A stretch of DNA of 64,000 bases. Source: Clostridiales bacterium (lineage in GTDB: Bacteria > Bacillota > Clostridia > Saccharofermentanales > Saccharofermentanaceae). The notes beneath the pieces were generated by a model. That model saw only the letters and a program-made list of their open reading frames with translations. It had not been told where the DNA came from and did no database searches. The position numbers and the translations under genes were made by a program. Positions 1 to 64,000 of this stretch are shown piece after piece. Position 1 is the stretch's first letter, and every line of letters begins with the position of its first letter. The stretch is taken from contig JAFRQR010000025.1 in assembly GCA_017428545.1 (NCBI GenBank), positions 62,001 through 126,000 on the forward strand, given 5' to 3'.

Positions 1-1040
1 TTCAGCATAGTGTAGGAAGGTTTCACGGAATTATCCAGACGGAGGAATCCGCTCGGAGCCTTCAGCCACGCGCCGTCTCTATAGTCCCAGGTCGTGATCG
101 CTTTTACCAGCGGATGGGAGAACAGGATGCGATACATCTCTTCGATCTCTTTTGCCTGTCTTTCCTCACCTTCCGGTGTCGTCGGCCATTCATCGACCTG
201 CCAGTCGTTGAGGTCTTCGATATACGCCGGCATGATCTCTCCGGAGATCAGGGTATTCTCCGTAAAGTGAATGGGAAGTCCGAATCTTTCGAAACGCTCG
301 AGCACTTCTTCGAGTTTCTCCCTTCCCCAGAAGCCCTGATGCTGGTGAGACTGAATACCGATCGCACTGATCGGGGCCCCGGCATCTAAGCACTCCTCGA
401 TAAGTTCTGCATATTTCTCGGAAGTATTAAAGTCGTTCAAAAGAAGGACCGCATCCGGATTTTGGGCATGGGCTTCATCGAAAACCGCCTTCACAAGCGG
501 TACTCTTCCGTATTCATTACAGATCCTGGTGACCGCGTTATCGTACTTGTCAAAGATCGGCATGATGACGACTTCGTTAATGACATCCCACATATCGATC
601 ACGCCTTTAAAACCGGAAACTTCACGGTCTATTCTCTCGAGCTGCTTTTTCAGGATCGTCTTATTGTCATACTTCATGAGCCAGTCGGCGCAGACAGTAT
701 GCCAGCAGAGCGGATGGCCCTTGACCTTGACGTTCTTTTCTTTGAGGTACTTGGCGACCTGCATGAGTTTTTCCGTATCCGGTTTTCCTTCCTCGGGCTC
801 GAAACGTCCCCAGTAGAACGGAAGTGTCGCGTAGTTAAATACCGCGAGCCACTTGTCGATCGCATCCTGAAGCTCCGTCGCTCCCATCGTTACATAGGGA
901 AGAAAATCAAACGCGCCGCAGCCGAAAAGGAACTCATGGTTCGTCTGGCTGACACGGATCTCTTTGTTGGCAAGTGCTTTTCCCTCATTATCCGTGAAAA
1001 GCACTTTCTTACTGACTTTTCTATGCGAAATATCCATCAT
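1..1040 (-). CDS. Endo-1,4-beta-xylanase-like, glycoside hydrolase family 10 (3' end outside window)
   Basis: About 346 residues are visible; the C-terminus lies beyond base 1. I translated the minus strand and checked that the frame stays open. GH10 hallmarks appear in order: KGHPLCWHT (near residue 106), WDVINE (acid/base Glu near 155), LLLNDFNT, GIQSHQH, and HFTEN (nucleophile Glu near 261). There is no signal peptide, so it probably acts in the cytoplasm on imported xylo-oligosaccharides, as known intracellular GH10 enzymes do. The start at 1040 (or the adjacent ATG at 1037) follows AGGAG, and that site overlaps the TAA stop of the upstream dehydrogenase gene, so the two are probably translationally coupled. 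The exact substrate is inference. Two copies of the dispersed 10-mer lie in the first 25 codons. Confidence 0.88.
   Translation of the reverse strand, partial: MMDISHRKVSKKVLFTDNEGKALANKEIRVSQTNHEFLFGCGAFDFLPYVTMGATELQDAIDKWLAVFNYATLPFYWGRFEPEEGKPDTEKLMQVAKYLKEKNVKVKGHPLCWHTVCADWLMKYDNKTILKKQLERIDREVSGFKGVIDMWDVINEVVIMPIFDKYDNAVTRICNEYGRVPLVKAVFDEAHAQNPDAVLLLNDFNTSEKYAELIEECLDAGAPISAIGIQSHQHQGFWGREKLEEVLERFERFGLPIHFTENTLISGEIMPAYIEDLNDWQVDEWPTTPEGEERQAKEIEEMYRILFSHPLVKAITTWDYRDGAWLKAPSGFLRLDNSVKPSYTML
972..1006. repeat. Inverted pair of the dispersed 10-mer inside the GH10 gene
   Basis: AAGTGCTTTT (972-981) and AAAAGCACTT (997-1006) form a perfect inverted repeat with 10-bp arms and a 15-nt loop. 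It lies within coding sequence near the 5' end of the xylanase-like gene, where the arms encode K-V-L-F and K-A-L. Confidence 0.9.
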
Positions 1041-1047
1041 GTTCTCC

Positions 1048-2223
1048 TTATACCATCAGCTTGTAGATCTTTGCGCAGTCATCTTCGTTCAGCGTCATGA
1101 AACCGGAGATCGTGCCGTTTCCACCATCGCCGTAAAGCAGTGAATGAACAAGCTTCGGAATATCATCTGAGTTCGCGCCAAGCGATTCAAGATCTTCCGG
1201 CATGCCGATCGAGATCAGGAAGTGTTTGAAAGCGTCGATACCTGCTTTTGCCGTGATCTCAGGATGCTCGAAATCCATCTGACAGCCCCAAACGCGGACT
1301 GCAGCCTGCGCAAAACGCATGACGTTATGCGGCATCTCATATGTGTGCACAGCCGGCATTACGACCGCAAGACCCGCGCCGTGAGCGCAGTCATAAAGCG
1401 CGGAAAGCTCATGCTCGATCATGTGTGACAGCCAGTCCTGGGATCTTCCGACACCACAGGTGTGGTTATGCGCGACCATTCCGGCCCACATGATGTTTGC
1501 TCTCGCTTCGTAGTTATCGGGATCAGAAATTACGCGAGGTCCTTCATGGATCATTGTCAGAAGGAGTCCTTCGATCAGGCGGTCAGTTACCTCGACCTCT
1601 TTACTGTTCGTGATATATCTCTCGTAAAGGTGCGCCATGATATCCGTGATACCGCAGGCTGTCTGGAACGGCGACAGTGTCTGTGTAAGAGCAGGGTTCA
1701 GGATACTGAACTTCGGACGGATCGCGTCACCGCTGGCACCGCGCTTGAACATACCTTCTTCTTTCGTGATAACAGAGTCCGGGCTGCCTTCTGATCCTGC
1801 AGCTGCGATGGTCAGGATCGTTCCGATCGGAAGTGCTTTTTCGATGCGCTTACCCTGGTAAAAATCCCAGAAATCACCGTCATAGACCACACCTGCCGCG
1901 ATGGCTTTACCGGAGTCGATCGTACTTCCGCCGCCGACTGCGAGAACAAAGTCAACACTTTCCTTTTTACAAAGATCGATACCTTCGTATACAAGACCGG
2001 AACGCGGATTCGGCTTAACTCCGCCAAGTTCGACATAAGGGATCGCCTCTTTATCGAGGGAGGCTTTTACGCGGTCAAGAAGACCGGAGCGTACGACGCT
2101 TCCACCGCCGTAATGAATGAGGACCTTCGTGCCGCCGAATCGTTTAACAAGCTCGCCTGCGCGGTTCTCAGTATCTTTTCCGAAAACAAAACATGTCGGG
2201 GAATAAAACTCGAAATTTTCCAT
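1048..2223 (-). CDS. Iron-containing alcohol dehydrogenase (BdhA/YqhD-like)
   Basis: The 391-residue length is normal for the group III iron alcohol dehydrogenase family, which reduces aldehydes with NAD(P)H, for example in butanol or ethanol formation. The nucleotide-binding motif GGGSTIDSGK lies near residue 97. The conserved metal-binding region follows: Asp in GITDIMAHLYE and the His residues of SHMIEHELS and DCAHGAG. The start follows AAAGG. It is the first gene of a two-gene unit with the GH10 gene: its stop is seven bases from the next start. The aldehyde substrate and cofactor preference cannot be read from sequence. Confidence 0.92.
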   Translation of the reverse strand: MENFEFYSPTCFVFGKDTENRAGELVKRFGGTKVLIHYGGGSVVRSGLLDRVKASLDKEAIPYVELGGVKPNPRSGLVYEGIDLCKKESVDFVLAVGGGSTIDSGKAIAAGVVYDGDFWDFYQGKRIEKALPIGTILTIAAAGSEGSPDSVITKEEGMFKRGASGDAIRPKFSILNPALTQTLSPFQTACGITDIMAHLYERYITNSKEVEVTDRLIEGLLLTMIHEGPRVISDPDNYEARANIMWAGMVAHNHTCGVGRSQDWLSHMIEHELSALYDCAHGAGLAVVMPAVHTYEMPHNVMRFAQAAVRVWGCQMDFEHPEITAKAGIDAFKHFLISIGMPEDLESLGANSDDIPKLVHSLLYGDGGNGTISGFMTLNEDDCAKIYKLMV

Positions 2224-2367
2224 ATAACAACCTTTCCGTCTGAAGACACAAAAATACTGTCTTACTCATATTACCATTAGCAGGAATCGATTTCTTTTAG
2301 AGAATTGACAAACAATGTACCGATTTTGTCTTTTTTCAAAGGAGCGTTATCAATAATCCGTAAAGGG

Positions 2368-3306
2368 TCAGAGATACTTTTTGATCTCATCGCGGATCTG
2401 CCTGGTGTAGCCGTTTTCGCCCGTCATCTTTTCCACCTGATCCAGTTCAGCAAGCAGTGCTTTTGCCGCGGAAGGAGACATAAACTCGACATTCTCCTCG
2501 CACGGTTCGCCCGTCGTTTCTTTCTTCGGATCGTCCTTTTTCGGCGTCATAAATATACCCTTCACGCCTTTTTTCTCCTCAACAACGAAGATAATCGAAG
2601 TGCAGACCAGCAAGGTGATAAGAAGCGCCAGAACATTTTTCTCCATATCCGCTTTCCACTCTTCAAGGAAAGGCGCTTCCTCAACAGTCAATAACATGTA
2701 GCGATCTTCCGTCCTGTGTTCTTCCGTCGGTTTGTCATCTCCTGGCATAATCTCGGAATAAAACACCTCAACCTCGGCTTTTGTAACGAGATATCTGTAC
2801 CCGGAAACCGATCCCATCAGGTCTTCCTCAAATCCCAAAGACGAAAGATCCGAGATTTTGGTCTTCATTTCCACAATAAAATCTCTGGCCAAAGGGTCAT
2901 CCTCCGGCACGTTAAAACCATAAATGTAATATCCGAAGTTTAAGGACGAGAAGTTAAAGATATCCATCCCGTCTGTTTCGAAAGCATAATTGTTGCCGGA
3001 AAATACCAGTTCTTCAATACTGTATATATCCCCATCCGGATCAGTGTATCTGTACTTTTCACCTTTGGATTCCGACCATGAAGACATACTGGATGTATAA
3101 TCATTTGCCCATTCGACCTCTGAATGAACCGCAATTCTTAATGAATCCGTGAGCTTATCTCTTCTGCGCAAGAGAAGATCATCGGCTTTTTTCAAAGCGG
3201 CCTTTCTTGAAAAGAATGTCAACGGCGCAAGAATCAGCGCGAAAAGCACCAAAAGGCAGATCGCGGCCCGGATAGAATATCTGATCCTTCTCACTTTACT
3301 CATCAT
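2368..3306 (-). CDS. Membrane-anchored protein of unknown function, paralogue of the next gene upstream
   Basis: I do not recognise the family. The 312 residues show an N-terminal membrane segment (about 12-32), an outside domain of about 190 residues, a second membrane segment (about 228-247) and a cytoplasmic tail ending in a small helical region (SPSAAKALLAELDQ). The same plan is seen in the upstream gene at 3296-4582, including similar N-termini (RYSIRAAICL against RFSFKAGICL) and similar C-terminal helices. The start overlaps the end of that gene by 11 bases, so the two are probably co-translated. A two-pass topology with a large external loop would suit a sensor or envelope role, but no function can be assigned. 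Confidence 0.85.
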   Translation of the reverse strand: MMSKVRRIRYSIRAAICLLVLFALILAPLTFFSRKAALKKADDLLLRRRDKLTDSLRIAVHSEVEWANDYTSSMSSWSESKGEKYRYTDPDGDIYSIEELVFSGNNYAFETDGMDIFNFSSLNFGYYIYGFNVPEDDPLARDFIVEMKTKISDLSSLGFEEDLMGSVSGYRYLVTKAEVEVFYSEIMPGDDKPTEEHRTEDRYMLLTVEEAPFLEEWKADMEKNVLALLITLLVCTSIIFVVEEKKGVKGIFMTPKKDDPKKETTGEPCEENVEFMSPSAAKALLAELDQVEKMTGENGYTRQIRDEIKKYL

Positions 3307-4582
3307 TTTCTTCCGCCTCTTCTTTTTGCCCGCTGCGGCTCTTTATCTCCTCGCGAAGTCTGTCCAGGTGCGGATTCGGCCCCATCGATTGTTCGGCAAG
3401 GCTGATATTCGCAATCAGGACTCTCGCCGTTTCTTCGGATACTGACTTTTCATACGGAGTTTCTACATCAGGCACAGCCGGTCCCGCATCTTCCACAATG
3501 ACATTTTCCGCTTCCTGCTCCAAACGAAGCATCTTCTCGGTATTTTTCTCGTAAAGGAATAACGTCAGGACGACGATGCCCCATAAAAGAAGCAGCGCAG
3601 CAGCGTTTTTGATCATGTCCATCCGCCACTGCCGTAAAAACGGTTCCGTATCTTCGAAAATGATCACATGAATGACCCGATATTCTAAAGATCCATCCGC
3701 ACTCAAGATCTGTGACTTCGCTTTCTCAACATCGTAAAAGTCAAGAATATTCGCATATGCCTCTTCGTCAAATGAATCACGGGCGACATAAGCCACGCCC
3801 TGCACAAAAAATACCGAATACTTGTAGCCGTGGTATTCGCCCTCCGATTCATGCATCAGATCGATCTCTTTTACGGCTTGCATAAGCGTATCATTCGTCA
3901 GGCTCAGTTCATTTTGCGGAAGTGGCGGTCCGTATGTGTATAAGAGAGCACTATCATTCTTAAAGTCCAGTGCTTCCCGGTATTCATATCCGTTTTGTTC
4001 CAGGTCACATACCATGCAGGTATCTTCATCTTCATCCGTATAGTATACGCTGCTGACAATACCAGAATCAGAAATCAAACCGGAATGGAATCCGACATTT
4101 TGTTCAATTGTGTAAGAACCAGATTTCTCACCGGTTTCTTCATCTGAGTCACCATAAAATAAAGGATTGCCATCGTCATCGAGATACTCTTCGTCGCTTC
4201 CATCCGGAAGTGCATCGGTATCAGAAATATCAGAAGATCCTTCATCCCCATCAATATAACTCGGGATCGATGTTATCGTTATGGCATTACCGTTTTTATC
4301 CTTCTCAAAGGTATACCCCTCAGAATTACTGAGAAAATCATCCCAGACAATCGATGAAAGCGCTTCCGTTTGAAGATCGTCCATATAAATTTCAAGTTCT
4401 CTTTGCCACCACATATTGTCACAGATGATCTTCTGCTTTCTTCTTTGCAATTTCGCATCGGCTTTTTCATATGCATACTTTTTCTGTGAATATGCCCACG
4501 GAACAAATATAACGGCGCAGATAAAAAAGAGGCAAATACCTGCCTTAAAGGAGAATCTGAGATTTTTAAACGGTTTCGCCAT
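3296..4582 (-). CDS. Membrane-anchored protein of unknown function with acidic external domain
   Basis: This protein of about 428 residues has a membrane segment near the N-terminus, a long external region with an acidic Asp/Ser/Gly/Glu-rich stretch, a second membrane segment (AAALLLLWGIVVLTLFLY) and a cytoplasmic tail. It is a longer paralogue of the gene at 2368-3306. I chose ATG 4582 because AAAGG lies at a workable distance upstream. An in-frame GTG at 4627 would add 15 residues and has AAAAGGA right next to it. The gene is divergent from the TerB gene at 4836. Confidence 0.82.
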   Translation of the reverse strand: MAKPFKNLRFSFKAGICLFFICAVIFVPWAYSQKKYAYEKADAKLQRRKQKIICDNMWWQRELEIYMDDLQTEALSSIVWDDFLSNSEGYTFEKDKNGNAITITSIPSYIDGDEGSSDISDTDALPDGSDEEYLDDDGNPLFYGDSDEETGEKSGSYTIEQNVGFHSGLISDSGIVSSVYYTDEDEDTCMVCDLEQNGYEYREALDFKNDSALLYTYGPPLPQNELSLTNDTLMQAVKEIDLMHESEGEYHGYKYSVFFVQGVAYVARDSFDEEAYANILDFYDVEKAKSQILSADGSLEYRVIHVIIFEDTEPFLRQWRMDMIKNAAALLLLWGIVVLTLFLYEKNTEKMLRLEQEAENVIVEDAGPAVPDVETPYEKSVSEETARVLIANISLAEQSMGPNPHLDRLREEIKSRSGQKEEAEENDE

Positions 4583-4740
4583 CACAAAACGACCTTTGCC
4601 TCTTAAAGCATAAAAAGGAGACGACACATCCTTTTGGTCTATAGTACCACAAGCAGATTATCAAATCACTATTTCGCTACGGCAGTAAGAATAAACTATC
4701 AAATCAATGACATTCCTCACTTCTTCGGGAAGCACATCAT

Positions 4741-4749
4741 TGCTATAAT
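4741..4749 (+). promoter_or_regulatory. Extended -10 promoter for the TerB-like gene
   Basis: TGC followed by TATAAT is a full extended -10 element. No good -35 is seen 17 bases upstream. The transcript would carry a leader of about 80 bases that contains a copy of the dispersed 10-mer at 4788. Confidence 0.7.
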
Positions 4750-4835
4750 GAATATGTTGGAAAAAGTGTTTTTCTTTATGCTTTGGCAAAAGCACTTTCC
4801 GGCTAACGGTAAGAACATCATCGGAGGATAATACC

Positions 4836-5546
4836 ATGTTGGGTAAGCTTTTACTTCGTTCAGTTACAAATGACCTCGCGGGCAGTATGCTCGGCGGTCT
4901 CGGCCGTGCTGCCGCTTTTGGCGCGGGAGCGGTCCTCGTATCCGAACTGGTCAACAGTGCGACCGGAAGGCAGGTCATCCCGGCAGGTAATTATGTTCCG
5001 CAGCAAAATATCCCGAACACTTCCGGATACTCATCTAATCAGGGCACGACGATCGCAAATGTCGCCCTTGCCAGAATCGCGCTTTGCTATTACATCACAA
5101 AAGCCGACGGCGTCATCTCTCCCGAGGAACAGATGGATCTGGACTATATGTGCTCGAGCCTGATGAACAATCCGAACGCTTCCGCCTCTTTCCGTTCCGA
5201 GCTTACGAAGATCACCTCCGACCGCTCGCAGAACTTTATGAATGTGGAAAAATATCTCGATAAACTGGATGTGAATACACTTTCGACACTCCAGGCCGAT
5301 ATGCAGCGCGTCGCGGAGCTTTCCGACGGGGTCACCGAAAATGAGAGAAAGGCCATGGCCGTTTTCCAGAATTATCTTTACGGCAAGCAGGGTTTCCCCG
5401 GCAGCAATATGAATGAGCAGTTCGCAGGAAAAGCACGCGTCATCAATCTTAAGTGCAGCGGATGCGGCGCCGATCTGGAAATCAACGGCACCAGGACCGA
5501 GACCTACTGCCCGTACTGCGGTTCCAAGCAGATCATCATGCACTGA
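4836..5546 (+). CDS. TerB-like protein with C-terminal zinc ribbon
   Basis: The 236-residue product has a glycine/alanine-rich hydrophobic N-terminus, then an all-helical TerB-like region (about residues 70-190) with the typical ITKADGVISPEE turn. It ends in a zinc ribbon with two CxxC pairs (CSGCG and CPYCG). TerB domains occur in tellurite-resistance and stress complexes and bind metal or act as membrane-linked adaptors. The start follows GGAGG. The gene stands alone behind its own promoter. Its function here is unknown; the zinc ribbon suggests binding to nucleic acid or protein. Confidence 0.78.
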   Translation: MLGKLLLRSVTNDLAGSMLGGLGRAAAFGAGAVLVSELVNSATGRQVIPAGNYVPQQNIPNTSGYSSNQGTTIANVALARIALCYYITKADGVISPEEQMDLDYMCSSLMNNPNASASFRSELTKITSDRSQNFMNVEKYLDKLDVNTLSTLQADMQRVAELSDGVTENERKAMAVFQNYLYGKQGFPGSNMNEQFAGKARVINLKCSGCGADLEINGTRTETYCPYCGSKQIIMH

Positions 5547-5648
5547 TTCCTTCCGGCTTGCCCTATCGCACTAAGCAGCGGGTACTCCCCTATTCATTAT
5601 TTCTCGATAATGCACAACCACAGGTATAACGAATTTTCCCGAACTTCG

Positions 5649-5657
5649 TGATAGAAT
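5649..5657 (+). promoter_or_regulatory. Extended -10 promoter directly upstream of the first MATE gene
   Basis: TGA followed by TAGAAT lies only eight bases before the ATG at 5665. Transcription would start at or next to that codon, so a leaderless message is possible. No Shine-Dalgarno sequence is visible. Confidence 0.5.
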
Positions 5658-5664
5658 GGCTGCT

Positions 5665-7056
5665 ATGGCCGGGAAATTATCGAAAAGTCACAACATAGAC
5701 ATGATCAACGGGGGTGTTCTCATCCCCTTGATCTGTTACAGCCTGCCGATCGTATTTACGCAGGTACTGCAGCTGCTTTTTAATGCAGCGGATATCGTTG
5801 TCGTCGGGCAGTTCGTCGATAACACCGCCGTTGCCGCCGTCGGTTCCTGCGCATCGCTGATCAATCTGATGATCAATCTTTTCATTGGTGTTTCTTTGGG
5901 AGCGACCGTAGTTCTGGCATCGGTGCTCGGCGCTAACCAGAAAGACCGGATCCATGATCTTACCCATACGATCTTTTCTCTCGGCATCATTTTCGGCATC
6001 ATCACCTGTATCGTTGGAAGTATCTTTGCCAGGACCTTTCTGGAATGGATGGGTACGACATCCGATTCCATCGATCAGGCAGCTCTTTATCTCCGCATCT
6101 ATTTTCTCGGAAGCCCTGCTTTCATGATCTACACTTTCGGACGCGCGATCATCGTAGCCGCCGGGGATACCCGCCGGCCTCTCATCTATCTGACTCTTTC
6201 CGGGATCCTGAATGTTCTTCTCAACCTTCTTCTGGTGGCCGTCTTCGGTCTTGGAGTTGCAGGTGTGGCGATCGCAACAGTTGCTTCCCAGGTGCTTTCC
6301 GCTGTGCTTATGACCCTTGCGCTGTTCCACCTTGACGGAGAATGCCGCATCTTCCCGTTCGAACTGAAGATCCACAAAAAGCCTTTGACGAAAATATTGA
6401 AACTCGGTCTTCCTGTCGGATTACAAAACACATTGTTTTCATTTTCAAACGTCATCATCCAGTCATCGGTCAACTCACTGGGGACCTCATGTATGGCCGG
6501 TAACAGTGCCTGCATGAACATAGACTCTTTCATCTATGCCGGCATGAACTCATTTACCCAGGGCTGCATGACCTTTGCGGGCCAAAACTACGGTGCCAAA
6601 CGCTATGACCGTTTAAATGCGATCTACCGCTCTGCACTTCTTTCGATCGCGTTCATCGGTCTTTCCCTCGGTGCCTTTTCCTATCTTTTCGGAACTCCCC
6701 TTCTTAAGCTTTATCTTCCGGATGCACCGAAAGATATCGAATTCGGTCTGGCGCGTATGCTGGTCGTGGTCGTTCCGGACTTTCTCTGCGGTCTTATGGA
6801 TTGCGGCTCGGGTATGCTCCGCGGCATTAAGAGATCCGTTTTCCCGATGGTCGCCACCGTTATCGGAAGCTGCGGGCTCCGGCTTATATGGGTCTATACT
6901 GTTTTCGAGCATTTCAAGCCGATCTATTCTCCCATAAATGCCTTTAAGATCCTTCTGGTTTCCTATCCGATCTCCTGGGCTCTCACGTTCTTTGTGCTTT
7001 TCGGCTATTACTGTTTTGTAAAAAGAAAGCTTCCCTCTTCTAAAAGTGTCAGGTGA
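5665..7056 (+). CDS. MATE family multidrug/cation antiporter
   Basis: The product of about 463 residues carries the two-fold MatE repeat. The first half opens with ICYSLPIVFTQVLQLLFNAAD and VVVGQFVDN, typical for Gram-positive MATE exporters, and about 12 membrane helices follow. These proteins export organic cations or drugs using sodium or proton gradients. The start is uncertain. ATG 5656 overlaps the -10 element and is unlikely. ATG 5665 or the more downstream ATG 5701 fit better, but neither has a ribosome binding site. A terminator-like hairpin overlaps the 3' end. Confidence 0.9.
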   Translation: MAGKLSKSHNIDMINGGVLIPLICYSLPIVFTQVLQLLFNAADIVVVGQFVDNTAVAAVGSCASLINLMINLFIGVSLGATVVLASVLGANQKDRIHDLTHTIFSLGIIFGIITCIVGSIFARTFLEWMGTTSDSIDQAALYLRIYFLGSPAFMIYTFGRAIIVAAGDTRRPLIYLTLSGILNVLLNLLLVAVFGLGVAGVAIATVASQVLSAVLMTLALFHLDGECRIFPFELKIHKKPLTKILKLGLPVGLQNTLFSFSNVIIQSSVNSLGTSCMAGNSACMNIDSFIYAGMNSFTQGCMTFAGQNYGAKRYDRLNAIYRSALLSIAFIGLSLGAFSYLFGTPLLKLYLPDAPKDIEFGLARMLVVVVPDFLCGLMDCGSGMLRGIKRSVFPMVATVIGSCGLRLIWVYTVFEHFKPIYSPINAFKILLVSYPISWALTFFVLFGYYCFVKRKLPSSKSVR

Positions 7057-7085
7057 AAACACAAGAAGAAAAGGGAAGTTTCTTT
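7030..7085 (+). terminator. Hairpin at the end of the first MATE gene
   Basis: A CTTCCCTCTTCT arm at about 7030 pairs, with small bulges, with AGAAGAAAAGGGAAG ending at 7078, followed by TTTCTTTC. The stem begins inside the last codons. Confidence 0.55.
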
Positions 7086-7248
7086 CTATCGTTACTTGCA
7101 CCGTCAGTATTTAGGAGGGGCGGCTGCAAAGGAACGGTTTTACCGGCCGGATATTCTTCCGGCGCGATGCGGATAGAGCGCAGCGGCTTTAGATTCGAGG
7201 GTTATCGTAGAGGTCAGAGGGGGTAAGCCGCTGCGGACACGCCGCTTT

Positions 7249-8028
7249 TCAGTAACCACGCTGTGTCGCGAAGCTGTATTGCATCGGAGCGCGGGATGTT
7301 TCTTTTTCTGAACTGACAACAAGAGAGTCCGAGTCGATCGTCTTTCCGTTTTCCAGGATAACTGTTCTGGTTCCGTATTCTGCACACTTTCTGGAGTGGG
7401 TGACCTGAAGGATCGTAATTCCCTTCTCCTGATTGATGCGGCGGAAAAGGTCCATGATCTCGGCACCGGACTTACTGTCAAGGTTACCTGTTGCCTCATC
7501 GGCAAGGATGATCTCCGGATTACTGATGATCGCTCTTGCGATCGCTACTCTCTGCTGCTGGCCGCCGCTGAGCCTACTCGGCATCTGCTTTCTCTTTGCC
7601 GTAAGTCCGGTGATCTCGAGGATCTCATCCAGATCCTTCTGCAAAGAAGCACGGGTCTTACCGGCCACCAGTGACGGCAGAAGGATATTATCCTCCACAT
7701 TCAGGTTCTGTACCAGGTTATAAAACTGGAAAATGAATCCGATCTTGCCGAGACGTGTCTTGCTGAGTTTCTTCTCTTTCATCTTACGGATATTGGTTCC
7801 GCAGATCTCAATATCACCCTTAAAGTCTCTGTCGAGGCCGCCGATCAGATAAAGCAGGGTAGATTTACCGGAGCCGCTGGCGCCCATGAGCGAGACGAAC
7901 TCACCTCTTTTTACTTCCAGTTCCGCGCCGTCGAGTACCTGGGTGATGACGCCGCCTTTTTTGCCGAACGTCTTTCTTACGTTATCTACTTTGATCATGG
8001 TCTCGTTATTGTCATACATTGTGTTCAT
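7249..8028 (-). CDS. ABC transporter ATP-binding protein (MacB/LolD type)
   Basis: All ABC ATPase motifs are present in 259 residues: Walker A GASGSGKST, Q-loop in FIFQFYNLV, signature LSGGQQQRVAIARA, Walker B IILADEATGNLD and the His-loop VTHS. It belongs to the group that drives FtsX/MacB-like permeases in peptide resistance, lipoprotein handling or exporter systems. The permease is encoded just upstream (8127-10649). The start follows AGAGG. The last 30 or so residues are not conserved in the family. The 98-base gap to the permease contains one exact copy of the dispersed 10-mer. Confidence 0.95.
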   Translation of the reverse strand: MNTMYDNNETMIKVDNVRKTFGKKGGVITQVLDGAELEVKRGEFVSLMGASGSGKSTLLYLIGGLDRDFKGDIEICGTNIRKMKEKKLSKTRLGKIGFIFQFYNLVQNLNVEDNILLPSLVAGKTRASLQKDLDEILEITGLTAKRKQMPSRLSGGQQQRVAIARAIISNPEIILADEATGNLDSKSGAEIMDLFRRINQEKGITILQVTHSRKCAEYGTRTVILENGKTIDSDSLVVSSEKETSRAPMQYSFATQRGY

Positions 8029-8126
8029 TTTGTACCTCTTTTCTTGACGGCTTCTTCCGCCGCAATGTGATTCTTTCGTTGATGTATCAGTATTTTGTCT
8101 TTTTTAAGTGCTTTTCGCGATGAAGC

Positions 8127-10649
8127 TTATTCATACTTGAGCTGTTCTGCGATCTTCATCTTACGGATGTGTTTGATCGGCATCAGGACCGTTGATACGA
8201 AGAGCAGGAACAGTCCGAAAATGAAGGCGAGCGTCGGAAGAATGTCGACTGTCAGCCCGAAGTTCATCTCGATCAGTTCAAGCGCTTTTTGGAAGAGCCC
8301 GGAGACAACTGCCGCAAACGGGACCGCTACGATCAGGGCGACGATACTTGAGATCAGTCTCTCCGAGAAGAACGCCTTCTTGAGTTTTCCTCTGCTCATG
8401 GCCGTGGAGACCAAAACCGCGCATTCTCTTCTTCTTCCGGAAAAACCGATGATCTGATTGCTGACAACGGCTACGAATGTAAGGAGCACGCCCATACCGA
8501 TCAGCATGTAAAGGAGAGTGGCCATGCCTGCGTTCTGCTCTTTTATTTCCTGCATGTAATCCTCCATCGTCAGAACGGAGTTGATCATGCAGCCGGAACG
8601 ATCCTTGATCGCACTTACTACGCCTTGGGGATCCGTGCAGCGGATGTAAGCATTTGTCGCCTGATTCTGGAAGATCTCGTTATAGTTATTGAGGCTGACT
8701 ACGTATACCGCAGCACCTGCAGAGAACTTAAGCGAATCGCAGTATCCGGAAAGTGTCATCGTCTTTTCCAGGGCATGTTCTCTGTTTGCGCCCATGATCA
8801 TCGGGATCTCGTCACCGACTTTATAACCGAGTTTCTTTGCGACGGCCTTATCCATATAGATCTCATCGTCACCGATCGTTTCCGGAAGGTCCTTGATCGC
8901 GTTGAAGAGTTTAAAGTCGCCTTCGGTGCCGAACAGTATCGCGGAGTGGTATAGTTCTCTCATTTCTCTGCTGTTTGCCGTTTCGGATGCCTTGATGTCA
9001 TCTTCTCCGATAACGAACTTTGTATCCCAGGAGTAATTGAGGAACTCAACCTCTTCTACACTGTCCAGTTCGTTGAAGTATTCGAATGCTTTTGTTTCTT
9101 CAGAAAGACCCGTAACTACGACATCTGCATCAGCGTCAGGACGCTCGCTGAATTTCATATATGAAGACGACATTACAAAGAGTGTAAGTCCCATCGCAAC
9201 TGCCATGACAAAGAGTCTGGAAATACCTACAGAAGCTTTCTTTGTTCTTGCCTGTACGCAGGCAAATGCAGCTACCGGGCAGTCTTTCTTGACGAAGTGC
9301 TTTTCAAGCAGTTTGCTTATTCCACGAAGGATGAAGGGGTATCCGAGGAACAATGCAGCGACAAGGATCACGATGGTAGAAAATACGATGGCAAGTCCTT
9401 CCATTGTCTTTGTCAGGACCATTACGAGGCCTGTGATTCCGAGTACCGCAAACAGGATCGAAGCTGCAAGCGTCTTCTTTGTGTATTTGTAGTCAGTATC
9501 CTTGTTGTCAAAGATCAGGTCGCGGATCGATGTTCTTGTGGCCTTAAGAAGTTCTTTGATCGGGCAGAGGCATTCAATTACGACAGCGCCGATGATGACT
9601 CCGACCCAGGCGATAACGGAAACACTTCCGAGATTCATCTCAAGTTCAATGTCCGAACCGGAGTTAAGTGAAAAGACGTTATTGAAGATCGGGTCTCTGG
9701 TCAGCACATAAAGCGTGGAACCGAGCACGCCGCCGATAAGTCCGTAAAGAGCATTTTCAAAAAGGACGATCAGCGCGGTGACATTCGGTGAAACACCCAG
9801 GCTTCTAAGAGTTCCGACCGTTCCCATTCTTTCGACCATGATACGTTCGGAAAGAGAGATCGTGACGAAAATGACGAGCATCAGGCAGATGAGGAAAAGG
9901 ATCGCGAAGATGCTTGTGACAGAGTTTACATTCTGTTGGACCATCTCACCGTTAATGAGATCTTCTGTCTCAATGCCCTGTGTATTTTCTTCCATGAGCC
10001 TGCAGAATTCGCCGACCTCACTTCTGTCGTGTACGCGAACATACGCGCCTACGAATTTGTATTCATCTCCAAAGACTTCGGTAAAACCGTCAAGCGGCAT
10101 GACGACATTATATTTTTCGGAAAGCATTCCCTTATAAGTCAGGATGGACTTTACCGTGAACGCGTGTGCCTGGTCTTCTTCGTCGAAAAACTCGATCGTA
10201 TCGCCTGTTGAAAGATCAAGTTCTTCCGCGAGAGTCTTCGGGATCGCGACTTCATCTTCTGCGAGATCGACATCCGCCGCGACGAGATCCATCTCGTTAA
10301 TATCTGCGATATCCGCGGAATAGATCAGGATACTCTTTTCGTTAAAGTAAGCATATTCTTCGTTACCCGGTACATTGAAGGTCGTTCTGTTTCCGGTAAA
10401 CATTGTCCTTTCATGCGCCGGAAGACCTTCAAAATCAGATTCTGCCAGTCCGTTATTTGCGGATACGATCACGTTACTGTCGCCGAACATGGAAAGGAAT
10501 GCGGATTCCAGTACATTTCTTACCGAGTTGCTCATGTCGAATGTCATCATGCCTGCAAAAGAACAGATCAGGATACAAAGAACCAGCATGAACGCCCGAA
10601 ACGGCTTACTGAACATATTCTTAAGTGTGTGTTTAAAAATTACTCCCAT
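8127..10649 (-). CDS. FtsX-like ABC transporter permease
   Basis: About 840 residues. An N-terminal membrane segment (near 15-40) is followed by a periplasm-type MacB_PCD-like domain, then three FtsX helices, a second large external domain and three C-terminal helices (LLTFVAVVSNQIIGF onwards). This is the two-FtsX-domain architecture of Gram-positive MacB/BceB-like exporters. I chose ATG 10649 because AAAGGTGAG lies just upstream; the frame stays open to 10757 but those residues are hydrophilic and unlike a start. Partner of the ATPase at 7249-8028. With the PadR, DUF1700 and DUF4097 genes it probably forms an envelope-stress unit. Confidence 0.92.
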   Translation of the reverse strand: MGVIFKHTLKNMFSKPFRAFMLVLCILICSFAGMMTFDMSNSVRNVLESAFLSMFGDSNVIVSANNGLAESDFEGLPAHERTMFTGNRTTFNVPGNEEYAYFNEKSILIYSADIADINEMDLVAADVDLAEDEVAIPKTLAEELDLSTGDTIEFFDEEDQAHAFTVKSILTYKGMLSEKYNVVMPLDGFTEVFGDEYKFVGAYVRVHDRSEVGEFCRLMEENTQGIETEDLINGEMVQQNVNSVTSIFAILFLICLMLVIFVTISLSERIMVERMGTVGTLRSLGVSPNVTALIVLFENALYGLIGGVLGSTLYVLTRDPIFNNVFSLNSGSDIELEMNLGSVSVIAWVGVIIGAVVIECLCPIKELLKATRTSIRDLIFDNKDTDYKYTKKTLAASILFAVLGITGLVMVLTKTMEGLAIVFSTIVILVAALFLGYPFILRGISKLLEKHFVKKDCPVAAFACVQARTKKASVGISRLFVMAVAMGLTLFVMSSSYMKFSERPDADADVVVTGLSEETKAFEYFNELDSVEEVEFLNYSWDTKFVIGEDDIKASETANSREMRELYHSAILFGTEGDFKLFNAIKDLPETIGDDEIYMDKAVAKKLGYKVGDEIPMIMGANREHALEKTMTLSGYCDSLKFSAGAAVYVVSLNNYNEIFQNQATNAYIRCTDPQGVVSAIKDRSGCMINSVLTMEDYMQEIKEQNAGMATLLYMLIGMGVLLTFVAVVSNQIIGFSGRRRECAVLVSTAMSRGKLKKAFFSERLISSIVALIVAVPFAAVVSGLFQKALELIEMNFGLTVDILPTLAFIFGLFLLFVSTVLMPIKHIRKMKIAEQLKYE

Positions 10650-10685
10650 TTTCTCACCTTTATTTTTCTTTTCTCTTTTGTCCCG

Positions 10686-10709
10686 GGGGGCGATGGCCTC
10701 ATCGCCCCC
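10686..10709 (-). promoter_or_regulatory. GC-rich hairpin in the leader of the permease gene
   Basis: Arms GGGGGCGATG and CATCGCCCCC are perfectly complementary over 10 bp with a 4-base loop. It lies 37 bases before the permease ATG, between it and the DUF4097 gene, and has no U-tract. It may protect or pause the message between the two halves of the operon. Confidence 0.55.
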
Positions 10710-10862
10710 ACTTTCTTTGCGGAAACTTTGATGTGTTTTTTCTCCTTTTTTAGACAAAGCTACCGCCTGCGCTGCGAAAATCGGCTTTTTTCAGCGCCCT
10801 TCATGTTTCTTTTTTTGTTTTGGGTCTACTTGATTTCCGGTCCCCTTTTTTCGGACCTTTAC

Positions 10863-11768
10863 TTATTTATTCGTGATACTGATCGAGCCTGCAGACATAT
10901 CTGCCGTAAGTACGATATCGTAACCATCCTTCATGGTGAATTCATCACCGCGCTTCTCACCGTTGATCGTCGCGGATCCGGCAGAAAGGTCGAAATCATA
11001 ACCGATCTTCTGGCCTTCGACGAACTCGATGTCGACGGAACCTGCGGACATGTCGATGTCAAAGCTTGCTGTCAGGGTAAGTCCTTTTGCGTCAAAATCA
11101 CCTGCGGACATATCCAGTTCACCGCCGCCGATGGTGCAGTACAGAAGATCAACATCACCTGCGGAAAGATCGAATTCACACTTACCGAACTCGCACTTTT
11201 CGGCTTCAAAATCGCCTGCGGACATATCTACTTCCAGCGCGCCGTTTACGTGCTTGATCTTTGCGTCACCTGCCGAAAGATCAAGAACCAGAATATCGCA
11301 GTCAAAACCTTCTTCGATGATCACGTCACCGGCGGAACTGTCAAGATCAACTCTTCCGAAGTCTGCTCCCTTCGGGTAGTACACATTTACGAAGTAATCT
11401 TCGTTATTGAAATTAAAGAAGTTGAGGTTGATATCGAACTTCTTCCGGTTCGAAGAAACCGTAAGTGTTCCATCTTTTGACTCACAGGTCATTTCTCTTG
11501 CCTGGAGCTTGTATTCTACAGCATACTCATCACTTTCGATGAACTTGATATCGGCTGCCGGTACATCGATGACGATATCGGAAAAATCATCAACGACAGT
11601 CTTTTGCATCTCAAGTACTTTTCCTTCGGAATCAATATGGAAACCGTGATCGTAATACATATGGATCGGCTTTCCTCTGTTGATGATTGCACCTGTTACA
11701 GTCAGCGCGATTCCTGCCGCAAGCGAAACACCTGCGATAACTAATGCTACTTTTGTGAACGTTTTCAT
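10863..11768 (-). CDS. DUF4097 beta-repeat protein, membrane-anchored (LiaG-like)
   Basis: The 301-residue product has an N-terminal membrane anchor (about 5-28) followed by about 230 residues of repeated beta strands. The motif D-(M/L)-S-A-G-(D/S) recurs about eight times every 20 residues, the pattern of DUF4097/adhesin-like beta-helix domains found in LiaG-type proteins. Start ATG 11768 follows AAGGAG; the open frame to 11867 is upstream read-through. The start is 23 bases from the stop of the DUF1700 gene, in an operon with PadR. Likely an external sensor or scaffold for envelope stress; this is inference from family and context. Confidence 0.88.
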   Translation of the reverse strand: MKTFTKVALVIAGVSLAAGIALTVTGAIINRGKPIHMYYDHGFHIDSEGKVLEMQKTVVDDFSDIVIDVPAADIKFIESDEYAVEYKLQAREMTCESKDGTLTVSSNRKKFDINLNFFNFNNEDYFVNVYYPKGADFGRVDLDSSAGDVIIEEGFDCDILVLDLSAGDAKIKHVNGALEVDMSAGDFEAEKCEFGKCEFDLSAGDVDLLYCTIGGGELDMSAGDFDAKGLTLTASFDIDMSAGSVDIEFVEGQKIGYDFDLSAGSATINGEKRGDEFTMKDGYDIVLTADMSAGSISITNK

Positions 11769-11790
11769 TTTACTATTCTCCTTATCCCCA

Positions 11791-12549
11791 TTAAGCGCCT
11801 GCCTGAGCAGCCTTGTTTTTCTTATTTCTCTTATGAACGATGCGTCCAAGTCCCTTGGCCAGGCCATGAGCCGTAACTCTGATCAGGGCCAGCGCACCGA
11901 TGGTGAAGAAAATACCGAGACCGAATACTGTCAGACCGGATCCGAAGATCACCATGCCGGCAAGAGGGTTCATAAACAATGCGATTATGCCGAAAACAAT
12001 AGTTCCGATGGCTGCAACGAGCATTGAGATACCTGCGATCAGGAAGGAAATAAAAACAACGAACGCAACAAACACAAGTACGCATACAACGATCAGAAGT
12101 GCGAAGATGACCGGAGAAAGCGGCAGAGCAAAGATCGCTGCCAGAACGATCAAGAGTGTCTTCAGAGCAGAAGGCTGATCCTTCTTCTTTTCTTCCTGAA
12201 CCTGAGGCTGCGGCTGAACCGGCGGAAGCGTCTGTGCCTGTGTACCGTAAGCTGCGTTGTTGTCAAATCCGGATGCTGCCGGAGCCGGTACGGCGGCCAT
12301 AGCATTTGAGGACGAATTATCAGCATTTGCAGCCGCCATCGTCTCTTCATACTTTCTGTCGACGACGTCAACAAGGATCTTTTTTGCAAGGATCTTCGGT
12401 TCACCTAATTCCTCGATCACTTTTGCTTCATTCTCGATACCTGCTTCGTCGAAGTACTCCTCATAGAACTCGACCGCTTCGTCTCTGTCATATTGCGGCA
12501 GGATCTTCAATCCTTTGCGAAGTTCCTGCAAATACGTTTCCTTAGTCAT
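11791..12549 (-). CDS. DUF1700/HAAS-domain membrane protein
   Basis: The N-terminal 60 residues (YLQELRKGLK, YDRDEAVEFYEEYFDEAG) form the helical HAAS/DUF1700 domain. A Pro/Gln-rich linker follows, then about four membrane helices from residue 125. Proteins of this family typically sit beside PadR regulators and are thought to work with them as membrane-linked signalling partners. The ATG overlaps the PadR stop as ATGA and is preceded by GGAGGGG, showing coupled translation. Confidence 0.9.
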   Translation of the reverse strand: MTKETYLQELRKGLKILPQYDRDEAVEFYEEYFDEAGIENEAKVIEELGEPKILAKKILVDVVDRKYEETMAAANADNSSSNAMAAVPAPAASGFDNNAAYGTQAQTLPPVQPQPQVQEEKKKDQPSALKTLLIVLAAIFALPLSPVIFALLIVVCVLVFVAFVVFISFLIAGISMLVAAIGTIVFGIIALFMNPLAGMVIFGSGLTVFGLGIFFTIGALALIRVTAHGLAKGLGRIVHKRNKKNKAAQAGA

Positions 12550-12860
12550 TTTGTATCCCCTCCAAGTAATGAATCTACTGAATCTTTATATTTGTTCCAC
12601 TCCTCTAAGTAGTACTTATAAAGTTCTCTACCTCGATCTGTGATTCTGTAATATCGTCGGTTACGACCCTGAAACGGTTCGTCGTAAGTTTCCAGTGCGA
12701 AATCTTTTTGTAGTCTGCGCAAGACCGGATACAGTGTCGACTCTGAAATATCCAGTACCGTCTTAACCTGCTGCGTAAGTGTATACCCATACGCGTCACC
12801 TTTAGTCAGGACTGCCAGTACGCAAGCATCCAATAGCGTTGAACCTAATTGGAAAACCAT
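12546..12860 (-). CDS. PadR family transcriptional regulator
   Basis: At 104 residues this is a compact PadR winged-helix repressor, with the usual LTKGDAYGYTLTQQV helix, the recognition region SESTLYPVLRRL and the wing GRNRRYYRIT. It is the first gene of the PadR-DUF1700-DUF4097 unit and has a ribosome site AAAGGAG. The upstream promoter contains a palindrome between -35 and -10, so autorepression is likely. The inducer is unknown. Confidence 0.95.
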   Translation of the reverse strand: MVFQLGSTLLDACVLAVLTKGDAYGYTLTQQVKTVLDISESTLYPVLRRLQKDFALETYDEPFQGRNRRYYRITDRGRELYKYYLEEWNKYKDSVDSLLGGDTK

Positions 12861-12894
12861 ATACTATTTCTCCTTTCATATTGTATCGTTGGCT

Positions 12895-12915
12895 ATATTA
12901 TACGGCGTATAGTAT
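12895..12915. promoter_or_regulatory. Probable PadR operator
   Basis: Arms ATATTATACG (12895-12904) and CGTATAGTAT (12906-12915) form an inverted repeat with one mismatch around a central base. It covers the -10 box and the spacer of the PadR promoter, as expected for autorepression. Confidence 0.65.
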
Positions 12916-12925
12916 TGTGTGTCAA
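12897..12925 (-). promoter_or_regulatory. Consensus sigma-A promoter of the PadR operon
   Basis: On the minus strand TTGACA (12920-12925) is followed after exactly 17 bases by TATAAT (12897-12902). It is the only fully consensus promoter I found in the window. Confidence 0.85.
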
Positions 12926-13091
12926 CACATATTCGCACTCTTTTTTCAAATTTCGCTCAAACGGCTGCGGTTACGCGATTTCAGCCTGTTTTCTATGATA
13001 TTATTCTACCTTTATAATATGGAAAATGCTTGAATTATCTCTTATATGATCCTTAATTATTCCTTAAATCCAGATCTTCAGACTTATCTTT

Positions 13092-13334
13092 TTTCCCGTT
13101 TCGTTCCCGATATAGCAATTCATCGAGAAAAAATCGGGAATTCTAATGATGCCTTGAATCATCAGGTACTTTTTTCCCGTATTTTTCTCGATAGCGTTAG
13201 TTTTCAAAAAGAAATCAAGAATTTTGCTCCCTTATCTGTCTGATTCCATTCTGTTTCCCGTTTATTTCCCGCCAGAGCGCCCAAACAGGAAAAAAACAAG
13301 AAAAATCTTTCAAGAGTTCACACAATGTTAACCC
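13092..13334. repeat. Three degenerate tandem repeats of exactly 81 bp
   Basis: Units begin at 13092, 13173 and 13254. A box TTTCCCGTTTnnTTCCCG is found in units 1 and 3 and as a weaker form in unit 2. About 30 bp further on, a second box (C, then A-rich, then ATC, then GAA) is aligned in all three. Unit 1 also contains an inverted repeat TTCCCGAT...ATCGGGAA. The 12930-13411 region is AT-rich and I see no convincing gene in it. Confidence 0.7.
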
Positions 13335-13338
13335 AATC

Positions 13339-13381
13339 GCGCATATAACCATATGCGCATCTTTTTCAGCCTCTATATAAT
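13339..13381 (+). promoter_or_regulatory. Inverted repeat and -10 box upstream of the nuclease-like gene
   Basis: GCGCATAT and ATATGCGC (13339-13346, 13351-13358) form a perfect 8-bp inverted repeat where a -35 element would lie. TATAAT follows at 13376-13381. The same GCGCATATG string recurs at the ribosome site and start codon (13404-13414). This looks like an operator or activator site. Confidence 0.5.
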
Positions 13382-13411
13382 TCACTTACCATCAACTTTA
13401 AGGAGGCGCAT

Positions 13412-14164
13412 ATGAACAACCCCATTTCAAAAATGTTTCTCGCCATAAAGATCAACGCGTTTGTCCAGTATCTTCAGTCGTCTCCCAAAGTCGCTATCCA
13501 TCAAAAGCTATACCACGATGATATGTGCACATCGTACTCATTCATAGACAACAAAACTGGAAAACAGCACCAACATATAGCATCAACACCTAAAGGCGCC
13601 CAGCTCGAGCACCTTTTCAACCATCGCGAACTGATCAAATCGAAGCTGGCCCACTACCGGACGCTTTGGAACTCCAACTTCATTCAGCCTTGCCCAACAA
13701 TTGACTTGGAAAAGATCAGGAAGTCCCGCTCTTCTTTCATCACCAAAGAACTCTTTGACAGCCTTGTCCCAAACTCAAATCCGCGCCCGATCGACAGGCC
13801 GAACCCATATAATGGAATCGTTTTCCGCTCCAAGTCCGAAAGAGAGATCGCCGAAATCCTTGACGAGATCGGCATCGATTATAAGTACGAACCGCTAATG
13901 CGCCTTAACGACATCGACATGTACCCTGACTTTGTCTGCTTCATCCCCGAGATCGGAATCGGCTTTATCATCGAGCACTTTGGCATGATCGATAATGTAA
14001 ACTATGTTGAAACTTCGATCAGAAAGTTCCGGACCTACACCTCGCTCGGTTTGGTTCCCGGAATCGATATCCTCTTTACCTACGAGAAAAGCACCGTTCC
14101 CCCGACAGCCGCGTATTTCCGCAGCAGTGTTAATTCCATCCTGGACAACATCTGTGCCCCCTGA
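13412..14164 (+). CDS. Orphan protein with PD-(D/E)XK nuclease-like region
   Basis: The 250-residue protein starts after AAGGAGG. The C-terminal half (about 140-235) reads like the small nuclease-like region seen in some UvrD-type helicases and stand-alone proteins: FRSKSEREIAEIL, then YKYEPLM, YPDF, and GIGFIIEHFG, then a Tyr- and Lys-containing helix. Motif order (Glu, Asp of YPDF, Glu-x of IEHFG) fits a restriction-endonuclease fold, with His in place of the usual Lys. The N-terminal half is unrecognised. There is no methylase or partner gene nearby. AT-rich flanks and the repeats upstream suggest acquisition or a regulated element. Activity is not established. Confidence 0.6.
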   Translation: MNNPISKMFLAIKINAFVQYLQSSPKVAIHQKLYHDDMCTSYSFIDNKTGKQHQHIASTPKGAQLEHLFNHRELIKSKLAHYRTLWNSNFIQPCPTIDLEKIRKSRSSFITKELFDSLVPNSNPRPIDRPNPYNGIVFRSKSEREIAEILDEIGIDYKYEPLMRLNDIDMYPDFVCFIPEIGIGFIIEHFGMIDNVNYVETSIRKFRTYTSLGLVPGIDILFTYEKSTVPPTAAYFRSSVNSILDNICAP

Positions 14165-14229
14165 CCCCTCCAAAAACATAACTATCTTTTCTTATACTAT
14201 CAGTATCATATTTATATTCTTCTTTCTTA

Positions 14230-14258
14230 TTGTCGAAAAGCACCTAATCTGCTACAAT
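14230..14258 (+). promoter_or_regulatory. Promoter of the second MATE gene
   Basis: TTGTCG (14230-14235), a 17-base spacer and TACAAT (14253-14258) with an upstream TGC make an extended -10 promoter. The spacer contains AAAAGCAC, the first eight bases of the dispersed motif. Confidence 0.65.
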
Positions 14259-14291
14259 TCTCAAACGCACGGGTTTCTCGGTCCGCTCATC

Positions 14292-15725
14292 ATGCCGGGA
14301 TCCCAAAACTATGCACAAACGCAATCTGACACAAAAGAGGCAACACTTTTGACACTGAAAGAAGACAAAAATCAATATAAGAAGCTCCTGATGATCGCCA
14401 TCCCGATGATGATCCAGAACGGTATTTCCAACTTCGTCAACCTTCTGGACAATCTCATGATCGGTGATCTGGGCACGAATGCGATCTCCGGCGTTGCTAT
14501 CGCCAACCAGCTGATCTTCGTATTCTATCTTCTCATCTTCGGCGCAACCGCCGGGGTGGGCATTTTTACTGCGCAGTATCACGGCAAAGGCGACACCGAG
14601 GGCATCCGCTACACTTTCCGCTTTAAGATCGTTCTCAACACGATCCTTTCGGCACTGAGTATCTTAGCTTTTTTGATCGCTGCTCCGTTCCTTGTCGAGC
14701 TTTTTCTCCACGGTGAAGGCGATCCTGCCGATGCCGCCGAGATCCTGGATATCGGTGTGGACTATATTCACGTCATTCTCATAAGCCTGATCCCGATCGG
14801 TCTGACCCAGGCATATGCCGGAACACTGAAAGACCTCGGCAAGACCAAGGTCCCGATGCTCGCCTCGCTTTGTGCGATCGTCGTCAACCTCATCGGAAAT
14901 GCCCTTTTGATCTACGGAAAGCTCGGACTTCCTGCTCTCGGCGCAGTCGGTGCCGCGATCGCGACCGTCATCTCCCGTTTTGTCGAGCTCTCGATCCTGA
15001 TGATCTATACCGGTCTTCACTCGAAAATATTCCCGTTCATCCGCGGATCCTTTGCCACATTCAAAGTGCCTCGGGATCTTGCCCGTAAGTTCTTTGTAAA
15101 AGCACTTCCGCTCATGGGCAATGAGACTTTTTGGGCTCTCGGTATGACCGTCATCAACCAGTGCTATTCCTACAGAAGCCTTGACGCGGTCGCTGCGATC
15201 AATATCGAGTCCACCATCTGGAACCTGATGGGTGTTTCGTTCATCGCAATGGGCGAGGCCGTAGGTATCGTTATGGGACACATCCTCGGAAGCGGCGATC
15301 TTTCAAGCGCGAAGAAAACGGCATACAAGATGCGCCGTTTCACCGTTCTCTGCGGTCTTGTATTCGGAATCCTCATGATCGGTATCGCGCCCTTCTTCCC
15401 GCTTCTTTATGATACGAGCGAGTATATCCGTCACCTCGCTACGGGTTTTATCATGATCGCCGGTGCCACGATGCCGCTATGTGCATACTCGCATGCTTCC
15501 TACTTTATCCTTCGTGCCGGCGGAAACGCATTCGTCACCATGCTGTTCGACGCCGTTTACACTTGGGTCATTGTCGTTGTGACCGCATATGTTCTGAGCC
15601 GTTACACAACACTGAGTATCACCTGGATGGTCGCCATCGTCCGGTCACTTGAGATCTTCAAATCAACGATCGGATTCTTTATGGTACGAAGCGGCATGTG
15701 GGTGCGCAACATCGTCAACAACTAA
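14292..15725 (+). CDS. MATE family multidrug/cation antiporter
   Basis: This exporter of about 477 residues is distantly related to the one at 5665. The first helix pair (IAIPMMIQNGISNFVNLLDNLMIG) and the internal repeat from KALPLMGNETFWALGM are typical. ATG 14292 is the first start after the promoter but has no ribosome site. A TTG at 14349 preceded by AAAGAGG is a serious alternative and would remove 19 hydrophilic residues. A clear terminator follows. One exact dispersed 10-mer lies in the gene at 15098, read as K-A-L. Confidence 0.9.
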   Translation: MPGSQNYAQTQSDTKEATLLTLKEDKNQYKKLLMIAIPMMIQNGISNFVNLLDNLMIGDLGTNAISGVAIANQLIFVFYLLIFGATAGVGIFTAQYHGKGDTEGIRYTFRFKIVLNTILSALSILAFLIAAPFLVELFLHGEGDPADAAEILDIGVDYIHVILISLIPIGLTQAYAGTLKDLGKTKVPMLASLCAIVVNLIGNALLIYGKLGLPALGAVGAAIATVISRFVELSILMIYTGLHSKIFPFIRGSFATFKVPRDLARKFFVKALPLMGNETFWALGMTVINQCYSYRSLDAVAAINIESTIWNLMGVSFIAMGEAVGIVMGHILGSGDLSSAKKTAYKMRRFTVLCGLVFGILMIGIAPFFPLLYDTSEYIRHLATGFIMIAGATMPLCAYSHASYFILRAGGNAFVTMLFDAVYTWVIVVVTAYVLSRYTTLSITWMVAIVRSLEIFKSTIGFFMVRSGMWVRNIVNN

Positions 15726-15752
15726 GCGATTCAAGCTTTGAAAACCAAACAC

Positions 15753-15790
15753 AAAAGCCGAAGCACTTCCCGGTACTTCGGCTTTTTTCT
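15753..15790 (+). terminator. Rho-independent terminator after the second MATE gene
   Basis: AAAAGCCGAAG pairs with CTTCGGCTTTTTT around a 12-base loop. The A-run on the other side means it may also stop minus-strand transcription from rsfS. The loop contains AAGCACTT, part of the dispersed motif. Confidence 0.85.
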
Positions 15791-15854
15791 TTCTTACTCG
15801 ATCTCTTTGCCACACATCAGTGGCAAGCTTTAAAGGAGAGTATCCCGCGATTTC

Positions 15855-16193
15855 TTACTCAGCAGGTTTTTTCATCTCCCAGAGTTTTTCGAGACTGTAA
15901 TTCTGACGCTCTTCCGGATGGAATACATGAACAACGACATCCTTATAGTCAAGAAGGATCCATCTGGCAGACTCCCGTCCTTCAATGTGATCCGGAGTTA
16001 CGTCATAATCACGCTTAAGCATATACTCGACTTCGTCGGCAAGAGCCTTGATATGTGTCGAGGAAGTTCCCGAACAGATAACGAAATAGTCCGCCAGCAC
16101 GGTCTTTTCGGAAACCGGGATCAACTCGATGTCTACGCCCTTTTTGTTCTCCAGAATCTCAACGATCTTATCAGCTAATTCTTTGATCTCCAT
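15855..16193 (-). CDS. rsfS: Ribosomal silencing factor RsfS
   Basis: The 112-residue product is a full-length RsfS/Iojap protein: VSEKTVLADYFVICSGTSSTHIKALADEV, cut here to its key part ADYFVICSG, and GRESARWILLDY are the family signatures. RsfS binds ribosomal protein L14 and blocks subunit joining when nutrients are low. The start follows GGAGGG. It lies downstream of the NadD-YqeK gene, the usual Firmicutes order, but has its own promoter in the gap. Confidence 0.96.
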   Translation of the reverse strand: MEIKELADKIVEILENKKGVDIELIPVSEKTVLADYFVICSGTSSTHIKALADEVEYMLKRDYDVTPDHIEGRESARWILLDYKDVVVHVFHPEERQNYSLEKLWEMKKPAE

Positions 16194-16224
16194 CTACACC
16201 CTCCGAGGTTATTGATCTACTATC

Positions 16225-16254
16225 ATTATACACATTAATTCTTGTTTGCAAGAA
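16225..16254 (-). promoter_or_regulatory. rsfS promoter with overlapping inverted repeat
   Basis: On the minus strand TTGCAA (16246-16251) and TATAAT (16225-16230) are 15 bases apart. A perfect inverted repeat TTCTTG-TTTG-CAAGAA (16239-16254) overlaps the -35 box. The adjacent AGAAGCACTT at 16251-16260 is a one-mismatch copy of the dispersed motif. Confidence 0.55.
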
Positions 16255-16262
16255 GCACTTTC

Positions 16263-17450
16263 TTATTGTCCCCGGTGCTCCAATAGATACTTCAGAGACT
16301 TTTTCGTATCCTCATGGATCTCCTGACCCTTTTGGGCGAAGCTCTCTCTTATCGCACAGTAGCACTCGATCAGGGCTCCGTCGAGATCCGTTTCGGCAAG
16401 TCTTCGGATCTCCGAAAGATCATCGAAATGACGTGACGGCTCGATCTTATCCGCCAGATACACGATCTTATCCGTGATCGTCATCACTTCTCTTCCGATC
16501 GTGTGATACTGGATCGCATCCAAGACCTCCTGGTCCTCAACACCGTAGTGTTCCTTCGCATAAACGGCACCGGCCGGCGAATGCAGGATCTGTTTTCCCG
16601 GGATATATCCGTGGATGATCTTCGCCGAAAGCTCGATCTGCTGCTTCTCGGGAAGTTCCTTCGCGCAGTCATGCAGAAGTCCCGCAAGTGCGCATTTATC
16701 CGGATCTGCTCCGAAACGCATCGCATAGCGTGTCGATACCACGCACACATTCATGCTGTGAAGAAGTCTCTTCCCGCTCATCTCATGGAAAAGCGTGAAG
16801 CAGTGCTTCATCAAAGTCTTATACATCTCATCGGAAACATTCATCAGCGGAGAATCTTCCGAGTACAGATCGTGATCTTTGATAAACTCTTTGACGACAT
16901 CGCAAACATTATCGAAGTCGCCTTCTCTGCGGATCTTGCTGGATGCGACCTCGACCCCGTCGATCTTAAAGAACTTCACTTTCTTTCCGAAAACTTCTTC
17001 AAGATGAGCTGCCTGGTTTCTGGCCTGTCCCTCATCGATGCCGGGACGCAGCGCGCAAAGAAGCGTCGCATACTTTAAGATCTCTGCCGGCTGATACCAG
17101 GACTCAAACTCAAAAAGAATGTCCGACCCACACATGAAGAACAGCTCGTCTTTATCAGAAACAACTTTCTGCTCTCGCAGATTCTTAAGCGTATCCACCG
17201 TGTAACTGGGTTTTCCGAACACCTGCTCGATATCGCAGATCTCGCACTTCGGCTCGTCCTTAAGAGCGGCCTTGACCATATAGTAACGATAAGGAGAAAG
17301 CGTGACCTTTCGTGATGGCTTAAAACACGGCATACCCGTCGGGATCACGAGCACCTTATCGACCTTTCCGCTTTTTACCGCACCGCGGATCATAGAAAGA
17401 TGTCCGTTATGAAACGGGTCGAATGCCCCACCGTAAATACCGATCTTCAA
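16263..17450 (-). CDS. nadD: Fused nicotinate-nucleotide adenylyltransferase (NadD) and YqeK HD hydrolase
   Basis: One 395-residue chain joins two enzymes that are usually separate neighbouring genes. Residues 1-195 are NadD, which makes nicotinate adenine dinucleotide for NAD synthesis: GGAFDPFHNGH at the N-terminus and SSKIRR near 185. Residues 205-395 are a YqeK-type HD phosphohydrolase: LLHSMNVC, LLHDCAKE, and HSPAGAVYA. YqeK proteins cleave Ap4A symmetrically. The start is a TTG at 17450 after GAGAGGAG; the frame is open further upstream without a better start. It lies 64 bases after purD and just before rsfS. Confidence 0.9.
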   Translation of the reverse strand: MKIGIYGGAFDPFHNGHLSMIRGAVKSGKVDKVLVIPTGMPCFKPSRKVTLSPYRYYMVKAALKDEPKCEICDIEQVFGKPSYTVDTLKNLREQKVVSDKDELFFMCGSDILFEFESWYQPAEILKYATLLCALRPGIDEGQARNQAAHLEEVFGKKVKFFKIDGVEVASSKIRREGDFDNVCDVVKEFIKDHDLYSEDSPLMNVSDEMYKTLMKHCFTLFHEMSGKRLLHSMNVCVVSTRYAMRFGADPDKCALAGLLHDCAKELPEKQQIELSAKIIHGYIPGKQILHSPAGAVYAKEHYGVEDQEVLDAIQYHTIGREVMTITDKIVYLADKIEPSRHFDDLSEIRRLAETDLDGALIECYCAIRESFAQKGQEIHEDTKKSLKYLLEHRGQ

Positions 17451-17514
17451 ACCGTTTTCTCCTCTCTTTTTATTGGTCCATTCATTCCTGTTGAAAAGAA
17501 CCGGTCTCGAGCTA

Positions 17515-18768
17515 TCAGCCGAGTGTTCTTCCGATATCCGTCCTGTAGTGAGCTTTCTCGAAGGAGATCTTCTTGACGCCTTCGTAAGCAGAATCGATCG
17601 CCTCATCCATCGTCGCGCCGTCTGCATAGACGCAGAGCACGCGGCCGCCGGAAGTGACGAGTTTTCCGTCCTTAAGAGCTGTGCCTGCCTGGAATACGAG
17701 ATGTCCACAAGTACCGATACCCGTGATCTCATAGCCCTTATCGTACTTTTCCGGATAACCGCCAGACGCCATAACAACGACGCAGGAGCAGCCCGGCTTC
17801 CACTTCAGATCGACCTGATCGAGAGTGCCGTCGATGCAGGCATCCACGAGTTCCATGAGGTCATTTTCCATACGCGGCAGGATCGCCTGGCATTCCGGAT
17901 CACCGAAACGTGCATTGTACTCGACGACCTTTGCGCCTTCTTTCGTGAGCATAAGGCCAAAATAGATAACGCCTTTAAAAGGACGGCCTTCTGCAGCAAG
18001 TGCCTTGATGGTAGGTTCTACGATCGTATCGTAGATCTTCTTCTCATCTTCAGCAGTAAGATCCGCACCAGGTGTAACGGCGCCCATGCCTCCGGTATTG
18101 AGGCCTTCGTCATGGTCATACGCGCGCTTGTGGTCACGGGAGGTGATCATCGGAATAACAGTCTTTCCGTCGGCAAATGCCAGGAGCGTCATCTCCGGAC
18201 CTACCATGCATTCTTCGATTACGACGGTATTTCCCGACGCTCCAAAAACACCGTCACTCATCATGGAGATGACAGCCTTCTTTGCGTCTTCGAGTGTCTG
18301 TGCGATGATAACGCCCTTACCGAGAGCGAGTCCGTCCGCCTTGATAACGATCGGCATCTCCTGTGTCTCGAGATAAGCAAGTGCTTCATCCTGATTCGTG
18401 AATGTCTGATACTTCGCGGTCGGGATATTGTATTTCTTCATCAGCTCTTTGGAGAAAGCCTTCGATGCCTCGATGATCGCTGCATTCTTATAAGGACCGA
18501 AAGCGCGGAGTCCGGCAGCCTCCATCGCATCGACCATACCCAGGGCAAGCGGGTCATCCGGTGCTACGAATACGAGATCGAACTGTTCTTTCTTCGCATA
18601 CTCCACCATCGCGTCAACATCTGTTGCCTTGATCGGTTCACAGTGAGCGATCTCGGCGATACCGCCATTACCCGGCGCACAATAAAGCTCCGTAACTCTC
18701 GGGCTCTGCTTAAGTTTCCAGCAAATTGCATGTTCACGGCCACCGCCGCCTACTACTAATACCTTCAT
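17515..18768 (-). CDS. purD: Phosphoribosylamine-glycine ligase
   Basis: PurD makes glycinamide ribonucleotide in step 2 of purine synthesis. The 417 residues carry the N-terminal VLVVGGGGREHA and APGNGG motifs, the ATP-grasp domain (KADGLALGKGV, EECMVGPE) and the C-terminal FGDPECQAILPR segment. ATG 18768 follows GGAGG; upstream residues are read-through. It is separated from purH by the zinc-ribbon membrane gene and has its own extended -10 promoter. Confidence 0.97.
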   Translation of the reverse strand: MKVLVVGGGGREHAICWKLKQSPRVTELYCAPGNGGIAEIAHCEPIKATDVDAMVEYAKKEQFDLVFVAPDDPLALGMVDAMEAAGLRAFGPYKNAAIIEASKAFSKELMKKYNIPTAKYQTFTNQDEALAYLETQEMPIVIKADGLALGKGVIIAQTLEDAKKAVISMMSDGVFGASGNTVVIEECMVGPEMTLLAFADGKTVIPMITSRDHKRAYDHDEGLNTGGMGAVTPGADLTAEDEKKIYDTIVEPTIKALAAEGRPFKGVIYFGLMLTKEGAKVVEYNARFGDPECQAILPRMENDLMELVDACIDGTLDQVDLKWKPGCSCVVVMASGGYPEKYDKGYEITGIGTCGHLVFQAGTALKDGKLVTSGGRVLCVYADGATMDEAIDSAYEGVKKISFEKAHYRTDIGRTLG

Positions 18769-18831
18769 GAATTGACCTCCGGGTAATATATTCATTCCAT
18801 CGGCGGGAAAAGCACTCCTCACCGACAAATA

Positions 18832-18840
18832 ATTATACCA
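18832..18840 (-). promoter_or_regulatory. Extended -10 promoter for purD
   Basis: TGG followed by TATAAT on the minus strand, 63 bases before the purD start. No convincing -35. A near-copy of the dispersed motif (18808) lies in the leader. Confidence 0.6.
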
Positions 18841-18885
18841 AATCAGAAGTAAAAAGGCATCATATCATCTTACAATGGAAATGCT

Positions 18886-20148
18886 TTATTGCTCCGTTAA
18901 GAAGATCTGGTTGACGACCCAGTTATCCTCGATCAGAGAGTATTGCGCGCCGCAGTACGGGCAGGTACTTACATGCACCGCGTCAAAAGAACCCGAACAG
19001 CTTTTGCAGTTGACCGCATGGATCGTAAAGCCCAGATCCTCTTCTTTGACACGCTTGGCCAGGACCATATTGAATACCTGCTTTCTAAATGTCACAAAGC
19101 CGTTATTGTAATAACCGCAGGTAACGTAAGCCTTCACACTGATACGAAGGATGTTATCGACCACACTATGTCCTACATATTCGACAGCGCCTCTGTACTC
19201 CACATCTACGATATCGTCCATGTAGGAAAGATCATCACTTCCGTCAAATACGGTCAGTGTTTTCCGGTCCGCGGAAAAGACGATGCATCGAAGAAGCGAG
19301 ATTACTTTTTCTTCTAATAACTCATAGGAGAAATCCGGGATATATCTTTTCAGTTCCGCTTCCATGCGCGTCTTCGTTGCCGCCGCAGTTTTGATTTTTT
19401 CTTCCGCCGAAAGATCCGAGTATTTTTTGGCCGCAAGTAAAGGCCCCGCCATAAAGATGGAAACAATAAAGGCGAAGAGCAAAAGCCCTCCGGCAAAAAG
19501 GACGATCGTAAACAACGTCATCGCAAGCCCTTCAACAAAATTGTATCCGTTTTCGGAAGAAATACTCAGGCCGGCCACAAGTCCAAAGAAGATCCCGAGA
19601 ATACCGAATATCCAAAAATAGAACATGCCCAGGCCTTTTGCCGCTTTTTTGCTCAAAAGTGTCGGCCGGGTATAGTAGCCGGATACACAAGGATACGACT
19701 GGATGCTCTCATAAGTGGTACCGCACATCGGACAGCCCGAGACAAACTTGGAAAGAAAGTCAGTGTGTCCGCAGTTTTTACAGGTGCATCTGTCCTGTTC
19801 CTGCGACTGCTTTTCCAAAATGCCCATGTAAAGCGTCTCATCACTTATGTCAGAGCGGCCGGCAAAATTGCCGTTCCTATGAAACACCGCCTCGTAATTA
19901 CAGCGGTTGGATATGACCGTGTATGTATACGGATACTTAACGTACTGCCAGGCCTTTTCATTCTCGGCACCGCTCTTTTCGAACTTTTTTTCCATCGTCA
20001 GTCCGAGTTTGTCGATCCTTTTTTTCTGGCAGTCGATCGCGAACCTCATATCCGCGGATGATTTCTCCGGAAAAGCACCGCCCTTGTAAAACTCCGAAAG
20101 CTGGGCAGTATAATTCCTGCGTATCGATGAATAATCTGTATTTCCCAT
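18886..20148 (-). CDS. Membrane protein with two zinc ribbons, unknown function
   Basis: The product of about 420 residues begins with a soluble region. A first zinc ribbon follows (CKNCG and CPMCG, about 120-145), then two membrane helices (about 175-200 and 215-245), a domain of about 130 residues with alternating strands (AVEYVGHSVVDNILRISVKAY), and a C-terminal second zinc ribbon (CKSC and CPYCG). The strand-rich part resembles Tim44/NTF2-like domains but I am not certain. ATG 20148 follows AGGGAG. It sits between purH and purD but has its own promoter and is preceded by terminators, so it is not a purine gene by context. Confidence 0.75.
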   Translation of the reverse strand: MGNTDYSSIRRNYTAQLSEFYKGGAFPEKSSADMRFAIDCQKKRIDKLGLTMEKKFEKSGAENEKAWQYVKYPYTYTVISNRCNYEAVFHRNGNFAGRSDISDETLYMGILEKQSQEQDRCTCKNCGHTDFLSKFVSGCPMCGTTYESIQSYPCVSGYYTRPTLLSKKAAKGLGMFYFWIFGILGIFFGLVAGLSISSENGYNFVEGLAMTLFTIVLFAGGLLLFAFIVSIFMAGPLLAAKKYSDLSAEEKIKTAAATKTRMEAELKRYIPDFSYELLEEKVISLLRCIVFSADRKTLTVFDGSDDLSYMDDIVDVEYRGAVEYVGHSVVDNILRISVKAYVTCGYYNNGFVTFRKQVFNMVLAKRVKEEDLGFTIHAVNCKSCSGSFDAVHVSTCPYCGAQYSLIEDNWVVNQIFLTEQ

Positions 20149-20182
20149 TTTCCCATTCTCCCTGATCATAACGATCAGAACA

Positions 20183-20191
20183 ATTATACCA
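20183..20191 (-). promoter_or_regulatory. Extended -10 promoter for the zinc-ribbon membrane gene
   Basis: TGG followed by TATAAT on the minus strand, 35 bases before the ATG at 20148. Confidence 0.6.
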
Positions 20192-20220
20192 TTTTTTCCC
20201 CGAAGCATTTTTCAGCAAGG

Positions 20221-20271
20221 AAAAACACCCTGAACGAAAGAAAGGTGTCCTTCTTCCCATTCAGGGTGTTT
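20221..20271 (-). terminator. Rho-independent terminator at the end of the purH unit
   Basis: On the minus strand AACACCCTGAA pairs with TTCAGGGTGTT, followed by TTTCC. It is the third and strongest of a series of hairpins after purH. Confidence 0.85.
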
Positions 20272-20286
20272 GATTCATTTGCCTTT

Positions 20287-20344
20287 CAGTGCTTTTACCT
20301 TAAAAAAAGCACCTGTCACTTCAGTGATCAATGTCTGAAGTGAC
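20287..20344 (-). terminator. Two further hairpins after purH, one made of dispersed-motif copies
   Basis: GTCACTTCAG (20315-20324) pairs with CTGAAGTGAC (20335-20344), spanning the purH stop codon. Next comes CAGTGCTTTT (20287-20296) paired with AAAAGCACCTG, an inverted pair of near-copies of the dispersed 10-mer, with a run of seven A/T bases in the loop. Confidence 0.6.
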
Positions 20345-21872
20345 GTACTCCTGTAAAGAGCATTGCAATGCCGTACTTATCGCAAGCATCGATACTCTCC
20401 TGGTCACGGATGGATCCGCCCGGCTGAACGATCGCGGTGATGCCGTACTCGTGAGCTGTCTCTACGCAGTCAGAGAACGGGAAGAATGCATCGGAACCGA
20501 GAACGGCACCCTTTGCCTTCTCGCCTGCAAAATCCAAAGCGATCTTGGCAGCGCCGACACGGTTGGTCTGGCCGGGGCCGACACCCAGTGTCTGCTTATT
20601 CTTAACAACGACGATACCGTTGGACTTGACGTGCTTTACGACCTTCATGGCAAAGAGCATATCGTCCTTAAGTGCCGGATCGATCTCTGTCTTAGTAACA
20701 GTCTTGAGCTCAGCTTCATCATAGATGCCGCGGTCGTGATCCTGAACCAGAAGACCGCCGTTTACGCGCTTGTAGTTATATTCACCCTCCGGGATCGGTG
20801 CGGAGATATCCGGCAGAACGAGAACGCGGAGGTTCTTCTTTGCGCAGAGGATATCGAGAGCTTCCTGTGTATAGGACGGAGCAACGATGACCTCGAGGAA
20901 GATCTTCGCCATCTCTTCTGCTGTCTTGCCGTCGATCTCGCGGTTAGCTGCAACGATACCGCCGAAGATGGATACGGAGTCAGCCTCGTAAGCCTTGACC
21001 CATGCATCGTAGATGTTGTCTGCAGAACCGACGCCGCACGGATTTGCGTGCTTAACGGCAACAACTGTCGGCTCGTCGAATTCCTTGAGGCAGTTGATGG
21101 TTGCATCTGTATCGGAGATGTTGTTGTAGGAAAGTTCCTTACCATTGAGCTGCTTGGCTTCTGCGAGGGAACCCTTGACCGGCAGAGCATTCTGGAAGAA
21201 AGTTGCCTTCTGGTGCGGGTTCTCGCCGTAACGCATTTCTGCAACCTTATCAAAAGTAACTGTGTACTGTTTCGGCAGTGTCTTGTCTTCGGAAACGGAA
21301 AGGAAGTAGTTTGCGATCAGGGCATCGTAAGCTGCTGTGTGCTCGAAGACCTTCTTAGCGAGCTTGAAACGTGTCTCGTAAGTTGTATCGCCTGTAGCTC
21401 TCATCTCGGAAAGGACCTGCTCGTAATCTTCAGGATCCGTGATTACGGTAACGTCCTTGTGGTTCTTGGCTGCCGCACGAAGCATGGACGGACCACCGAT
21501 ATCGATGTTCTCAACGCACTCTTCAAAAGCAACGCCCGGCTTCTGGATAGTCGCCTTGAAAGGATAAAGGTTAACAACGATCAGATCGATAAGACCGATG
21601 CCGAGTTCTTCTACTCTCTTCATATGTTCCGGGTTACCGCGCATAGCGAGGATACCACCGTGAAGAAGCGGATGCAGTGTCTTAACACGTCCGTCGAGGC
21701 ACTCCGGGAAACCTGTGACTTCGGAAACTTCCTTACACGGGATGCCCTCCTTCTCGAGAAGCTTTGCAGTTCCGCCCGTAGAGAGGATCTCTACATTCAG
21801 TTCCACGAGTTTTCTGGCAAAATCGGCAATGCCTGTTTTGTCGGATACACTGATAATCGCTCTTTTAATCAT
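20328..21872 (-). CDS. purH: Bifunctional AICAR formyltransferase / IMP cyclohydrolase
   Basis: PurH catalyses the last two steps of IMP synthesis. The 514 residues are the normal length: N-terminal cyclohydrolase with [11 protein letters not shown] and STGGTAKLL, and C-terminal transformylase with KHANPCGVG and the terminal FTGVRHFRH. It is last in the purE-purF-purN-purH string, 21 bases after purN, and is followed by three hairpins. A very long open frame on the opposite strand is a shadow of this codon-biased gene. Confidence 0.98.
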
Positions 21873-21893
21873 AAAAACATCCTTTCCGAACCA

Positions 21894-22511
21894 TTACTTT
21901 TTGGTTCTAACCAAATTATTAACTACTTCGATCTTACCGTCGGCGATGAGCTGGATCGCTTTCGGAAGGATTACCTGTTCACATTCCACCATGATGCGCT
22001 TCTGAAGGGTCTCGGGCGTGTCGTCTTCTCTTACGTCGACGGCCTTCTGCAAAATGATCGGGCCTTCGTCATAATGCTCATTGACGAAATGCACCGTCGC
22101 GCCGGACACTTTTACGCCTTTGGCAAGGACAGCCTCGTGCGGGCGTATGCCGTACATGCCCTTACCGCAGAACGAAGGGATCAGGGCCGGGTGGATATTG
22201 ATAATGCGGTTTGCATAAGCCGCAACCGTCTTCGGTCCGAGCATCGAGAGGAATCCGGCCAGAACGACCAGATCCACGCCCAGACGGTTCAGTTCATCGA
22301 GTGTGGCATCGTCATAATCGTCTCCGAGAACTTTCTTACTGATGACTTTGCTCGGGATCCCCGCCTTCTTGGCTCTTTCGATGGCAAAAGCACTTTCGTT
22401 GCTCGCGATGACTTCCGAGATCTCGACATTCCGGATCTCTCCGCTATTGATCTTATCAATGATCGCCTGCAGGTTCGTTCCGCCGCCGCTGACAAAAACT
22501 GCAATCTTCAT
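21894..22511 (-). CDS. purN: Phosphoribosylglycinamide formyltransferase
   Basis: PurN formylates GAR using 10-formyl-THF. The 205 residues show FVSGGGTNLQAIID at the N-terminus, the catalytic INIHPALIPSF segment and the Asp of DEGPIILQ. ATG 22511 follows GAGGAG, ten bases after the purF stop. An exact dispersed 10-mer at 22386 is read as S-A-F. Confidence 0.97.
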   Translation of the reverse strand: MKIAVFVSGGGTNLQAIIDKINSGEIRNVEISEVIASNESAFAIERAKKAGIPSKVISKKVLGDDYDDATLDELNRLGVDLVVLAGFLSMLGPKTVAAYANRIINIHPALIPSFCGKGMYGIRPHEAVLAKGVKVSGATVHFVNEHYDEGPIILQKAVDVREDDTPETLQKRIMVECEQVILPKAIQLIADGKIEVVNNLVRTKK

Positions 22512-22521
22512 GTCGTGCTCC

Positions 22522-23946
22522 TCAGATCTTATGCGGAGAATCTTCGCCGCTGTTGCTCGGAACACCTGCCGGGAAGATACCGTCGAAGCAGGCGGAGCAG
22601 TGGCCGCAGAGTGCGCCCTCTGTAGATGCCTTGAGGCCTTCGAGGCTGACATAACCGAGAGAATCGGCACCCAGCATATCGCGGATCTCTTCTACACTCA
22701 TCTTTCTTGCCGGAAGCATATCTGCCTCGGAAGCGGATACACCGTAGTAGCACGGGAACTTAACCGGCGGAGATGCGACTCTGAGGTGGACCTCTTTGGC
22801 GCCTTCCTCACGCAGGAAGGAGATGATGTGCTTGGTGGTCGTACCACGGACGACGGAGTCGTCGACGATAACGATCTTTTTGCCTTTTACAGCTGTCTTC
22901 AGAACGGAAAACTTGAGGCGGACCGCCATCTCACGGGCAGCCTGTGTGCCCTCGATAAATGTTCTTCCGACATAGCGGTTCTTAAGAAGTGCCTGACCAT
23001 AAGGAATGCCGCTTTCAAAAGCATAACCGATCGCAGCCGCGATACCGGAGTCCGGAGCCGCTACGACAAGGTCTGCATCGCAGGGGTTTTCACGGGCCAG
23101 CGCACGTCCTGTCTGTACACGGGACTCATAAACGCTCGTACCGTCGATGAAGCTGTCCGGTCTTGCCAGATAAACGAACTCGAAGATACAGAGTTTTCCA
23201 TTCTTATGTGCATCGCACTCAGGTACTGTATAAATAGAAGAATAACCTTCTTCCGTGATCGTAATGATCTCACCCGGCAGAACGTCGCGGATGGTCTCGG
23301 CGCCGATGGCGTCAAATGCGCAGTTCTCGGAAGCCAGAAGATACATATCATCTTTCTTTCCGAGTACCAGCGGACGAAGTCCGAGAGGATCGCGGACACC
23401 GATGATACGGTCTTCACTCATCAGAAGGATCGCATACGCACCCTTGATCTCACCCATCATCTTCTGGATCGCGCCTTCGAGTGAATCGGAAGAAACGCGG
23501 TTTCTGGCAAGAAGTGACAGAAGCACTTCGAAGTCTGCCGTTGTCTGGAAGATCGCACCGATTTCCTTTAAAGAATCACGGAGCTCATCCGCATTCAGGA
23601 TCGAACCGTTGATGGAGATCGCCAGCTGACCGCTGTGGGACTTGATCTGCATCGGCTGGACAACGTCGTAGCCGCTCTCGTTCGGAGCCGGAGTTCTGAC
23701 GTGGCCGATCGCCGCATGTCCGGTCAAGGTTCCCAGGTGCAGATCGTCAAATACGTCTGCGACCAGGCCGTGTGCCTTGTGGCCGAGGAACTGGCCGTCG
23801 TGATTGACTACGATACCTGCGGAGGCCTGGCCTCTGTGCTGCAGTGAGAAAATACCGTAGTACGTGAGTTTGGAGATGTCGGGATTGGTCTTCTTCGTAT
23901 CAAAGATACCGAATACGCCGCATTCTTCCTGGATCTTTCTGCTCAT
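22522..23946 (-). CDS. purF: Amidophosphoribosyltransferase
   Basis: PurF makes phosphoribosylamine from PRPP and glutamine in step 1 of purine synthesis. In 474 residues it has the catalytic Cys in EECGVFGIFD (near residue 9, so a short propeptide), the glutaminase region LQHRGQASAG, and the PRPP loop IVDDSVVRGTT. C-terminal cysteines (LCGHCSACFDG) fit the iron-sulphur type found in Bacillus PurF. It starts four bases after purE ends. Confidence 0.98.
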   Translation of the reverse strand: MSRKIQEECGVFGIFDTKKTNPDISKLTYYGIFSLQHRGQASAGIVVNHDGQFLGHKAHGLVADVFDDLHLGTLTGHAAIGHVRTPAPNESGYDVVQPMQIKSHSGQLAISINGSILNADELRDSLKEIGAIFQTTADFEVLLSLLARNRVSSDSLEGAIQKMMGEIKGAYAILLMSEDRIIGVRDPLGLRPLVLGKKDDMYLLASENCAFDAIGAETIRDVLPGEIITITEEGYSSIYTVPECDAHKNGKLCIFEFVYLARPDSFIDGTSVYESRVQTGRALARENPCDADLVVAAPDSGIAAAIGYAFESGIPYGQALLKNRYVGRTFIEGTQAAREMAVRLKFSVLKTAVKGKKIVIVDDSVVRGTTTKHIISFLREEGAKEVHLRVASPPVKFPCYYGVSASEADMLPARKMSVEEIRDMLGADSLGYVSLEGLKASTEGALCGHCSACFDGIFPAGVPSNSGEDSPHKI

Positions 23947-23950
23947 ACCT

Positions 23951-24454
23951 TTACTCCCCCAGATTTGCTATTTTTTCCTGAAGGCGTGCATCTCTCTCCG
24001 CGACAGAAGAGGCAAGGCCCGCCTTATAATCTGCTAACTTCTTGCTAAGCGTCTCATCACTGAGCGCCAGCATCTGCGCGGCAAGGATCGCCGCATTACT
24101 GCCGCCGTCGATCGCGACAGTCGCAACCGGAATGCCCGTCGGCATCTGAACGACTGCGTAGAGTGCATCTACGCCGTGCAATGCCCCACCCTTACAGGGA
24201 ACACCGATTACCGGTAAAACAGTATTGGCAGCGATCACGCCGGCCAGATGAGCCGCCAGTCCTGCTGCCGCAATAATTACACTATAGCCGTCTTCTTTTG
24301 CGGAACTTGCGATCTTTGCCGCAAGATCCGGCGTTCTGTGTGCCGAGCACACCTTCGCATCAAAGGCGATATCGAACTTCTTCAGGAGCTTAAAACACCC
24401 CTCCATAACGGGAAAATCCGAGTCACTGCCCATAACGACAAGAACTTTTGCCAT
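23951..24454 (-). CDS. purE: N5-carboxyaminoimidazole ribonucleotide mutase
   Basis: PurE rearranges carboxyaminoimidazole ribonucleotide to CAIR. The 167 residues include MGSDSDFP, SAHRTPD and the GVPCKGGALHG loop. ATG 24454 follows AGGAGG. It is the first gene of purE-purF-purN-purH. purK, purC, purL and purM are not in the window. The roughly 50-base leader is too short for a purine riboswitch. Confidence 0.97.
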   Translation of the reverse strand: MAKVLVVMGSDSDFPVMEGCFKLLKKFDIAFDAKVCSAHRTPDLAAKIASSAKEDGYSVIIAAAGLAAHLAGVIAANTVLPVIGVPCKGGALHGVDALYAVVQMPTGIPVATVAIDGGSNAAILAAQMLALSDETLSKKLADYKAGLASSVAERDARLQEKIANLGE

Positions 24455-24503
24455 GTTACTATCCTCCTGAAATAAAAAAAGAACAGACCTATTATAAAAC
24501 AAA

Positions 24504-24553
24504 AAGTGCTTTCACGGACATTAGATTTTTTGATTTTTCCGCGAAAAGCACTT
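24504..24553 (-). terminator. Terminator built from an inverted pair of the dispersed motif
   Basis: On the minus strand AAGTGCTTTTCGCGG pairs with CCGTGAAAGCACTT across a 20-base A/T loop and runs into TTTTGTTTTA. It follows the capA stop and precedes purE. One arm is an exact copy of the dispersed 10-mer, the other a nine-base match. Confidence 0.85.
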
Positions 24554-24619
24554 ACTTTTTCCGAACATATTTGTCGCGTCTGCCGAAAGCCCCTCTGCCG
24601 CCGCAAAAAGAGCCTTCAT

Positions 24620-25726
24620 CTACTCGTTTTCGTCCGACCAGTGGAGTTTCTCCATGACGCGGTCATACTCCTCCGTCCCCTTCTCATACGGCATCGGACA
24701 GTAGTCATTGCCCGAAGATGTCGATCTCATGGAGAAAGGTATGCATTCCATACGGTTTCCGACGACTTTGCCTTCGAAAACGGAGAACGTACACTGGAAG
24801 ATCGCCGTATCCGGGTCGGAAAGCCACGGCTGGCCGCCGAAGCAGAAGTTCGATTCGCTGTAGATGATGTATTTTCCGTTATAGTACTCGACCGGCTGGA
24901 GCCTGTGAGGATGAGATCCGACATAGATGTCCGCGCCGTAGTCGATAATGTCATGGGCAAGTTCAACGGCGGCCGCTTCCGGCTCGTACATCCTCTCTAC
25001 CCCGATATGGCAGGAGATGATGACGATATCGCAGCCCTTTTCGCGCAGAACATCGATCGCATTGTAGTAAAGGGATCTTTCGTAAGTAAAGTTAAATCCG
25101 GCCATGCCGATCTTAACGCCCTTGACCTCATATACATTGTAATAACTGTTGTCGCTCCAGACGATCCCCGCATCTTCCAGGACCTTTCTGGTCTCCAGGT
25201 GACCTTCCTCGGTATAGTCGAGCATGTGGTTATTAGCAAGGTTACAGCACTCGACGCTTCCGAGTTTTAAGCATTCGACATACTTCGGGTCGCCTTTTAA
25301 GTAGATCTCCCGTTCCGGACGAAGGTTATTGGACGACGTCAGCGGCCCTTCGAGATTACAAAGCGTCATATCATCGGCCTCTAAATAAGGAAGTGCTTTT
25401 GAAAAAGGATACTCGAAATTATCTCCGACAACACTCGTGAAGCAGTAAGACTGTCCCATATGGACTCTCTGTTCACCAAGCGTGGTATCTCCGATAAAGC
25501 TGATCTTGATCTCCGTCGGCGTCGGTTCCGGAGTCGGACTAGGCGTCGGAGTATCCGTCGGAAGCGGAGTCGGGGTAGGAGTTGCCGGGACCGTGCTCTC
25601 GCTCGAAGAAGAATTCTCCGCCGAAAGAGACGTTTCCGAGGTGTTGTTGTCTTTGCTCACACGATTACAGGAGCAAAGCAGCGCTAAGGTCAGAAATATA
25701 GCCAGAAAACGGGTCTTCCTTCTCAA
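24620..25726 (-). CDS. CapA-family lipoprotein (poly-gamma-glutamate capsule-type hydrolase)
   Basis: The 368 residues begin with a lipoprotein signal (LTLALLCSC, with Cys near 18), followed by a Thr/Pro linker and a metallophosphoesterase-like CapA domain from residue 72: FIGDTTLGE, LEGPLTSS, NLANNHMLDY, and GSHPHRLQP. CapA-type proteins are linked to polyglutamate capsule or to cell-wall metabolism; the substrate here is unknown. The start is a TTG at 25726 behind GAGGTG. It stands alone, with the motif-built terminator at its end. Confidence 0.9.
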   Translation of the reverse strand: MRRKTRFLAIFLTLALLCSCNRVSKDNNTSETSLSAENSSSSESTVPATPTPTPLPTDTPTPSPTPEPTPTEIKISFIGDTTLGEQRVHMGQSYCFTSVVGDNFEYPFSKALPYLEADDMTLCNLEGPLTSSNNLRPEREIYLKGDPKYVECLKLGSVECCNLANNHMLDYTEEGHLETRKVLEDAGIVWSDNSYYNVYEVKGVKIGMAGFNFTYERSLYYNAIDVLREKGCDIVIISCHIGVERMYEPEAAAVELAHDIIDYGADIYVGSHPHRLQPVEYYNGKYIIYSESNFCFGGQPWLSDPDTAIFQCTFSVFEGKVVGNRMECIPFSMRSTSSGNDYCPMPYEKGTEEYDRVMEKLHWSDENE

Positions 25727-25964
25727 AATCGTTCACCTCATACGGAATTCTTAATCAGTTTACCAAACCTCAAAAAAAGAAGAAACACCTTTTTCGCTTC
25801 AAATTGTTCGATAATCTAAATAAGTTTTTATATATCTGTGTCGCCGTTCACAAAATTGATACAATTTTTTTTGCAGTTATTAGCAAATAGTACTAGCATA
25901 AACGGAAAAATAAGTGCATAATCAGTATAGAAACTACAAGTAATCTAAGAAAGGGGCGATCCGG

Positions 25965-26306
25965 ATGGCAAAGATTGATAGATTAACAGAAAAAATCGAG
26001 AAACTCGGCAAAAAGCAGAATCTGGGTGCGCTGTTAAAGATGATAGATGACCCGGAAGATGAGGTTCGCGTAGCGGTCGCTAAAGCAATGGGACAGATCA
26101 GCACATATGAATCGGGAATGCAGTTGATTCCCCTTTTCCGTGATACTTCCCCGATAGTTAGAGCAGCTGCAGCTGAATCCGCCGGTTTGATCAATGCGAA
26201 GCATTGTGAAGAATACCTTAAGAAACTGGCATTCGCTGATTCCGATCCGAGCGTACGAGCAGTCGCAAGAGAAGCTTACGATAAGATGAAGACTCGTGTC
26301 GTTTGA
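25965..26306 (+). CDS. Small HEAT-repeat protein
   Basis: The 113 residues fold into about three HEAT/PBS-lyase-type helical repeats: DPEDEVRVAVAKAMGQI, DTSPIVRAAAAESAGLI and DSDPSVRAVAREAYDKM. Such repeats bind proteins. The start follows AAAGGGG and a strong terminator follows. The 25,740-25,960 region upstream is AT-rich and shows only weak promoter-like strings. The partner is unknown. Confidence 0.85.
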   Translation: MAKIDRLTEKIEKLGKKQNLGALLKMIDDPEDEVRVAVAKAMGQISTYESGMQLIPLFRDTSPIVRAAAAESAGLINAKHCEEYLKKLAFADSDPSVRAVAREAYDKMKTRVV

Positions 26307-26328
26307 TATAATCGATTTATAAAGAGCG

Positions 26329-26367
26329 TGGGGATCGCTGCATATAAGCAACGATCCCCATTTTTTT
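26329..26367 (+). terminator. Rho-independent terminator after the HEAT gene
   Basis: TGGGGATCG pairs with CGATCCCCA, followed by seven T residues. Confidence 0.92.
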
Positions 26368-26386
26368 AGAGTGAAAGGAGACAAAA

Positions 26387-26584
26387 ATGAAGATCGAACT
26401 GAATCCTGATGAGAAAGTCGTTGCTACAGTTAAAGAAGGTCTCAAGCAAAAGGGCGGCTACTGCCCTTGCCGCTTCGAAAAGACGGAAGATACCAAATGC
26501 ATGTGCAAAGAATTCAGAGACCAGATCGCCGATCCGGAGTTCGAAGGTTTTTGTCACTGCATGTTATACTATAAAAGAAAGTAA
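26387..26584 (+). CDS. Ferredoxin-thioredoxin reductase catalytic-chain-like protein
   Basis: Only 65 residues, but the six-cysteine pattern of FTR beta chains is complete: CPCR, KCMC and FCHC, which hold a 4Fe-4S cluster beside a redox-active disulphide. FTR passes electrons from ferredoxin to thioredoxin. The chain is shorter than plant or cyanobacterial FTR (about 110 residues) and no variable subunit is seen. It is 17 bases upstream of a thioredoxin gene, which supports a reductase-thioredoxin pair. The start follows AAAGGAG. Confidence 0.88.
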   Translation: MKIELNPDEKVVATVKEGLKQKGGYCPCRFEKTEDTKCMCKEFRDQIADPEFEGFCHCMLYYKRK

Positions 26585-26601
26585 GAAAAAGGAGATCCTA
26601 T

Positions 26602-26916
26602 ATGGCTGAGATCAAATTAACCAAAGATAATTTCGAACAGGAAGTCCTTAAGGCTTCTCTTCCCGTCGTTGTAGACTTCTGGGCAACCTGGTGCGGACCG
26701 TGCCAGATGCTGGGACCTGTTCTTGAAGAAGTCGCAAATGAAAACGAAGGCAAGTTCATCGTCGGTAAAGTAAACGTTGACGATCAGGCCGAGATCGCAA
26801 TGCAGTATAAGATCTCTGCGATCCCGACACTTCTTGTTTTCGAAAACGGCGAAGTCAAGAAGCAGACGATGGGATTCCTCCCGAAAGATAAACTCCTGGA
26901 GTTCATCAATAACTGA
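26602..26916 (+). CDS. trxA: Thioredoxin
   Basis: The 104 residues form a classical thioredoxin with active site WCGPCQ and the cis-proline in SAIPTLLVF. It reduces protein disulphides. It probably shares a transcript with the FTR-like gene just upstream (17-base gap), so reduced ferredoxin may feed it, as in other FTR systems. Confidence 0.96.
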   Translation: MAEIKLTKDNFEQEVLKASLPVVVDFWATWCGPCQMLGPVLEEVANENEGKFIVGKVNVDDQAEIAMQYKISAIPTLLVFENGEVKKQTMGFLPKDKLLEFINN

Positions 26917-26939
26917 AATCATTAAAGGAGTTATCAGAA

Positions 26940-27629
26940 ATGTCTGAAAATACGAGCCCGGCGGTTTCTTCCGAAGAAAAGAAAAAAGCCGGTAGTATAA
27001 AAGCGCAAAAGAAAGTAAACGCACCTTTGATCTTAACGGTCATTGAGTGCGTGCTCTTTGGTGTTCTTTCCATTATCAACGTTTTTGCGGTACATGCGCT
27101 TTCCGAGCTGGATCCGTACTATAAGCTTTACTACTTCATCTCAATTTTGGGATTTATCGGATTTGTCGTCATAATCGCCGCCTATTTCAAGAAGTGGCTC
27201 GGTATCCAGCTTCTGTCCGTTATCGCCGTCCTTATCTGGACGACTTACTGTGCGGCAACGATCTTAAGCTGTGTCATGACGACCAAGGTCATCAAAATGG
27301 AAAAGCCCTTCAGAGAATCTGAAATGTATGTCGTTTTTAACGGCACTTTGTATCAGTGGGAAGGAGAGACAGTCATCTACGGACTTCCGACGGAATGGGA
27401 AGACTTCGACCTTCGCGCCACGACAAAGACCAGAGATGACAGTAAGATCCCTACAGAAGAACTGCACACCAAAGGTATTCCGGAAGGTTCCATGATCTAT
27501 TATCAGAACGGATATAAATATATTCTCGTGGAAGTCTGCACAGGATCTCTTTTCGAGTTTATCGATCCGAACGATCCGCCGACGGAACCGATCTCCAAGA
27601 AGACCCAGACAGCAGGTTTCGGAATCTGA
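26940..27629 (+). CDS. Three-helix membrane protein of unknown function
   Basis: 229 residues: a charged N-terminus rich in Lys and Glu, three membrane helices (about 30-52, 60-82, 86-108), and a C-terminal soluble domain of about 115 residues, probably outside. I do not recognise a family. AAGGAG precedes the start, 23 bases after thioredoxin. Its TGA stop directly abuts the stop of the convergent gene in the palindrome TGATCA. Confidence 0.8.
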   Translation: MSENTSPAVSSEEKKKAGSIKAQKKVNAPLILTVIECVLFGVLSIINVFAVHALSELDPYYKLYYFISILGFIGFVVIIAAYFKKWLGIQLLSVIAVLIWTTYCAATILSCVMTTKVIKMEKPFRESEMYVVFNGTLYQWEGETVIYGLPTEWEDFDLRATTKTRDDSKIPTEELHTKGIPEGSMIYYQNGYKYILVEVCTGSLFEFIDPNDPPTEPISKKTQTAGFGI

Positions 27630-28796
27630 TCAGGATCCGGCAAAACCATCCATCATCCAGACCTCGAAATCCGGCTCGCCATCCGTATGGCAGTCGGATG
27701 TTCTTTTTGACACATATCTGACCGCGGCAAAGAAATCAGACGGATCATAATCTGCCATAACACCGCCGCAGTTTTTGCCGTTTCCGTCGCCCTTATGGAT
27801 AAAAGCGAGTTTGATCGCGGTCTCACCGTCTGCCGGTGTTCCGTCCGTATTGTAGTTATACTGTGCCGGAAGGGACATGATCCTCTCCTTCATCCTCTGA
27901 CGGCTCTCCAGATCTTCTAAGGAAGATACATACGGGTCGATCGCCTCGTTACGGATGATGTTCACGCGGATCATATTGTACGGAAGCACGGAGTAATGCT
28001 CCGCCTCATATTCCGCAAAACGCGTGGTGTACTCGTCATTTTCGTAATACTCGGTCGCCTTACTGACCTTCATTCCGCCGAAAGATTCCGGGATCTTATA
28101 GCCTTCTTTTGTCCCGAAATAAGCAAAGGCCATCATCGTGTTGTCGTACATGGCCTTGTAATAAAAGCCGGAACCGTTCTTATCTTTAAAGGTGACATAA
28201 CTCTTAAGGGCTCCCGTGCCATAATTCTCCGGAAGGACAAAAGACTTATCGGACATGTCCTCACCGACGAGCGTGACGTACTGGCCGAGTTTTACCGTCT
28301 TTACCGACGATTTAAAAGCACCGTCACCGATCGTTTCGACGCGGGCGCCGAAGATCGTATCCGGCACCGTCACTTCCTCAGAGCTTTTGGAGCAGGACTC
28401 GATCACGATATGTGCAGGAGTATATTCCTGCTTAAGATAAAGCGTATAGGAATAGCCGTGGATCGGATCAAACTTGACGTGCCAGGCTTTTTTTGAAAAG
28501 TCGTAGCTTGCGATCAGGGTAAAGAACAAAACGGCAACGAGCGCGATCGAACCGATGATGATCGCGGCCACTTTGATGTGGTGCTCGATCATGCGTCTGT
28601 AAGCGCTCTTCTTTTTCTTCTTCTTTTTTCCGTTTGAAGATTTAGAAGCCGTCTTCGTCTTTTTCGGCTCGGCCTTCTTTTCGACAGCAGATGTTTCCTG
28701 TACGGCTTCTTCTGCCGCCGCTGCTTCCTTTATAGCCTCAGCATCGCTCTCATTGGTATTTTCCTGATTTATGATCTTCTTTTCTTCGTCTGCCAC
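27630..28796 (-). CDS. Membrane-anchored protein with LRR_5/BspA-like external region
   Basis: 388 residues: an acidic then Lys-rich cytoplasmic N-terminus (about 1-65), one membrane helix (about 75-95) and an external domain. Part of it reads like BspA-type leucine-rich repeats (EVTVPDTIFGARVETIGDGAF). The start is GTG behind AGGAAG. The role is unknown; such proteins often bind surface ligands. It is convergent with the previous gene with no spacer. Confidence 0.75.
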   Translation of the reverse strand: MADEEKKIINQENTNESDAEAIKEAAAAEEAVQETSAVEKKAEPKKTKTASKSSNGKKKKKKKSAYRRMIEHHIKVAAIIIGSIALVAVLFFTLIASYDFSKKAWHVKFDPIHGYSYTLYLKQEYTPAHIVIESCSKSSEEVTVPDTIFGARVETIGDGAFKSSVKTVKLGQYVTLVGEDMSDKSFVLPENYGTGALKSYVTFKDKNGSGFYYKAMYDNTMMAFAYFGTKEGYKIPESFGGMKVSKATEYYENDEYTTRFAEYEAEHYSVLPYNMIRVNIIRNEAIDPYVSSLEDLESRQRMKERIMSLPAQYNYNTDGTPADGETAIKLAFIHKGDGNGKNCGGVMADYDPSDFFAAVRYVSKRTSDCHTDGEPDFEVWMMDGFAGS

Positions 28797-28853
28797 GTTT
28801 CTTTCTTCCTTTTCCCGGTTACCATATATGCGGCGGATCCGCCGCTTCCCTAT

Positions 28854-29375
28854 TTATACTACAAAATCGATCTTCTTTCCATCTACCGCCGCATCGACAA
28901 GCTCGTCATGAATGTAGGTGAGTTTTAACGAAAACACATCTTCTCTTTCTTTTAGAAGGCGGAAAAAGATCTTGTCGCCGGGCCAGATCGGAAGGTCTTC
29001 CACTTTTTCTTCAGAGATCCAGACCAGTTCGCCTTCGCTGCAGTCGGGAAGGTTCCCTTCTTTTTCTCCGGCAAAAGCACTGTTACCTAAGATATTTCCC
29101 TCATATCCGTCGCAGGTATAAAGGAAAGTGATCTCGTCGATATCGTCGATGACAAACGTGATGATCCCGCGAAGGCGGAAAGACGTCATCTGAAGCCCCG
29201 TCTCCTCTTTTACTTCGCGCAGCACGCATTCTTCCGGAGATTCTCCGTGCTCGAGGTGTCCTCCGACACCGATGTACTTATCTTTATTGATGTCATTCTC
29301 TTTTTTCGTACGGTGCATCATCAAGATCCCTTGAGGACCGTAAATATAACAGAGAGTAGTCTCGTAGCGGTTCAT
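28854..29375 (-). CDS. Nudix hydrolase (MutT-like)
   Basis: The Nudix box is intact: GHLEHGESPEECVLREVKEETGL, here GHLEHGE and REVKEETG, near residues 38-60 of 173. Nudix enzymes hydrolyse nucleoside diphosphates linked to another group, for example 8-oxo-dGTP. The exact substrate cannot be assigned. Two tandem operator-like repeats lie upstream at 29423-29458. Confidence 0.92.
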   Translation of the reverse strand: MNRYETTLCYIYGPQGILMMHRTKKENDINKDKYIGVGGHLEHGESPEECVLREVKEETGLQMTSFRLRGIITFVIDDIDEITFLYTCDGYEGNILGNSAFAGEKEGNLPDCSEGELVWISEEKVEDLPIWPGDKIFFRLLKEREDVFSLKLTYIHDELVDAAVDGKKIDFVV

Positions 29376-29422
29376 TTTCCGGTTTTTCCTTCTCCCGTCG
29401 GGGTTTTCGGGTTTTTATCATC

Positions 29423-29458
29423 TTTTCAAATGAAAATCACTTTTTCAAATGAAAATCA
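29423..29458. repeat. Two tandem copies of a palindromic operator-like sequence
   Basis: TTTTCAAATGAAAATCA occurs at 29423-29439 and again at 29442-29458, a 19-base period. Each copy holds the inverted repeat TTTTCA-AA-TGAAAA. They lie between the divergent Nudix and SDR genes. Confidence 0.75.
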
Positions 29459-29561
29459 AATTACCAAAAACATTGTGTTCTTGCCGAGCGTTTATAGGAT
29501 ATCACATTTTTTTCTTGTATAAATAACGAATGACGCGACAAGTCCTTTTCGAAAGGCAAAA

Positions 29562-29570
29562 TGCTATACT
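29562..29570 (+). promoter_or_regulatory. Extended -10 promoter of the SDR gene
   Basis: TGC followed by TATACT, 36 bases before the start codon; no clear -35. Confidence 0.6.
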
Positions 29571-29606
29571 CTTTAGCGGTAAAAAGAAAAAAAGGAGAAA
29601 GAACTC

Positions 29607-30380
29607 ATGAAGAATTATTTTGATCTCAAAGGACAAGTCGCAATCGTTACCGGATGCTCCACAGGTCTGGGTGTTCAGATGGCAAAGGCTCTGGCTAATC
29701 AGGGATGCAAGATCGTTGCAGTTGCACGCCGTCAGGAAATGATCGATGCTGTTGCTGAACAGCTGAATAAGGACTACGGTGTTGAGACAATGGCAGTACG
29801 TTGCGATATCACAGACACAGATGCTGTTAACTCCATGGTTGATTCCGTTCTCGAGAAGTTCGGCCGCGTAGACATCCTCATCAACAACGCAGGTACAGGC
29901 GCTGTTGCTCCGGCTGAAGACATCACAGACGAACAGTTCAATAACGAAATGAGTATCGACCTCTTCGGTTCTTTCCGCGTGGCCCGTGCCGTAGCAAAGA
30001 AGCACATGATCGACGCAAAATACGGCCGTATCATCAATATTGCTTCCATGTACGGTCTTGTCGGTAACAAGATCTGCGGTTCTGCTCCGTACCACGCAGC
30101 TAAGGGCGGTGTCGTCAACATGACACGTGCACTGGCTTCCGAATGGGGCAAATATGGTATCACAGTTAACTCTATCTGCCCGGGTTACTTCTACACAGAC
30201 CTGACCCGTGACACACTCAACAGCGATTTCTTCCAGCAGAATGCCAAGACCATGATCCCGGAAGAGCGCTATGGTGAGGAAGGCGAGCTCGACACAGCTG
30301 CACTGTTCCTTGCTTCTAAAGAGTCTGCTTATGTTACCGGCGTAAACCTTCCGGTTGACGGCGGATACACGGCAATGTGA
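29607..30380 (+). CDS. Short-chain dehydrogenase/reductase
   Basis: The 257-residue classical SDR has the cofactor motif TGCSTGLG, NNAG, catalytic Ser in NIASMYG, and PYHAAKG (Tyr and Lys). The closest known types are gluconate 5-dehydrogenase and 3-oxoacyl-ACP reductase-like enzymes; the substrate is open. Codon use is more biased (ACA, GCT, GTT rich) than in neighbours, suggesting strong expression. A strong ribosome site AAAGGAG and a long terminator frame the gene. Confidence 0.93.
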   Translation: MKNYFDLKGQVAIVTGCSTGLGVQMAKALANQGCKIVAVARRQEMIDAVAEQLNKDYGVETMAVRCDITDTDAVNSMVDSVLEKFGRVDILINNAGTGAVAPAEDITDEQFNNEMSIDLFGSFRVARAVAKKHMIDAKYGRIINIASMYGLVGNKICGSAPYHAAKGGVVNMTRALASEWGKYGITVNSICPGYFYTDLTRDTLNSDFFQQNAKTMIPEERYGEEGELDTAALFLASKESAYVTGVNLPVDGGYTAM

Positions 30381-30417
30381 TCCTTCAATAGCCATCTCGT
30401 CCTGATAATATATCCCT

Positions 30418-30490
30418 AAAAACCCTATCGCGTGATATGGATCTTAGAGCACCCCCTACACTTCAAGATCCGCGTGATAGGGTTTTTCCT
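30418..30490 (+). terminator. Long terminator hairpin after the SDR gene
   Basis: AAAAACCCTATC pairs with GATAGGGTTTTT, and an inner pair GGATCTT/AAGATCC extends the stem. The T-run ends just at the next promoter. Confidence 0.85.
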
Positions 30491-30519
30491 TTGAAAAAAA
30501 CGGTCATCCGCGGTACTAT
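30491..30519 (+). promoter_or_regulatory. Sigma-A promoter of the radical SAM gene
   Basis: TTGAAA, a 17-base spacer and TACTAT; the -35 directly abuts the preceding terminator. Confidence 0.75.
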
Positions 30520-30567
30520 GGAAGTATAAATAAATAAGCCATGCATATATCAGAAAGGAGTGAGTTT

Positions 30568-32181
30568 ATGAATTTCCTTCTTGTCGCGATCAATGCAAAA
30601 TATATTCATTCCAATCCCGCCGTGCATTCTCTTCGAGCCGTCGCCGACCGCGTTTATTTCGGCGTGACTTCTCTTTATGAAACGACGATCAATAACCCGA
30701 TCCACAATACTCTTTCCGATATCTGTGATCAAAGACCCGACGCCATCGGCATCTCCACTTATATCTGGAATATCGATGCCGTAAAGAAGCTTCTTTCTGA
30801 TCTTCCGAAAGTTCTTCCGGATACGGATATCTGGCTCGGCGGACCGGAAGTGTCCTATCACTATGAGAAGATCTTCGAAGAATTCCCCTGTGTCCGCGGT
30901 ATTTTCGTCGGCGAGGGCGAGACTGCATTTACAAGAGTCGTCGGCGAATACTGCCGCTCCATGAGTTTCAAGCCCGAAGAAGGCGACGATACGATCAATA
31001 TCAGTAAGCCCGTTCTCGGAAAGCCGGACTTCAGCGATATCCCGAACGTTGCGCTCCGTGAGCGTCCGAGCGTCATCCGCCGGGAACTGATGGACATGGA
31101 TTCTCTTCCTTTCATCTACGAAGAGGGTATGCGCGATTTTGATAACCGCATCGTCTACTACGAATCTTCAAGAGGCTGTCCTTTCCGCTGCAGTTACTGT
31201 CTCTCCTCGGTCGATAAGACCGTCCGCTACAGAAGCCTTCCGTTTGTGTTCCGTGAGATCCAGTTCTTCTTAGACGAAGAGATCCCGCAGGTAAAGTTCA
31301 TCGACAGGACCTTTAACAGCGACAAAGACAGGACAAAAGCCATCTGGAACTATATCCTCAAGCACGATAACGGAAAGACGAACTTCCATTTCGAGATCGC
31401 CGCCGAGCTGATCGACAAAGAAGAGATCGATATCTTAAGAAAGATGCGCCCCGGCCAGATTAAGCTTGAGATCGGCGTGCAGACGACTAACCAGGATACT
31501 CTGCTTGCCGTGAACCGCCCGTCTAAGATCCACAAGATCGAAAAGGTCGTCCAGGAACTTTCGAAAACAGGCACGATCCACATCCATCTCGACCTGATCG
31601 CGGGTCTCCCCTACGAAGGCTACAGAAGTTTCAGAAACTCTTTTAACGATGTCTATGCACTTGCCCCGACGCAGCTGCAGCTGGGCTTTTTGAAAGTTCT
31701 GAAAGGCTCGCCGATCGAAAACGAATGTGATAAGTTCTCCATCGTCAGATCCGACGATGCCCCGTATGAAGTGCTTTCCACGAGGTGGCTGAGATTCGAC
31801 GAATTGTGCACACTTAAACACATCGAAGAAATGGTCGAGCTGTTCTATAACAGTCATCAGTTCGACCAGACGCTGCCCGCGATCGAAAAGGCCTTCGAGA
31901 CGCCGTTCGATATGTTCTCTGCACTGGCGGATTTTTATAAGCAGAAAAACTACTTTACGATCACGCCGGCAAGATCCCGCCGTTACGAGATCCTTCTTCA
32001 ATTCATCGAAGAAAGGACCGCGCTTTATGAAGAGGAGATCCGTGAACTTCTGACGCTCGACTACTATCTCCGGGAAGAACCCAAGAGCCGCCCGGATTTC
32101 GTTAAAGTTCCGCCGGAAAAAGACCGCATCGACACTTCTTCCAGAGATCCCCTGACCGGAAACTTCCGTCTGATCCGTTAA
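30568..32181 (+). CDS. B12-binding-domain radical SAM protein (DUF4080)
   Basis: 537 residues: an N-terminal cobalamin-binding-like domain (LLVAINAKYIHSN, LGGPEVSY, VGEGE), a radical SAM domain with the cluster motif CPFRCSYC near residue 205, and a C-terminal DUF4080 region. This widespread clostridial family has no proven reaction; B12 radical SAM enzymes often methylate or rearrange unreactive carbons. ATG 30568 follows AAGGAG. It is single and ends with a copy of the dispersed 10-mer touching its stop, followed by a terminator. Confidence 0.9.
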   Translation: MNFLLVAINAKYIHSNPAVHSLRAVADRVYFGVTSLYETTINNPIHNTLSDICDQRPDAIGISTYIWNIDAVKKLLSDLPKVLPDTDIWLGGPEVSYHYEKIFEEFPCVRGIFVGEGETAFTRVVGEYCRSMSFKPEEGDDTINISKPVLGKPDFSDIPNVALRERPSVIRRELMDMDSLPFIYEEGMRDFDNRIVYYESSRGCPFRCSYCLSSVDKTVRYRSLPFVFREIQFFLDEEIPQVKFIDRTFNSDKDRTKAIWNYILKHDNGKTNFHFEIAAELIDKEEIDILRKMRPGQIKLEIGVQTTNQDTLLAVNRPSKIHKIEKVVQELSKTGTIHIHLDLIAGLPYEGYRSFRNSFNDVYALAPTQLQLGFLKVLKGSPIENECDKFSIVRSDDAPYEVLSTRWLRFDELCTLKHIEEMVELFYNSHQFDQTLPAIEKAFETPFDMFSALADFYKQKNYFTITPARSRRYEILLQFIEERTALYEEEIRELLTLDYYLREEPKSRPDFVKVPPEKDRIDTSSRDPLTGNFRLIR

Positions 32182-32200
32182 AGTGCTTTTTGAAAAGACG

Positions 32201-32235
32201 AAAAAGGACTGCCCGTACGGACAGTCCTTCTTTTT
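32201..32235. terminator. Bidirectional terminator between the radical SAM gene and putP
   Basis: AAGGACTG pairs with CAGTCCTT around a 10-base loop, with A-run on one side and T-run on the other, so it can serve both convergent genes. Confidence 0.88.
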
Positions 32236-32259
32236 GTGTCTATTCTTTTCAGAAGTGGA

Positions 32260-33813
32260 TCAGGCGTTCTCTTTACACTCTGCCTTAACTGCGTCGAATG
32301 TCTCGACGATCTTTTCATCCGGAGATTTGGTCACGAGGCTGAAAACAACGATGAAGATGCTGGCGATGATAAATGCCGGCAGAAGTTCATAGATGTTCAG
32401 GATCGTATCAGAGAAAACATCACGGATGACGAACTTCCAAACGAAGATCGTGGTACCGCCGGAGATCATGCCGGCGATCGCGCCCCATTTGTTTGTTCTC
32501 TTCCAGAACAGTCCGAAAAGGACCAAAGGTCCGAATACGGCACCGAAACCAGCCCATGCGAAGGATACGATACGGAATACGGAACTGCTCGGATCAAGTG
32601 CCAGGAATACGGCGATCACGGAGATCACGATAACGCAGATACGAGCCAGCCACATGCCCTTCTTCTCGGAAAGTTTCTTGCCGAAAGTCTCCTGAACGAG
32701 GTTCTGGGAGATGGAAGATGCAGCCGCGAGGAGCTGGGAGTCAGCGGTAGACATCGTGGATGCCAGGATACCGGCAAGGATGACACCACCGACGAATGCC
32801 GGAATGTAGCCGTGAGATGCGATCCACTTTGCTACGTCTACGATGATGGTCTCTGCGGCGGAAGCATTCTCATAAGCAGGCGCGATGCCCTGCTGCATGA
32901 GAGAATAACCGACGACACCGATAAGTACGGCAATTCCCATGGAGATCACTACCCAAACGGAAGCGACACGGCGGGAAAGCTTGAGTTTCTTCTTATCTTC
33001 GATCGCCATAAAGCGAAGGAGGATATGCGGCATACCGAAGTATCCGAGACCCCAGGCAAGCGTGGATGCAACAGGAAGCGCTCCGTAACTGCCGGTAGTG
33101 CCTTTCGCTACGTCAAAGCCCTTGAATACGTCCATATAACCATTGAGATCTTTTACATTGGAAAAAACATTTCCGAAACCGTTGGTGATTGCCTCACCTA
33201 CACCAAGAACGACCAAAAGTGCGACCGTCATGATGATGGCCTGGATAAAGTCCGTGGTGGATGCGGCAAGGAATCCGCCGAGCGTACAGTAAAGAACGAT
33301 TACGACCGCACTGATGATCATGGCATATTCGTAAGTCACGTCAAACAGTGAGGAAAAAAGCTTTCCGCAAGCGGCAAAACCGGAAGCGGTATATGGGATG
33401 AAGAACACAACGATAAACAAAGCCGCGATCAGGGTGATGATGTGCTTGTCATCGCCGAAACGCTTACTGAAAAAGTCAGGAAGCGTAACTGCTTCGACTT
33501 TGCTCGTATAAACGCGGAGCCTCTTGGCCACGAAAAGCCAGTTGAGATAGGTTCCGACGGCAAGCCCGAGCGCCGTCCAGAAAGCTTCCGGAATACCCGT
33601 CATAAGTGCAACGGCCGGAAGACCCATGAGGAGCCAGGAGCTCATATCGGAAGCCTCCGCACTCATTGCGGTAACGATCGGTCCGAGCTTTCTTCCGCCG
33701 AGGTAGAAGTCGTCCGTGTTCTTGTTTTTCTTGCTGAATACTGCGCCGATCGCGATCATCATCAAAAGGTAAAGACCGATGGCGATCAGAATAACGATGT
33801 TTGTTGTAGACAT
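32260..33813 (-). CDS. putP: Sodium/proline symporter
   Basis: The 517 residues have the length and 13-helix pattern of PutP in the SSS family. Key segments are DFYLGGRKLGP, SAEASDMSSWLLMGLP and STADSQLL with the Na+-site Ser/Thr. It imports proline with sodium as nutrient or osmolyte. The start follows GGAGGGG, with an extended -10 promoter at 33847-33855. Confidence 0.95.
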   Translation of the reverse strand: MSTTNIVILIAIGLYLLMMIAIGAVFSKKNKNTDDFYLGGRKLGPIVTAMSAEASDMSSWLLMGLPAVALMTGIPEAFWTALGLAVGTYLNWLFVAKRLRVYTSKVEAVTLPDFFSKRFGDDKHIITLIAALFIVVFFIPYTASGFAACGKLFSSLFDVTYEYAMIISAVVIVLYCTLGGFLAASTTDFIQAIIMTVALLVVLGVGEAITNGFGNVFSNVKDLNGYMDVFKGFDVAKGTTGSYGALPVASTLAWGLGYFGMPHILLRFMAIEDKKKLKLSRRVASVWVVISMGIAVLIGVVGYSLMQQGIAPAYENASAAETIIVDVAKWIASHGYIPAFVGGVILAGILASTMSTADSQLLAAASSISQNLVQETFGKKLSEKKGMWLARICVIVISVIAVFLALDPSSSVFRIVSFAWAGFGAVFGPLVLFGLFWKRTNKWGAIAGMISGGTTIFVWKFVIRDVFSDTILNIYELLPAFIIASIFIVVFSLVTKSPDEKIVETFDAVKAECKENA

Positions 33814-33846
33814 GTTATTTACCCCTCCTTACTTCACAACAGTTTT

Positions 33847-33855
33847 ATAGTATCA
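33847..33855 (-). promoter_or_regulatory. Extended -10 promoter for putP
   Basis: TGA followed by TACTAT on the minus strand, 33 bases before the start; -35 poor. Confidence 0.5.
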
Positions 33856-33931
33856 GAGATAAGGACGGAATTCCAGCGGTTACGCCGACTGTGCGAAGCC
33901 GTTTTTTAAGTTTTTCTCGTGAAAAGCACCG

Positions 33932-36103
33932 TTACTCGACCTGAAGATCGACGATCCTGCCTTCCTGCCATTCAAGGACTTTCAGTGTCTTTCCTCCGCG
34001 CAGCAGTAATCCCTCGACGCGGCCGTGCTTTTTCCAGGCATTTGGAAGCGCCGGCAGATAACGGACTACATCTCCGTGGCTTTGTACCAGCATCTCGGCA
34101 ATTCCCGCCGTAGCGCCGAAGTTGCCGTCGATCTGAAACGGCGGATGATCATCAAACAGATTCGGAAGTGTCTGCTTATGGATCAAGGTCATAAGATTCT
34201 CAAAAGCCTTCTCCCCTTCTCCGAGGCGGGCATACATATTAATGATCCATGCCCGGCTCCAGCCGGAATGCCCGCCGCCGAAAGAAAGCCTTCGTCCGAT
34301 CGTCTTTTTCGCAGCCTCAAACAGATCCGGTGTTTTTTCCTTGCTGATCTGCGTTCCCGGATACAGCGCAAAAAGCTGTGAGATATGCCTGTGACCAGGC
34401 TCAGCTTCTTCGTAGTCTTCATTCCACTCCATGATCTGTCCGTACTTTCCGACCATGACCGGTGCGATACGCGAAAGAACTCCTTCTGCTCTTTTGCTGA
34501 TCGGATCAAAACCGCAAGATGACGGTTCAAGTGCTTTTTCCGCGGAAATACAGGCGCAAAGAAGTTCTCTGATGATCTGGTTATCCATCGATGCGCCTTT
34601 ACAGATCACTCCCTTTTCCCCACTTGGCAGGATGTATGTATTCTCGGGAGATAAGGTCGGGCAGGTCACCAGATACTTGCCGTCGTCGATCAGGTAATCC
34701 ATGACGAATTCGGCGGCCTCTTTCATGAGCGGATAGTTGTCTTTAAGAAACGAAATATCCTTCGTGAAAAGGTACTGCTCCCATACATGAAGCGCAAGCC
34801 ATGCGCCGCCCATGACCCAGTAAGTCGAACTGATGCAGACATCCTGTGGCGCGGTATCGCCCCAGATATCGGTGTTATGATGCGCGACAAAGCCATTACA
34901 TCCGTACATTTTCTGCGCGGTGATCCTGCCATTTTCGCGTATCCGGTAAAGGTGCGAAATCAAGGGCTCCTGACATTCGGTCAGATTCGTAAGCATCGCC
35001 GGCCAGTAGTTCATCTCGGTATTGATATTGATCGTAAAACGGCTGCCCCACACCGGCGCAAAGTCCTGATTCCAGATGCCCTGAAGGTTCAGCGGAAGAG
35101 ACCCCGGGCGCGATCCCGCGATCATGAGGTAACGTCCGAATTGGAAAAATCTTTCGACCTCTTCCTGTCCGTCGATCTGAAGCTTCACACGGTCATAAAG
35201 AGACTTATAGTCCGAAAGATGCTCAAAATAAAGGCTCTCCCACAATGCCGCCGGAGCCTTCCGGTTCGAAGATACATCCTCCAGACGTTTCAGAACTGAA
35301 GAAACAGGGTCTTCCTCGCGGAAAGTCGTGTCCGCACAAAGGATGATCACGGCTTCATCGGTATTTTGGATCCTTGTGGTATTTCCTATCAGAGTAGTTC
35401 TCCCGCCCTTGGCGATCACCTTGATTGCGCAGGCCATGTGAACACCGCCGCCTCCGGCCGTTGCTTCCATGATCTGGATGCCGCCGTCTTTCCCGGTGAT
35501 ACTGTCGCAAAATCCGGTGTATGCCTGCCGTCTTAAGGTCTGTTTCTGATAAGGTATCTCTTCCCAGGGCTTTCCCGGATTTCTTCCGAGCTGCGCATGA
35601 AAACTCAGCGCACCGGGCATATCTGCCGTAAGATGGATGATCAGGGCATTTTTCGGATAGCTTGCGATCACCTGCCGGGTATATTTCACGCCTGCTAAAA
35701 CGAAAGATGTTGTTACCGTTGCCGTCGAAAGATGAAGTTCACGGCTGTAATCGGAGAATTCCGTCTCATCTCCTTCAAATTCGATATAGAGATTTCCCAA
35801 AGGCTCGTAGTGACGGGATTCCTCCGGAATGCCCGAAAGCGCGAAAGTACACAGTTCCTGAGCTTCGCTTATTTTTCCTTCGAAAATGAGTTTTCTTATC
35901 TTCGGAAGATTCTCAAGCGCCGACGGATTGTTTCTGTCCTGAGGGCCTCCGTACCAGACACTGTCTTCATTGAGCTGGATCCGTTCTGTATAAGGAAGCC
36001 CGAATACCATGCCGCCGAGTCTGCCGTTACCGACAGGCAGCGCCTCTTCCCAGGTCTTCGCCGGGGAAGAAAAAGAAATAGCGTGAGAAGTGCTAAAAGA
36101 CAT
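33932..36103 (-). CDS. Glycoside hydrolase family 95 (alpha-L-fucosidase/galactosidase-like)
   Basis: The 723 residues follow the GH95 plan: N-terminal beta domain (LPVGNGRLGGMVFG, DSVWYGGP), a linker, and the (alpha/alpha)6 barrel with NTEMNYWPA, HHNTDIWGD, EWNEDYEEAEPGHRH (general acid Glu region) and DGNFGATAGIAEML. The family removes terminal 1,2-linked fucose or related L-galactose. No signal peptide, so intracellular. ATG 36103 follows GGAGG. Stands alone, divergent from the phosphonate-transfer genes; an AAAAGCAC copy lies right after its stop. Confidence 0.92.
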   Translation of the reverse strand: MSFSTSHAISFSSPAKTWEEALPVGNGRLGGMVFGLPYTERIQLNEDSVWYGGPQDRNNPSALENLPKIRKLIFEGKISEAQELCTFALSGIPEESRHYEPLGNLYIEFEGDETEFSDYSRELHLSTATVTTSFVLAGVKYTRQVIASYPKNALIIHLTADMPGALSFHAQLGRNPGKPWEEIPYQKQTLRRQAYTGFCDSITGKDGGIQIMEATAGGGGVHMACAIKVIAKGGRTTLIGNTTRIQNTDEAVIILCADTTFREEDPVSSVLKRLEDVSSNRKAPAALWESLYFEHLSDYKSLYDRVKLQIDGQEEVERFFQFGRYLMIAGSRPGSLPLNLQGIWNQDFAPVWGSRFTININTEMNYWPAMLTNLTECQEPLISHLYRIRENGRITAQKMYGCNGFVAHHNTDIWGDTAPQDVCISSTYWVMGGAWLALHVWEQYLFTKDISFLKDNYPLMKEAAEFVMDYLIDDGKYLVTCPTLSPENTYILPSGEKGVICKGASMDNQIIRELLCACISAEKALEPSSCGFDPISKRAEGVLSRIAPVMVGKYGQIMEWNEDYEEAEPGHRHISQLFALYPGTQISKEKTPDLFEAAKKTIGRRLSFGGGHSGWSRAWIINMYARLGEGEKAFENLMTLIHKQTLPNLFDDHPPFQIDGNFGATAGIAEMLVQSHGDVVRYLPALPNAWKKHGRVEGLLLRGGKTLKVLEWQEGRIVDLQVE

Positions 36104-36183
36104 GATGACCTCCAAAGAAAAACCTGTTTTCATCATACTACTTTTCGCGCGCGGGCGCACACGCGCGTACTGTATATATTATA

Positions 36184-36213
36184 TTGTTACATTATCGGAA
36201 ACTATGCTATAAT
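36184..36213 (+). promoter_or_regulatory. Promoter of the YidC-phosphotransferase fusion operon
   Basis: TTGTTA, an 18-base spacer and TATAAT with upstream TGC. A GC-rich alternating CG tract (36146-36168) lies just upstream, between the divergent genes. Confidence 0.75.
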
Positions 36214-36278
36214 CATGTCTGTTCGTTTTGCCGAATTACCTGCAGAACGTTTTATCATTCGAGGAGAAAGCCGTTTAT

Positions 36279-39062
36279 ATGTCTTTTGGATCAATAATGT
36301 ACCAGCTGTTTCTGTCGCCGCTGACCCTTATTTTCGAAGCGGTGTACAGTATTGCATTTCAGTTTTTAAGGAGTTCGGGAGCCGCGATCATTCCGTTGAG
36401 CCTGGTCGTCAACCTCCTGCTTCTCCCCTTTTATAACCGCGCAGATGCGATCCAGGAAGAAGAAAGAAAGCGTCAGGAAAAAATGGCGCCGTTTGTCGAG
36501 CACATCAAAAAAGCCTTTAAGGGCGACGAGCGTTTCATGATGCTGCAGACCTTCTACCGTGAGAATAATTACAAGCCGATCTATTCCGTTCGAAGCTCGA
36601 TCGCTCTTGTTCTCGAGGTCCCTTTCTTTATCGCCGCTTACAACTTCCTGTCTAAGCTTCCGGACCTTCAGGGCGCGAAATACCTTTGCTTCAACGATCT
36701 TTCGAAGCCGGATGCCCTGATCACCATCGGCGGCGTTGCCATCAACATCCTTCCGGTCCTCATGACCCTGATCAACGTCATTTCCAGTGAGATCTACACC
36801 AAGGGACTTAAGTTCAAAGATAAGATCACCCTTCACGGTATGGCCCTGATCTTCCTGGTGCTCCTTTATAATTCTCCGTCCGGTCTTGTTTTGTACTGGA
36901 CATTAAACAATGTATTCTCACTTCTGAAAAATGTCGTTAACGGTAGCAAGAACAAGCGCCGCACCGCAGGCATCCTCTTTGCCGCCGCAGGCCTTGCCGT
37001 TATTGTTTACGGATTCTTCTTCTATCACGGGATCCAGTCCTACCGCCTCGGCGTAATTGCTTTCGGCGTTCTTCTTCTGATCCCGATGGTGGTAGCCCTG
37101 ATCCCTGCCCCCAAGGCAAAAGCACTTGCCTCCGAAACCGCGGAGAAAAAACCGGATCACCGTCTCTTCTTCGGCGCCGGTCTTTTCCTGACACTTCTGA
37201 TCGGCGGACTCATCCCTTCTGCCGTTATCAAGTCTTCGGTCACCGAATTTGTACTGACCTCGGATATCCATTCTCCGAACCGTTATGTCATCTATTCGCT
37301 TCTTACTGCGGCCGGTTTCTTCCTTGTCTGGAGCGGACTTTTCTATTACCTGGCCAAACCGAAGGCAAAGCGTATCTTCACCGGCGTTCTTTGGTTCTGC
37401 GCCATCACGGGTACCGCGAACTACATGGTATTCGGCCAGAACAGTAACTCCCTGACCACTGACCTTCGATTCGATGTCGCACTCGATCTTGCGGTAAATA
37501 AGCAGATCCTCGATCTTCTCATGATCGCCGCCATCGGTGTCTTGCTCTTCGTGATCTTCAAAAAGAAAGATTCCATCATCCGCTTCATCTCCCCGATCCT
37601 TCTGATCGCGGTCGGCGCGATGACGGCCTTTAATATGTATTCCATTCAGGACGCAATGCCGAATATCCGCCGTGTCATTGCCGAGAGTTCCACGGAACGC
37701 CCGGTCATGACTTTCAGTAAGGACGGACAGAATGTTGTCGTCTTTATGATCGACCGTGCAGTGGCTTCTTATGTACCTTATCTGTTCCAGGAAAACCCGA
37801 CACTCGAACAGCAGTTTTCCGGATTTACCTGGTATCCGAATACACTTTCCTTCGGAACGAGGACCCTGGTCGGCGCCCCGGCGCTTTTCGGCGGGTATGA
37901 CTACATGCCTTCGAACACCAATAAAAGAAACGATATCTCCCTGAAGGAAAAGCACAATGAATCCCTTAAGGTCATGCCGATCCTGTTCTCGGAAGCCGGG
38001 TACGACGTTACCGTCATGGATCCGCCGTATGCGGGATACAGCCTGATCCCGGATCTTTCGATCTATGACGATCATCCGGAGATCAAGACCTATAACACCG
38101 AGTTCGGCCAGTTCCGTGATGCATCGGATATTGCAGGCAACATGAAGTCCACCTGGAAGAGAAACTTCTTCTGCTACAGTATCATGAAAGTCTTCCCGCT
38201 GGTCGCCCAGCCGGCCGTATACTCGACGGGTATCTACTTTAAGCCGGGTACTTCCAGTACCGCTCTGATCCAGGGCGGCGCCATCGACCGTTACGACGTT
38301 CCGGATGCGCTTTATGATTCGTTCATGAACTCCTATGAAGTACTTCGCGCACTCCCGTCGATCACCAAAAGTGAAGAAAACGGCAAGAACACTTTCTTCA
38401 TGATGCAAAACAGCGCAACGCATAACATCATCCCGCTGCAGGAGCCGGATTACGAACCGGCATCCGTAGTCGAAAACGGCGAGTATGACAGGACGCACAC
38501 CGACCGTTTCACATATAACGGCGTCACGATGCATATGGATACGACCTATCAGATGGCTCATTACGAAAGTGACATGGCGGTTCTGATGAGGATCGGCGAC
38601 TGGATGGATGAGCTTCGCGCCCAGGGGGTCTATGATAACACCAGGATCATCATCGTTTCCGACCATGCCTGGGGACTCGGAAGTTTCGACGACCTTCTCT
38701 TCGGCGACGGCGATCCGGATACGCTCTATAACTCCGAAGATGCCATGGGCTATAACCCGGTGCTTTTCTATAAGGATTTTAATTCGACAGGTGATTTCAA
38801 CACAGACTATACCTTCATGACGAATGCCGATACACCGACACTGGCCATGCAGGGACTTATCGACAATCCGCTCAATCCGTATACCGGTAATCCGATCTTC
38901 CAGCCGGATGCGAAGGACGGCATCATGTACGTTCTTTACACGGACAACTGGTCTGCGGAATCCAACACCGGTAATACCTTCACCAATTCGATCTGGTATA
39001 CCGTTTCCAATAAGGATGTGCTGGACAAAAACAACTGGAAGAAAGAGGAGAATGAACCATGA
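36279..39062 (+). CDS. YidC/Oxa1-like domain fused to an LtaS/sulfatase-superfamily domain
   Basis: A 927-residue two-part membrane protein. Residues 1-225 read as a YidC/Oxa1 insertase domain: a first helix, SLVVNLLLLPFYNRAD, a charged loop, RSSIALVLEVPFF and the last pair ending SGLVLYWTLNN. The Arg that is essential in this helix of Bacillus YidC appears to be Asn (VVNLL). Five or six more helices follow (about 235-455). Residues 480-927 are an external alkaline-phosphatase-superfamily domain, as in LtaS or EptA: metal Asp in FMIDRA (near 489), candidate Thr nucleophile in FGTRTLVGAPAL, His in ATHNIIPLQ and Asp-His in SDHAWG (near 794). Start ATG 36279 follows AGGAG at a long spacing. The last bases overlap the next gene. 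Likely transfers a phospho- or phosphono-group to a surface polymer (inference). Confidence 0.82.
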   Translation: MSFGSIMYQLFLSPLTLIFEAVYSIAFQFLRSSGAAIIPLSLVVNLLLLPFYNRADAIQEEERKRQEKMAPFVEHIKKAFKGDERFMMLQTFYRENNYKPIYSVRSSIALVLEVPFFIAAYNFLSKLPDLQGAKYLCFNDLSKPDALITIGGVAINILPVLMTLINVISSEIYTKGLKFKDKITLHGMALIFLVLLYNSPSGLVLYWTLNNVFSLLKNVVNGSKNKRRTAGILFAAAGLAVIVYGFFFYHGIQSYRLGVIAFGVLLLIPMVVALIPAPKAKALASETAEKKPDHRLFFGAGLFLTLLIGGLIPSAVIKSSVTEFVLTSDIHSPNRYVIYSLLTAAGFFLVWSGLFYYLAKPKAKRIFTGVLWFCAITGTANYMVFGQNSNSLTTDLRFDVALDLAVNKQILDLLMIAAIGVLLFVIFKKKDSIIRFISPILLIAVGAMTAFNMYSIQDAMPNIRRVIAESSTERPVMTFSKDGQNVVVFMIDRAVASYVPYLFQENPTLEQQFSGFTWYPNTLSFGTRTLVGAPALFGGYDYMPSNTNKRNDISLKEKHNESLKVMPILFSEAGYDVTVMDPPYAGYSLIPDLSIYDDHPEIKTYNTEFGQFRDASDIAGNMKSTWKRNFFCYSIMKVFPLVAQPAVYSTGIYFKPGTSSTALIQGGAIDRYDVPDALYDSFMNSYEVLRALPSITKSEENGKNTFFMMQNSATHNIIPLQEPDYEPASVVENGEYDRTHTDRFTYNGVTMHMDTTYQMAHYESDMAVLMRIGDWMDELRAQGVYDNTRIIIVSDHAWGLGSFDDLLFGDGDPDTLYNSEDAMGYNPVLFYKDFNSTGDFNTDYTFMTNADTPTLAMQGLIDNPLNPYTGNPIFQPDAKDGIMYVLYTDNWSAESNTGNTFTNSIWYTVSNKDVLDKNNWKKEENEP

Positions 39063-40414
39063 CCTATTTTAGACTTTATATTGACCCGGGTACGGGTTCC
39101 ATGCTCTTTGCCATCCTCATCGGTCTTTTGGGTGTTGCAAGATTCGCCTTCAAAGGACTTTGGGTAAAGATCCGCTTTCTCTTCAGCGGCGGTAAAGCCA
39201 AGGACAATTCCGATCAATCGATCCCGCTCGCCGTCTTTTCCGACGACAAGCGTTACTGGTCGGTATTTGAGCCGATCCTAAAAGAACTCAATAAGCGCGG
39301 TGTTGACTGCGTGTATATGACGGCTTCCGAAGATGATCCCGGCTTAAAGACCGAGATGGAGCACGTAAAAGCCGAGTGCATCGGCCCGGGCAACAAAGCA
39401 TTTGCCAAGCTTAACTTCCTTAAGGCCAACATGCTCCTTTCGACGACTCCGGGTGTGGACGTTTATCAGTGGAAGCGCAGCAAGGATGTAAAATATTACA
39501 TCCATATTCCGCACTCCCCTGCCGAGATGACGACCTACAGAATGTTCGGTATCGACTTTTATGATGCGATCCTTTGTTCCGGACAGTTCCAGATCGATGA
39601 TACGCGTGATCTGGAAAAAGTCCGTAATCTTAAGGAAAAAGAACTTGTCCTTACAGGATCTCCGTTCATGGATGAAAAAGCTGCCAAGTTCAAAGCCAGA
39701 AAGGCTGAAGCCGAAGCTTCTTCTGAAAAGGACAGTTCGACCCGCACCGTACTTCTCGCTCCTTCCTGGGGCACAAGCGCGATCCTTTCCCGCTTCGGCG
39801 CTGACTTTATCCGCGACCTTCTTGCGACCGGATATCACATCATCGTCCGCCCTCACCCGCAGTCCTTTACTTCGGAAAAAGAACTGATGGACAAGCTGAT
39901 GGCGGAGTTCCCGGACAGCGAGCAGCTCGAGTGGAACAGAGATACGGATAACTTCGATGCACTGAATCGTTCGGACATCCTGATCTCCGACTTTAGTGGC
40001 GTTATCTTCGACTTCTCGCTGGTATTCGATAAGCCGGTCATCTGCGCAGATACGAAGTTTGATGATTCTCCGTACGACGCATGGTGGCTCAAGAGACTTC
40101 CGTGGGGCTTAAGCGTTATCCCGCGTCTCGGCGCCAAACTTACCGAAGAAAACAGAGCAGATCTGAAGAAGATGATCGATGACTGCCTCGAGGACGAGTC
40201 CTTTACGGAGAGCCGTCATCAGGTCAGAGACGAAGCCTGGGCATACCAGGGCGAAGGCACCAAGCGTGTCTGCGACTACCTCGTCAATAAATATGAGGAA
40301 CTGAACAAAAAAGATCCTGATGAAGAAGAAACGGATAAGAACGGATCCGACAAGAAAGAGTCGGAAAAGAAAGCATCCGGAAAAAAGAAATCAGATAAAA
40401 AAGCCGATAAGTAA
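39059..40414 (+). CDS. CDP-glycerol glycerophosphotransferase family protein (TagF/TagB-like)
   Basis: 451 residues: an N-terminal membrane-associated segment (YIDPGTGSML and following helix), then the glycerophosphotransferase fold with HIPHSPAEMTTY, LLAPSWGTSA, IVRPHPQS and SDFSGVIFD. The family moves glycerol- or ribitol-phosphate from CDP-alditols to build teichoic acids. Here the genes for CDP-glycerol are absent, while genes for CMP-activated phosphonates are next door. The final 35 residues are Lys/Glu/Asp-rich and disordered. The ATG overlaps the previous stop (ATGA), so it is co-translated with the fusion protein. Confidence 0.88.
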   Translation: MTYFRLYIDPGTGSMLFAILIGLLGVARFAFKGLWVKIRFLFSGGKAKDNSDQSIPLAVFSDDKRYWSVFEPILKELNKRGVDCVYMTASEDDPGLKTEMEHVKAECIGPGNKAFAKLNFLKANMLLSTTPGVDVYQWKRSKDVKYYIHIPHSPAEMTTYRMFGIDFYDAILCSGQFQIDDTRDLEKVRNLKEKELVLTGSPFMDEKAAKFKARKAEAEASSEKDSSTRTVLLAPSWGTSAILSRFGADFIRDLLATGYHIIVRPHPQSFTSEKELMDKLMAEFPDSEQLEWNRDTDNFDALNRSDILISDFSGVIFDFSLVFDKPVICADTKFDDSPYDAWWLKRLPWGLSVIPRLGAKLTEENRADLKKMIDDCLEDESFTESRHQVRDEAWAYQGEGTKRVCDYLVNKYEELNKKDPDEEETDKNGSDKKESEKKASGKKKSDKKADK

Positions 40415-40432
40415 TTATCGTGAACTATTAGG

Positions 40433-40468
40433 AAAGGGCGGGAAGTGATCTGCTTCCCGCCCTTTTTG
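40433..40468. terminator. Strong bidirectional terminator between the two phosphonate arms
   Basis: AAAGGGCGGGAAG pairs with CTTCCCGCCCTTT around seven bases, with A/T runs on both sides. It separates the convergent operons. Confidence 0.93.
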
Positions 40469-40491
40469 GTTTCGTTATTTCTCACGATTCA

Positions 40492-41613
40492 TTACAGCGT
40501 GGCGATATACTCCATAAAGTTCTGCTTATTCTCAAGTGCTGTCGTCGTCGGACGGCCGAGGTCGTCACGGGCGCCGATACTGCACATGACTTCGATCAGG
40601 CACAGTTCGTTTAATCCCTTGGCAAGAGACAGTTCGCGGTCGAGTTCTTCGAAATCGGAAACGCGTACCGCATAAGGATATCCGCAGGCCTTGGCAACGC
40701 CGACCAGATCGACATCACCCATAACTGTGGGCATGCCGCCGACTGTCTCGTGCGCGCCGTTATTGATCACGATATGCACGAGGTTTTTCGGCTGGTTCGA
40801 TCCGAGAAGTGCCATAGAACCCATGTGCATCAGCACCGCGCCGTCACCGTCCACACACCAGATCTTCTGGTTCGGCTTATTGATCGCCACACCTAGTGCG
40901 ATCGAGGAGCTGTGACCCATGGAACCGACTGTCAGGAAATCGTACTTATGGCTCTGTCCGTTTGCCACACGCGTCTCGAAAAGCTCTCTGGACGCTTTAC
41001 CTGTAGTGGAGATGATCGGGTCTTCTTCACTGACGGCCACGATGTGCTGGATGATTTCTTCTCTGACCATCTTGTTATCGTTTTCATAAACGACCTTCTC
41101 ATCATAGGAGAGCGCGCCTTTTCTGATGACGAATGCGACGTCTTTGCCCTGTGCAAGGATCTTTCTGAAATCCTCCATCTTCGCTTCCACTTCTTCGTCC
41201 GTCGTCTCTTTTCCGATTGCGAAATTCGCAATATCCATATCGTCCAGAAGCTTGATCGTTACTTCTCCCTGATAGATGTGCTGCGGCTCGTCGTGGATGC
41301 CGGGCTCACCTCTCCATCCGATGATGAATACGGTCGGGATCGCGTATACTTTGTCATTTAAAAGGCTGGCCACCGGGTTGATGATATTGCCTTCTCCGCT
41401 GTTCTGCATATATACGACCGGGACCTTTCCCGTCGCAAGGTGGTATCCTGCCGCCAGAGCCGTGCAGTTACCTTCGTTTGCCGCGATGACGTGGTGATGA
41501 GCATCGATGCCGTAGGTATGCATCAGGTAATTGCAAAGTGCTTTTAGCTGGGAATCCGGAACACCGGTATAAAAATCGGATCCGATGATCTCTACAAGTT
41601 TTTCAACTTTCAT
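40492..41613 (-). CDS. aepY: Phosphonopyruvate decarboxylase
   Basis: The 373 residues are a thiamine-diphosphate enzyme of the Ppd family: N-terminal FYTGVPDSQLKALCNYL, ANEGNCTALAAGYH, and the ThDP motif GDGAVLMHMGS with INNGAHETVGG. It decarboxylates phosphonopyruvate to phosphonoacetaldehyde, which makes phosphonate synthesis irreversible. ATG 41613 follows AGGAGAG. It is last in the minus-strand AEP operon; an exact dispersed 10-mer (41536) is read as L-K-A-L. Confidence 0.95.
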   Translation of the reverse strand: MKVEKLVEIIGSDFYTGVPDSQLKALCNYLMHTYGIDAHHHVIAANEGNCTALAAGYHLATGKVPVVYMQNSGEGNIINPVASLLNDKVYAIPTVFIIGWRGEPGIHDEPQHIYQGEVTIKLLDDMDIANFAIGKETTDEEVEAKMEDFRKILAQGKDVAFVIRKGALSYDEKVVYENDNKMVREEIIQHIVAVSEEDPIISTTGKASRELFETRVANGQSHKYDFLTVGSMGHSSSIALGVAINKPNQKIWCVDGDGAVLMHMGSMALLGSNQPKNLVHIVINNGAHETVGGMPTVMGDVDLVGVAKACGYPYAVRVSDFEELDRELSLAKGLNELCLIEVMCSIGARDDLGRPTTTALENKQNFMEYIATL

Positions 41614-41698
41614 TTTCGTCTCTCCTATTCTTTCGGTCGCCGCCGCGCCCGTTCTTCTATCATTCTTTGCCATGGCGCATCTCGGCGCCGGGCGCGTC

Positions 41699-42994
41699 TC
41701 AGATCTCGTCGATCAGCGTGATGATGTTCTTGATGCTCATCAGGCGGTCATCAACTTCTTTAGCTCTGTGATACTTCAGGATATCTTCTGCCGTCTGCTG
41801 CATCGCCGGGAACGCAGATCTCGTGAGCTGGTTGGCATAGATAACGATGTTGACGCCGTGAGCGGACAGTTCTTCTTCCGTGATGACATTAAAGGATGTC
41901 GGAACAACGACGATCGGTGTCTTGGCATCAACGGCACGGAACTTGTCACAGAACTCCAGGATCTCTGCAGGATCTTTCTTTCTGCTGTGGATCATGATGC
42001 CGTCAGCGCCTGCTTTTACAAAGGCAAAAGCGCGCTCGAGCGCATCTTCCATACCCTGCTCGAGGATGAGGCTTTCGATACGGGCGATGATCATGAAATC
42101 ATCTGTAAGCTGTGCCTTCTTACCTGCGGCGATCTTCTCGGAGAATTCCTCGATCGTTGCCTGCGTCTGCTTGACTTCGGTACCGAAAAGAGAGTTCTTC
42201 TTAAGGCCCTTCTTATCTTCGATAATGACGGCGGAAACGCCCATTCTCTCGAGAGAACGGACCGTGTAAACGAAGTGCTCGGTAAGTCCGCCGGTATCAC
42301 CATCAAAGATGATCGGCTTTGTGGTAACTTCCGTTATATCCTCGATCGTTCTGAAACGGGAAGTCATATCGACAAGCTCAATGTCCGGCTTACCCTTTGC
42401 GGTACTGTCGCAAAGAGAGCTGATCCACATTGCGTCGAACTGGTCAAGTTTACCTTCGTGCTCGACGACGGTCTTTTCAACGATCAGGCCGGTAAGACCG
42501 CTATGGGCTTCCATGGCTTTAACGATAGGTGTCATTTCGATGAGCTGGCGAAGTCTCTTTCTTCTATATTCCGGCATCGCAAGTTTCTCACGAAGCTGCA
42601 GGTCGATCTTTCTGACCTTCTCATTAAATGTATAAGGAACATCCACAAGCTGTCCGCCATACTCAGAAAGCAGCTCCTCCACATGATCCCTGATCGTCTT
42701 TTCCGGACCCTCCTTCCAGTTATCGCCGTGAACGACATAGTCCGGATGGATCAGTGCGATGACGTCATCGTACTGCATCTCTTCCTGAAGGACGACCTGA
42801 TCGACGCCCGGGATCGTGCGATAAAGGCGCATGCGCTCATCCTGCGAAATTGTAGGGAATTTGTTATAACGGATCAAAACTCTGTCGGAAAGACATCCGA
42901 TGATGACTTTACCGAGTTTTTTCGCTTCGTTGATGATGTTCAGATGTCCGTCATGGATCACGTCTGTGCAAAAGCAAGTGTAAGCTGTTTTCAT
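41699..42994 (-). CDS. pepM: Cytidylyltransferase domain fused to PEP mutase (Fom1-like architecture)
   Basis: 431 residues. Residues 1-135 are a CTP-transferase-like fold with TDVIHDGHLNI (HxGH site) and DYVVHGDNW. Residues 140-431 are phosphoenolpyruvate mutase, with FDGDTGG and the diagnostic EDKKGLKKNS motif (EDKX5NS), ARIESLI, and PTSFNVITEEEL. PepM forms the C-P bond of phosphonopyruvate. The same order is known from fosfomycin enzyme Fom1, where the N-domain cytidylylates hydroxyethylphosphonate. ATG 42994 follows AAGGAG. The gap to the aminotransferase gene holds an exact dispersed 10-mer. Confidence 0.94.
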   Translation of the reverse strand: MKTAYTCFCTDVIHDGHLNIINEAKKLGKVIIGCLSDRVLIRYNKFPTISQDERMRLYRTIPGVDQVVLQEEMQYDDVIALIHPDYVVHGDNWKEGPEKTIRDHVEELLSEYGGQLVDVPYTFNEKVRKIDLQLREKLAMPEYRRKRLRQLIEMTPIVKAMEAHSGLTGLIVEKTVVEHEGKLDQFDAMWISSLCDSTAKGKPDIELVDMTSRFRTIEDITEVTTKPIIFDGDTGGLTEHFVYTVRSLERMGVSAVIIEDKKGLKKNSLFGTEVKQTQATIEEFSEKIAAGKKAQLTDDFMIIARIESLILEQGMEDALERAFAFVKAGADGIMIHSRKKDPAEILEFCDKFRAVDAKTPIVVVPTSFNVITEEELSAHGVNIVIYANQLTRSAFPAMQQTAEDILKYHRAKEVDDRLMSIKNIITLIDEI

Positions 42995-43042
42995 GATGAT
43001 TCTCCTTACCTGATTCGATTTCAAAAGCACTTGTCGTGCGGC

Positions 43043-44173
43043 TTACTTGTACTGTACCGGGATTGCTACGCCTGATGTTTCAAGGGCTTCACGGAATACT
43101 TTGAAGAAGGCTTCAATATCCGGTTCGTCGATCGCGCCGAGAGCGCATAGACGGAAAGTATTCGTGGTAGAGATCTTACCGGGATAGATGGTGAAGCCTC
43201 TTTCATAGCAGTAATCATGTACTTTCTCGAAGCTGAAGTTCGGATCGTCCGGATAGATCGCAGAAGATACAAGACCGGCTCTCCATTCCGGCTTGATGAC
43301 CTGGCGGAAGCCGAGCTCATCCAGTCCCTTATTGATGGCATTAAAGACTCTTGTGTGGCGCGCCCACTTCGCCTCTTCACCTTCTGCCCAGTACTCTTTC
43401 AGCGCCTGAAGTGTCGCGTAGATCGTCTGTACCGGCGGAGTAAAATGCATCTCCCCTGTCTTTTCAAAGCAGTCATACTGCAGGAAAAGATTGCAGTAAT
43501 AGCTTCTTTTCGGGTAGGAAGCGGACTTTTCGATGATCGCTCTGTTTCCGATGACAAAGGAAAGACCGGTCATCGCCATCAGACCTTTTTGAGCGGAAGC
43601 CATGCAGAAATCGATGTTATCCTTCTCGATATCGATCGGGCGCATCGCGTATGTACTTGTGGTATCCACGGTAAATACGGCATCATACTTATGTACGAGA
43701 GCACCGATCTCACGGATCGGATTAAGAATACCCGTACCGGTCTCGTTATGCGTCGTGTGAACAAGCGCGATATCCTGGTTATTCTTCAGCGTTTCCTCAA
43801 CATCAGCAAGGTCCGGACGCTGATCGACCGGGAACTTCAGCTCGATATAAGGAATGCCGTAACCCTCACAGATCTCGACGGCGCGGGAAGAATATGCGCC
43901 GTTATTGATGACCAGGACCTTCTTTCCTTCCGGAAGAAGGGAGTTGATGCAAACGTCGATGTTGATCGTTCCCGACCCGCAGAAAAGCACTGAGGTGTAT
44001 TTCGTAAGATCACCGTGAACGACCTTGACGAGATCTTCACGAAGGCCCTTCATGAGACCTGCAAATTCTTTTTCTCTCGGGCAGATATCCGGTACGACCT
44101 GTGCATACTTGACGGTATCCGTCGTTGTCGACGGGCCCGGATTTAAAAGGATGTTTCTTTTTACTGGTTCCAT
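43043..44173 (-). CDS. phnW: 2-aminoethylphosphonate aminotransferase
   Basis: The 376-residue PLP enzyme of the class V type shows LLNPGPSTTT, FCGSGTINID, HNETGTG, VDTTSTYAM and the PLP lysine in ASAQKGLMAMTG. PhnW-type enzymes interconvert AEP and phosphonoacetaldehyde. Beside PepM and Ppd the direction is biosynthetic: phosphonoacetaldehyde to AEP. The start is 15 bases after the upstream gene. It is sometimes called AEPT or AepZ in biosynthetic clusters. Confidence 0.93.
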   Translation of the reverse strand: MEPVKRNILLNPGPSTTTDTVKYAQVVPDICPREKEFAGLMKGLREDLVKVVHGDLTKYTSVLFCGSGTINIDVCINSLLPEGKKVLVINNGAYSSRAVEICEGYGIPYIELKFPVDQRPDLADVEETLKNNQDIALVHTTHNETGTGILNPIREIGALVHKYDAVFTVDTTSTYAMRPIDIEKDNIDFCMASAQKGLMAMTGLSFVIGNRAIIEKSASYPKRSYYCNLFLQYDCFEKTGEMHFTPPVQTIYATLQALKEYWAEGEEAKWARHTRVFNAINKGLDELGFRQVIKPEWRAGLVSSAIYPDDPNFSFEKVHDYCYERGFTIYPGKISTTNTFRLCALGAIDEPDIEAFFKVFREALETSGVAIPVQYK

Positions 44174-44188
44174 TTTCTTTCTCCTTCT

Positions 44189-45079
44189 TTATACATCGTA
44201 AGCCGGGTCGATCTCTTTGAGCTCGCGGAAAGTATCGATCTCTACGATATCTTCTTCCTTGCAGGCACGGACCTCGACCTTATAGTTCTTTTTCTTATAA
44301 ACAAGCGGGACCTGTTCCCAGTAGCGCTCTTTGCCGCCCGGGCCGGTATAGACGGAAGGAACATCGTCAACAAGTTTCTTTCCGTCTTCCTCGTTCCAGT
44401 AGGAAATACCTACCATCTGCCAGCAGTTCTCACCGCCGACCTTCTCCTCGAGGATCACGCCGTCTTTTACTTCGAAGCACCAGTCATCCGTTCTGTCCTT
44501 AGGGATCGCAAGAAAATCGGAAGTATAGTGATACTTCGTGATGATATCCGGATTGGAAAGCAGAAGGTCTGCCTCGAAAACATAGGAATTCGAAAGCAGG
44601 TGTCTTGCCAGCATGGCACTGCTGATATTATTCGCTTCGTTAAACATCGGATTATCCAGAAAATGCAGCATCGGATACTTATAAAGCAACTGGTCGAACT
44701 GTTCACCGAGATAGCCTCGTACGATGTAGATCTCCTCAATACCGGCAGCAAGGCATGCGTCCAAAAGTGTGTCAATGATGCGTTTGCCGTGAACACGTAC
44801 CAGGGGCTTCGGGGTATTTAACGTGATCGGTACCATTCTCGACCCGAAACCCGCGGCAATGAACACTGCGCGCTTGGCCCGGTACGGCTCTAAAGCCTCG
44901 ATGCCTTTGGCAGTTATCTTACCGGATTCGACCATTCCGTCGGTGTCGAGTTCTCTGTATACTTTATTGATCGTACCCAGAGAATAGCCGGTGATCTTCT
45001 CCAGGTCGCGCTGGGAAAGTGCTTCTTCCGAAGAAGCAAGAGCGACCAGGATATCAAAATGTTTTCTTTGCAGACTCAT
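44189..45079 (-). CDS. Winged-helix plus LicC/PntC-like nucleotidyltransferase
   Basis: 296 residues. The first 70 form a winged helix (SQRDLEKITGYSLGTINKVYREL), and residues 72-296 are a LicC-type nucleotidyltransferase (AAGFGSRMVPITLNTPKPLVRV). In phosphonate clusters the matching enzyme PntC makes CMP-AEP from CTP and AEP; LicC makes CDP-choline. With pepM, aepY and phnW downstream, CMP-AEP is the best guess. The HTH is an unusual addition found in some LicC/PntC-type proteins. First gene of the operon, weak ribosome site (GGGTGAAC), promoter at 45134-45161. Confidence 0.85.
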   Translation of the reverse strand: MSLQRKHFDILVALASSEEALSQRDLEKITGYSLGTINKVYRELDTDGMVESGKITAKGIEALEPYRAKRAVFIAAGFGSRMVPITLNTPKPLVRVHGKRIIDTLLDACLAAGIEEIYIVRGYLGEQFDQLLYKYPMLHFLDNPMFNEANNISSAMLARHLLSNSYVFEADLLLSNPDIITKYHYTSDFLAIPKDRTDDWCFEVKDGVILEEKVGGENCWQMVGISYWNEEDGKKLVDDVPSVYTGPGGKERYWEQVPLVYKKKNYKVEVRACKEEDIVEIDTFRELKEIDPAYDV

Positions 45080-45133
45080 AATCGTTCACCCGTTCATTTT
45101 TTATTTCAGATTCACAAGATTTGAACAATACCA

Positions 45134-45161
45134 ATTATACTCTTCTTAGAAATTAAGACAA
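45134..45161 (-). promoter_or_regulatory. Promoter of the AEP biosynthesis operon
   Basis: On the minus strand TTGTCT (45156-45161), a 16-base spacer and TATAAT (45134-45139). The leader of about 50 bases contains TTCAAATCTTGTGAA, an imperfect dyad that could bind the HTH of the first gene product. Confidence 0.75.
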
Positions 45162-45205
45162 TACTTCTTATGGCGCTCCTCGATATTCTTTATACTCTCT
45201 TTACA

Positions 45206-45246
45206 AAAAGAAACTGCCCTCCAAGTGCTTTTCACCAAGAGGGCAG
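45206..45246 (-). terminator. Terminator whose stem-loop contains the dispersed motif
   Basis: On the minus strand CTGCCCTC pairs with GAGGGCAG and is followed by TTTCTTTTTG. The inner part TTGGTGAAAAGCACTTGG includes an exact dispersed 10-mer (45223-45232) and extends the stem. Confidence 0.88.
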
Positions 45247-45273
45247 CTATGACTTTTACTTATTCAGTATCCA

Positions 45274-46293
45274 TTACGGATCAGGCTGATCCTGTCCGTT
45301 ATCCTTATTCCCGGAAAACGGATCCGGAAGACCCGGAGTATACGATGTCGAAGCGCCTGATGTAAACGGATCCGGAAGACCGGAAGACGAATACGGAGAC
45401 GGCATCGGATCCTGCGGAACATATGACGGCTGTTCATTCGGGACCTGATTCTGAGGTGCAATGGGCTGCGGTGCATGCGCCGGAACCGTGATCGGCGCCG
45501 TAAATTCATCCTTCTTTTTCTTCTTATGGATAAATACGGCAAGTATGGCTCCACCGACGACAAGTGCGGCGAATACCACGATCAAGACGATCAGAAGTTT
45601 CTTATTGAAAGATGCGCCTTTCGTATTTTTCTTCTTTGAATTCTTCGAAACAGCCTCTTCTTCCTCATCTTCGTCTTCATCCGAAGGCATCGGAAGTTCA
45701 AATTCACAGTGGATCGGCTCGTTCATCTTGGATAGATCCCACTCGAGAAGAGATCCTTTGGAAGAGGTGGCATTCTCATCGATCGGCTTGATCGGAAGCT
45801 CCAGGGTAAACTTCATGTAGCCCCCGTATGTGCTGAGATCCCCCAGAGACGATCCTTCTTCGGATACCATCTTATCGACAGATTCCGTATCCCAGTCGAT
45901 CGTATATACGCCGTCATCAAAACTGAACGTAAACGATTCGAAGCCTTCTCCCAAAGCCCGGACTTCAGTCTCTACCTGATCGATCGGTATGCCGCCTTTA
46001 GATGCGATAAAACCATTATAAGAACTCGATTCACTGCTGCCGTCGCCGGTATAGTCTCTCGTGGACCAGCCTTTACTCTCGAACTCTTTCTTTTCTTCTG
46101 CCCAGCCGGTATCGCCGTTTCCGTCAGTAAGGTCAGACAAAGCATAAAGATAAGTCAGATTTACGGTTCCGTCCGAATTTACCGTACAGCCGACCGAATA
46201 TCGGACACATGCGGTAAGAGCTAAGAGCATCGAAAGTACAAGAAATACAGAAATGATCTTCTTTACTGAAAGCAGAGTATCTTTTCTCCCCAT
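45274..46293 (-). CDS. LppM-like lipoprotein with C-terminal helix and proline-rich tail
   Basis: 339 residues: lipoprotein signal with LLALTAC (Cys near 29), an LppM/DUF3153-like external domain (to about 195), an acidic and Lys-rich stretch, a membrane helix (about 222-246) and a Pro/Ser/Gln-rich tail. It is a paralogue of 46392-47363: both contain a TSSKG-x-x-LEWDL segment followed by (I/E)(H/Y)CEF. The start follows GGAGGGG. The two paralogues are separated by a terminator and are transcribed in the same direction. Function unknown. Confidence 0.82.
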   Translation of the reverse strand: MGRKDTLLSVKKIISVFLVLSMLLALTACVRYSVGCTVNSDGTVNLTYLYALSDLTDGNGDTGWAEEKKEFESKGWSTRDYTGDGSSESSSYNGFIASKGGIPIDQVETEVRALGEGFESFTFSFDDGVYTIDWDTESVDKMVSEEGSSLGDLSTYGGYMKFTLELPIKPIDENATSSKGSLLEWDLSKMNEPIHCEFELPMPSDEDEDEEEEAVSKNSKKKNTKGASFNKKLLIVLIVVFAALVVGGAILAVFIHKKKKKDEFTAPITVPAHAPQPIAPQNQVPNEQPSYVPQDPMPSPYSSSGLPDPFTSGASTSYTPGLPDPFSGNKDNGQDQPDP

Positions 46294-46334
46294 TTGACCC
46301 CTCCTTTACTGTTGCCGTTTCTTTTTCCTATTTT

Positions 46335-46366
46335 GAAAAAAGGGGCCGCCTTATCGGCAGCCCCCT
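46335..46366 (-). terminator. Terminator after the PQAP-repeat lipoprotein
   Basis: On the minus strand GGGGCTGCC pairs with GGCGGCCCC, followed by TTTTTTC. Confidence 0.9.
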
Positions 46367-46391
46367 CTTAATCCTTTTTTAATCCGTACGA

Positions 46392-47363
46392 TCAAACTGT
46401 CGGATCAACCGGTGTGTTGTCAGCCGGAGCTGCAGGAGCTTCAGGAGCTGCCGGAGCAACCGGAGCCTGAGGTACTACCGGTGCTACAGGAGCCTGCGGA
46501 ACTACAGGTGCCTGCTGCGGTACGAACTGTGCCGGAGCCTGCGGAGCTACAGGAGCCTGAGGTACTACCGGTGCCTGCGGAACTACAGGTGCCTGCGGGA
46601 AACCTGCCGGCTGTGCAAATCCCTGATCAACAGGAGCCTGCGGGAATGTCGGAGTAACCGGAGCAGGAGCAGGAGCATTCTTCTTTTTCTTCATGATGAT
46701 AACGATAACAGCGATGATAGCTGCAACTACGATAACACCAACGATGATTCCGATGATCAGTCCCCACGGAATACTGCTGGACTTAGAAAGATCGAATTCG
46801 CAATAGATCGGATCTTCGATTTCAAAAAGATCCCACTCGAGCTTGTTGCCTTTCGAGCTTGTAGAGTTGTCATCGATCGGCTTGCCCGGAAGCTCGAGAA
46901 CGAACTTCATGTAGCCGTCATACTGTTCAAGTGTATCAGCGGAGATACCGGAGCTGGAAGCTTCGGAAGTTGAACTGGTAGCATCCCACTCGAGAGTATA
47001 AACACCGTCATCTTCTTCCAGAGTGAAGCCGTCAATGCCGAAAGCCTCTGTAAATACATCCTCGAACTCTTCAAGATCGATATCGGAAACAGTAACAGTA
47101 AAACCTACAAAACCGTCCTCGTCATACTCATCGATCTCGTAATCATATTCGAAATCCTCAAGACCTGCTTCAAGCTCATCTCTTGACTCCTCAATACCTG
47201 TAGCATAATCTTCTATGATCGCATACAGGAAGGATACATCAGCTGTACCGTCGGTATTGATCGTTGCCGTGTAGGATGAACGCAGGCATCCTGTGAAGCA
47301 TACGATGATAGCGAATACGAGCATGATAGCAGAGAACTTCTTTAAACTTGTTCTTTTTTCCAT
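46392..47363 (-). CDS. LppM-like lipoprotein with PQAPV repeat tail
   Basis: 323 residues: lipoprotein signal with VCFTGC (Cys near 23), LppM-like external domain (to about 190), a membrane helix (about 195-220) and a tail built of P-Q-A-P-V repeats (about eight). The tail would be cytoplasmic and disordered if the helix crosses the membrane. ATG 47363 follows GGAGGG; a longer frame begins at 47444. A paralogue of the next gene downstream. The repeats at DNA level lie at about 46400-46660. Confidence 0.82.
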   Translation of the reverse strand: MEKRTSLKKFSAIMLVFAIIVCFTGCLRSSYTATINTDGTADVSFLYAIIEDYATGIEESRDELEAGLEDFEYDYEIDEYDEDGFVGFTVTVSDIDLEEFEDVFTEAFGIDGFTLEEDDGVYTLEWDATSSTSEASSSGISADTLEQYDGYMKFVLELPGKPIDDNSTSSKGNKLEWDLFEIEDPIYCEFDLSKSSSIPWGLIIGIIVGVIVVAAIIAVIVIIMKKKKNAPAPAPVTPTFPQAPVDQGFAQPAGFPQAPVVPQAPVVPQAPVAPQAPAQFVPQQAPVVPQAPVAPVVPQAPVAPAAPEAPAAPADNTPVDPTV

Positions 47364-47513
47364 ATTGCCCTCCATTGCGCTTAGCGCATTCCTTAATTGT
47401 AAATACATTATGATTTTATAATGAAAGTGCGAAAATATCAACAACCCAGCATCTCGGAGTTAGCATTTGTTTTTCCGCAGATATCGGAGAATACGGAGTA
47501 CTATTTCGGAATA

Positions 47514-47547
47514 TGAAAAAAAGAGCCCGAAGGATCGGACTCTTTTC
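47514..47547 (-). terminator. Terminator of tRNA-Pro
   Basis: On the minus strand AAAAGAGTCCGATCC pairs with GGGCTC and ends in seven T residues directly behind the tRNA. Confidence 0.88.
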
Positions 47548-47623
47548 TGGTCGAGGTGACAGGGTTCGAACCTGCGACCCCATGCTCCCAAAGCACGTAC
47601 GCTACCAACTGCGCTACACCTCG
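47548..47623 (-). tRNA. tRNA-Pro (UGG)
   Basis: A 76-base cloverleaf with acceptor arms CGAGGTG/CACCTCG, discriminator A and an encoded CCA end. The anticodon arm CGTGC-TTTGGGA-GCATG gives anticodon TGG. The T-arm has GGTTCGAAC. Single gene with its own promoter and terminator. Confidence 0.95.
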
Positions 47624-47641
47624 AAAAATGCACACTTGATG

Positions 47642-47669
47642 ATTATATCATGCTTCGAAATAAAAGCAA
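47642..47669 (-). promoter_or_regulatory. Promoter of tRNA-Pro
   Basis: On the minus strand TTGCTT (47664-47669), 16 bases, TATAAT (47642-47647) with an upstream TGA. It lies just past the serpin stop. Confidence 0.75.
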
Positions 47670-47676
47670 GAACAAA

Positions 47677-49053
47677 CTACGAAGGATCGTTCACGATACC
47701 GATAAACAGCGGAAGCCCCGTCGCACTCACGATCTCAAAAACAAACGGGCGGTCCACGGTAAAGTAGAAATCGTATGCAGGCTCTCCCGCACCGATCATT
47801 TCAATTGTCAGTGAAGCTGCTTTGCAGCCTTCCTCATCGATCATCACCCGGGTGTCCTGAATGATCGAGGAAATATACAGCTGCTGATCCTTCGCGTTCA
47901 GCGGACTGAAATCCGCTTTTGCCGGATCAAAAGCATCCGTCATTCCCAGTTCCGCAAGTTTGTCCTGAAGCTGGAGATCAGATGAAATGTCGAATTTCGG
48001 AACGGTCAGATAGATCCCCGCATAGTCTTCGGTCTTTTCCCAGGTATTCGAACCAAGAAAAGAAAGGGTCTCTTCGTCCTTCAATAGTTCTTCCGGAGTC
48101 ATCCCTTCTTCCGGCAGGATAAAGCGCATGGTTCCGTTTTCGATCGTATCCAGGGCTACGCAGGAAAAGTGGTCTCCATAATAGTTTCTATAGACGCTGT
48201 CCGTCTGCATGAATTCACATGTCACATCGCCGGACGCCGCATGAAACGTATCGTTTTTGTTCAGTTCCTTTTGAAAAGCACTTGTCCACTTCCCGTTGTA
48301 ATTGACGATCGAAGCCAGGGTCAGATACATATCCGAATCAAAGCCCAGGCTCGGGGTAAAGCTGTCCAGAAGACCATCCGTCTCTTTTGACACCCACTTG
48401 CGGAGTGCTTCATTATACTCATCCGAAGCCGGATCCCCGGAAAAAGAAGAAGCATAATACTCCTGCGCCAGAATATCCAAAGCCGTGTGGTCATAGGTGT
48501 TTTTTGAATTCAGCCAAAGGGAGTCTGCCAGTATAAGCTTGGCTACGCCGTCATCCATATAGTTCGCCTGAAAGATCGACTTGGCATGAGAACGCATCGT
48601 CAGAAGATCAGGAAGGTGCACGATATTCAGGATCTGCTGACGGGAGCTTCCGTCCGTGATCTCCGTCGTCATGCCGAGCATCATATAAAGACCTAAAGGA
48701 GAAAAAACGAGGTTCTCCCCTTTTTGATCCGAGAAAATGACAGGAACGATATCTCTAAGATATTCATCGTACCCTGACGTATATCCCTCCGGCTGGTCTT
48801 TTAATTCCTGAAGCGCAGCGTTATAAGCCTCATAGTTATCTTTTTCACCATTTTGAAGCATGACTTCAGGATGGGAAGGCATGTCCGGATAAACCGGCGA
48901 AGCGATCTCATACGCGTCAGTTTCATCAGACTCAGATCCGTTCTTTTTGTTCTTGGAATTACAGGAAGTTAAGCCAAGGGAAAGAACTCCGACGATAAGA
49001 ATGCAGACCGTAATCGAGATATGTTTCTTTCTATTCCGGATATCTGTTTTCAT
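47677..49053 (-). CDS. Serpin (serine protease inhibitor) lipoprotein
   Basis: 458 residues: a lipoprotein signal (LSLGLTSC, Cys near 25), a linker, and a serpin domain from about 85. Serpin marks: NLVFSPLGLYMMLGM, SIVNYNGKW, the hinge IDEEGCKAAS (near 405) and the C-terminal DRPFVFEIVSATGLPLFIG. Counting 15 residues from the hinge Gly puts P1-P1' around Ala-Gly-Glu, so a small P1 residue and an elastase-like target are plausible. The hinge has Cys where Thr is usual. Inhibitory ability is therefore likely but not certain. Serpins are uncommon in bacteria and are found in some gut species. Start 49053 follows GGAAG. Confidence 0.9.
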   Translation of the reverse strand: MKTDIRNRKKHISITVCILIVGVLSLGLTSCNSKNKKNGSESDETDAYEIASPVYPDMPSHPEVMLQNGEKDNYEAYNAALQELKDQPEGYTSGYDEYLRDIVPVIFSDQKGENLVFSPLGLYMMLGMTTEITDGSSRQQILNIVHLPDLLTMRSHAKSIFQANYMDDGVAKLILADSLWLNSKNTYDHTALDILAQEYYASSFSGDPASDEYNEALRKWVSKETDGLLDSFTPSLGFDSDMYLTLASIVNYNGKWTSAFQKELNKNDTFHAASGDVTCEFMQTDSVYRNYYGDHFSCVALDTIENGTMRFILPEEGMTPEELLKDEETLSFLGSNTWEKTEDYAGIYLTVPKFDISSDLQLQDKLAELGMTDAFDPAKADFSPLNAKDQQLYISSIIQDTRVMIDEEGCKAASLTIEMIGAGEPAYDFYFTVDRPFVFEIVSATGLPLFIGIVNDPS

Positions 49054-49106
49054 TGCCATATCTTCCATCAATACGAAAGCAAAAACGCTTCTTACAACCC
49101 ATCTAC

Positions 49107-49115
49107 ATTATATCA
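49107..49115 (-). promoter_or_regulatory. Extended -10 promoter of the serpin gene
   Basis: TGA followed by TATAAT on the minus strand, in the 80-base gap after hemZ. Confidence 0.6.
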
Positions 49116-49133
49116 CGCCTTGAGAGAAAAAAA

Positions 49134-50660
49134 TCAATCGAAGAACCGGATCTTCTTCTCTGCCATCTCGTTAACTTTTGCGATGTACTGGATCGGATCT
49201 TTAATGCACGGGCAGCGCTCGACGCGGGCATGGAGTACATCCTCGGATTCGAAGAATACTCGCTTGCTCATGCCGCCGGCGCCGAAGGAGAGGACCGATC
49301 TCTGATCGCTCATCATGGCAACGTTATAAAGGCATTCCGTGCCGTCTTTACTGTAGCCGACATTCTCATGTCCGCCCAGGGTATCCTTCTGCTTATACAT
49401 ATAATACGGAGAGTATCCAGCCAAAAGCAGCTGTTCCGAGGCAAACGTCAGCATCTTCTCGATCCTCTGGAGCTCTTCCTTTTCCTGTTTGACGATCTCT
49501 TCTCTGGTAAGCGTGGCTCTTCTCTTTTTGGAAAGCGAATGCACGGTGATGTTCTCAGGCTGAAGTTCGATGATCCTTCTTAGAGAATCACAGAATTCTT
49601 CCGCGGTTTCTTCTGGAAGTCCCGCGATCAGATCGGTGTTGATGATCGAAAAGCCCATTTTTCCCGCCAAATTAAATGCTTTTACAAAGTCCTCTGCCGT
49701 GTGCTTTCTTCCTACCCTCGTAAGAGTAGCATCGCAGAGCGTCTGCGGATTGATACAGATCCTTTTTACGCCTGCATCAAGGAGCACCTGCAGTTTCTTT
49801 TCCGTGATCGTATCCGGGCGTCCTGCCTCGACACATACCTCCTTCAGGTTCTGAAATTCCTTGTGCGAGAACACGCCCTTGATGAACTTCTCGAAAAGCT
49901 CTTCGGAAAGCACTGTCGGAGTACCGCCTCCGATATAAAGCGTCTCTATCTTTCCTTCGATCTTCGGAAGGACCATGTCCATCTCAGAAAGAACCGCATC
50001 GACATACTGCGGAAGAAGTGCCGTTTTCCGTGGCGCTTCCTGCGCGACGAAAGAACAGTAGGCGCAACGGCTCGGGCAGAACGGGATCCCTATATAGACA
50101 TGAAGTGAATCAGGATCGGTCGCTTTAAGTACGAGGTCTTCTCTGTCGCGGGTAAGAAATGCCAGATGCGCCTTGTCATGACGGACATCGTAGATTTTCG
50201 TCATCTCCTCTTCTGAAGATAATTCTCTTGCCACCTGCGTCGGACGGATGCCTGTAAGAGAGCCCCACGGAAAAGATCTTCCCGACAATCGGGAAAGAAG
50301 GAAATACAGTTGTCTCTTTACTTCGCGGTTAGAAGGAAGAAACATGTCTTCTTTATCGATAAAGATCCGGAGCGGATCATCTTCCGAGGCACACTTTTCC
50401 GAATATGTCTCGATCCGTGTTTCCGAAATACTGCTGATAAGGACCAGATCTTCGGAAGAAGGACCGATGACAGAAGCCATAGCGCCGGAATCACAGACGA
50501 CACAGTTTTCTTCTGTACACGGGATCTCTCCCGTAAAAAGGCGCAGGATATCGCTGATCGGATAGTAGAACTCGTGTCCGATGCATCTTACGAGGATCTT
50601 GGGGGACTTGTCCCCTACACCAACAGGATGATTCATATTTGTCACGTTCTCATATCTCAT
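49134..50660 (-). CDS. hemZ: Coproporphyrinogen dehydrogenase-like radical SAM protein
   Basis: 508 residues with a HemN/HemZ plan. An N-terminal region not in HemN carries SFPWGSLTGIRPTQVARE; the radical SAM motif IGIPFCPSRCAYCSF follows at about 190, then YIGGGTPTVL, and a C-terminal HemN domain. HemZ-type proteins act in anaerobic haem synthesis or as haem chaperone-like proteins. No other haem genes are here. The ATG overlaps the upstream stop (TGATG) and lacks a ribosome site, so translation depends on that gene. Confidence 0.85.
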   Translation of the reverse strand: MRYENVTNMNHPVGVGDKSPKILVRCIGHEFYYPISDILRLFTGEIPCTEENCVVCDSGAMASVIGPSSEDLVLISSISETRIETYSEKCASEDDPLRIFIDKEDMFLPSNREVKRQLYFLLSRLSGRSFPWGSLTGIRPTQVARELSSEEEMTKIYDVRHDKAHLAFLTRDREDLVLKATDPDSLHVYIGIPFCPSRCAYCSFVAQEAPRKTALLPQYVDAVLSEMDMVLPKIEGKIETLYIGGGTPTVLSEELFEKFIKGVFSHKEFQNLKEVCVEAGRPDTITEKKLQVLLDAGVKRICINPQTLCDATLTRVGRKHTAEDFVKAFNLAGKMGFSIINTDLIAGLPEETAEEFCDSLRRIIELQPENITVHSLSKKRRATLTREEIVKQEKEELQRIEKMLTFASEQLLLAGYSPYYMYKQKDTLGGHENVGYSKDGTECLYNVAMMSDQRSVLSFGAGGMSKRVFFESEDVLHARVERCPCIKDPIQYIAKVNEMAEKKIRFFD

Positions 50661-51802
50661 CAGCTTCTACCATATACGTACGTGAAATAGTAATCCGCCA
50701 CCGTCGAAGTAGGCATGTTATAGCTCTTCACGCCTTCCTTTTGCTGATTGATCTTGAGATATGTATCGTTCGTGGCATCGGAGATTGTCTCGATGATCTG
50801 CGGCGGCTCTATCGACTCCCAGTAAGCGTCGATCGCGTCACTGTCACGGAAATATCCGTCGACCAGATATTGCGACTGCACAAATTCAGCAAAGCCTTCC
50901 ATATCATCATTAAAGGCGATCCAAAGATCCTCCCAGATCAGATCGAACGCCTCTCTGAACCCGGCATAGCGAAGCTGCGGGCAATCACTGTTCAGACAGA
51001 TCAGAAGAGCTGCCAGGTTCGCGTCATTTTCGACCGCATAACCATGAAGATGACTAAGTTCATGGCAGGCATTATAGAACTGGCACACAAGCGGAAGATC
51101 CGTATTTACATTCGCCTCGGCAAAGAACGGAAAATATAATCCGACGATATCCGTATATGACCAGTAATGGGAAAGCATGACAGACTTCGGGCGCGCCGGG
51201 TTTCCCTTGATCATGGGAAAATCCTTCGCTGCTTCTTCGTAGAGGTCCTCCACATCATTCAAAAATGCCGTCACCCCGCCCGGGTATGTAACGACTCCGT
51301 TTTCATCTTCTTCGCAGGCGGACCTTGATTCATTCAGGCCGTTGATGACCCAGATATATACCTCTTCGATTTCTTCGACCGTGTACTGTCTTTGCCCGAA
51401 TCCGAGTTTATCATCAAGAGAATACCGTGTGTAGTTAAAGCCGTGTAGAAGCATAAACAAAAAATAGATCCCGAAAAGCGCCCATGCCGCGGCTCTTCCG
51501 ACATTGAAAAAGTATTTCTTACCGCGCTTTTCCTTAAGTGCTCTTCGGATACGGATGATAAGCCACGCGATCAGGAGCGGCGAAGAAAGAACAAGTGTCA
51601 CGACAAAGACTTCCGATAAAGAGATCGGCACCAGATTCGAGATCTTGGCGGGAAGAAACGAAAAGACGAGGAACGGTCCTTTTGCATAGGCTTCACCGGC
51701 CGAAGGAAAGTTCGTAAGGATAAGCTGAAGCACATAAAGCAGAACGATCAGGACGACCGGAAGAATAATGCCGAAGATCCACCGTTTCCACGAGGGCTTC
51801 AT
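50660..51802 (-). CDS. DUF3810 membrane-bound metalloprotease-like protein
   Basis: The product of about 380 residues has three N-terminal helices (about 8-28, 45-70, 90-110) and a large domain with the zinc-type motif CHELSHLHGY (near 250) plus a downstream Glu-rich helix (ENDANLAALL). This is DUF3810, thought to be a membrane metallopeptidase. ATG 51802 overlaps the upstream stop as ATGA. Its place between an acyltransferase-like gene and hemZ gives no clear substrate. Confidence 0.83.
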   Translation of the reverse strand: MKPSWKRWIFGIILPVVLIVLLYVLQLILTNFPSAGEAYAKGPFLVFSFLPAKISNLVPISLSEVFVVTLVLSSPLLIAWLIIRIRRALKEKRGKKYFFNVGRAAAWALFGIYFLFMLLHGFNYTRYSLDDKLGFGQRQYTVEEIEEVYIWVINGLNESRSACEEDENGVVTYPGGVTAFLNDVEDLYEEAAKDFPMIKGNPARPKSVMLSHYWSYTDIVGLYFPFFAEANVNTDLPLVCQFYNACHELSHLHGYAVENDANLAALLICLNSDCPQLRYAGFREAFDLIWEDLWIAFNDDMEGFAEFVQSQYLVDGYFRDSDAIDAYWESIEPPQIIETISDATNDTYLKINQQKEGVKSYNMPTSTVADYYFTYVYGRS

Positions 51803-52611
51803 TTGAGCACCCCCACATACCGAAGAAGATAAAGGATACCCAGTACGATCGGCTGATGCAGGATATAGACCAGAAGCGAATTTCTTCCGATCCACTCAAA
51901 CGGCTTGGAAACCGCATGGACGGCCTTCGGTGCGTTCGGGAAAAGCGTCTCCTTCTTCTTATAGACATGCCTTCCGATCAGAACACCCAGGAAGAATACG
52001 CCCACCCACGGGATCAGACCGAGCTCATCGCCGACTGTCCAGGCATAATCCGGATGCGGTTCGATACCGAGGATACTGACAAAACCCGAATGGATCTTGT
52101 AATGATAGTAGTGAATGCCGTTGAGAAGAAAGAAAAAGGCCATCACGATCAGGAAGAGGACCGCATCGCCGTTACGGCTGTTTCTTTCCCCGTACTTCTT
52201 CTGCTCAACATGGTCAAAGACCGCAAACAGTAAAGTCGATACAAATAGAAGATGCAGGACATTAAAATAGATCGAACAGCCCAGATCCAGGAAATGATCG
52301 GCCGTGATCGTTACGACGGTAAAACCGAGAGCCACGATCAAAAGTTTCAGTGAACGCTTAAAGTTGTTTCTCGAAAACTGGCAGCAGATACCGGAGATCA
52401 CGACGAAAACGAAAATGAAAAAAGGATGCAGAAACGCCCAGAACCAGTCACATTCAGCACTGATAAAGGAAAAGACTTTATATTCGAAAATATACCGAAG
52501 ATCGTACGCAAAGTGATGAAGGATCATCATAAAGATCGCAAAACCACGAAGAAGATCCAGTTCAAATGCTCGATTATCTGCCTTATTTCTGATTGCCTTT
52601 TCCCGGGTCAT
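51799..52611 (-). CDS. DUF1624/HGSNAT-like membrane acyltransferase-like protein
   Basis: 270 residues with about seven helices. The opening FELDLLRGFAIFMMILHHFAYDL is the signature of the heparan-alpha-glucosaminide N-acetyltransferase-like family (DUF1624), followed by SRNNFKRSLKLL and a final RNSLLVYILHQP. The family is predicted to move acyl groups across the membrane. It overlaps coaW upstream by four bases. Confidence 0.85.
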   Translation of the reverse strand: MTREKAIRNKADNRAFELDLLRGFAIFMMILHHFAYDLRYIFEYKVFSFISAECDWFWAFLHPFFIFVFVVISGICCQFSRNNFKRSLKLLIVALGFTVVTITADHFLDLGCSIYFNVLHLLFVSTLLFAVFDHVEQKKYGERNSRNGDAVLFLIVMAFFFLLNGIHYYHYKIHSGFVSILGIEPHPDYAWTVGDELGLIPWVGVFFLGVLIGRHVYKKKETLFPNAPKAVHAVSKPFEWIGRNSLLVYILHQPIVLGILYLLRYVGVLK

Positions 52612-53438
52612 AAGGGTGCCTTAGACTTCTTCTGCAATGCCGCGCCGATCGCCGTCGCGAATTCGGACATCTGCGGCACGATGAAGTTGAGATTATAGAG
52701 TTCGGAGAATGCCTTATAGATCGTACCGCACATCGGTGCTTTTGTCGCCTGACCGGTAAATACGACATCCTTAAGGCCGGCATTCCTTGCGGAAAGCACT
52801 GCCATCGTACCGATCGACTGGAAGACGACATTATAAAGGCCGAGGGCAATGTCTGCCTTACTTGCGTCGTCCTGCATCTTACCGAAGTTCGAAGCCGTCG
52901 TATCCATCGTAAGTCCCGGGATCGCTGAATGTGAAATGTCGCCGATCGTCAGGTCAACGTGGTTAAGATTACCGCCCTGAGCCAGTTCTGCGATCATGTC
53001 AAAATCACGCATATTCAGAGCGCAGTTGGAAAGACCGACCAAAGTACCTCCGCCGACACCGGAACCGATGATATGGCGGACTTCCTTCTTAGATGCTTCT
53101 ACAAAGGCCGTACCTGTTCCCATGCTGACGACAACGGCATGATCGAGTCCGGAAAGGAAAAGACCGCCTTGTCCTGTCGCAAAAAATTCCTGAATACGGA
53201 CAGTCGGAATTCCAAGAAGGTTTCCCGTCGGGAACGAAGCACCGACGCCCGTGATCTTTAGTTTTTCAATATCGGAGATCTTCAGCTCATATGAATCCAT
53301 GAGTTTTCCGAGCGCACCGAAAGCAGAAGTTACCGGATCGTCTGCTTTGACGATCTTGTTGCCGATGATCTTGTCACCGTCCATACCTACTACTTTCGTG
53401 GTACTTCCGCCTACATCCAGTCCGACGATGATGCCCAT
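52608..53438 (-). CDS. coaW: Type II pantothenate kinase
   Basis: 276 residues, the usual length. The actin-like ATP site GLDVGGSTTK opens the chain, and SMGTGTAF and GSGVGGGTLVGL are the type II signatures. It phosphorylates pantothenate in the first step of CoA synthesis. It is in the middle of the serS-to-hemZ unit, start after AAGGAG. Confidence 0.95.
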   Translation of the reverse strand: MGIIVGLDVGGSTTKVVGMDGDKIIGNKIVKADDPVTSAFGALGKLMDSYELKISDIEKLKITGVGASFPTGNLLGIPTVRIQEFFATGQGGLFLSGLDHAVVVSMGTGTAFVEASKKEVRHIIGSGVGGGTLVGLSNCALNMRDFDMIAELAQGGNLNHVDLTIGDISHSAIPGLTMDTTASNFGKMQDDASKADIALGLYNVVFQSIGTMAVLSARNAGLKDVVFTGQATKAPMCGTIYKAFSELYNLNFIVPQMSEFATAIGAALQKKSKAPL

Positions 53439-53453
53439 ACTGATTCTCCTTCC

Positions 53454-54467
53454 TTATCTTGTCGTAATTTCCGCCGCGTATGTGTCACCTAAGTGATATA
53501 CCGGCCGTGATCCGTCTTCTCCGCCGTCTTTCGTGATCGGGAGGCGGTAGACCTTGTTATCTGTTGTGATGATGTCAACATACGTCTCATCATCCGTTCT
53601 GCACCAGTAGAATGTGGAGCCGCCCGTGATTGTTGCTGCTTCACCTTTTATGTTCGTACACTGGATATCCTTGTTCGGGTTATAAAGGTACGAAGTCTTC
53701 TCCACGTTTCTGTCCGCAAAGAAGTAATCTGTCTGCGGTTTCAGGAAATCCGTCTCGCTCGTGATATCGTATGTCTTATAAAGCTTATGCTCGCCATATA
53801 CACAGTCATAGATCGAGAACTGCACGGCGCCCGCATTGGAAACCGTGGCGATCGCTCCTCTTACGACAGATGCCTGTATCCTCGTTCCGTCATAACGGAC
53901 GACCAGTGTCTGATACTCATCCCACGTGTCGCGCATCATCTCAAAGCATACTTCGGAATAAGGATCATTCTTATCCAGATCGAGCGTATAACCACGGAAC
54001 AGGCCCTTGCAGGCTTTTGCACCGTATTGTTCCATATACGGAAAGCACTTGCCGGGGACGACATAGTCCATAAGGTTTCCGCCGTCGTTTACAAGAACAT
54101 AGAGTGATTCGCTGTGATCGTCAAGTTCGATGCTCATGGACTCGAGCGCTCCGTCACCGTCAAAGTCAAGATCGCACTCGGCACGGTATGACGTGTAGTA
54201 CAGTCCGTCATCGGTCAAAACGGAGTCTTCTCTCATTCCCAGCATGCTCGGAGTCTCATGGAAAAGCTGCATCTTGTCTTCTTCAAGATCGCCGACATTA
54301 GACGCTGCGTTCGCATTATTCACCTGGGTGGAAGATGCGGTCGTAGGATCCGTATCCGGAGCTACTTTGGCCTTGAAAGGATTAAAGAGCATCAGAACAA
54401 GAACGATCGCCAAAACCGCGACGATATCAAAGATCACAAAACCGATTATGAATTTCCTGCTTCGCAT
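53454..54467 (-). CDS. Membrane-anchored protein with a DxDxDG calcium-type motif, unknown
   Basis: 337 residues: one N-terminal helix (about 7-29), a Ser/Thr/Asn linker, then an external domain with DLDFDGDGALES (near 100), the type seen in calcium-binding or VCBS-like repeats. The rest is beta-rich and not recognised. It lies 15 bases after serS and 15 before coaW. Confidence 0.78.
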   Translation of the reverse strand: MRSRKFIIGFVIFDIVAVLAIVLVLMLFNPFKAKVAPDTDPTTASSTQVNNANAASNVGDLEEDKMQLFHETPSMLGMREDSVLTDDGLYYTSYRAECDLDFDGDGALESMSIELDDHSESLYVLVNDGGNLMDYVVPGKCFPYMEQYGAKACKGLFRGYTLDLDKNDPYSEVCFEMMRDTWDEYQTLVVRYDGTRIQASVVRGAIATVSNAGAVQFSIYDCVYGEHKLYKTYDITSETDFLKPQTDYFFADRNVEKTSYLYNPNKDIQCTNIKGEAATITGGSTFYWCRTDDETYVDIITTDNKVYRLPITKDGGEDGSRPVYHLGDTYAAEITTR

Positions 54468-54482
54468 GTATGTGATTACCTG

Positions 54483-55772
54483 TTACTTCTTCGGTACCAG
54501 CTTATCCTTACCGCCCATGTACATACGCAGCGGTTCCGGAATGCTTACCGTACCGTCGGCGTTGAGATTATTCTCAAGGAAAGCGATCAGCATACGCGGC
54601 GGAGCAACAACGGTATTGTTCAGAGTATGCGCGAGGTAATTGCCCTTCTCTTTGTTTCTGATACGGATGCCCAGACGTCTTGCCTGCGCGTCGCCTAAGT
54701 TACTGCAGGAACCGACTTCGAAGTACTTCTTCTGACGCGGGGACCATGCCTCGACGTCACAGGACTTGACCTTCAGGTCCGCAAGGTCACCACTGCAGCA
54801 CTCGAGAGTTCTTACCGGGATATCGAGGCTTCTGAAGAAGTCTACGGAATTCTTCCACAGCTTATTGTACCATTCCATGCTCTCTTCCGGCTTGCAGACG
54901 ACGATCATCTCCTGCTTTTCGAACTGATGGATACGATATACGCCTCTCTCCTCGATGCCGTGGGCACCGACTTCCTTACGGAAGCACGGAGAATAGGATG
55001 TCAGGGTCTGCGGGAGATCTGCTTCGTCGATGATCGTATCGATGAACTTACCGATCATGGAATGCTCGGATGTACCGATCAGGTAGAGGTCTTCGCCCTC
55101 GATCTTATACATCATGTTCTCCATCTCGGCAAAGCTCATAACGCCCGTAACGACGGAAGAACGGATCATGAACGGCGGCACGTAATATGTGAAGCCGCGG
55201 TCGATCATAAAATCTCTTGCATAGGAAAGGATCGCAGAGTGAAGTCTCGCGATATCGCCCTTGAGGTAATAGAATCCGTTACCGCTGGTCTTTCTTGCGG
55301 CATCCAGATCGATACCGTCGAATGTCTCCATGATGTCCACATGATACGGAACTTCGAAATCCGGAACGACCGGCTCGCCGAAACGCTCGTTTTCGACGTT
55401 TTCACTGTCATCCTTACCGATCGGTACGGAATCGTCGATGATGTTCGGGAGCACGAGCATGATCTTTCTGACCTTCTCGGTCAGTTCCTGCTCCTTGACG
55501 TCGAGAGCTGCCATCTCGTCAGCCATGGCAGCGACCTGCTTCTTGGCTTCCTCGGCCTCATCCTTCTTTCCCTGGCCCATCAGAGCACCGATCTGCTTAC
55601 TGATCGTGTTTCTCTGTGAACGGAGGTACTCGACTCTCGTCTTCGCCTCACGAAGCTCCTTATCATAAGCGATGACCTCATCCACCATCGGGAGCTTGTC
55701 ATCCTGAAACTTTTTCTTGATATTTTCCTTAACGATGTCCGGATTTGCGCGGACAAATTTGATATCCAGCAT
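54483..55772 (-). CDS. serS: Seryl-tRNA synthetase
   Basis: 429 residues: a coiled-coil arm (about 25-100) and the class II catalytic domain. Motif 2 is FRKEVGAHGIEERGVYRIHQFEKQEM in part (FRKEVGAHG); motif 3 is APPRMLIAFLEN where most bacterial enzymes have VGRTLVAILEN. The segment LIGTSEHSMIG also differs from the usual LIPTAE and reads more like the eukaryotic/archaeal type. Start after GGAGG. No T-box leader is visible. Confidence 0.93.
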   Translation of the reverse strand: MLDIKFVRANPDIVKENIKKKFQDDKLPMVDEVIAYDKELREAKTRVEYLRSQRNTISKQIGALMGQGKKDEAEEAKKQVAAMADEMAALDVKEQELTEKVRKIMLVLPNIIDDSVPIGKDDSENVENERFGEPVVPDFEVPYHVDIMETFDGIDLDAARKTSGNGFYYLKGDIARLHSAILSYARDFMIDRGFTYYVPPFMIRSSVVTGVMSFAEMENMMYKIEGEDLYLIGTSEHSMIGKFIDTIIDEADLPQTLTSYSPCFRKEVGAHGIEERGVYRIHQFEKQEMIVVCKPEESMEWYNKLWKNSVDFFRSLDIPVRTLECCSGDLADLKVKSCDVEAWSPRQKKYFEVGSCSNLGDAQARRLGIRIRNKEKGNYLAHTLNNTVVAPPRMLIAFLENNLNADGTVSIPEPLRMYMGGKDKLVPKK

Positions 55773-55805
55773 TTTCCTGCCTCCATTGAAACATATAACT
55801 TTGTA

Positions 55806-55814
55806 ATTTTACCA
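55806..55814 (-). promoter_or_regulatory. Extended -10 promoter for the serS operon
   Basis: TGG followed by TAAAAT on the minus strand, 34 bases before the serS start. An AAAAGCAC copy lies at 55846, upstream. Confidence 0.5.
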
Positions 55815-55886
55815 TAAATAGGCAAACTCTTCTATATTCTTATAGAAAAGCACCGGTATAAATTCAATGTGGAAATTTGCGGCGTT

Positions 55887-57257
55887 TTATGCCCTTTCGA
55901 CCATGTCCATCATGGTCAGATCCGTGGAAATGACGACATTCGGATCCGTATTCAAGGCTTCAAAACGATCCTTCAGACGGTCGGAAGCGATCACGCCGCC
56001 GCTTTCGGCCTTAGCGGACGGCAGCATGACGATATACTGGGCACTGCTGAACTTCGTGAAAACATCGCCTTTTCGGAGCGTATCCTGGATCGCCGTGAAA
56101 AGCACATCCATGGCAGGCTCCAGCGAATGCGCCTCCAGCATGTTCCCTTCTTTATCCAAAAGAGTGACGAGCATGACGCAGAAGGTCTGTTCGGATCTTG
56201 CCAGCATACGCTCGATAAACCGGAAGATCGCCAGGAACGGCTCATAATCCTGCCAGTAAGCACCGCGGATCGTACCCGGTTCCTTGAGCTGCTGCATGAG
56301 TGTACGGATATTCATCTCGATCGCTTCGGGGCGGTCAAGTTTTGCCTGCTTCGACGGAAGCGTGCTGCTGTAAAAACGGAAGTTGTTCTTTCCTTCTTTC
56401 TTAACGACATAGAGGGCACGGTCGGCCTTATCATAGAGAGTATCCATGTTATTGCCGTCCTGAGGTGCCAAAGCGATACCGATCGACATGGTCGCGATCC
56501 CGTTCGTTACGACCCGGAGCTCTTCGTTGACCGCCAGCTGGAAGGTCTTCAGCCTTTGTGAAAGCACTTCGTTTTCCGGCGGATTCTCCATAAAGATAAC
56601 GAACTCGTCGCCGCCGAGACGTCCGACGATCTCATCCGGAAAGTACTCGATCATCATGTGCGCCAGGCGGTTGAGGACCTGGTCACCGACGATGTGTCCG
56701 AGTTTATCGTTTACGCTCTTAAAGTGGTCGACGTCGAGGATCATATAGGCGGCACTGGTGCCTTTGGCAAGGATCACTTCGATCGTCTGTGTCAGATAGG
56801 AACGGTTCCAAAGACCTGTCATCGGGTCTTTGGAAGCGATACTCTCAAAGCGCTTCGCGCGCTTTTCGGCAAGACGGCGGAACTCTTCAAGTTCGAGCGT
56901 TCTGGCAATACGAGAGCGCATGACCTGCGGGATAAACGGTTTGGTGATAAAGTCGGCGGCACCGAGCTTTAAGCATTCGACCTCGGTCTCCGCATCTGTT
57001 CTGGCCGTTAAGAAAATGACCGGAACGTCTTTATAGTCATGATTGGCGCGGATCTGACGGAGCGTCTCCAGGCCGTCCATCTCCGGCATATTGATGTCCA
57101 GAAGGATAAGATCCGGAATCTTTTTTTCTAAGAAACGAAGGGCCATCTGTCCCGAAGGCACGAGACTGACCTGATAGATCTCATCCAGGGCCTGTTTCGC
57201 CAATGTAAGATTCGCTTTGCTGTCATCCACGACCAGGATCGTTTTTACCTTATCCAC
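55887..57257 (-). CDS. Response regulator diguanylate cyclase with a degenerate second GGDEF-like domain
   Basis: 456 residues: a receiver domain (DDSKAN, phospho-Asp in LLDINMPEMDG near 54, TKPF), a catalytic GGDEF domain (LDVDHFKSVND, GRLGGDEFVIF near 214) and a third part (about 320-456) that lines up with a GGDEF domain but has SSAQY where GGDEF should be. The RxxD inhibitory site upstream of GGDEF is absent. It makes c-di-GMP when phosphorylated. The start is GTG; the histidine kinase gene ends two bases upstream, so the two form one pathway. Confidence 0.9.
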   Translation of the reverse strand: MDKVKTILVVDDSKANLTLAKQALDEIYQVSLVPSGQMALRFLEKKIPDLILLDINMPEMDGLETLRQIRANHDYKDVPVIFLTARTDAETEVECLKLGAADFITKPFIPQVMRSRIARTLELEEFRRLAEKRAKRFESIASKDPMTGLWNRSYLTQTIEVILAKGTSAAYMILDVDHFKSVNDKLGHIVGDQVLNRLAHMMIEYFPDEIVGRLGGDEFVIFMENPPENEVLSQRLKTFQLAVNEELRVVTNGIATMSIGIALAPQDGNNMDTLYDKADRALYVVKKEGKNNFRFYSSTLPSKQAKLDRPEAIEMNIRTLMQQLKEPGTIRGAYWQDYEPFLAIFRFIERMLARSEQTFCVMLVTLLDKEGNMLEAHSLEPAMDVLFTAIQDTLRKGDVFTKFSSAQYIVMLPSAKAESGGVIASDRLKDRFEALNTDPNVVISTDLTMMDMVERA

Positions 57258-57259
57258 CC

Positions 57260-59986
57260 TTAGTTCTCTCCCATCAGATTCTTCAGATTCGCAATTGCCT
57301 CATCGTACTGGAAATCATTGAGGCAGTTTCGTGTTCTCTTAAGTGCAAGTTCAGTATCCGGACCGACATCATAAGTAAGAAGCCAGTCGATCTTGGCAAG
57401 TGCCATATCCGTGTCGAAGTCCTCGACACTCGTTTTGATCTCACCGATGGTCTCCATGAGCATATCATTTCCGATCGGGGACTTCGGATTTCCTTCGCCC
57501 GATGCCTCTTCCTGAGAATCAAATACGCCTCTTGCCCGGAGTTCAAGTCCGATATCGTCAAGAAGTGACTGGTACATCGACAAGAGATCGTTGTGGTTTG
57601 CGTCGATAAAATCGAAGCGTCCTTCGTAGTTGGCAAATTCATGTTCTTTTGCAAATTCGGAAAGCTCCATGGCACCGATAGATGCGCAGACACTCTTTAA
57701 GGCATGCGCTTCGATACCGAATCCTGCATAATCCTTCGCCTCGGCCTGTTCACGAAGCCGCTCGATCTTTATCAGGCCGTCCTCGTAGACGACCTTAAGA
57801 AGGCTGATGTAGTTGTCGATATTGTTACCACAGTTCACAAGGCCACGGTTGCAGTCAACGCCGCGAAGCTGTACGGCACCTTCTCCGAAGTGCGGGGCAC
57901 TTGCGACGGTATGCTGTTTTCTGATGATCATTTCCTCCGGAAGGTTGCTCTTTAAGGACTTTTCAAGCTGTGACAGCTCGATCGGCTTACTGACATAGTC
58001 CTGGAAGCCTTCTTTGAAGAACATTTCACGTACACCGCTGACCGCATTTGCCGTAAGTGCGATGACAGGTACTTTTTGGAAATACTCGTCGTCCACCTGG
58101 CGGATCAGGCGGAGCGTATCGATACCGTCTAATTCCGGCATCATGTGGTCCATGTAAATGATGTCGAATCTTTCACCGTCTCTTAACTTCTCGATACATT
58201 CCTTACCGGAATTCGCAGTAGTGACATGCATCTGATAAGGCTCGAGAAGGCCTTTGACGACCTTGAGGTTAACGGCGTTGTCATCGACCACGAGGATCTT
58301 GGCTTCCGGTGCGATGAAGCTCTCTGTGAATTCATCGCTGTCAAGAGACTCGATCGGCGTCTCGGTAAGGACGGAAGCGAATACCGCGGAATAAACAGGG
58401 CGGCGTACCACGAGAACGTCCTTATAACCTGTCGACAGTTCGTTCTTATCAAACATCAGGACGATCTTCGGCTGGCCGTGGGTATCGCAGAATTCGCGGA
58501 TCTCATGAGAGAACTCATCAAAAAGCGGCTTGGATACGAAGAAATAGGAGTACGAGGCATTTGACGCCGGGTCGAGATCCCTGATCTTCGAAGCAAAACG
58601 TGCGGAAACACCGAGACGCTGCAGATCTGACCTCGCCTGATCGCGATAGATCGCCTTCTCGTCAAAGTACATGACATGCTCGACCTTATCCGAAGGAACA
58701 CTTGCAAGTGCTTTTTGCTTGGCAATATATTGGTGAAGTTCAAAGGAGAACGTGCTTCCCTGTCCGTACACACTGTCTACTGAGATCGTGCCGCCCATAA
58801 GCTCCATCAGGCGCTTACAGATCGAAAGACCGAGGCCCGTACCTTCGACCGCACGGTTCTGGCGGGTGTCGAGACGCTGGAAGGAACCGAAGAGCTTCTG
58901 CTTGTCTTCGGGCTTGATACCCATACCGGTATCGGAAACGTCAAAGTGCAGAAGGCACATATCACTGGATACCGGCTGATAGGCGACACGCAGCGTGATG
59001 TGGCCTTCGGATGTGAATTTGACCGCATTATTCAACAGATTCAAAAGCACCTGCCGGATGCGGATCTCGTCTCCGACCAGTTCGCTTGGGATCTTCGGGT
59101 CTATATTGACCACGAGATCGAGGTTTTTGTCCTGCATACGCACGGTAATGATGTTGATGATGTCGTTGATGACCGAGGTCAGCTGATAACGCACATTGAT
59201 GATCTCCATCTTACCGGATTCGATCTTACTGAAATCCAGGATATCGTTAACGATCGCCAGAAGCGAATTACCTGCACTCTTGATGTTTCTGGCATTTTCG
59301 CGTACTCCCGGATTGATATCGTCTCTAAGGATCATCTCTGTCATACCGACGATCGCATTCATCGGTGTTCTGATCTCGTGGGACATGCTCGCTAGAAAGT
59401 CCGCTTTTGTCTGAGATGCGGCTACGGCTTCCTTCTTCTTGATCTCTACGATCTGAAGGAGGTCCTCGGTACTTTGGGTCTTTTGGGTAAGAGTTCTTTT
59501 CGAGCGGTTGATGAACGAAACGAGCGCCATAAGGAAGACCTGCGCGATGATCAGGATGATGATGCGGACCATCAGTTCCTCCAGCGTTCTGTAACCTAAA
59601 AGCAGATCGTAGTCATAGACGATCCAGAACGAATAGTAAAGGGCCGTAAAGATCAGGCAGTAAAGGTTCGGGGCAAAGTCAAAGTAGATCGAGACAACGC
59701 AGGCCACGGTGATAAAACCATCCTGGATCGTTCCCGGGTTCTGGTAGTAAATACCGTAAAGGACCACCATCGACAGGAAAAACGAAGTCATCATGTACAT
59801 CTGGAACTTGTAGTTGTCCCTGGAGATCTTCGTAAGAAGATAGGCGACCATCGGTGTAATGATGCAGTAGATATTGAAAAACTGCGGATAGACCGATACC
59901 TGCGTTGACATGAACATAAAGAAGATACATGTGACCACGTAGATGAGAAGCAGAATTCTATGGGCATCTCTTTTTTCCAGAAGCAT
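57260..59986 (-). CDS. Hybrid sensor histidine kinase with receiver and HPt domains
   Basis: 908 residues. About six N-terminal helices (1-160), then HisKA with SHEIRTPMN (His near 202), HATPase with NLLNNAVKF, DTGMGI and GTGLGL, a degenerate receiver (about 445-560), a receiver with DHMMPELDG (Asp near 612) and an HPt domain with HALKS (His near 761). This is a full phosphorelay in one chain, likely passing phosphate to the receiver-GGDEF protein downstream. ATG 59986 follows GAAGGAG, two bases after the upstream gene. Confidence 0.92.
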   Translation of the reverse strand: MLLEKRDAHRILLLIYVVTCIFFMFMSTQVSVYPQFFNIYCIITPMVAYLLTKISRDNYKFQMYMMTSFFLSMVVLYGIYYQNPGTIQDGFITVACVVSIYFDFAPNLYCLIFTALYYSFWIVYDYDLLLGYRTLEELMVRIIILIIAQVFLMALVSFINRSKRTLTQKTQSTEDLLQIVEIKKKEAVAASQTKADFLASMSHEIRTPMNAIVGMTEMILRDDINPGVRENARNIKSAGNSLLAIVNDILDFSKIESGKMEIINVRYQLTSVINDIINIITVRMQDKNLDLVVNIDPKIPSELVGDEIRIRQVLLNLLNNAVKFTSEGHITLRVAYQPVSSDMCLLHFDVSDTGMGIKPEDKQKLFGSFQRLDTRQNRAVEGTGLGLSICKRLMELMGGTISVDSVYGQGSTFSFELHQYIAKQKALASVPSDKVEHVMYFDEKAIYRDQARSDLQRLGVSARFASKIRDLDPASNASYSYFFVSKPLFDEFSHEIREFCDTHGQPKIVLMFDKNELSTGYKDVLVVRRPVYSAVFASVLTETPIESLDSDEFTESFIAPEAKILVVDDNAVNLKVVKGLLEPYQMHVTTANSGKECIEKLRDGERFDIIYMDHMMPELDGIDTLRLIRQVDDEYFQKVPVIALTANAVSGVREMFFKEGFQDYVSKPIELSQLEKSLKSNLPEEMIIRKQHTVASAPHFGEGAVQLRGVDCNRGLVNCGNNIDNYISLLKVVYEDGLIKIERLREQAEAKDYAGFGIEAHALKSVCASIGAMELSEFAKEHEFANYEGRFDFIDANHNDLLSMYQSLLDDIGLELRARGVFDSQEEASGEGNPKSPIGNDMLMETIGEIKTSVEDFDTDMALAKIDWLLTYDVGPDTELALKRTRNCLNDFQYDEAIANLKNLMGEN

Positions 59987-59988
59987 AG

Positions 59989-60939
59989 TTACTCTCCTTC
60001 TCTGCACTGTTCCTTCAGGGCAACGCCCGAGGGAACGACGAATTTCAATGTAGTCGGCAGCACGCGGATCGACAGTGAGTTTTCGTGTTTGTTCATTTCG
60101 AAAGACTCTCCGTCCGCCGCAAAGAACATATTCTTATTGCCCGGCATCTGGATCGAGATCTCGGACGGATCGATCACCCGGACGGATTTTCCGAGTTTGG
60201 AAAGTTCGCCTCTTCTGTACGCTCCGATTCCGGGAAGCAAAGTAAAGAAAGAAAGCGAATCGGCCAGAAGCAGTTTGACCTTGCCGTTTACGGGGCAGGC
60301 ATTCTGTACCGGGGAAAAGGATCCGCCGTAACAGATACCGTTAAAAGCGGTGATCGAGGACTTTCTGCCCAGGATCTCCTGACCGTCGGCGGTGATGGAA
60401 TACTGACTGCTGACGTTAAAGATCGAATTACGGATGATCGACAGAAGGTACGGGATCTTGGTTCCGACGATGGAAAAACGCGAAAGGCTGTTGACGTCCG
60501 AAGCGACTTTCGCTTCAAATCCGACTGAGCAGAAGTTCAGTGCTTTTCCGAAACCGAAATCCATTACGTCGAGGTACATGGGAGTTCCGGTGATCAGAGT
60601 GTCCAGGTTGGAAAACGCCTCCACTTCTCCTTCAAAGACCTTCAGAAAATCGTTTGTCATGCCGCACGGAAAAAACGCCACCTCGACCATGGAAAAGTTC
60701 GAAATGCCGCTGATCGCCCGGCAGAGTGACCCGGAACCGCCACAGATAAACAGCCGGATCGTCTCATCTTCAAAGATGTGGCAGAGTCTTTGCACAAGAA
60801 CGGTCTCATGGCCGACATACTCGGTATCAAAGACCAGAGCGCCCAGCTCCGGATGGGAAGCTACATATGAACGCACACGGATAGAAAGGTTCTCCTTCTC
60901 TTTTCCCGCACGCGGATTGATGATAAAAATGTGTTTCAT
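59989..60939 (-). CDS. Diacylglycerol/sphingosine kinase family protein with altered GGDGT motif
   Basis: 316 residues with the DAGK fold: IINPRAG at the N-terminus, CGGSGSL (near 68) and FPCGMTNDFLKV (near 95). The usual catalytic motif is GGDGT; here Asp is Ser and Thr is Ser, which may reduce kinase activity or change its use. The C-terminal strands (NGICYGGSFSP, ADGE) are normal. It is first in the unit with the hybrid kinase and the cyclase. Confidence 0.85.
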   Translation of the reverse strand: MKHIFIINPRAGKEKENLSIRVRSYVASHPELGALVFDTEYVGHETVLVQRLCHIFEDETIRLFICGGSGSLCRAISGISNFSMVEVAFFPCGMTNDFLKVFEGEVEAFSNLDTLITGTPMYLDVMDFGFGKALNFCSVGFEAKVASDVNSLSRFSIVGTKIPYLLSIIRNSIFNVSSQYSITADGQEILGRKSSITAFNGICYGGSFSPVQNACPVNGKVKLLLADSLSFFTLLPGIGAYRRGELSKLGKSVRVIDPSEISIQMPGNKNMFFAADGESFEMNKHENSLSIRVLPTTLKFVVPSGVALKEQCREGE

Positions 60940-61032
60940 GTATCCATACCCCGCATGACCTTAAAGATCACGCTTCGGTTCCCCGTCTCCAAAACTAGGA
61001 ATAGGATACCACAACTGAATATATAAATAAAG

Positions 61033-61052
61033 TTTGAAAAGTACTTTTCAAA
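61033..61052. repeat. Perfect 20-bp palindrome
   Basis: TTTGAAAAGTACTTTTCAAA is fully self-complementary. It lies between the CmpB-like gene and the lipid-kinase-like gene, and its centre AAAAGTACTTTT is one or two bases from the dispersed motif. It could act as terminator or operator. Confidence 0.85.
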
Positions 61053-61105
61053 GCGAATTTCCCGATTTTTCCGCTGATCCGGATGAACCGGCTTTTCCTC
61101 GGGGT

Positions 61106-62080
61106 TCAGTTCCCGGTTTCATCCGCTATTTCATTTTTCACGGCTTCTTCCTCATTCTTTTCGGAAACGGAAGACTTTCTCGGAAACGGAAGGAACCTGG
61201 AAATGTAATCATATGCGGTCTTTCCGTGCTCACCGGCATTGATATATACCGTCCGAAGGATACGGCGTTCCGGCGCGGTCAGAGTCTTGAACAATGCGGC
61301 ACCTTTCGAAGCGATGGCCGCCCTGGTCTCCGCAGTCGGGCGGACGATCGGGATCATATTGCCGTACAGTGCTTTTTCCTCGGCACGGTGACGGCGGGCA
61401 AGTTCTTTTTCTTCTTTTCTGTGCTTATCGTAAAGCGCGCGCCAGGCAGGATAGTTCTGGCTCTTGGTACGCATGGTATCCACGCTGCCGTAGATACTTC
61501 CGCCGATCTTATCGGAGATCACCTTCATCTCACCGGAAATACCCGTAAGAGGGCCCAGTCGGCGTTTGATGCCGACAATGGCGGTAACCGTCGTGATGAT
61601 ATCACAAACCATGATCGTCGTAGCAATCAAAAGCAGCGCGATCTGGACGTTATCGTGCGTATTTCCGAGGATCCAAAGCACCGTCGGGTGAAGTACGAAA
61701 ATACCGAGCGAACAGGCAATTCCCCAGTAAAGAGAGAATTTCGGGCAGATAAAGCCCATGAAGTTATATTTCTCGTCGCGGTAGTCCCACCAGCGGAGTT
61801 TGAAAATGCGGTAAAGGATGAAACCTGCCCAGAATTCGACGAACGTACAGATGATCATCGAACCGAAGAACAAGAGGAAGAAATTGTAGGAAAGCCGTTC
61901 CAGAAGAAGGATTACGCCGTAAAAGCCGATGCCGTATACAGGACAGAGCGGCCCGTTTAAAAAGCCTCTGTTGATGAATCTTCCTTCTTCCAATCCATAG
62001 TAGACGACCTCGACGACCCAGCCGATAAAAGCGTAGATGAAAAACATGCAGTATGCGTCTACAAACGGATAGAAATGCAT
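61106..62080 (-). CDS. CmpB-like putative ABC transporter membrane protein (PF06541 type)
   Basis: 324 residues. The N-terminal 180 have four to five helices and the typical FIGWVVEVVYYGLEEG and NRGFLNGPLCPVYGIG segments of the CmpB/DUF1113 family. The C-terminal third is charged and cytoplasmic. Function is unknown; there is no ATPase gene nearby. It is divergent from the GH43 gene. Confidence 0.88.
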   Translation of the reverse strand: MHFYPFVDAYCMFFIYAFIGWVVEVVYYGLEEGRFINRGFLNGPLCPVYGIGFYGVILLLERLSYNFFLLFFGSMIICTFVEFWAGFILYRIFKLRWWDYRDEKYNFMGFICPKFSLYWGIACSLGIFVLHPTVLWILGNTHDNVQIALLLIATTIMVCDIITTVTAIVGIKRRLGPLTGISGEMKVISDKIGGSIYGSVDTMRTKSQNYPAWRALYDKHRKEEKELARRHRAEEKALYGNMIPIVRPTAETRAAIASKGAALFKTLTAPERRILRTVYINAGEHGKTAYDYISRFLPFPRKSSVSEKNEEEAVKNEIADETGN

Positions 62081-62133
62081 CAGAAAAACCGTCCTTTCTT
62101 ACCAAATGATTATAGCATTTGTTTCTTTGCATT

Positions 62134-62142
62134 TGCTATAAT
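62134..62142 (+). promoter_or_regulatory. Extended -10 promoter of the GH43 gene
   Basis: TGC followed by TATAAT, 32 bases before the start. Confidence 0.65.
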
Positions 62143-62174
62143 AATCGTAACTTTCGATCTAAAGGAGAATCACT

Positions 62175-63659
62175 ATGGCAAACCCTTATCTTCCCATGTG
62201 GGAACACATTCCGGACGGAGAACCCCGTATCTTCGGTGACCGCATCTACATTTACGGTTCCCACGATAATGCAGACACAGATGAATTTTGTGATTTCTGT
62301 CTGAAAGTATGGTCCGCACCTGTCAGTGATCCGACGAACTGGACATCCCACGGCATAGCTTTTGCCACACGCGATTTTCCGGGTCATCCTTCCGATACCG
62401 ACTGGACGGACGGACGCCTCTTCGCTCCTGACGTAGTCGAAAAGGACGGCAAATATTATCTTTACGCTTACATCCAGAACGCACTCGGCTGCGTCGCCGT
62501 ATCCGACAAGCCGGAAGGACCTTTTAAGCTTATTTCCCGCTATAAGCACAATATCGAGAACCACCCGGACGGAGGCATCTTCATCGATCCGGGCACACTC
62601 GTTGATGATGACGGACGTGTATATGTATATTGCGGCTTCCTGCGTTCCTACATGTTCGAGGTAAACCCGGATAACATGTACGAAGTGATCGACGGATCTT
62701 TCAAGATGGATATCATCCCGAATACCCCTCCGTTTAACTTCTTCGAGGCTTGTTCTCCAAGAAAGATCAACGGCAAGTACTACATGATCTATTCTTCCGC
62801 AGAGCCCACAAGCCAGCTGGTCTACGCAGTATCTGATTCCCCGACGGGTCCTTTTGAATATAAGGGCGCGCTCGTAGATTCCGGATGCGACTATCCGGGC
62901 GGAAATGATCACGGTTCCGTCGGCAAAGTCGGCGACCAGTGGTACATTTTCTATCACAAGATGACAAACGGTTCCATCATGAGCCGTGTCGGCTGCGCTG
63001 ACAAGCTCACGCTGAACGAAGACGGCACATTCACACAGGCCGAGATGACATCCCAAGGCTTCGAGGATATTCTCAATCCTTACCGTGTCACCAATCCGCA
63101 GATGGCCTGTGTCCTTACTAACGGCGCAACGATCACGGAAAGAACGCCTTTTGACCAGTGCATCACGAAGATCTCTGACGGTTCTGTTCTCGGATTTAAG
63201 TACTACGATTTCGGAAATCATTCCGGATCTGAAATGAAGTGTGTCATTAAGCTCGATAACTGCTACATGAGTGGCAAGATCCATATCTTCGCCGACGGTG
63301 TTCCGCAGGAGGCCATCGAGAAATATGCCCGTCCGATCTTTGATGACGAGCCTTTCGCCGAAGAGAAAAAAGCCAAGCGCGCAGATACTTCTTCCAAGGT
63401 CTATGGCTTTAGCAGAAAACTTCTCGAGCAGTTCTCTACTGCTGAATATACAGGAAAGTTCGGTCTTTCCCGTGAAGGCCACGAGATCGGATGCGCCGAG
63501 TTCTCTTCCAATGCAAGTATTGTCAGTGCAACCGTGGAAGGACTTTCCGGCAAGCATGCGATCTACTTCCTCGTCGAAGGCCGCTACAAGGGCTGGGGCG
63601 GACACTATATGGACGGAAGAAATCTTTTCGACTTCTTCGGATTCGTATTCCAGGTCTGA
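62175..63659 (+). CDS. Glycoside hydrolase family 43 (arabinofuranosidase/xylosidase-like)
   Basis: 494 residues: a five-bladed propeller domain (about 1-310) with RIFGDRIYIYGSHD (catalytic base Asp region), FAPDVVEKDGKYYLYA, and FFEACSPRKINGKYYMIYSS (acid Glu), then a C-terminal beta domain. GH43 enzymes remove arabinose or xylose from plant polymers. No signal peptide, so it likely works inside on oligosaccharides, complementing the GH10 enzyme. AAAGGAG precedes the start. An exact dispersed 10-mer follows the stop (63698). Confidence 0.93.
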   Translation: MANPYLPMWEHIPDGEPRIFGDRIYIYGSHDNADTDEFCDFCLKVWSAPVSDPTNWTSHGIAFATRDFPGHPSDTDWTDGRLFAPDVVEKDGKYYLYAYIQNALGCVAVSDKPEGPFKLISRYKHNIENHPDGGIFIDPGTLVDDDGRVYVYCGFLRSYMFEVNPDNMYEVIDGSFKMDIIPNTPPFNFFEACSPRKINGKYYMIYSSAEPTSQLVYAVSDSPTGPFEYKGALVDSGCDYPGGNDHGSVGKVGDQWYIFYHKMTNGSIMSRVGCADKLTLNEDGTFTQAEMTSQGFEDILNPYRVTNPQMACVLTNGATITERTPFDQCITKISDGSVLGFKYYDFGNHSGSEMKCVIKLDNCYMSGKIHIFADGVPQEAIEKYARPIFDDEPFAEEKKAKRADTSSKVYGFSRKLLEQFSTAEYTGKFGLSREGHEIGCAEFSSNASIVSATVEGLSGKHAIYFLVEGRYKGWGGHYMDGRNLFDFFGFVFQV

Positions 63660-63741
63660 TACTGATCCGGCGCCTCTTTGCAGAAGAAGCTGCGGGCAAG
63701 TGCTTTTGCCAAAGAAACATAAAAGATTGAAGGTATGAAAA

Positions 63742-64000
63742 ATGAGTGAGATCTATGTTGTAGGTCATAAGAACCCCGATACCGATACCGTCGTTTCCGC
63801 GATGGCATATGCGGCGCTGAAGCATGCGCTCGGCGAGCAGGATTACATCGCCGCCCGTCTCGATCACTTAAGCGACGAGACCAAGCGTATGCTCACCAGA
63901 TTCGGTTTTGAGACACCGCTTCGCATCCGTGACGTAAGAACGCAGGTGCAGGATCTGGATTTCGATACGCCGCCGGCGCTGAACGCCCAGGTCACTTTGG
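63742..64000 (+). CDS. ppaC: Manganese-dependent inorganic pyrophosphatase (5' part)
   Basis: The first 86 residues are visible; the rest lies past the window. VVGHKNPDTDTVVSAMAYA is the DHH-family family II pyrophosphatase start. It hydrolyses pyrophosphate with Mn. AAGG precedes the ATG. The gap after GH43 is 82 bases. Confidence 0.88.
   Translation, partial: MSEIYVVGHKNPDTDTVVSAMAYAALKHALGEQDYIAARLDHLSDETKRMLTRFGFETPLRIRDVRTQVQDLDFDTPPALNAQVTL

Follow-up and report, generated by a model that had tools for sequence, protein, structure and literature searches.

Why would a bacterium join the fold of YidC, normally a stand-alone insertase, to an enzyme domain of the alkaline-phosphatase superfamily? 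The question is raised by one gene in a 64,000-nucleotide stretch of DNA from a Clostridiales bacterium of the Saccharofermentanaceae (hereafter the window), the features of which are collected in Table 1. An earlier note, made from the letters of the DNA, had read this gene as a YidC fold ahead of a membrane bundle and a sulfatase-type domain, and profile searches, AlphaFold2 and Foldseek all uphold that architecture; the partner gene of family PF04464, the head-group genes nearby and the family-wide spread had been overlooked. Both domains lie in one continuous frame of 927 aa, in which PF02096 (60KD_IMP) matches residues 34-220 with E=2.4e-22 (80 bits against a cut-off of 35) and PF00884 (Sulfatase) residues 484-802 with E=1.4e-8, and a whole-chain AlphaFold2 model, built with an alignment of 84 relatives, reached a pLDDT of 91 and a pTM of 0.87. 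The chain also passes the NCBIfam profile TIGR03592 (yidC_oxa1_cterm) with 90.2 bits, a cut-off (84.3 bits) that would label the window protein plain 'YidC' and thereby mask the fusion. A chimeric assembly artefact is ruled out by dozens of independent contigs and by six paralogues in the window's own genome; in total, 114 near-full-length fusion genes were collected. No published account of a YidC-phosphotransferase fusion was found in the open-access literature, where this widespread family is apparently undescribed so far.

Table 1. Features of the fusion locus, in window coordinates.
Feature	Position	Strand	Basis or remark
AGGAG, ribosome-binding-site-like	36262..36266	+	12 nt before the ATG of the fusion; read from the sequence
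YidC-EptA-like fusion gene, 927 aa	36279..39062	+	ATG at 36279, stop at 39060-39062
YidC/Oxa1 five-helix domain, residues 1-228	36279..36962	+	PF02096; AlphaFold2; Foldseek to 3wo6/3wo7
Asn45 codon	36411..36413	+	groove Arg position; phmmer alignment
Seven-helix membrane bundle, residues 229-470	36963..37688	+	secondary structure of the model
Alkaline-phosphatase-superfamily domain (sulfatase/LtaS/EptA-like), residues 471-890	37689..38948	+	PF00884; Foldseek; conservation
TagF-like PF04464 putative transferase with N-terminal YIDPGTGSMLF transmembrane segment	39059..40414	+	E=3.2e-15
Phosphonopyruvate decarboxylase	40492..41673	-	TIGR03297, 460 bits against a cut-off of 312.5
PEP mutase with N-terminal TagD-like cytidylyltransferase domain	41699..43030	-	profile matches
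Class V aminotransferase, probable 2-AEP transaminase	43043..44173	-	PF00266; AEP role from context
Winged-helix plus nucleotidyltransferase protein (LicC/PntC-like)	44189..45079	-	PF12802 and PF00483

How much of YidC is present in the N-terminal part? The earlier note had staked its reading on a five-helix core, and this is what AlphaFold2 returned for residues 1-228 modelled alone (pLDDT 87): an amphipathic helix (3-30), TM1 with a cytoplasmic hairpin (33-95), TM2 (100-125), TM3 (157-173), TM4 (179-196) and TM5 (201-222), with helices 33-79 and 82-95 building the coiled-coil hairpin between TM1 and TM2. Its Foldseek matches include B. halodurans YidC (3wo6/3wo7), with E values from 1.6e-7 to 2.7e-7 and a TMq of 0.68-0.71, as well as E. 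coli YidC; when the whole chain was submitted, YidC was not among the top 50 matches, because the sulfatase half dominates that search.

YidC/Oxa1 proteins are generally seen as insertases whose groove charge is strictly conserved; it is carried by an arginine, R366 in E. coli YidC and R73 in S. mutans YidC2. It had been proposed that Asn replaces this residue, and the phmmer alignment indeed places Asn45 on it with no gap, a replacement shared by most of the family: residue 45 is Asn in 88 of 101 fusions, Ser in 10, Gln in 2 and Gly in 1. Arginine, found at this position in 18/18 stand-alone YidCs, occurs in none, so that the positively charged TM1 groove residue, a feature of the YidC family, is absent from the fusions throughout (101/101). 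As the YidC fold is kept but its defining groove charge is missing, the fusion ought not to be classed as YidC without qualification. The loss of the arginine alone is nevertheless no proof of lost insertase function, since E. coli YidC R366N remains functional when an aromatic or polar residue occupies the neighbouring position 517; the authors of that study hold that the YidC groove needs hydration, not charge (PMC8920935). In the fusions the residue equivalent to position 517 is an invariant tryptophan, Trp207, which makes a polar, hydrated groove plausible even without the arginine.

The fusions carry a set of invariant or near-invariant residues of their own, comprising S41, Y52, R-A-D 54-56, the hairpin sequence FKGDERFMMLQ, PFF 115-117, D145, N156, M162-T163, N166, S169, Y173, S199-P200, Y206-W207, N210-N211 and K217-N218. 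In pairwise comparisons across the fusions, the median identity is highest in the YidC part (58%), lower in the catalytic part (46%) and lowest in the bundle (27%); fused and stand-alone YidC cores are about 20% identical. A domain retained merely for anchoring would hardly be expected to be the best conserved of the three. Reuse of the groove, as the earlier note had it, is strongly suggested, rather than settled, by these new groove and hairpin residues together with the conservation of the YidC part.

In the model, the bundle that follows has seven helices, and its loops are rich in Lys and Arg (KPKAKR, KKKD); by the positive-inside rule these loops would fit the cytoplasmic side, placing the catalytic domain outside. 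The catalytic Asp, Thr, His and Asp-His read from the window protein recur throughout the family, with putative catalytic residues D492, T529, H715, D795 and H796 each found in 84/84 relatives, the set expected of an active alkaline-phosphatase-superfamily enzyme. Foldseek relates the sulfatase half to PbgA/YejM, MCR-1, LtaS/LtaP and phosphonate monoester hydrolases. The enzyme part belongs to no named equivalog and stays far under all of their cut-offs in the NCBIfam profile search: EptA reached 17 bits against a cut-off of 660 and LtaS gave no match. A search of the PDB with the short stretch of the nucleophile motif returned nothing.

The fusion does not stand by itself. The start of the next gene overlaps its stop by 4 nt (ATGA), and the product scores 56.4 bits for PF04464, with a gathering threshold of 22.1. 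A PF04464-type gene lies in the same uninterrupted same-strand run in at least 94 of 121 fusions, mostly overlapping or less than 50 nt away and in either gene order; the other 27 lack an adjacent one, some on cut contigs and two copies in the window's own genome truly so, and at some loci one partner serves for up to four fusions (L037). The partner opens with a near-invariant YIDPGTG(S/G)MLF; a single hydrophobic helix comes next, and then a basic stretch. In the window's own genome, all four copies of this motif and all four PF04464 genes are fusion partners. Among 41 related genomes the motif occurs in 24, of which 23 have a detected fusion, and in 0 fusion-free outer relatives, a co-occurrence that is phylogenetically clustered and hence suggestive only. 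Residue 45 and the partner motif gave no signal of co-variation beyond one case, S45 with YIDPATGS, because Ser and Gln are rare at this position and the motif is nearly invariant. This case (C4, L085 8233-12116) is the most divergent copy of the window's own genome, its residue 45 being Ser and its partner reading YIDPATGS where others have YIDPGTGS. Another locus of that genome (C16, L084 6464-14807) consists of two tandem pairs in the order PF04464, fusion, PF04464, fusion, with head-group genes not adjacent. The partner matched no TarF/TarL equivalog, and to our knowledge the PF04464 enzymes of known function work with CDP-glycerol or CDP-ribitol, not with CDP-choline or CMP-AEP.

Beside the pair, on the opposite strand, lies a compact operon for 2-aminoethylphosphonate (AEP) biosynthesis and activation (40492-45079), and the arrangement of operon and pair is syntenic in the genus. 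Its last-listed gene probably encodes a CTP:AEP cytidylyltransferase, judging by analogy with the pathways of LicA, LicC, PntC and PEP mutase, through which surfaces acquire P-choline or AEP (PMC6697681). Other loci bear related genes: choline kinase-nucleotidyltransferase fusions with BCCT or EamA transporters at L039 and L050 (and, by similarity, L065 and L071), fusions of a nucleotidyltransferase with a CobD-like decarboxylase at L038 and L080 (L077 by similarity), and PEP mutase modules at L031, L032, L044, L073 and L079, the last of them flanked by the fusion and partner genes in a same-strand run. Among 119 near neighbours at distant loci, nucleotidyltransferases (8) were the commonest Pfam matches; choline kinase (4) and PEP mutase (3) were represented too. 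Head-group gene content was seen at 14 distant loci and across the whole of the clade to which the window belongs. Across 59 relatives, fusion and phosphonopyruvate decarboxylase occur together in 23, the enzyme only in 1, the fusion only in 3 and neither in 32, again in a phylogenetically clustered pattern. Profile searches of the window's own genome turned up neither LicD nor any TagD above cut-off; the only two sub-threshold TagD matches both lie in head-group-type fusion proteins.

At L073 (5700-7709) and L079 (12577-14592), a nucleotidyltransferase, a cytidylyltransferase and a PEP mutase form a triple fusion, which at L073 adjoins an Fe-ADH gene and a phosphonopyruvate decarboxylase, a set that suggests a hydroxyethylphosphonate head group. 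Next to the pair at L038 (8104-9948) and L080 (9590-11404), the nucleotidyltransferase is joined to a CobD/HisC-like PLP enzyme and may make CDP-ethanolamine or a similar product from a phospho-amino acid. L050 (1461-8646) and L058 (14090-21504) hold lic-type genes, a BCCT transporter, an MTTB-family methyltransferase and a corrinoid-protein-like gene by the pair. A 774-aa protein of the window's own genome (C25, L140 730-3054) appears to fuse nucleotidyltransferase, cytidylyltransferase-like and Fe-alcohol-dehydrogenase-like parts, domain calls that beyond a TIGR01518 match were made by eye; perhaps it is another head-group activation enzyme. Further along the window, two adjacent genes show LppM-domain similarity (45274-47444, minus strand), and a serpin gene (47677-49071, minus strand; PF00079, E=4.7e-59) is present in this bacterial genome.

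A search for the same fusion, which the earlier note had called for, was rewarded in the genome at hand and far beyond it. Profile searches found seven PF02096 genes there, one canonical YidC of 353 aa (L001) and six fusions, and a search of genome contigs yielded at least 141 relatives of the window protein, in Clostridia (Lachnospiraceae such as Butyrivibrio, Oscillospiraceae, Peptoniphilaceae), Coriobacteriia (Eggerthellaceae/Coriobacteriaceae) and Treponema; a single genome may carry as many as seven copies. Nearly every relative examined retains a separate canonical YidC. Class-wide, the fusion-type YidC domain was met in 8 of 245 genomes, each time as part of a frame of about 860-950 aa, and strong matches to the fusion-type sulfatase half were likewise confined to ORFs of this size in 148 genomes; unfused versions of either half were not found at strong scores in these two sets; in the second family covered, one weak 543-aa frame sat near a contig start (G391). 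Phylogenetic analysis of 61 fusion and 18 stand-alone YidC domains set the fusions apart on one side of a branch with a support of 100, and their clade sits on a long branch. Members from Spirochaetota and Actinomycetota are placed among Bacillota, which fits horizontal transfer; no link to mobile elements was found, plasmid and phage collections yielding nothing beyond weak matches, all of them to the N-terminal YidC region.

What, then, could the assembly do? Its architecture, the pairing and the context of surface decoration we regard as likely to be right. An even chance, in our estimate, attaches to the view that the fusion is an obligate multi-domain membrane enzyme which, with its PF04464 protein, equips a surface glycan or lipid with phospho- or phosphono-head groups, choline-P, ethanolamine-P, 2-aminoethylphosphonate and kin being the candidates. 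Observed are the parts and how they are ordered, conserved and paired; a donor, an acceptor, a direction and a groove cargo we infer as follows. A CDP- or CMP-activated head group, as the gene content suggests, would be made in the cytosol; the PF04464 partner, with its N-out YIDPGTG helix as anchor, would load it onto a lipid carrier at the inner face; the YidC domain, its groove polar but devoid of the arginine, would pass the charged lipid head to the outer leaflet; and the outward EptA/LtaS-like domain, whose catalytic residues, the metal site included, are present, would take the head group onto the putative nucleophile Thr529 and hand it to a surface acceptor. For the passage through the groove, proposed by analogy, we would put the chances a little below even; E. 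coli YidC and other insertases of the superfamily scramble lipids in vitro, reportedly in the same hydrophilic channel as is used for insertion (PMC10491306). Against this overall reading, head-group genes are found at only a minority of the distant loci, 27 of 121 fusions lack an adjacent PF04464 gene, the donors used by PF04464 enzymes of known function are different ones, and the phosphonate neighbours in the window's genus may be explained by synteny alone. Relatives of EptA and LtaS, moreover, use ordinary outer-leaflet lipids and need no flippase. A bolder reading, in which the insertase fold now serves solely to translocate lipids or head groups linked to them, joined covalently to the outer-leaflet transferase that uses this cargo and paired with the inner-leaflet enzyme that loads it, we hold to be rather less likely than not.

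The same evidence can be read in other ways. As the chief alternative, the groove might be a permanent docking or insertion seat for the partner's N-terminal tail and anchor helix, so that the two proteins would form an assembly line across the membrane. The tail is short, acidic and N-out, much like classic YidC substrates, and its motif goes with the fusion, being confined to g1/g2 genomes and, in the window's own genome, to the partners; yet many fusions have no adjacent partner, a single partner may face four of them, and groove and motif are so invariant on both sides that co-variation is silent. We consider this reading unlikely, though not negligible. It is also conceivable that the enzyme is an LtaS-like polymerase or lipid phosphotransferase whose YidC domain is an internal chaperone or anchor for its own helices only. 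YidC helps to fold polytopic proteins, and this part, being N-terminal, would be the first out of the ribosome; in favour of this reading, too, other sulfatase-family genes of the same genome do without a YidC domain. Against it, an ordinary YidC is at hand in L001; a passive helper would also hardly be more conserved than the enzyme it serves, nor show a groove chemistry specific to the fusion, and we judge this explanation improbable.

Least of all do we expect a genuine extra insertase with an appended enzyme, akin to a specialised YidC2-type paralogue. The YidC cut-off is passed, the cytoplasmic hairpin is retained and, with Trp207 invariant, the arginine could be dispensable as it is in E. 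coli YidC with an aromatic or polar residue at 517 (PMC8920935). Against this stand the separate canonical YidC kept by nearly every relative, the low identity of the fused domain to it, the clade of its own on a long branch, and a class-wide search in which the unfused form was not found.

If the translocator reading is true, the family would represent an undescribed, ATP-independent route by which Bacillota of the gut, Coriobacteriia and spirochaetes export decorations of phospho- and phosphono-type. It also offers a candidate for the missing step by which choline-P, ethanolamine-P or phosphonate is delivered to the surface in bacteria that lack LicD. Known kinds of protein are combined here in a new form, and a categorically new transport step is possible. 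Here is a large natural family, spanning several phyla, in which the groove charge is gone and the YidC fold is tied to a putative surface-modifying enzyme; its neutral-groove forms are a natural experiment on the purpose of the YidC arginine and make lipid movement by insertase grooves directly testable in nature.

How does the system compare with those already known? With YidC/Oxa1/Alb3 (PF02096, TIGR03592) it shares the five-helix core, the amphipathic N-terminal helix, the cytoplasmic hairpin and the polar groove, but it differs from them in the replaced arginine and the new invariant residues, and in occurring in fused form only, as a separate clade alongside a normal YidC. As in EptA/MCR, LtaS/LtaP and PbgA/YejM, a membrane bundle precedes an alkaline-phosphatase fold with a Thr nucleophile and an Asp/Asp-His metal site; unlike EptA, LtaS and PbgA, to which it is about 11-15% identical, the fusion has seven bundle helices rather than five and a YidC domain in front. 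The partner resembles TagF/TarL in passing the PF04464 cut-off and in its RPHPQ and SDFSG motifs, and departs from them in its N-terminal YIDPGTG transmembrane segment and in the missing TarF/TarL equivalog match. Finally, the cytidylyltransferase, kinase or phosphonate genes beside the pair are those of the lic and Pnt pathways, whereas LicD, the usual transferase of these pathways, is absent from the window's own genome, where its role may have fallen to the fusion together with the PF04464 protein.
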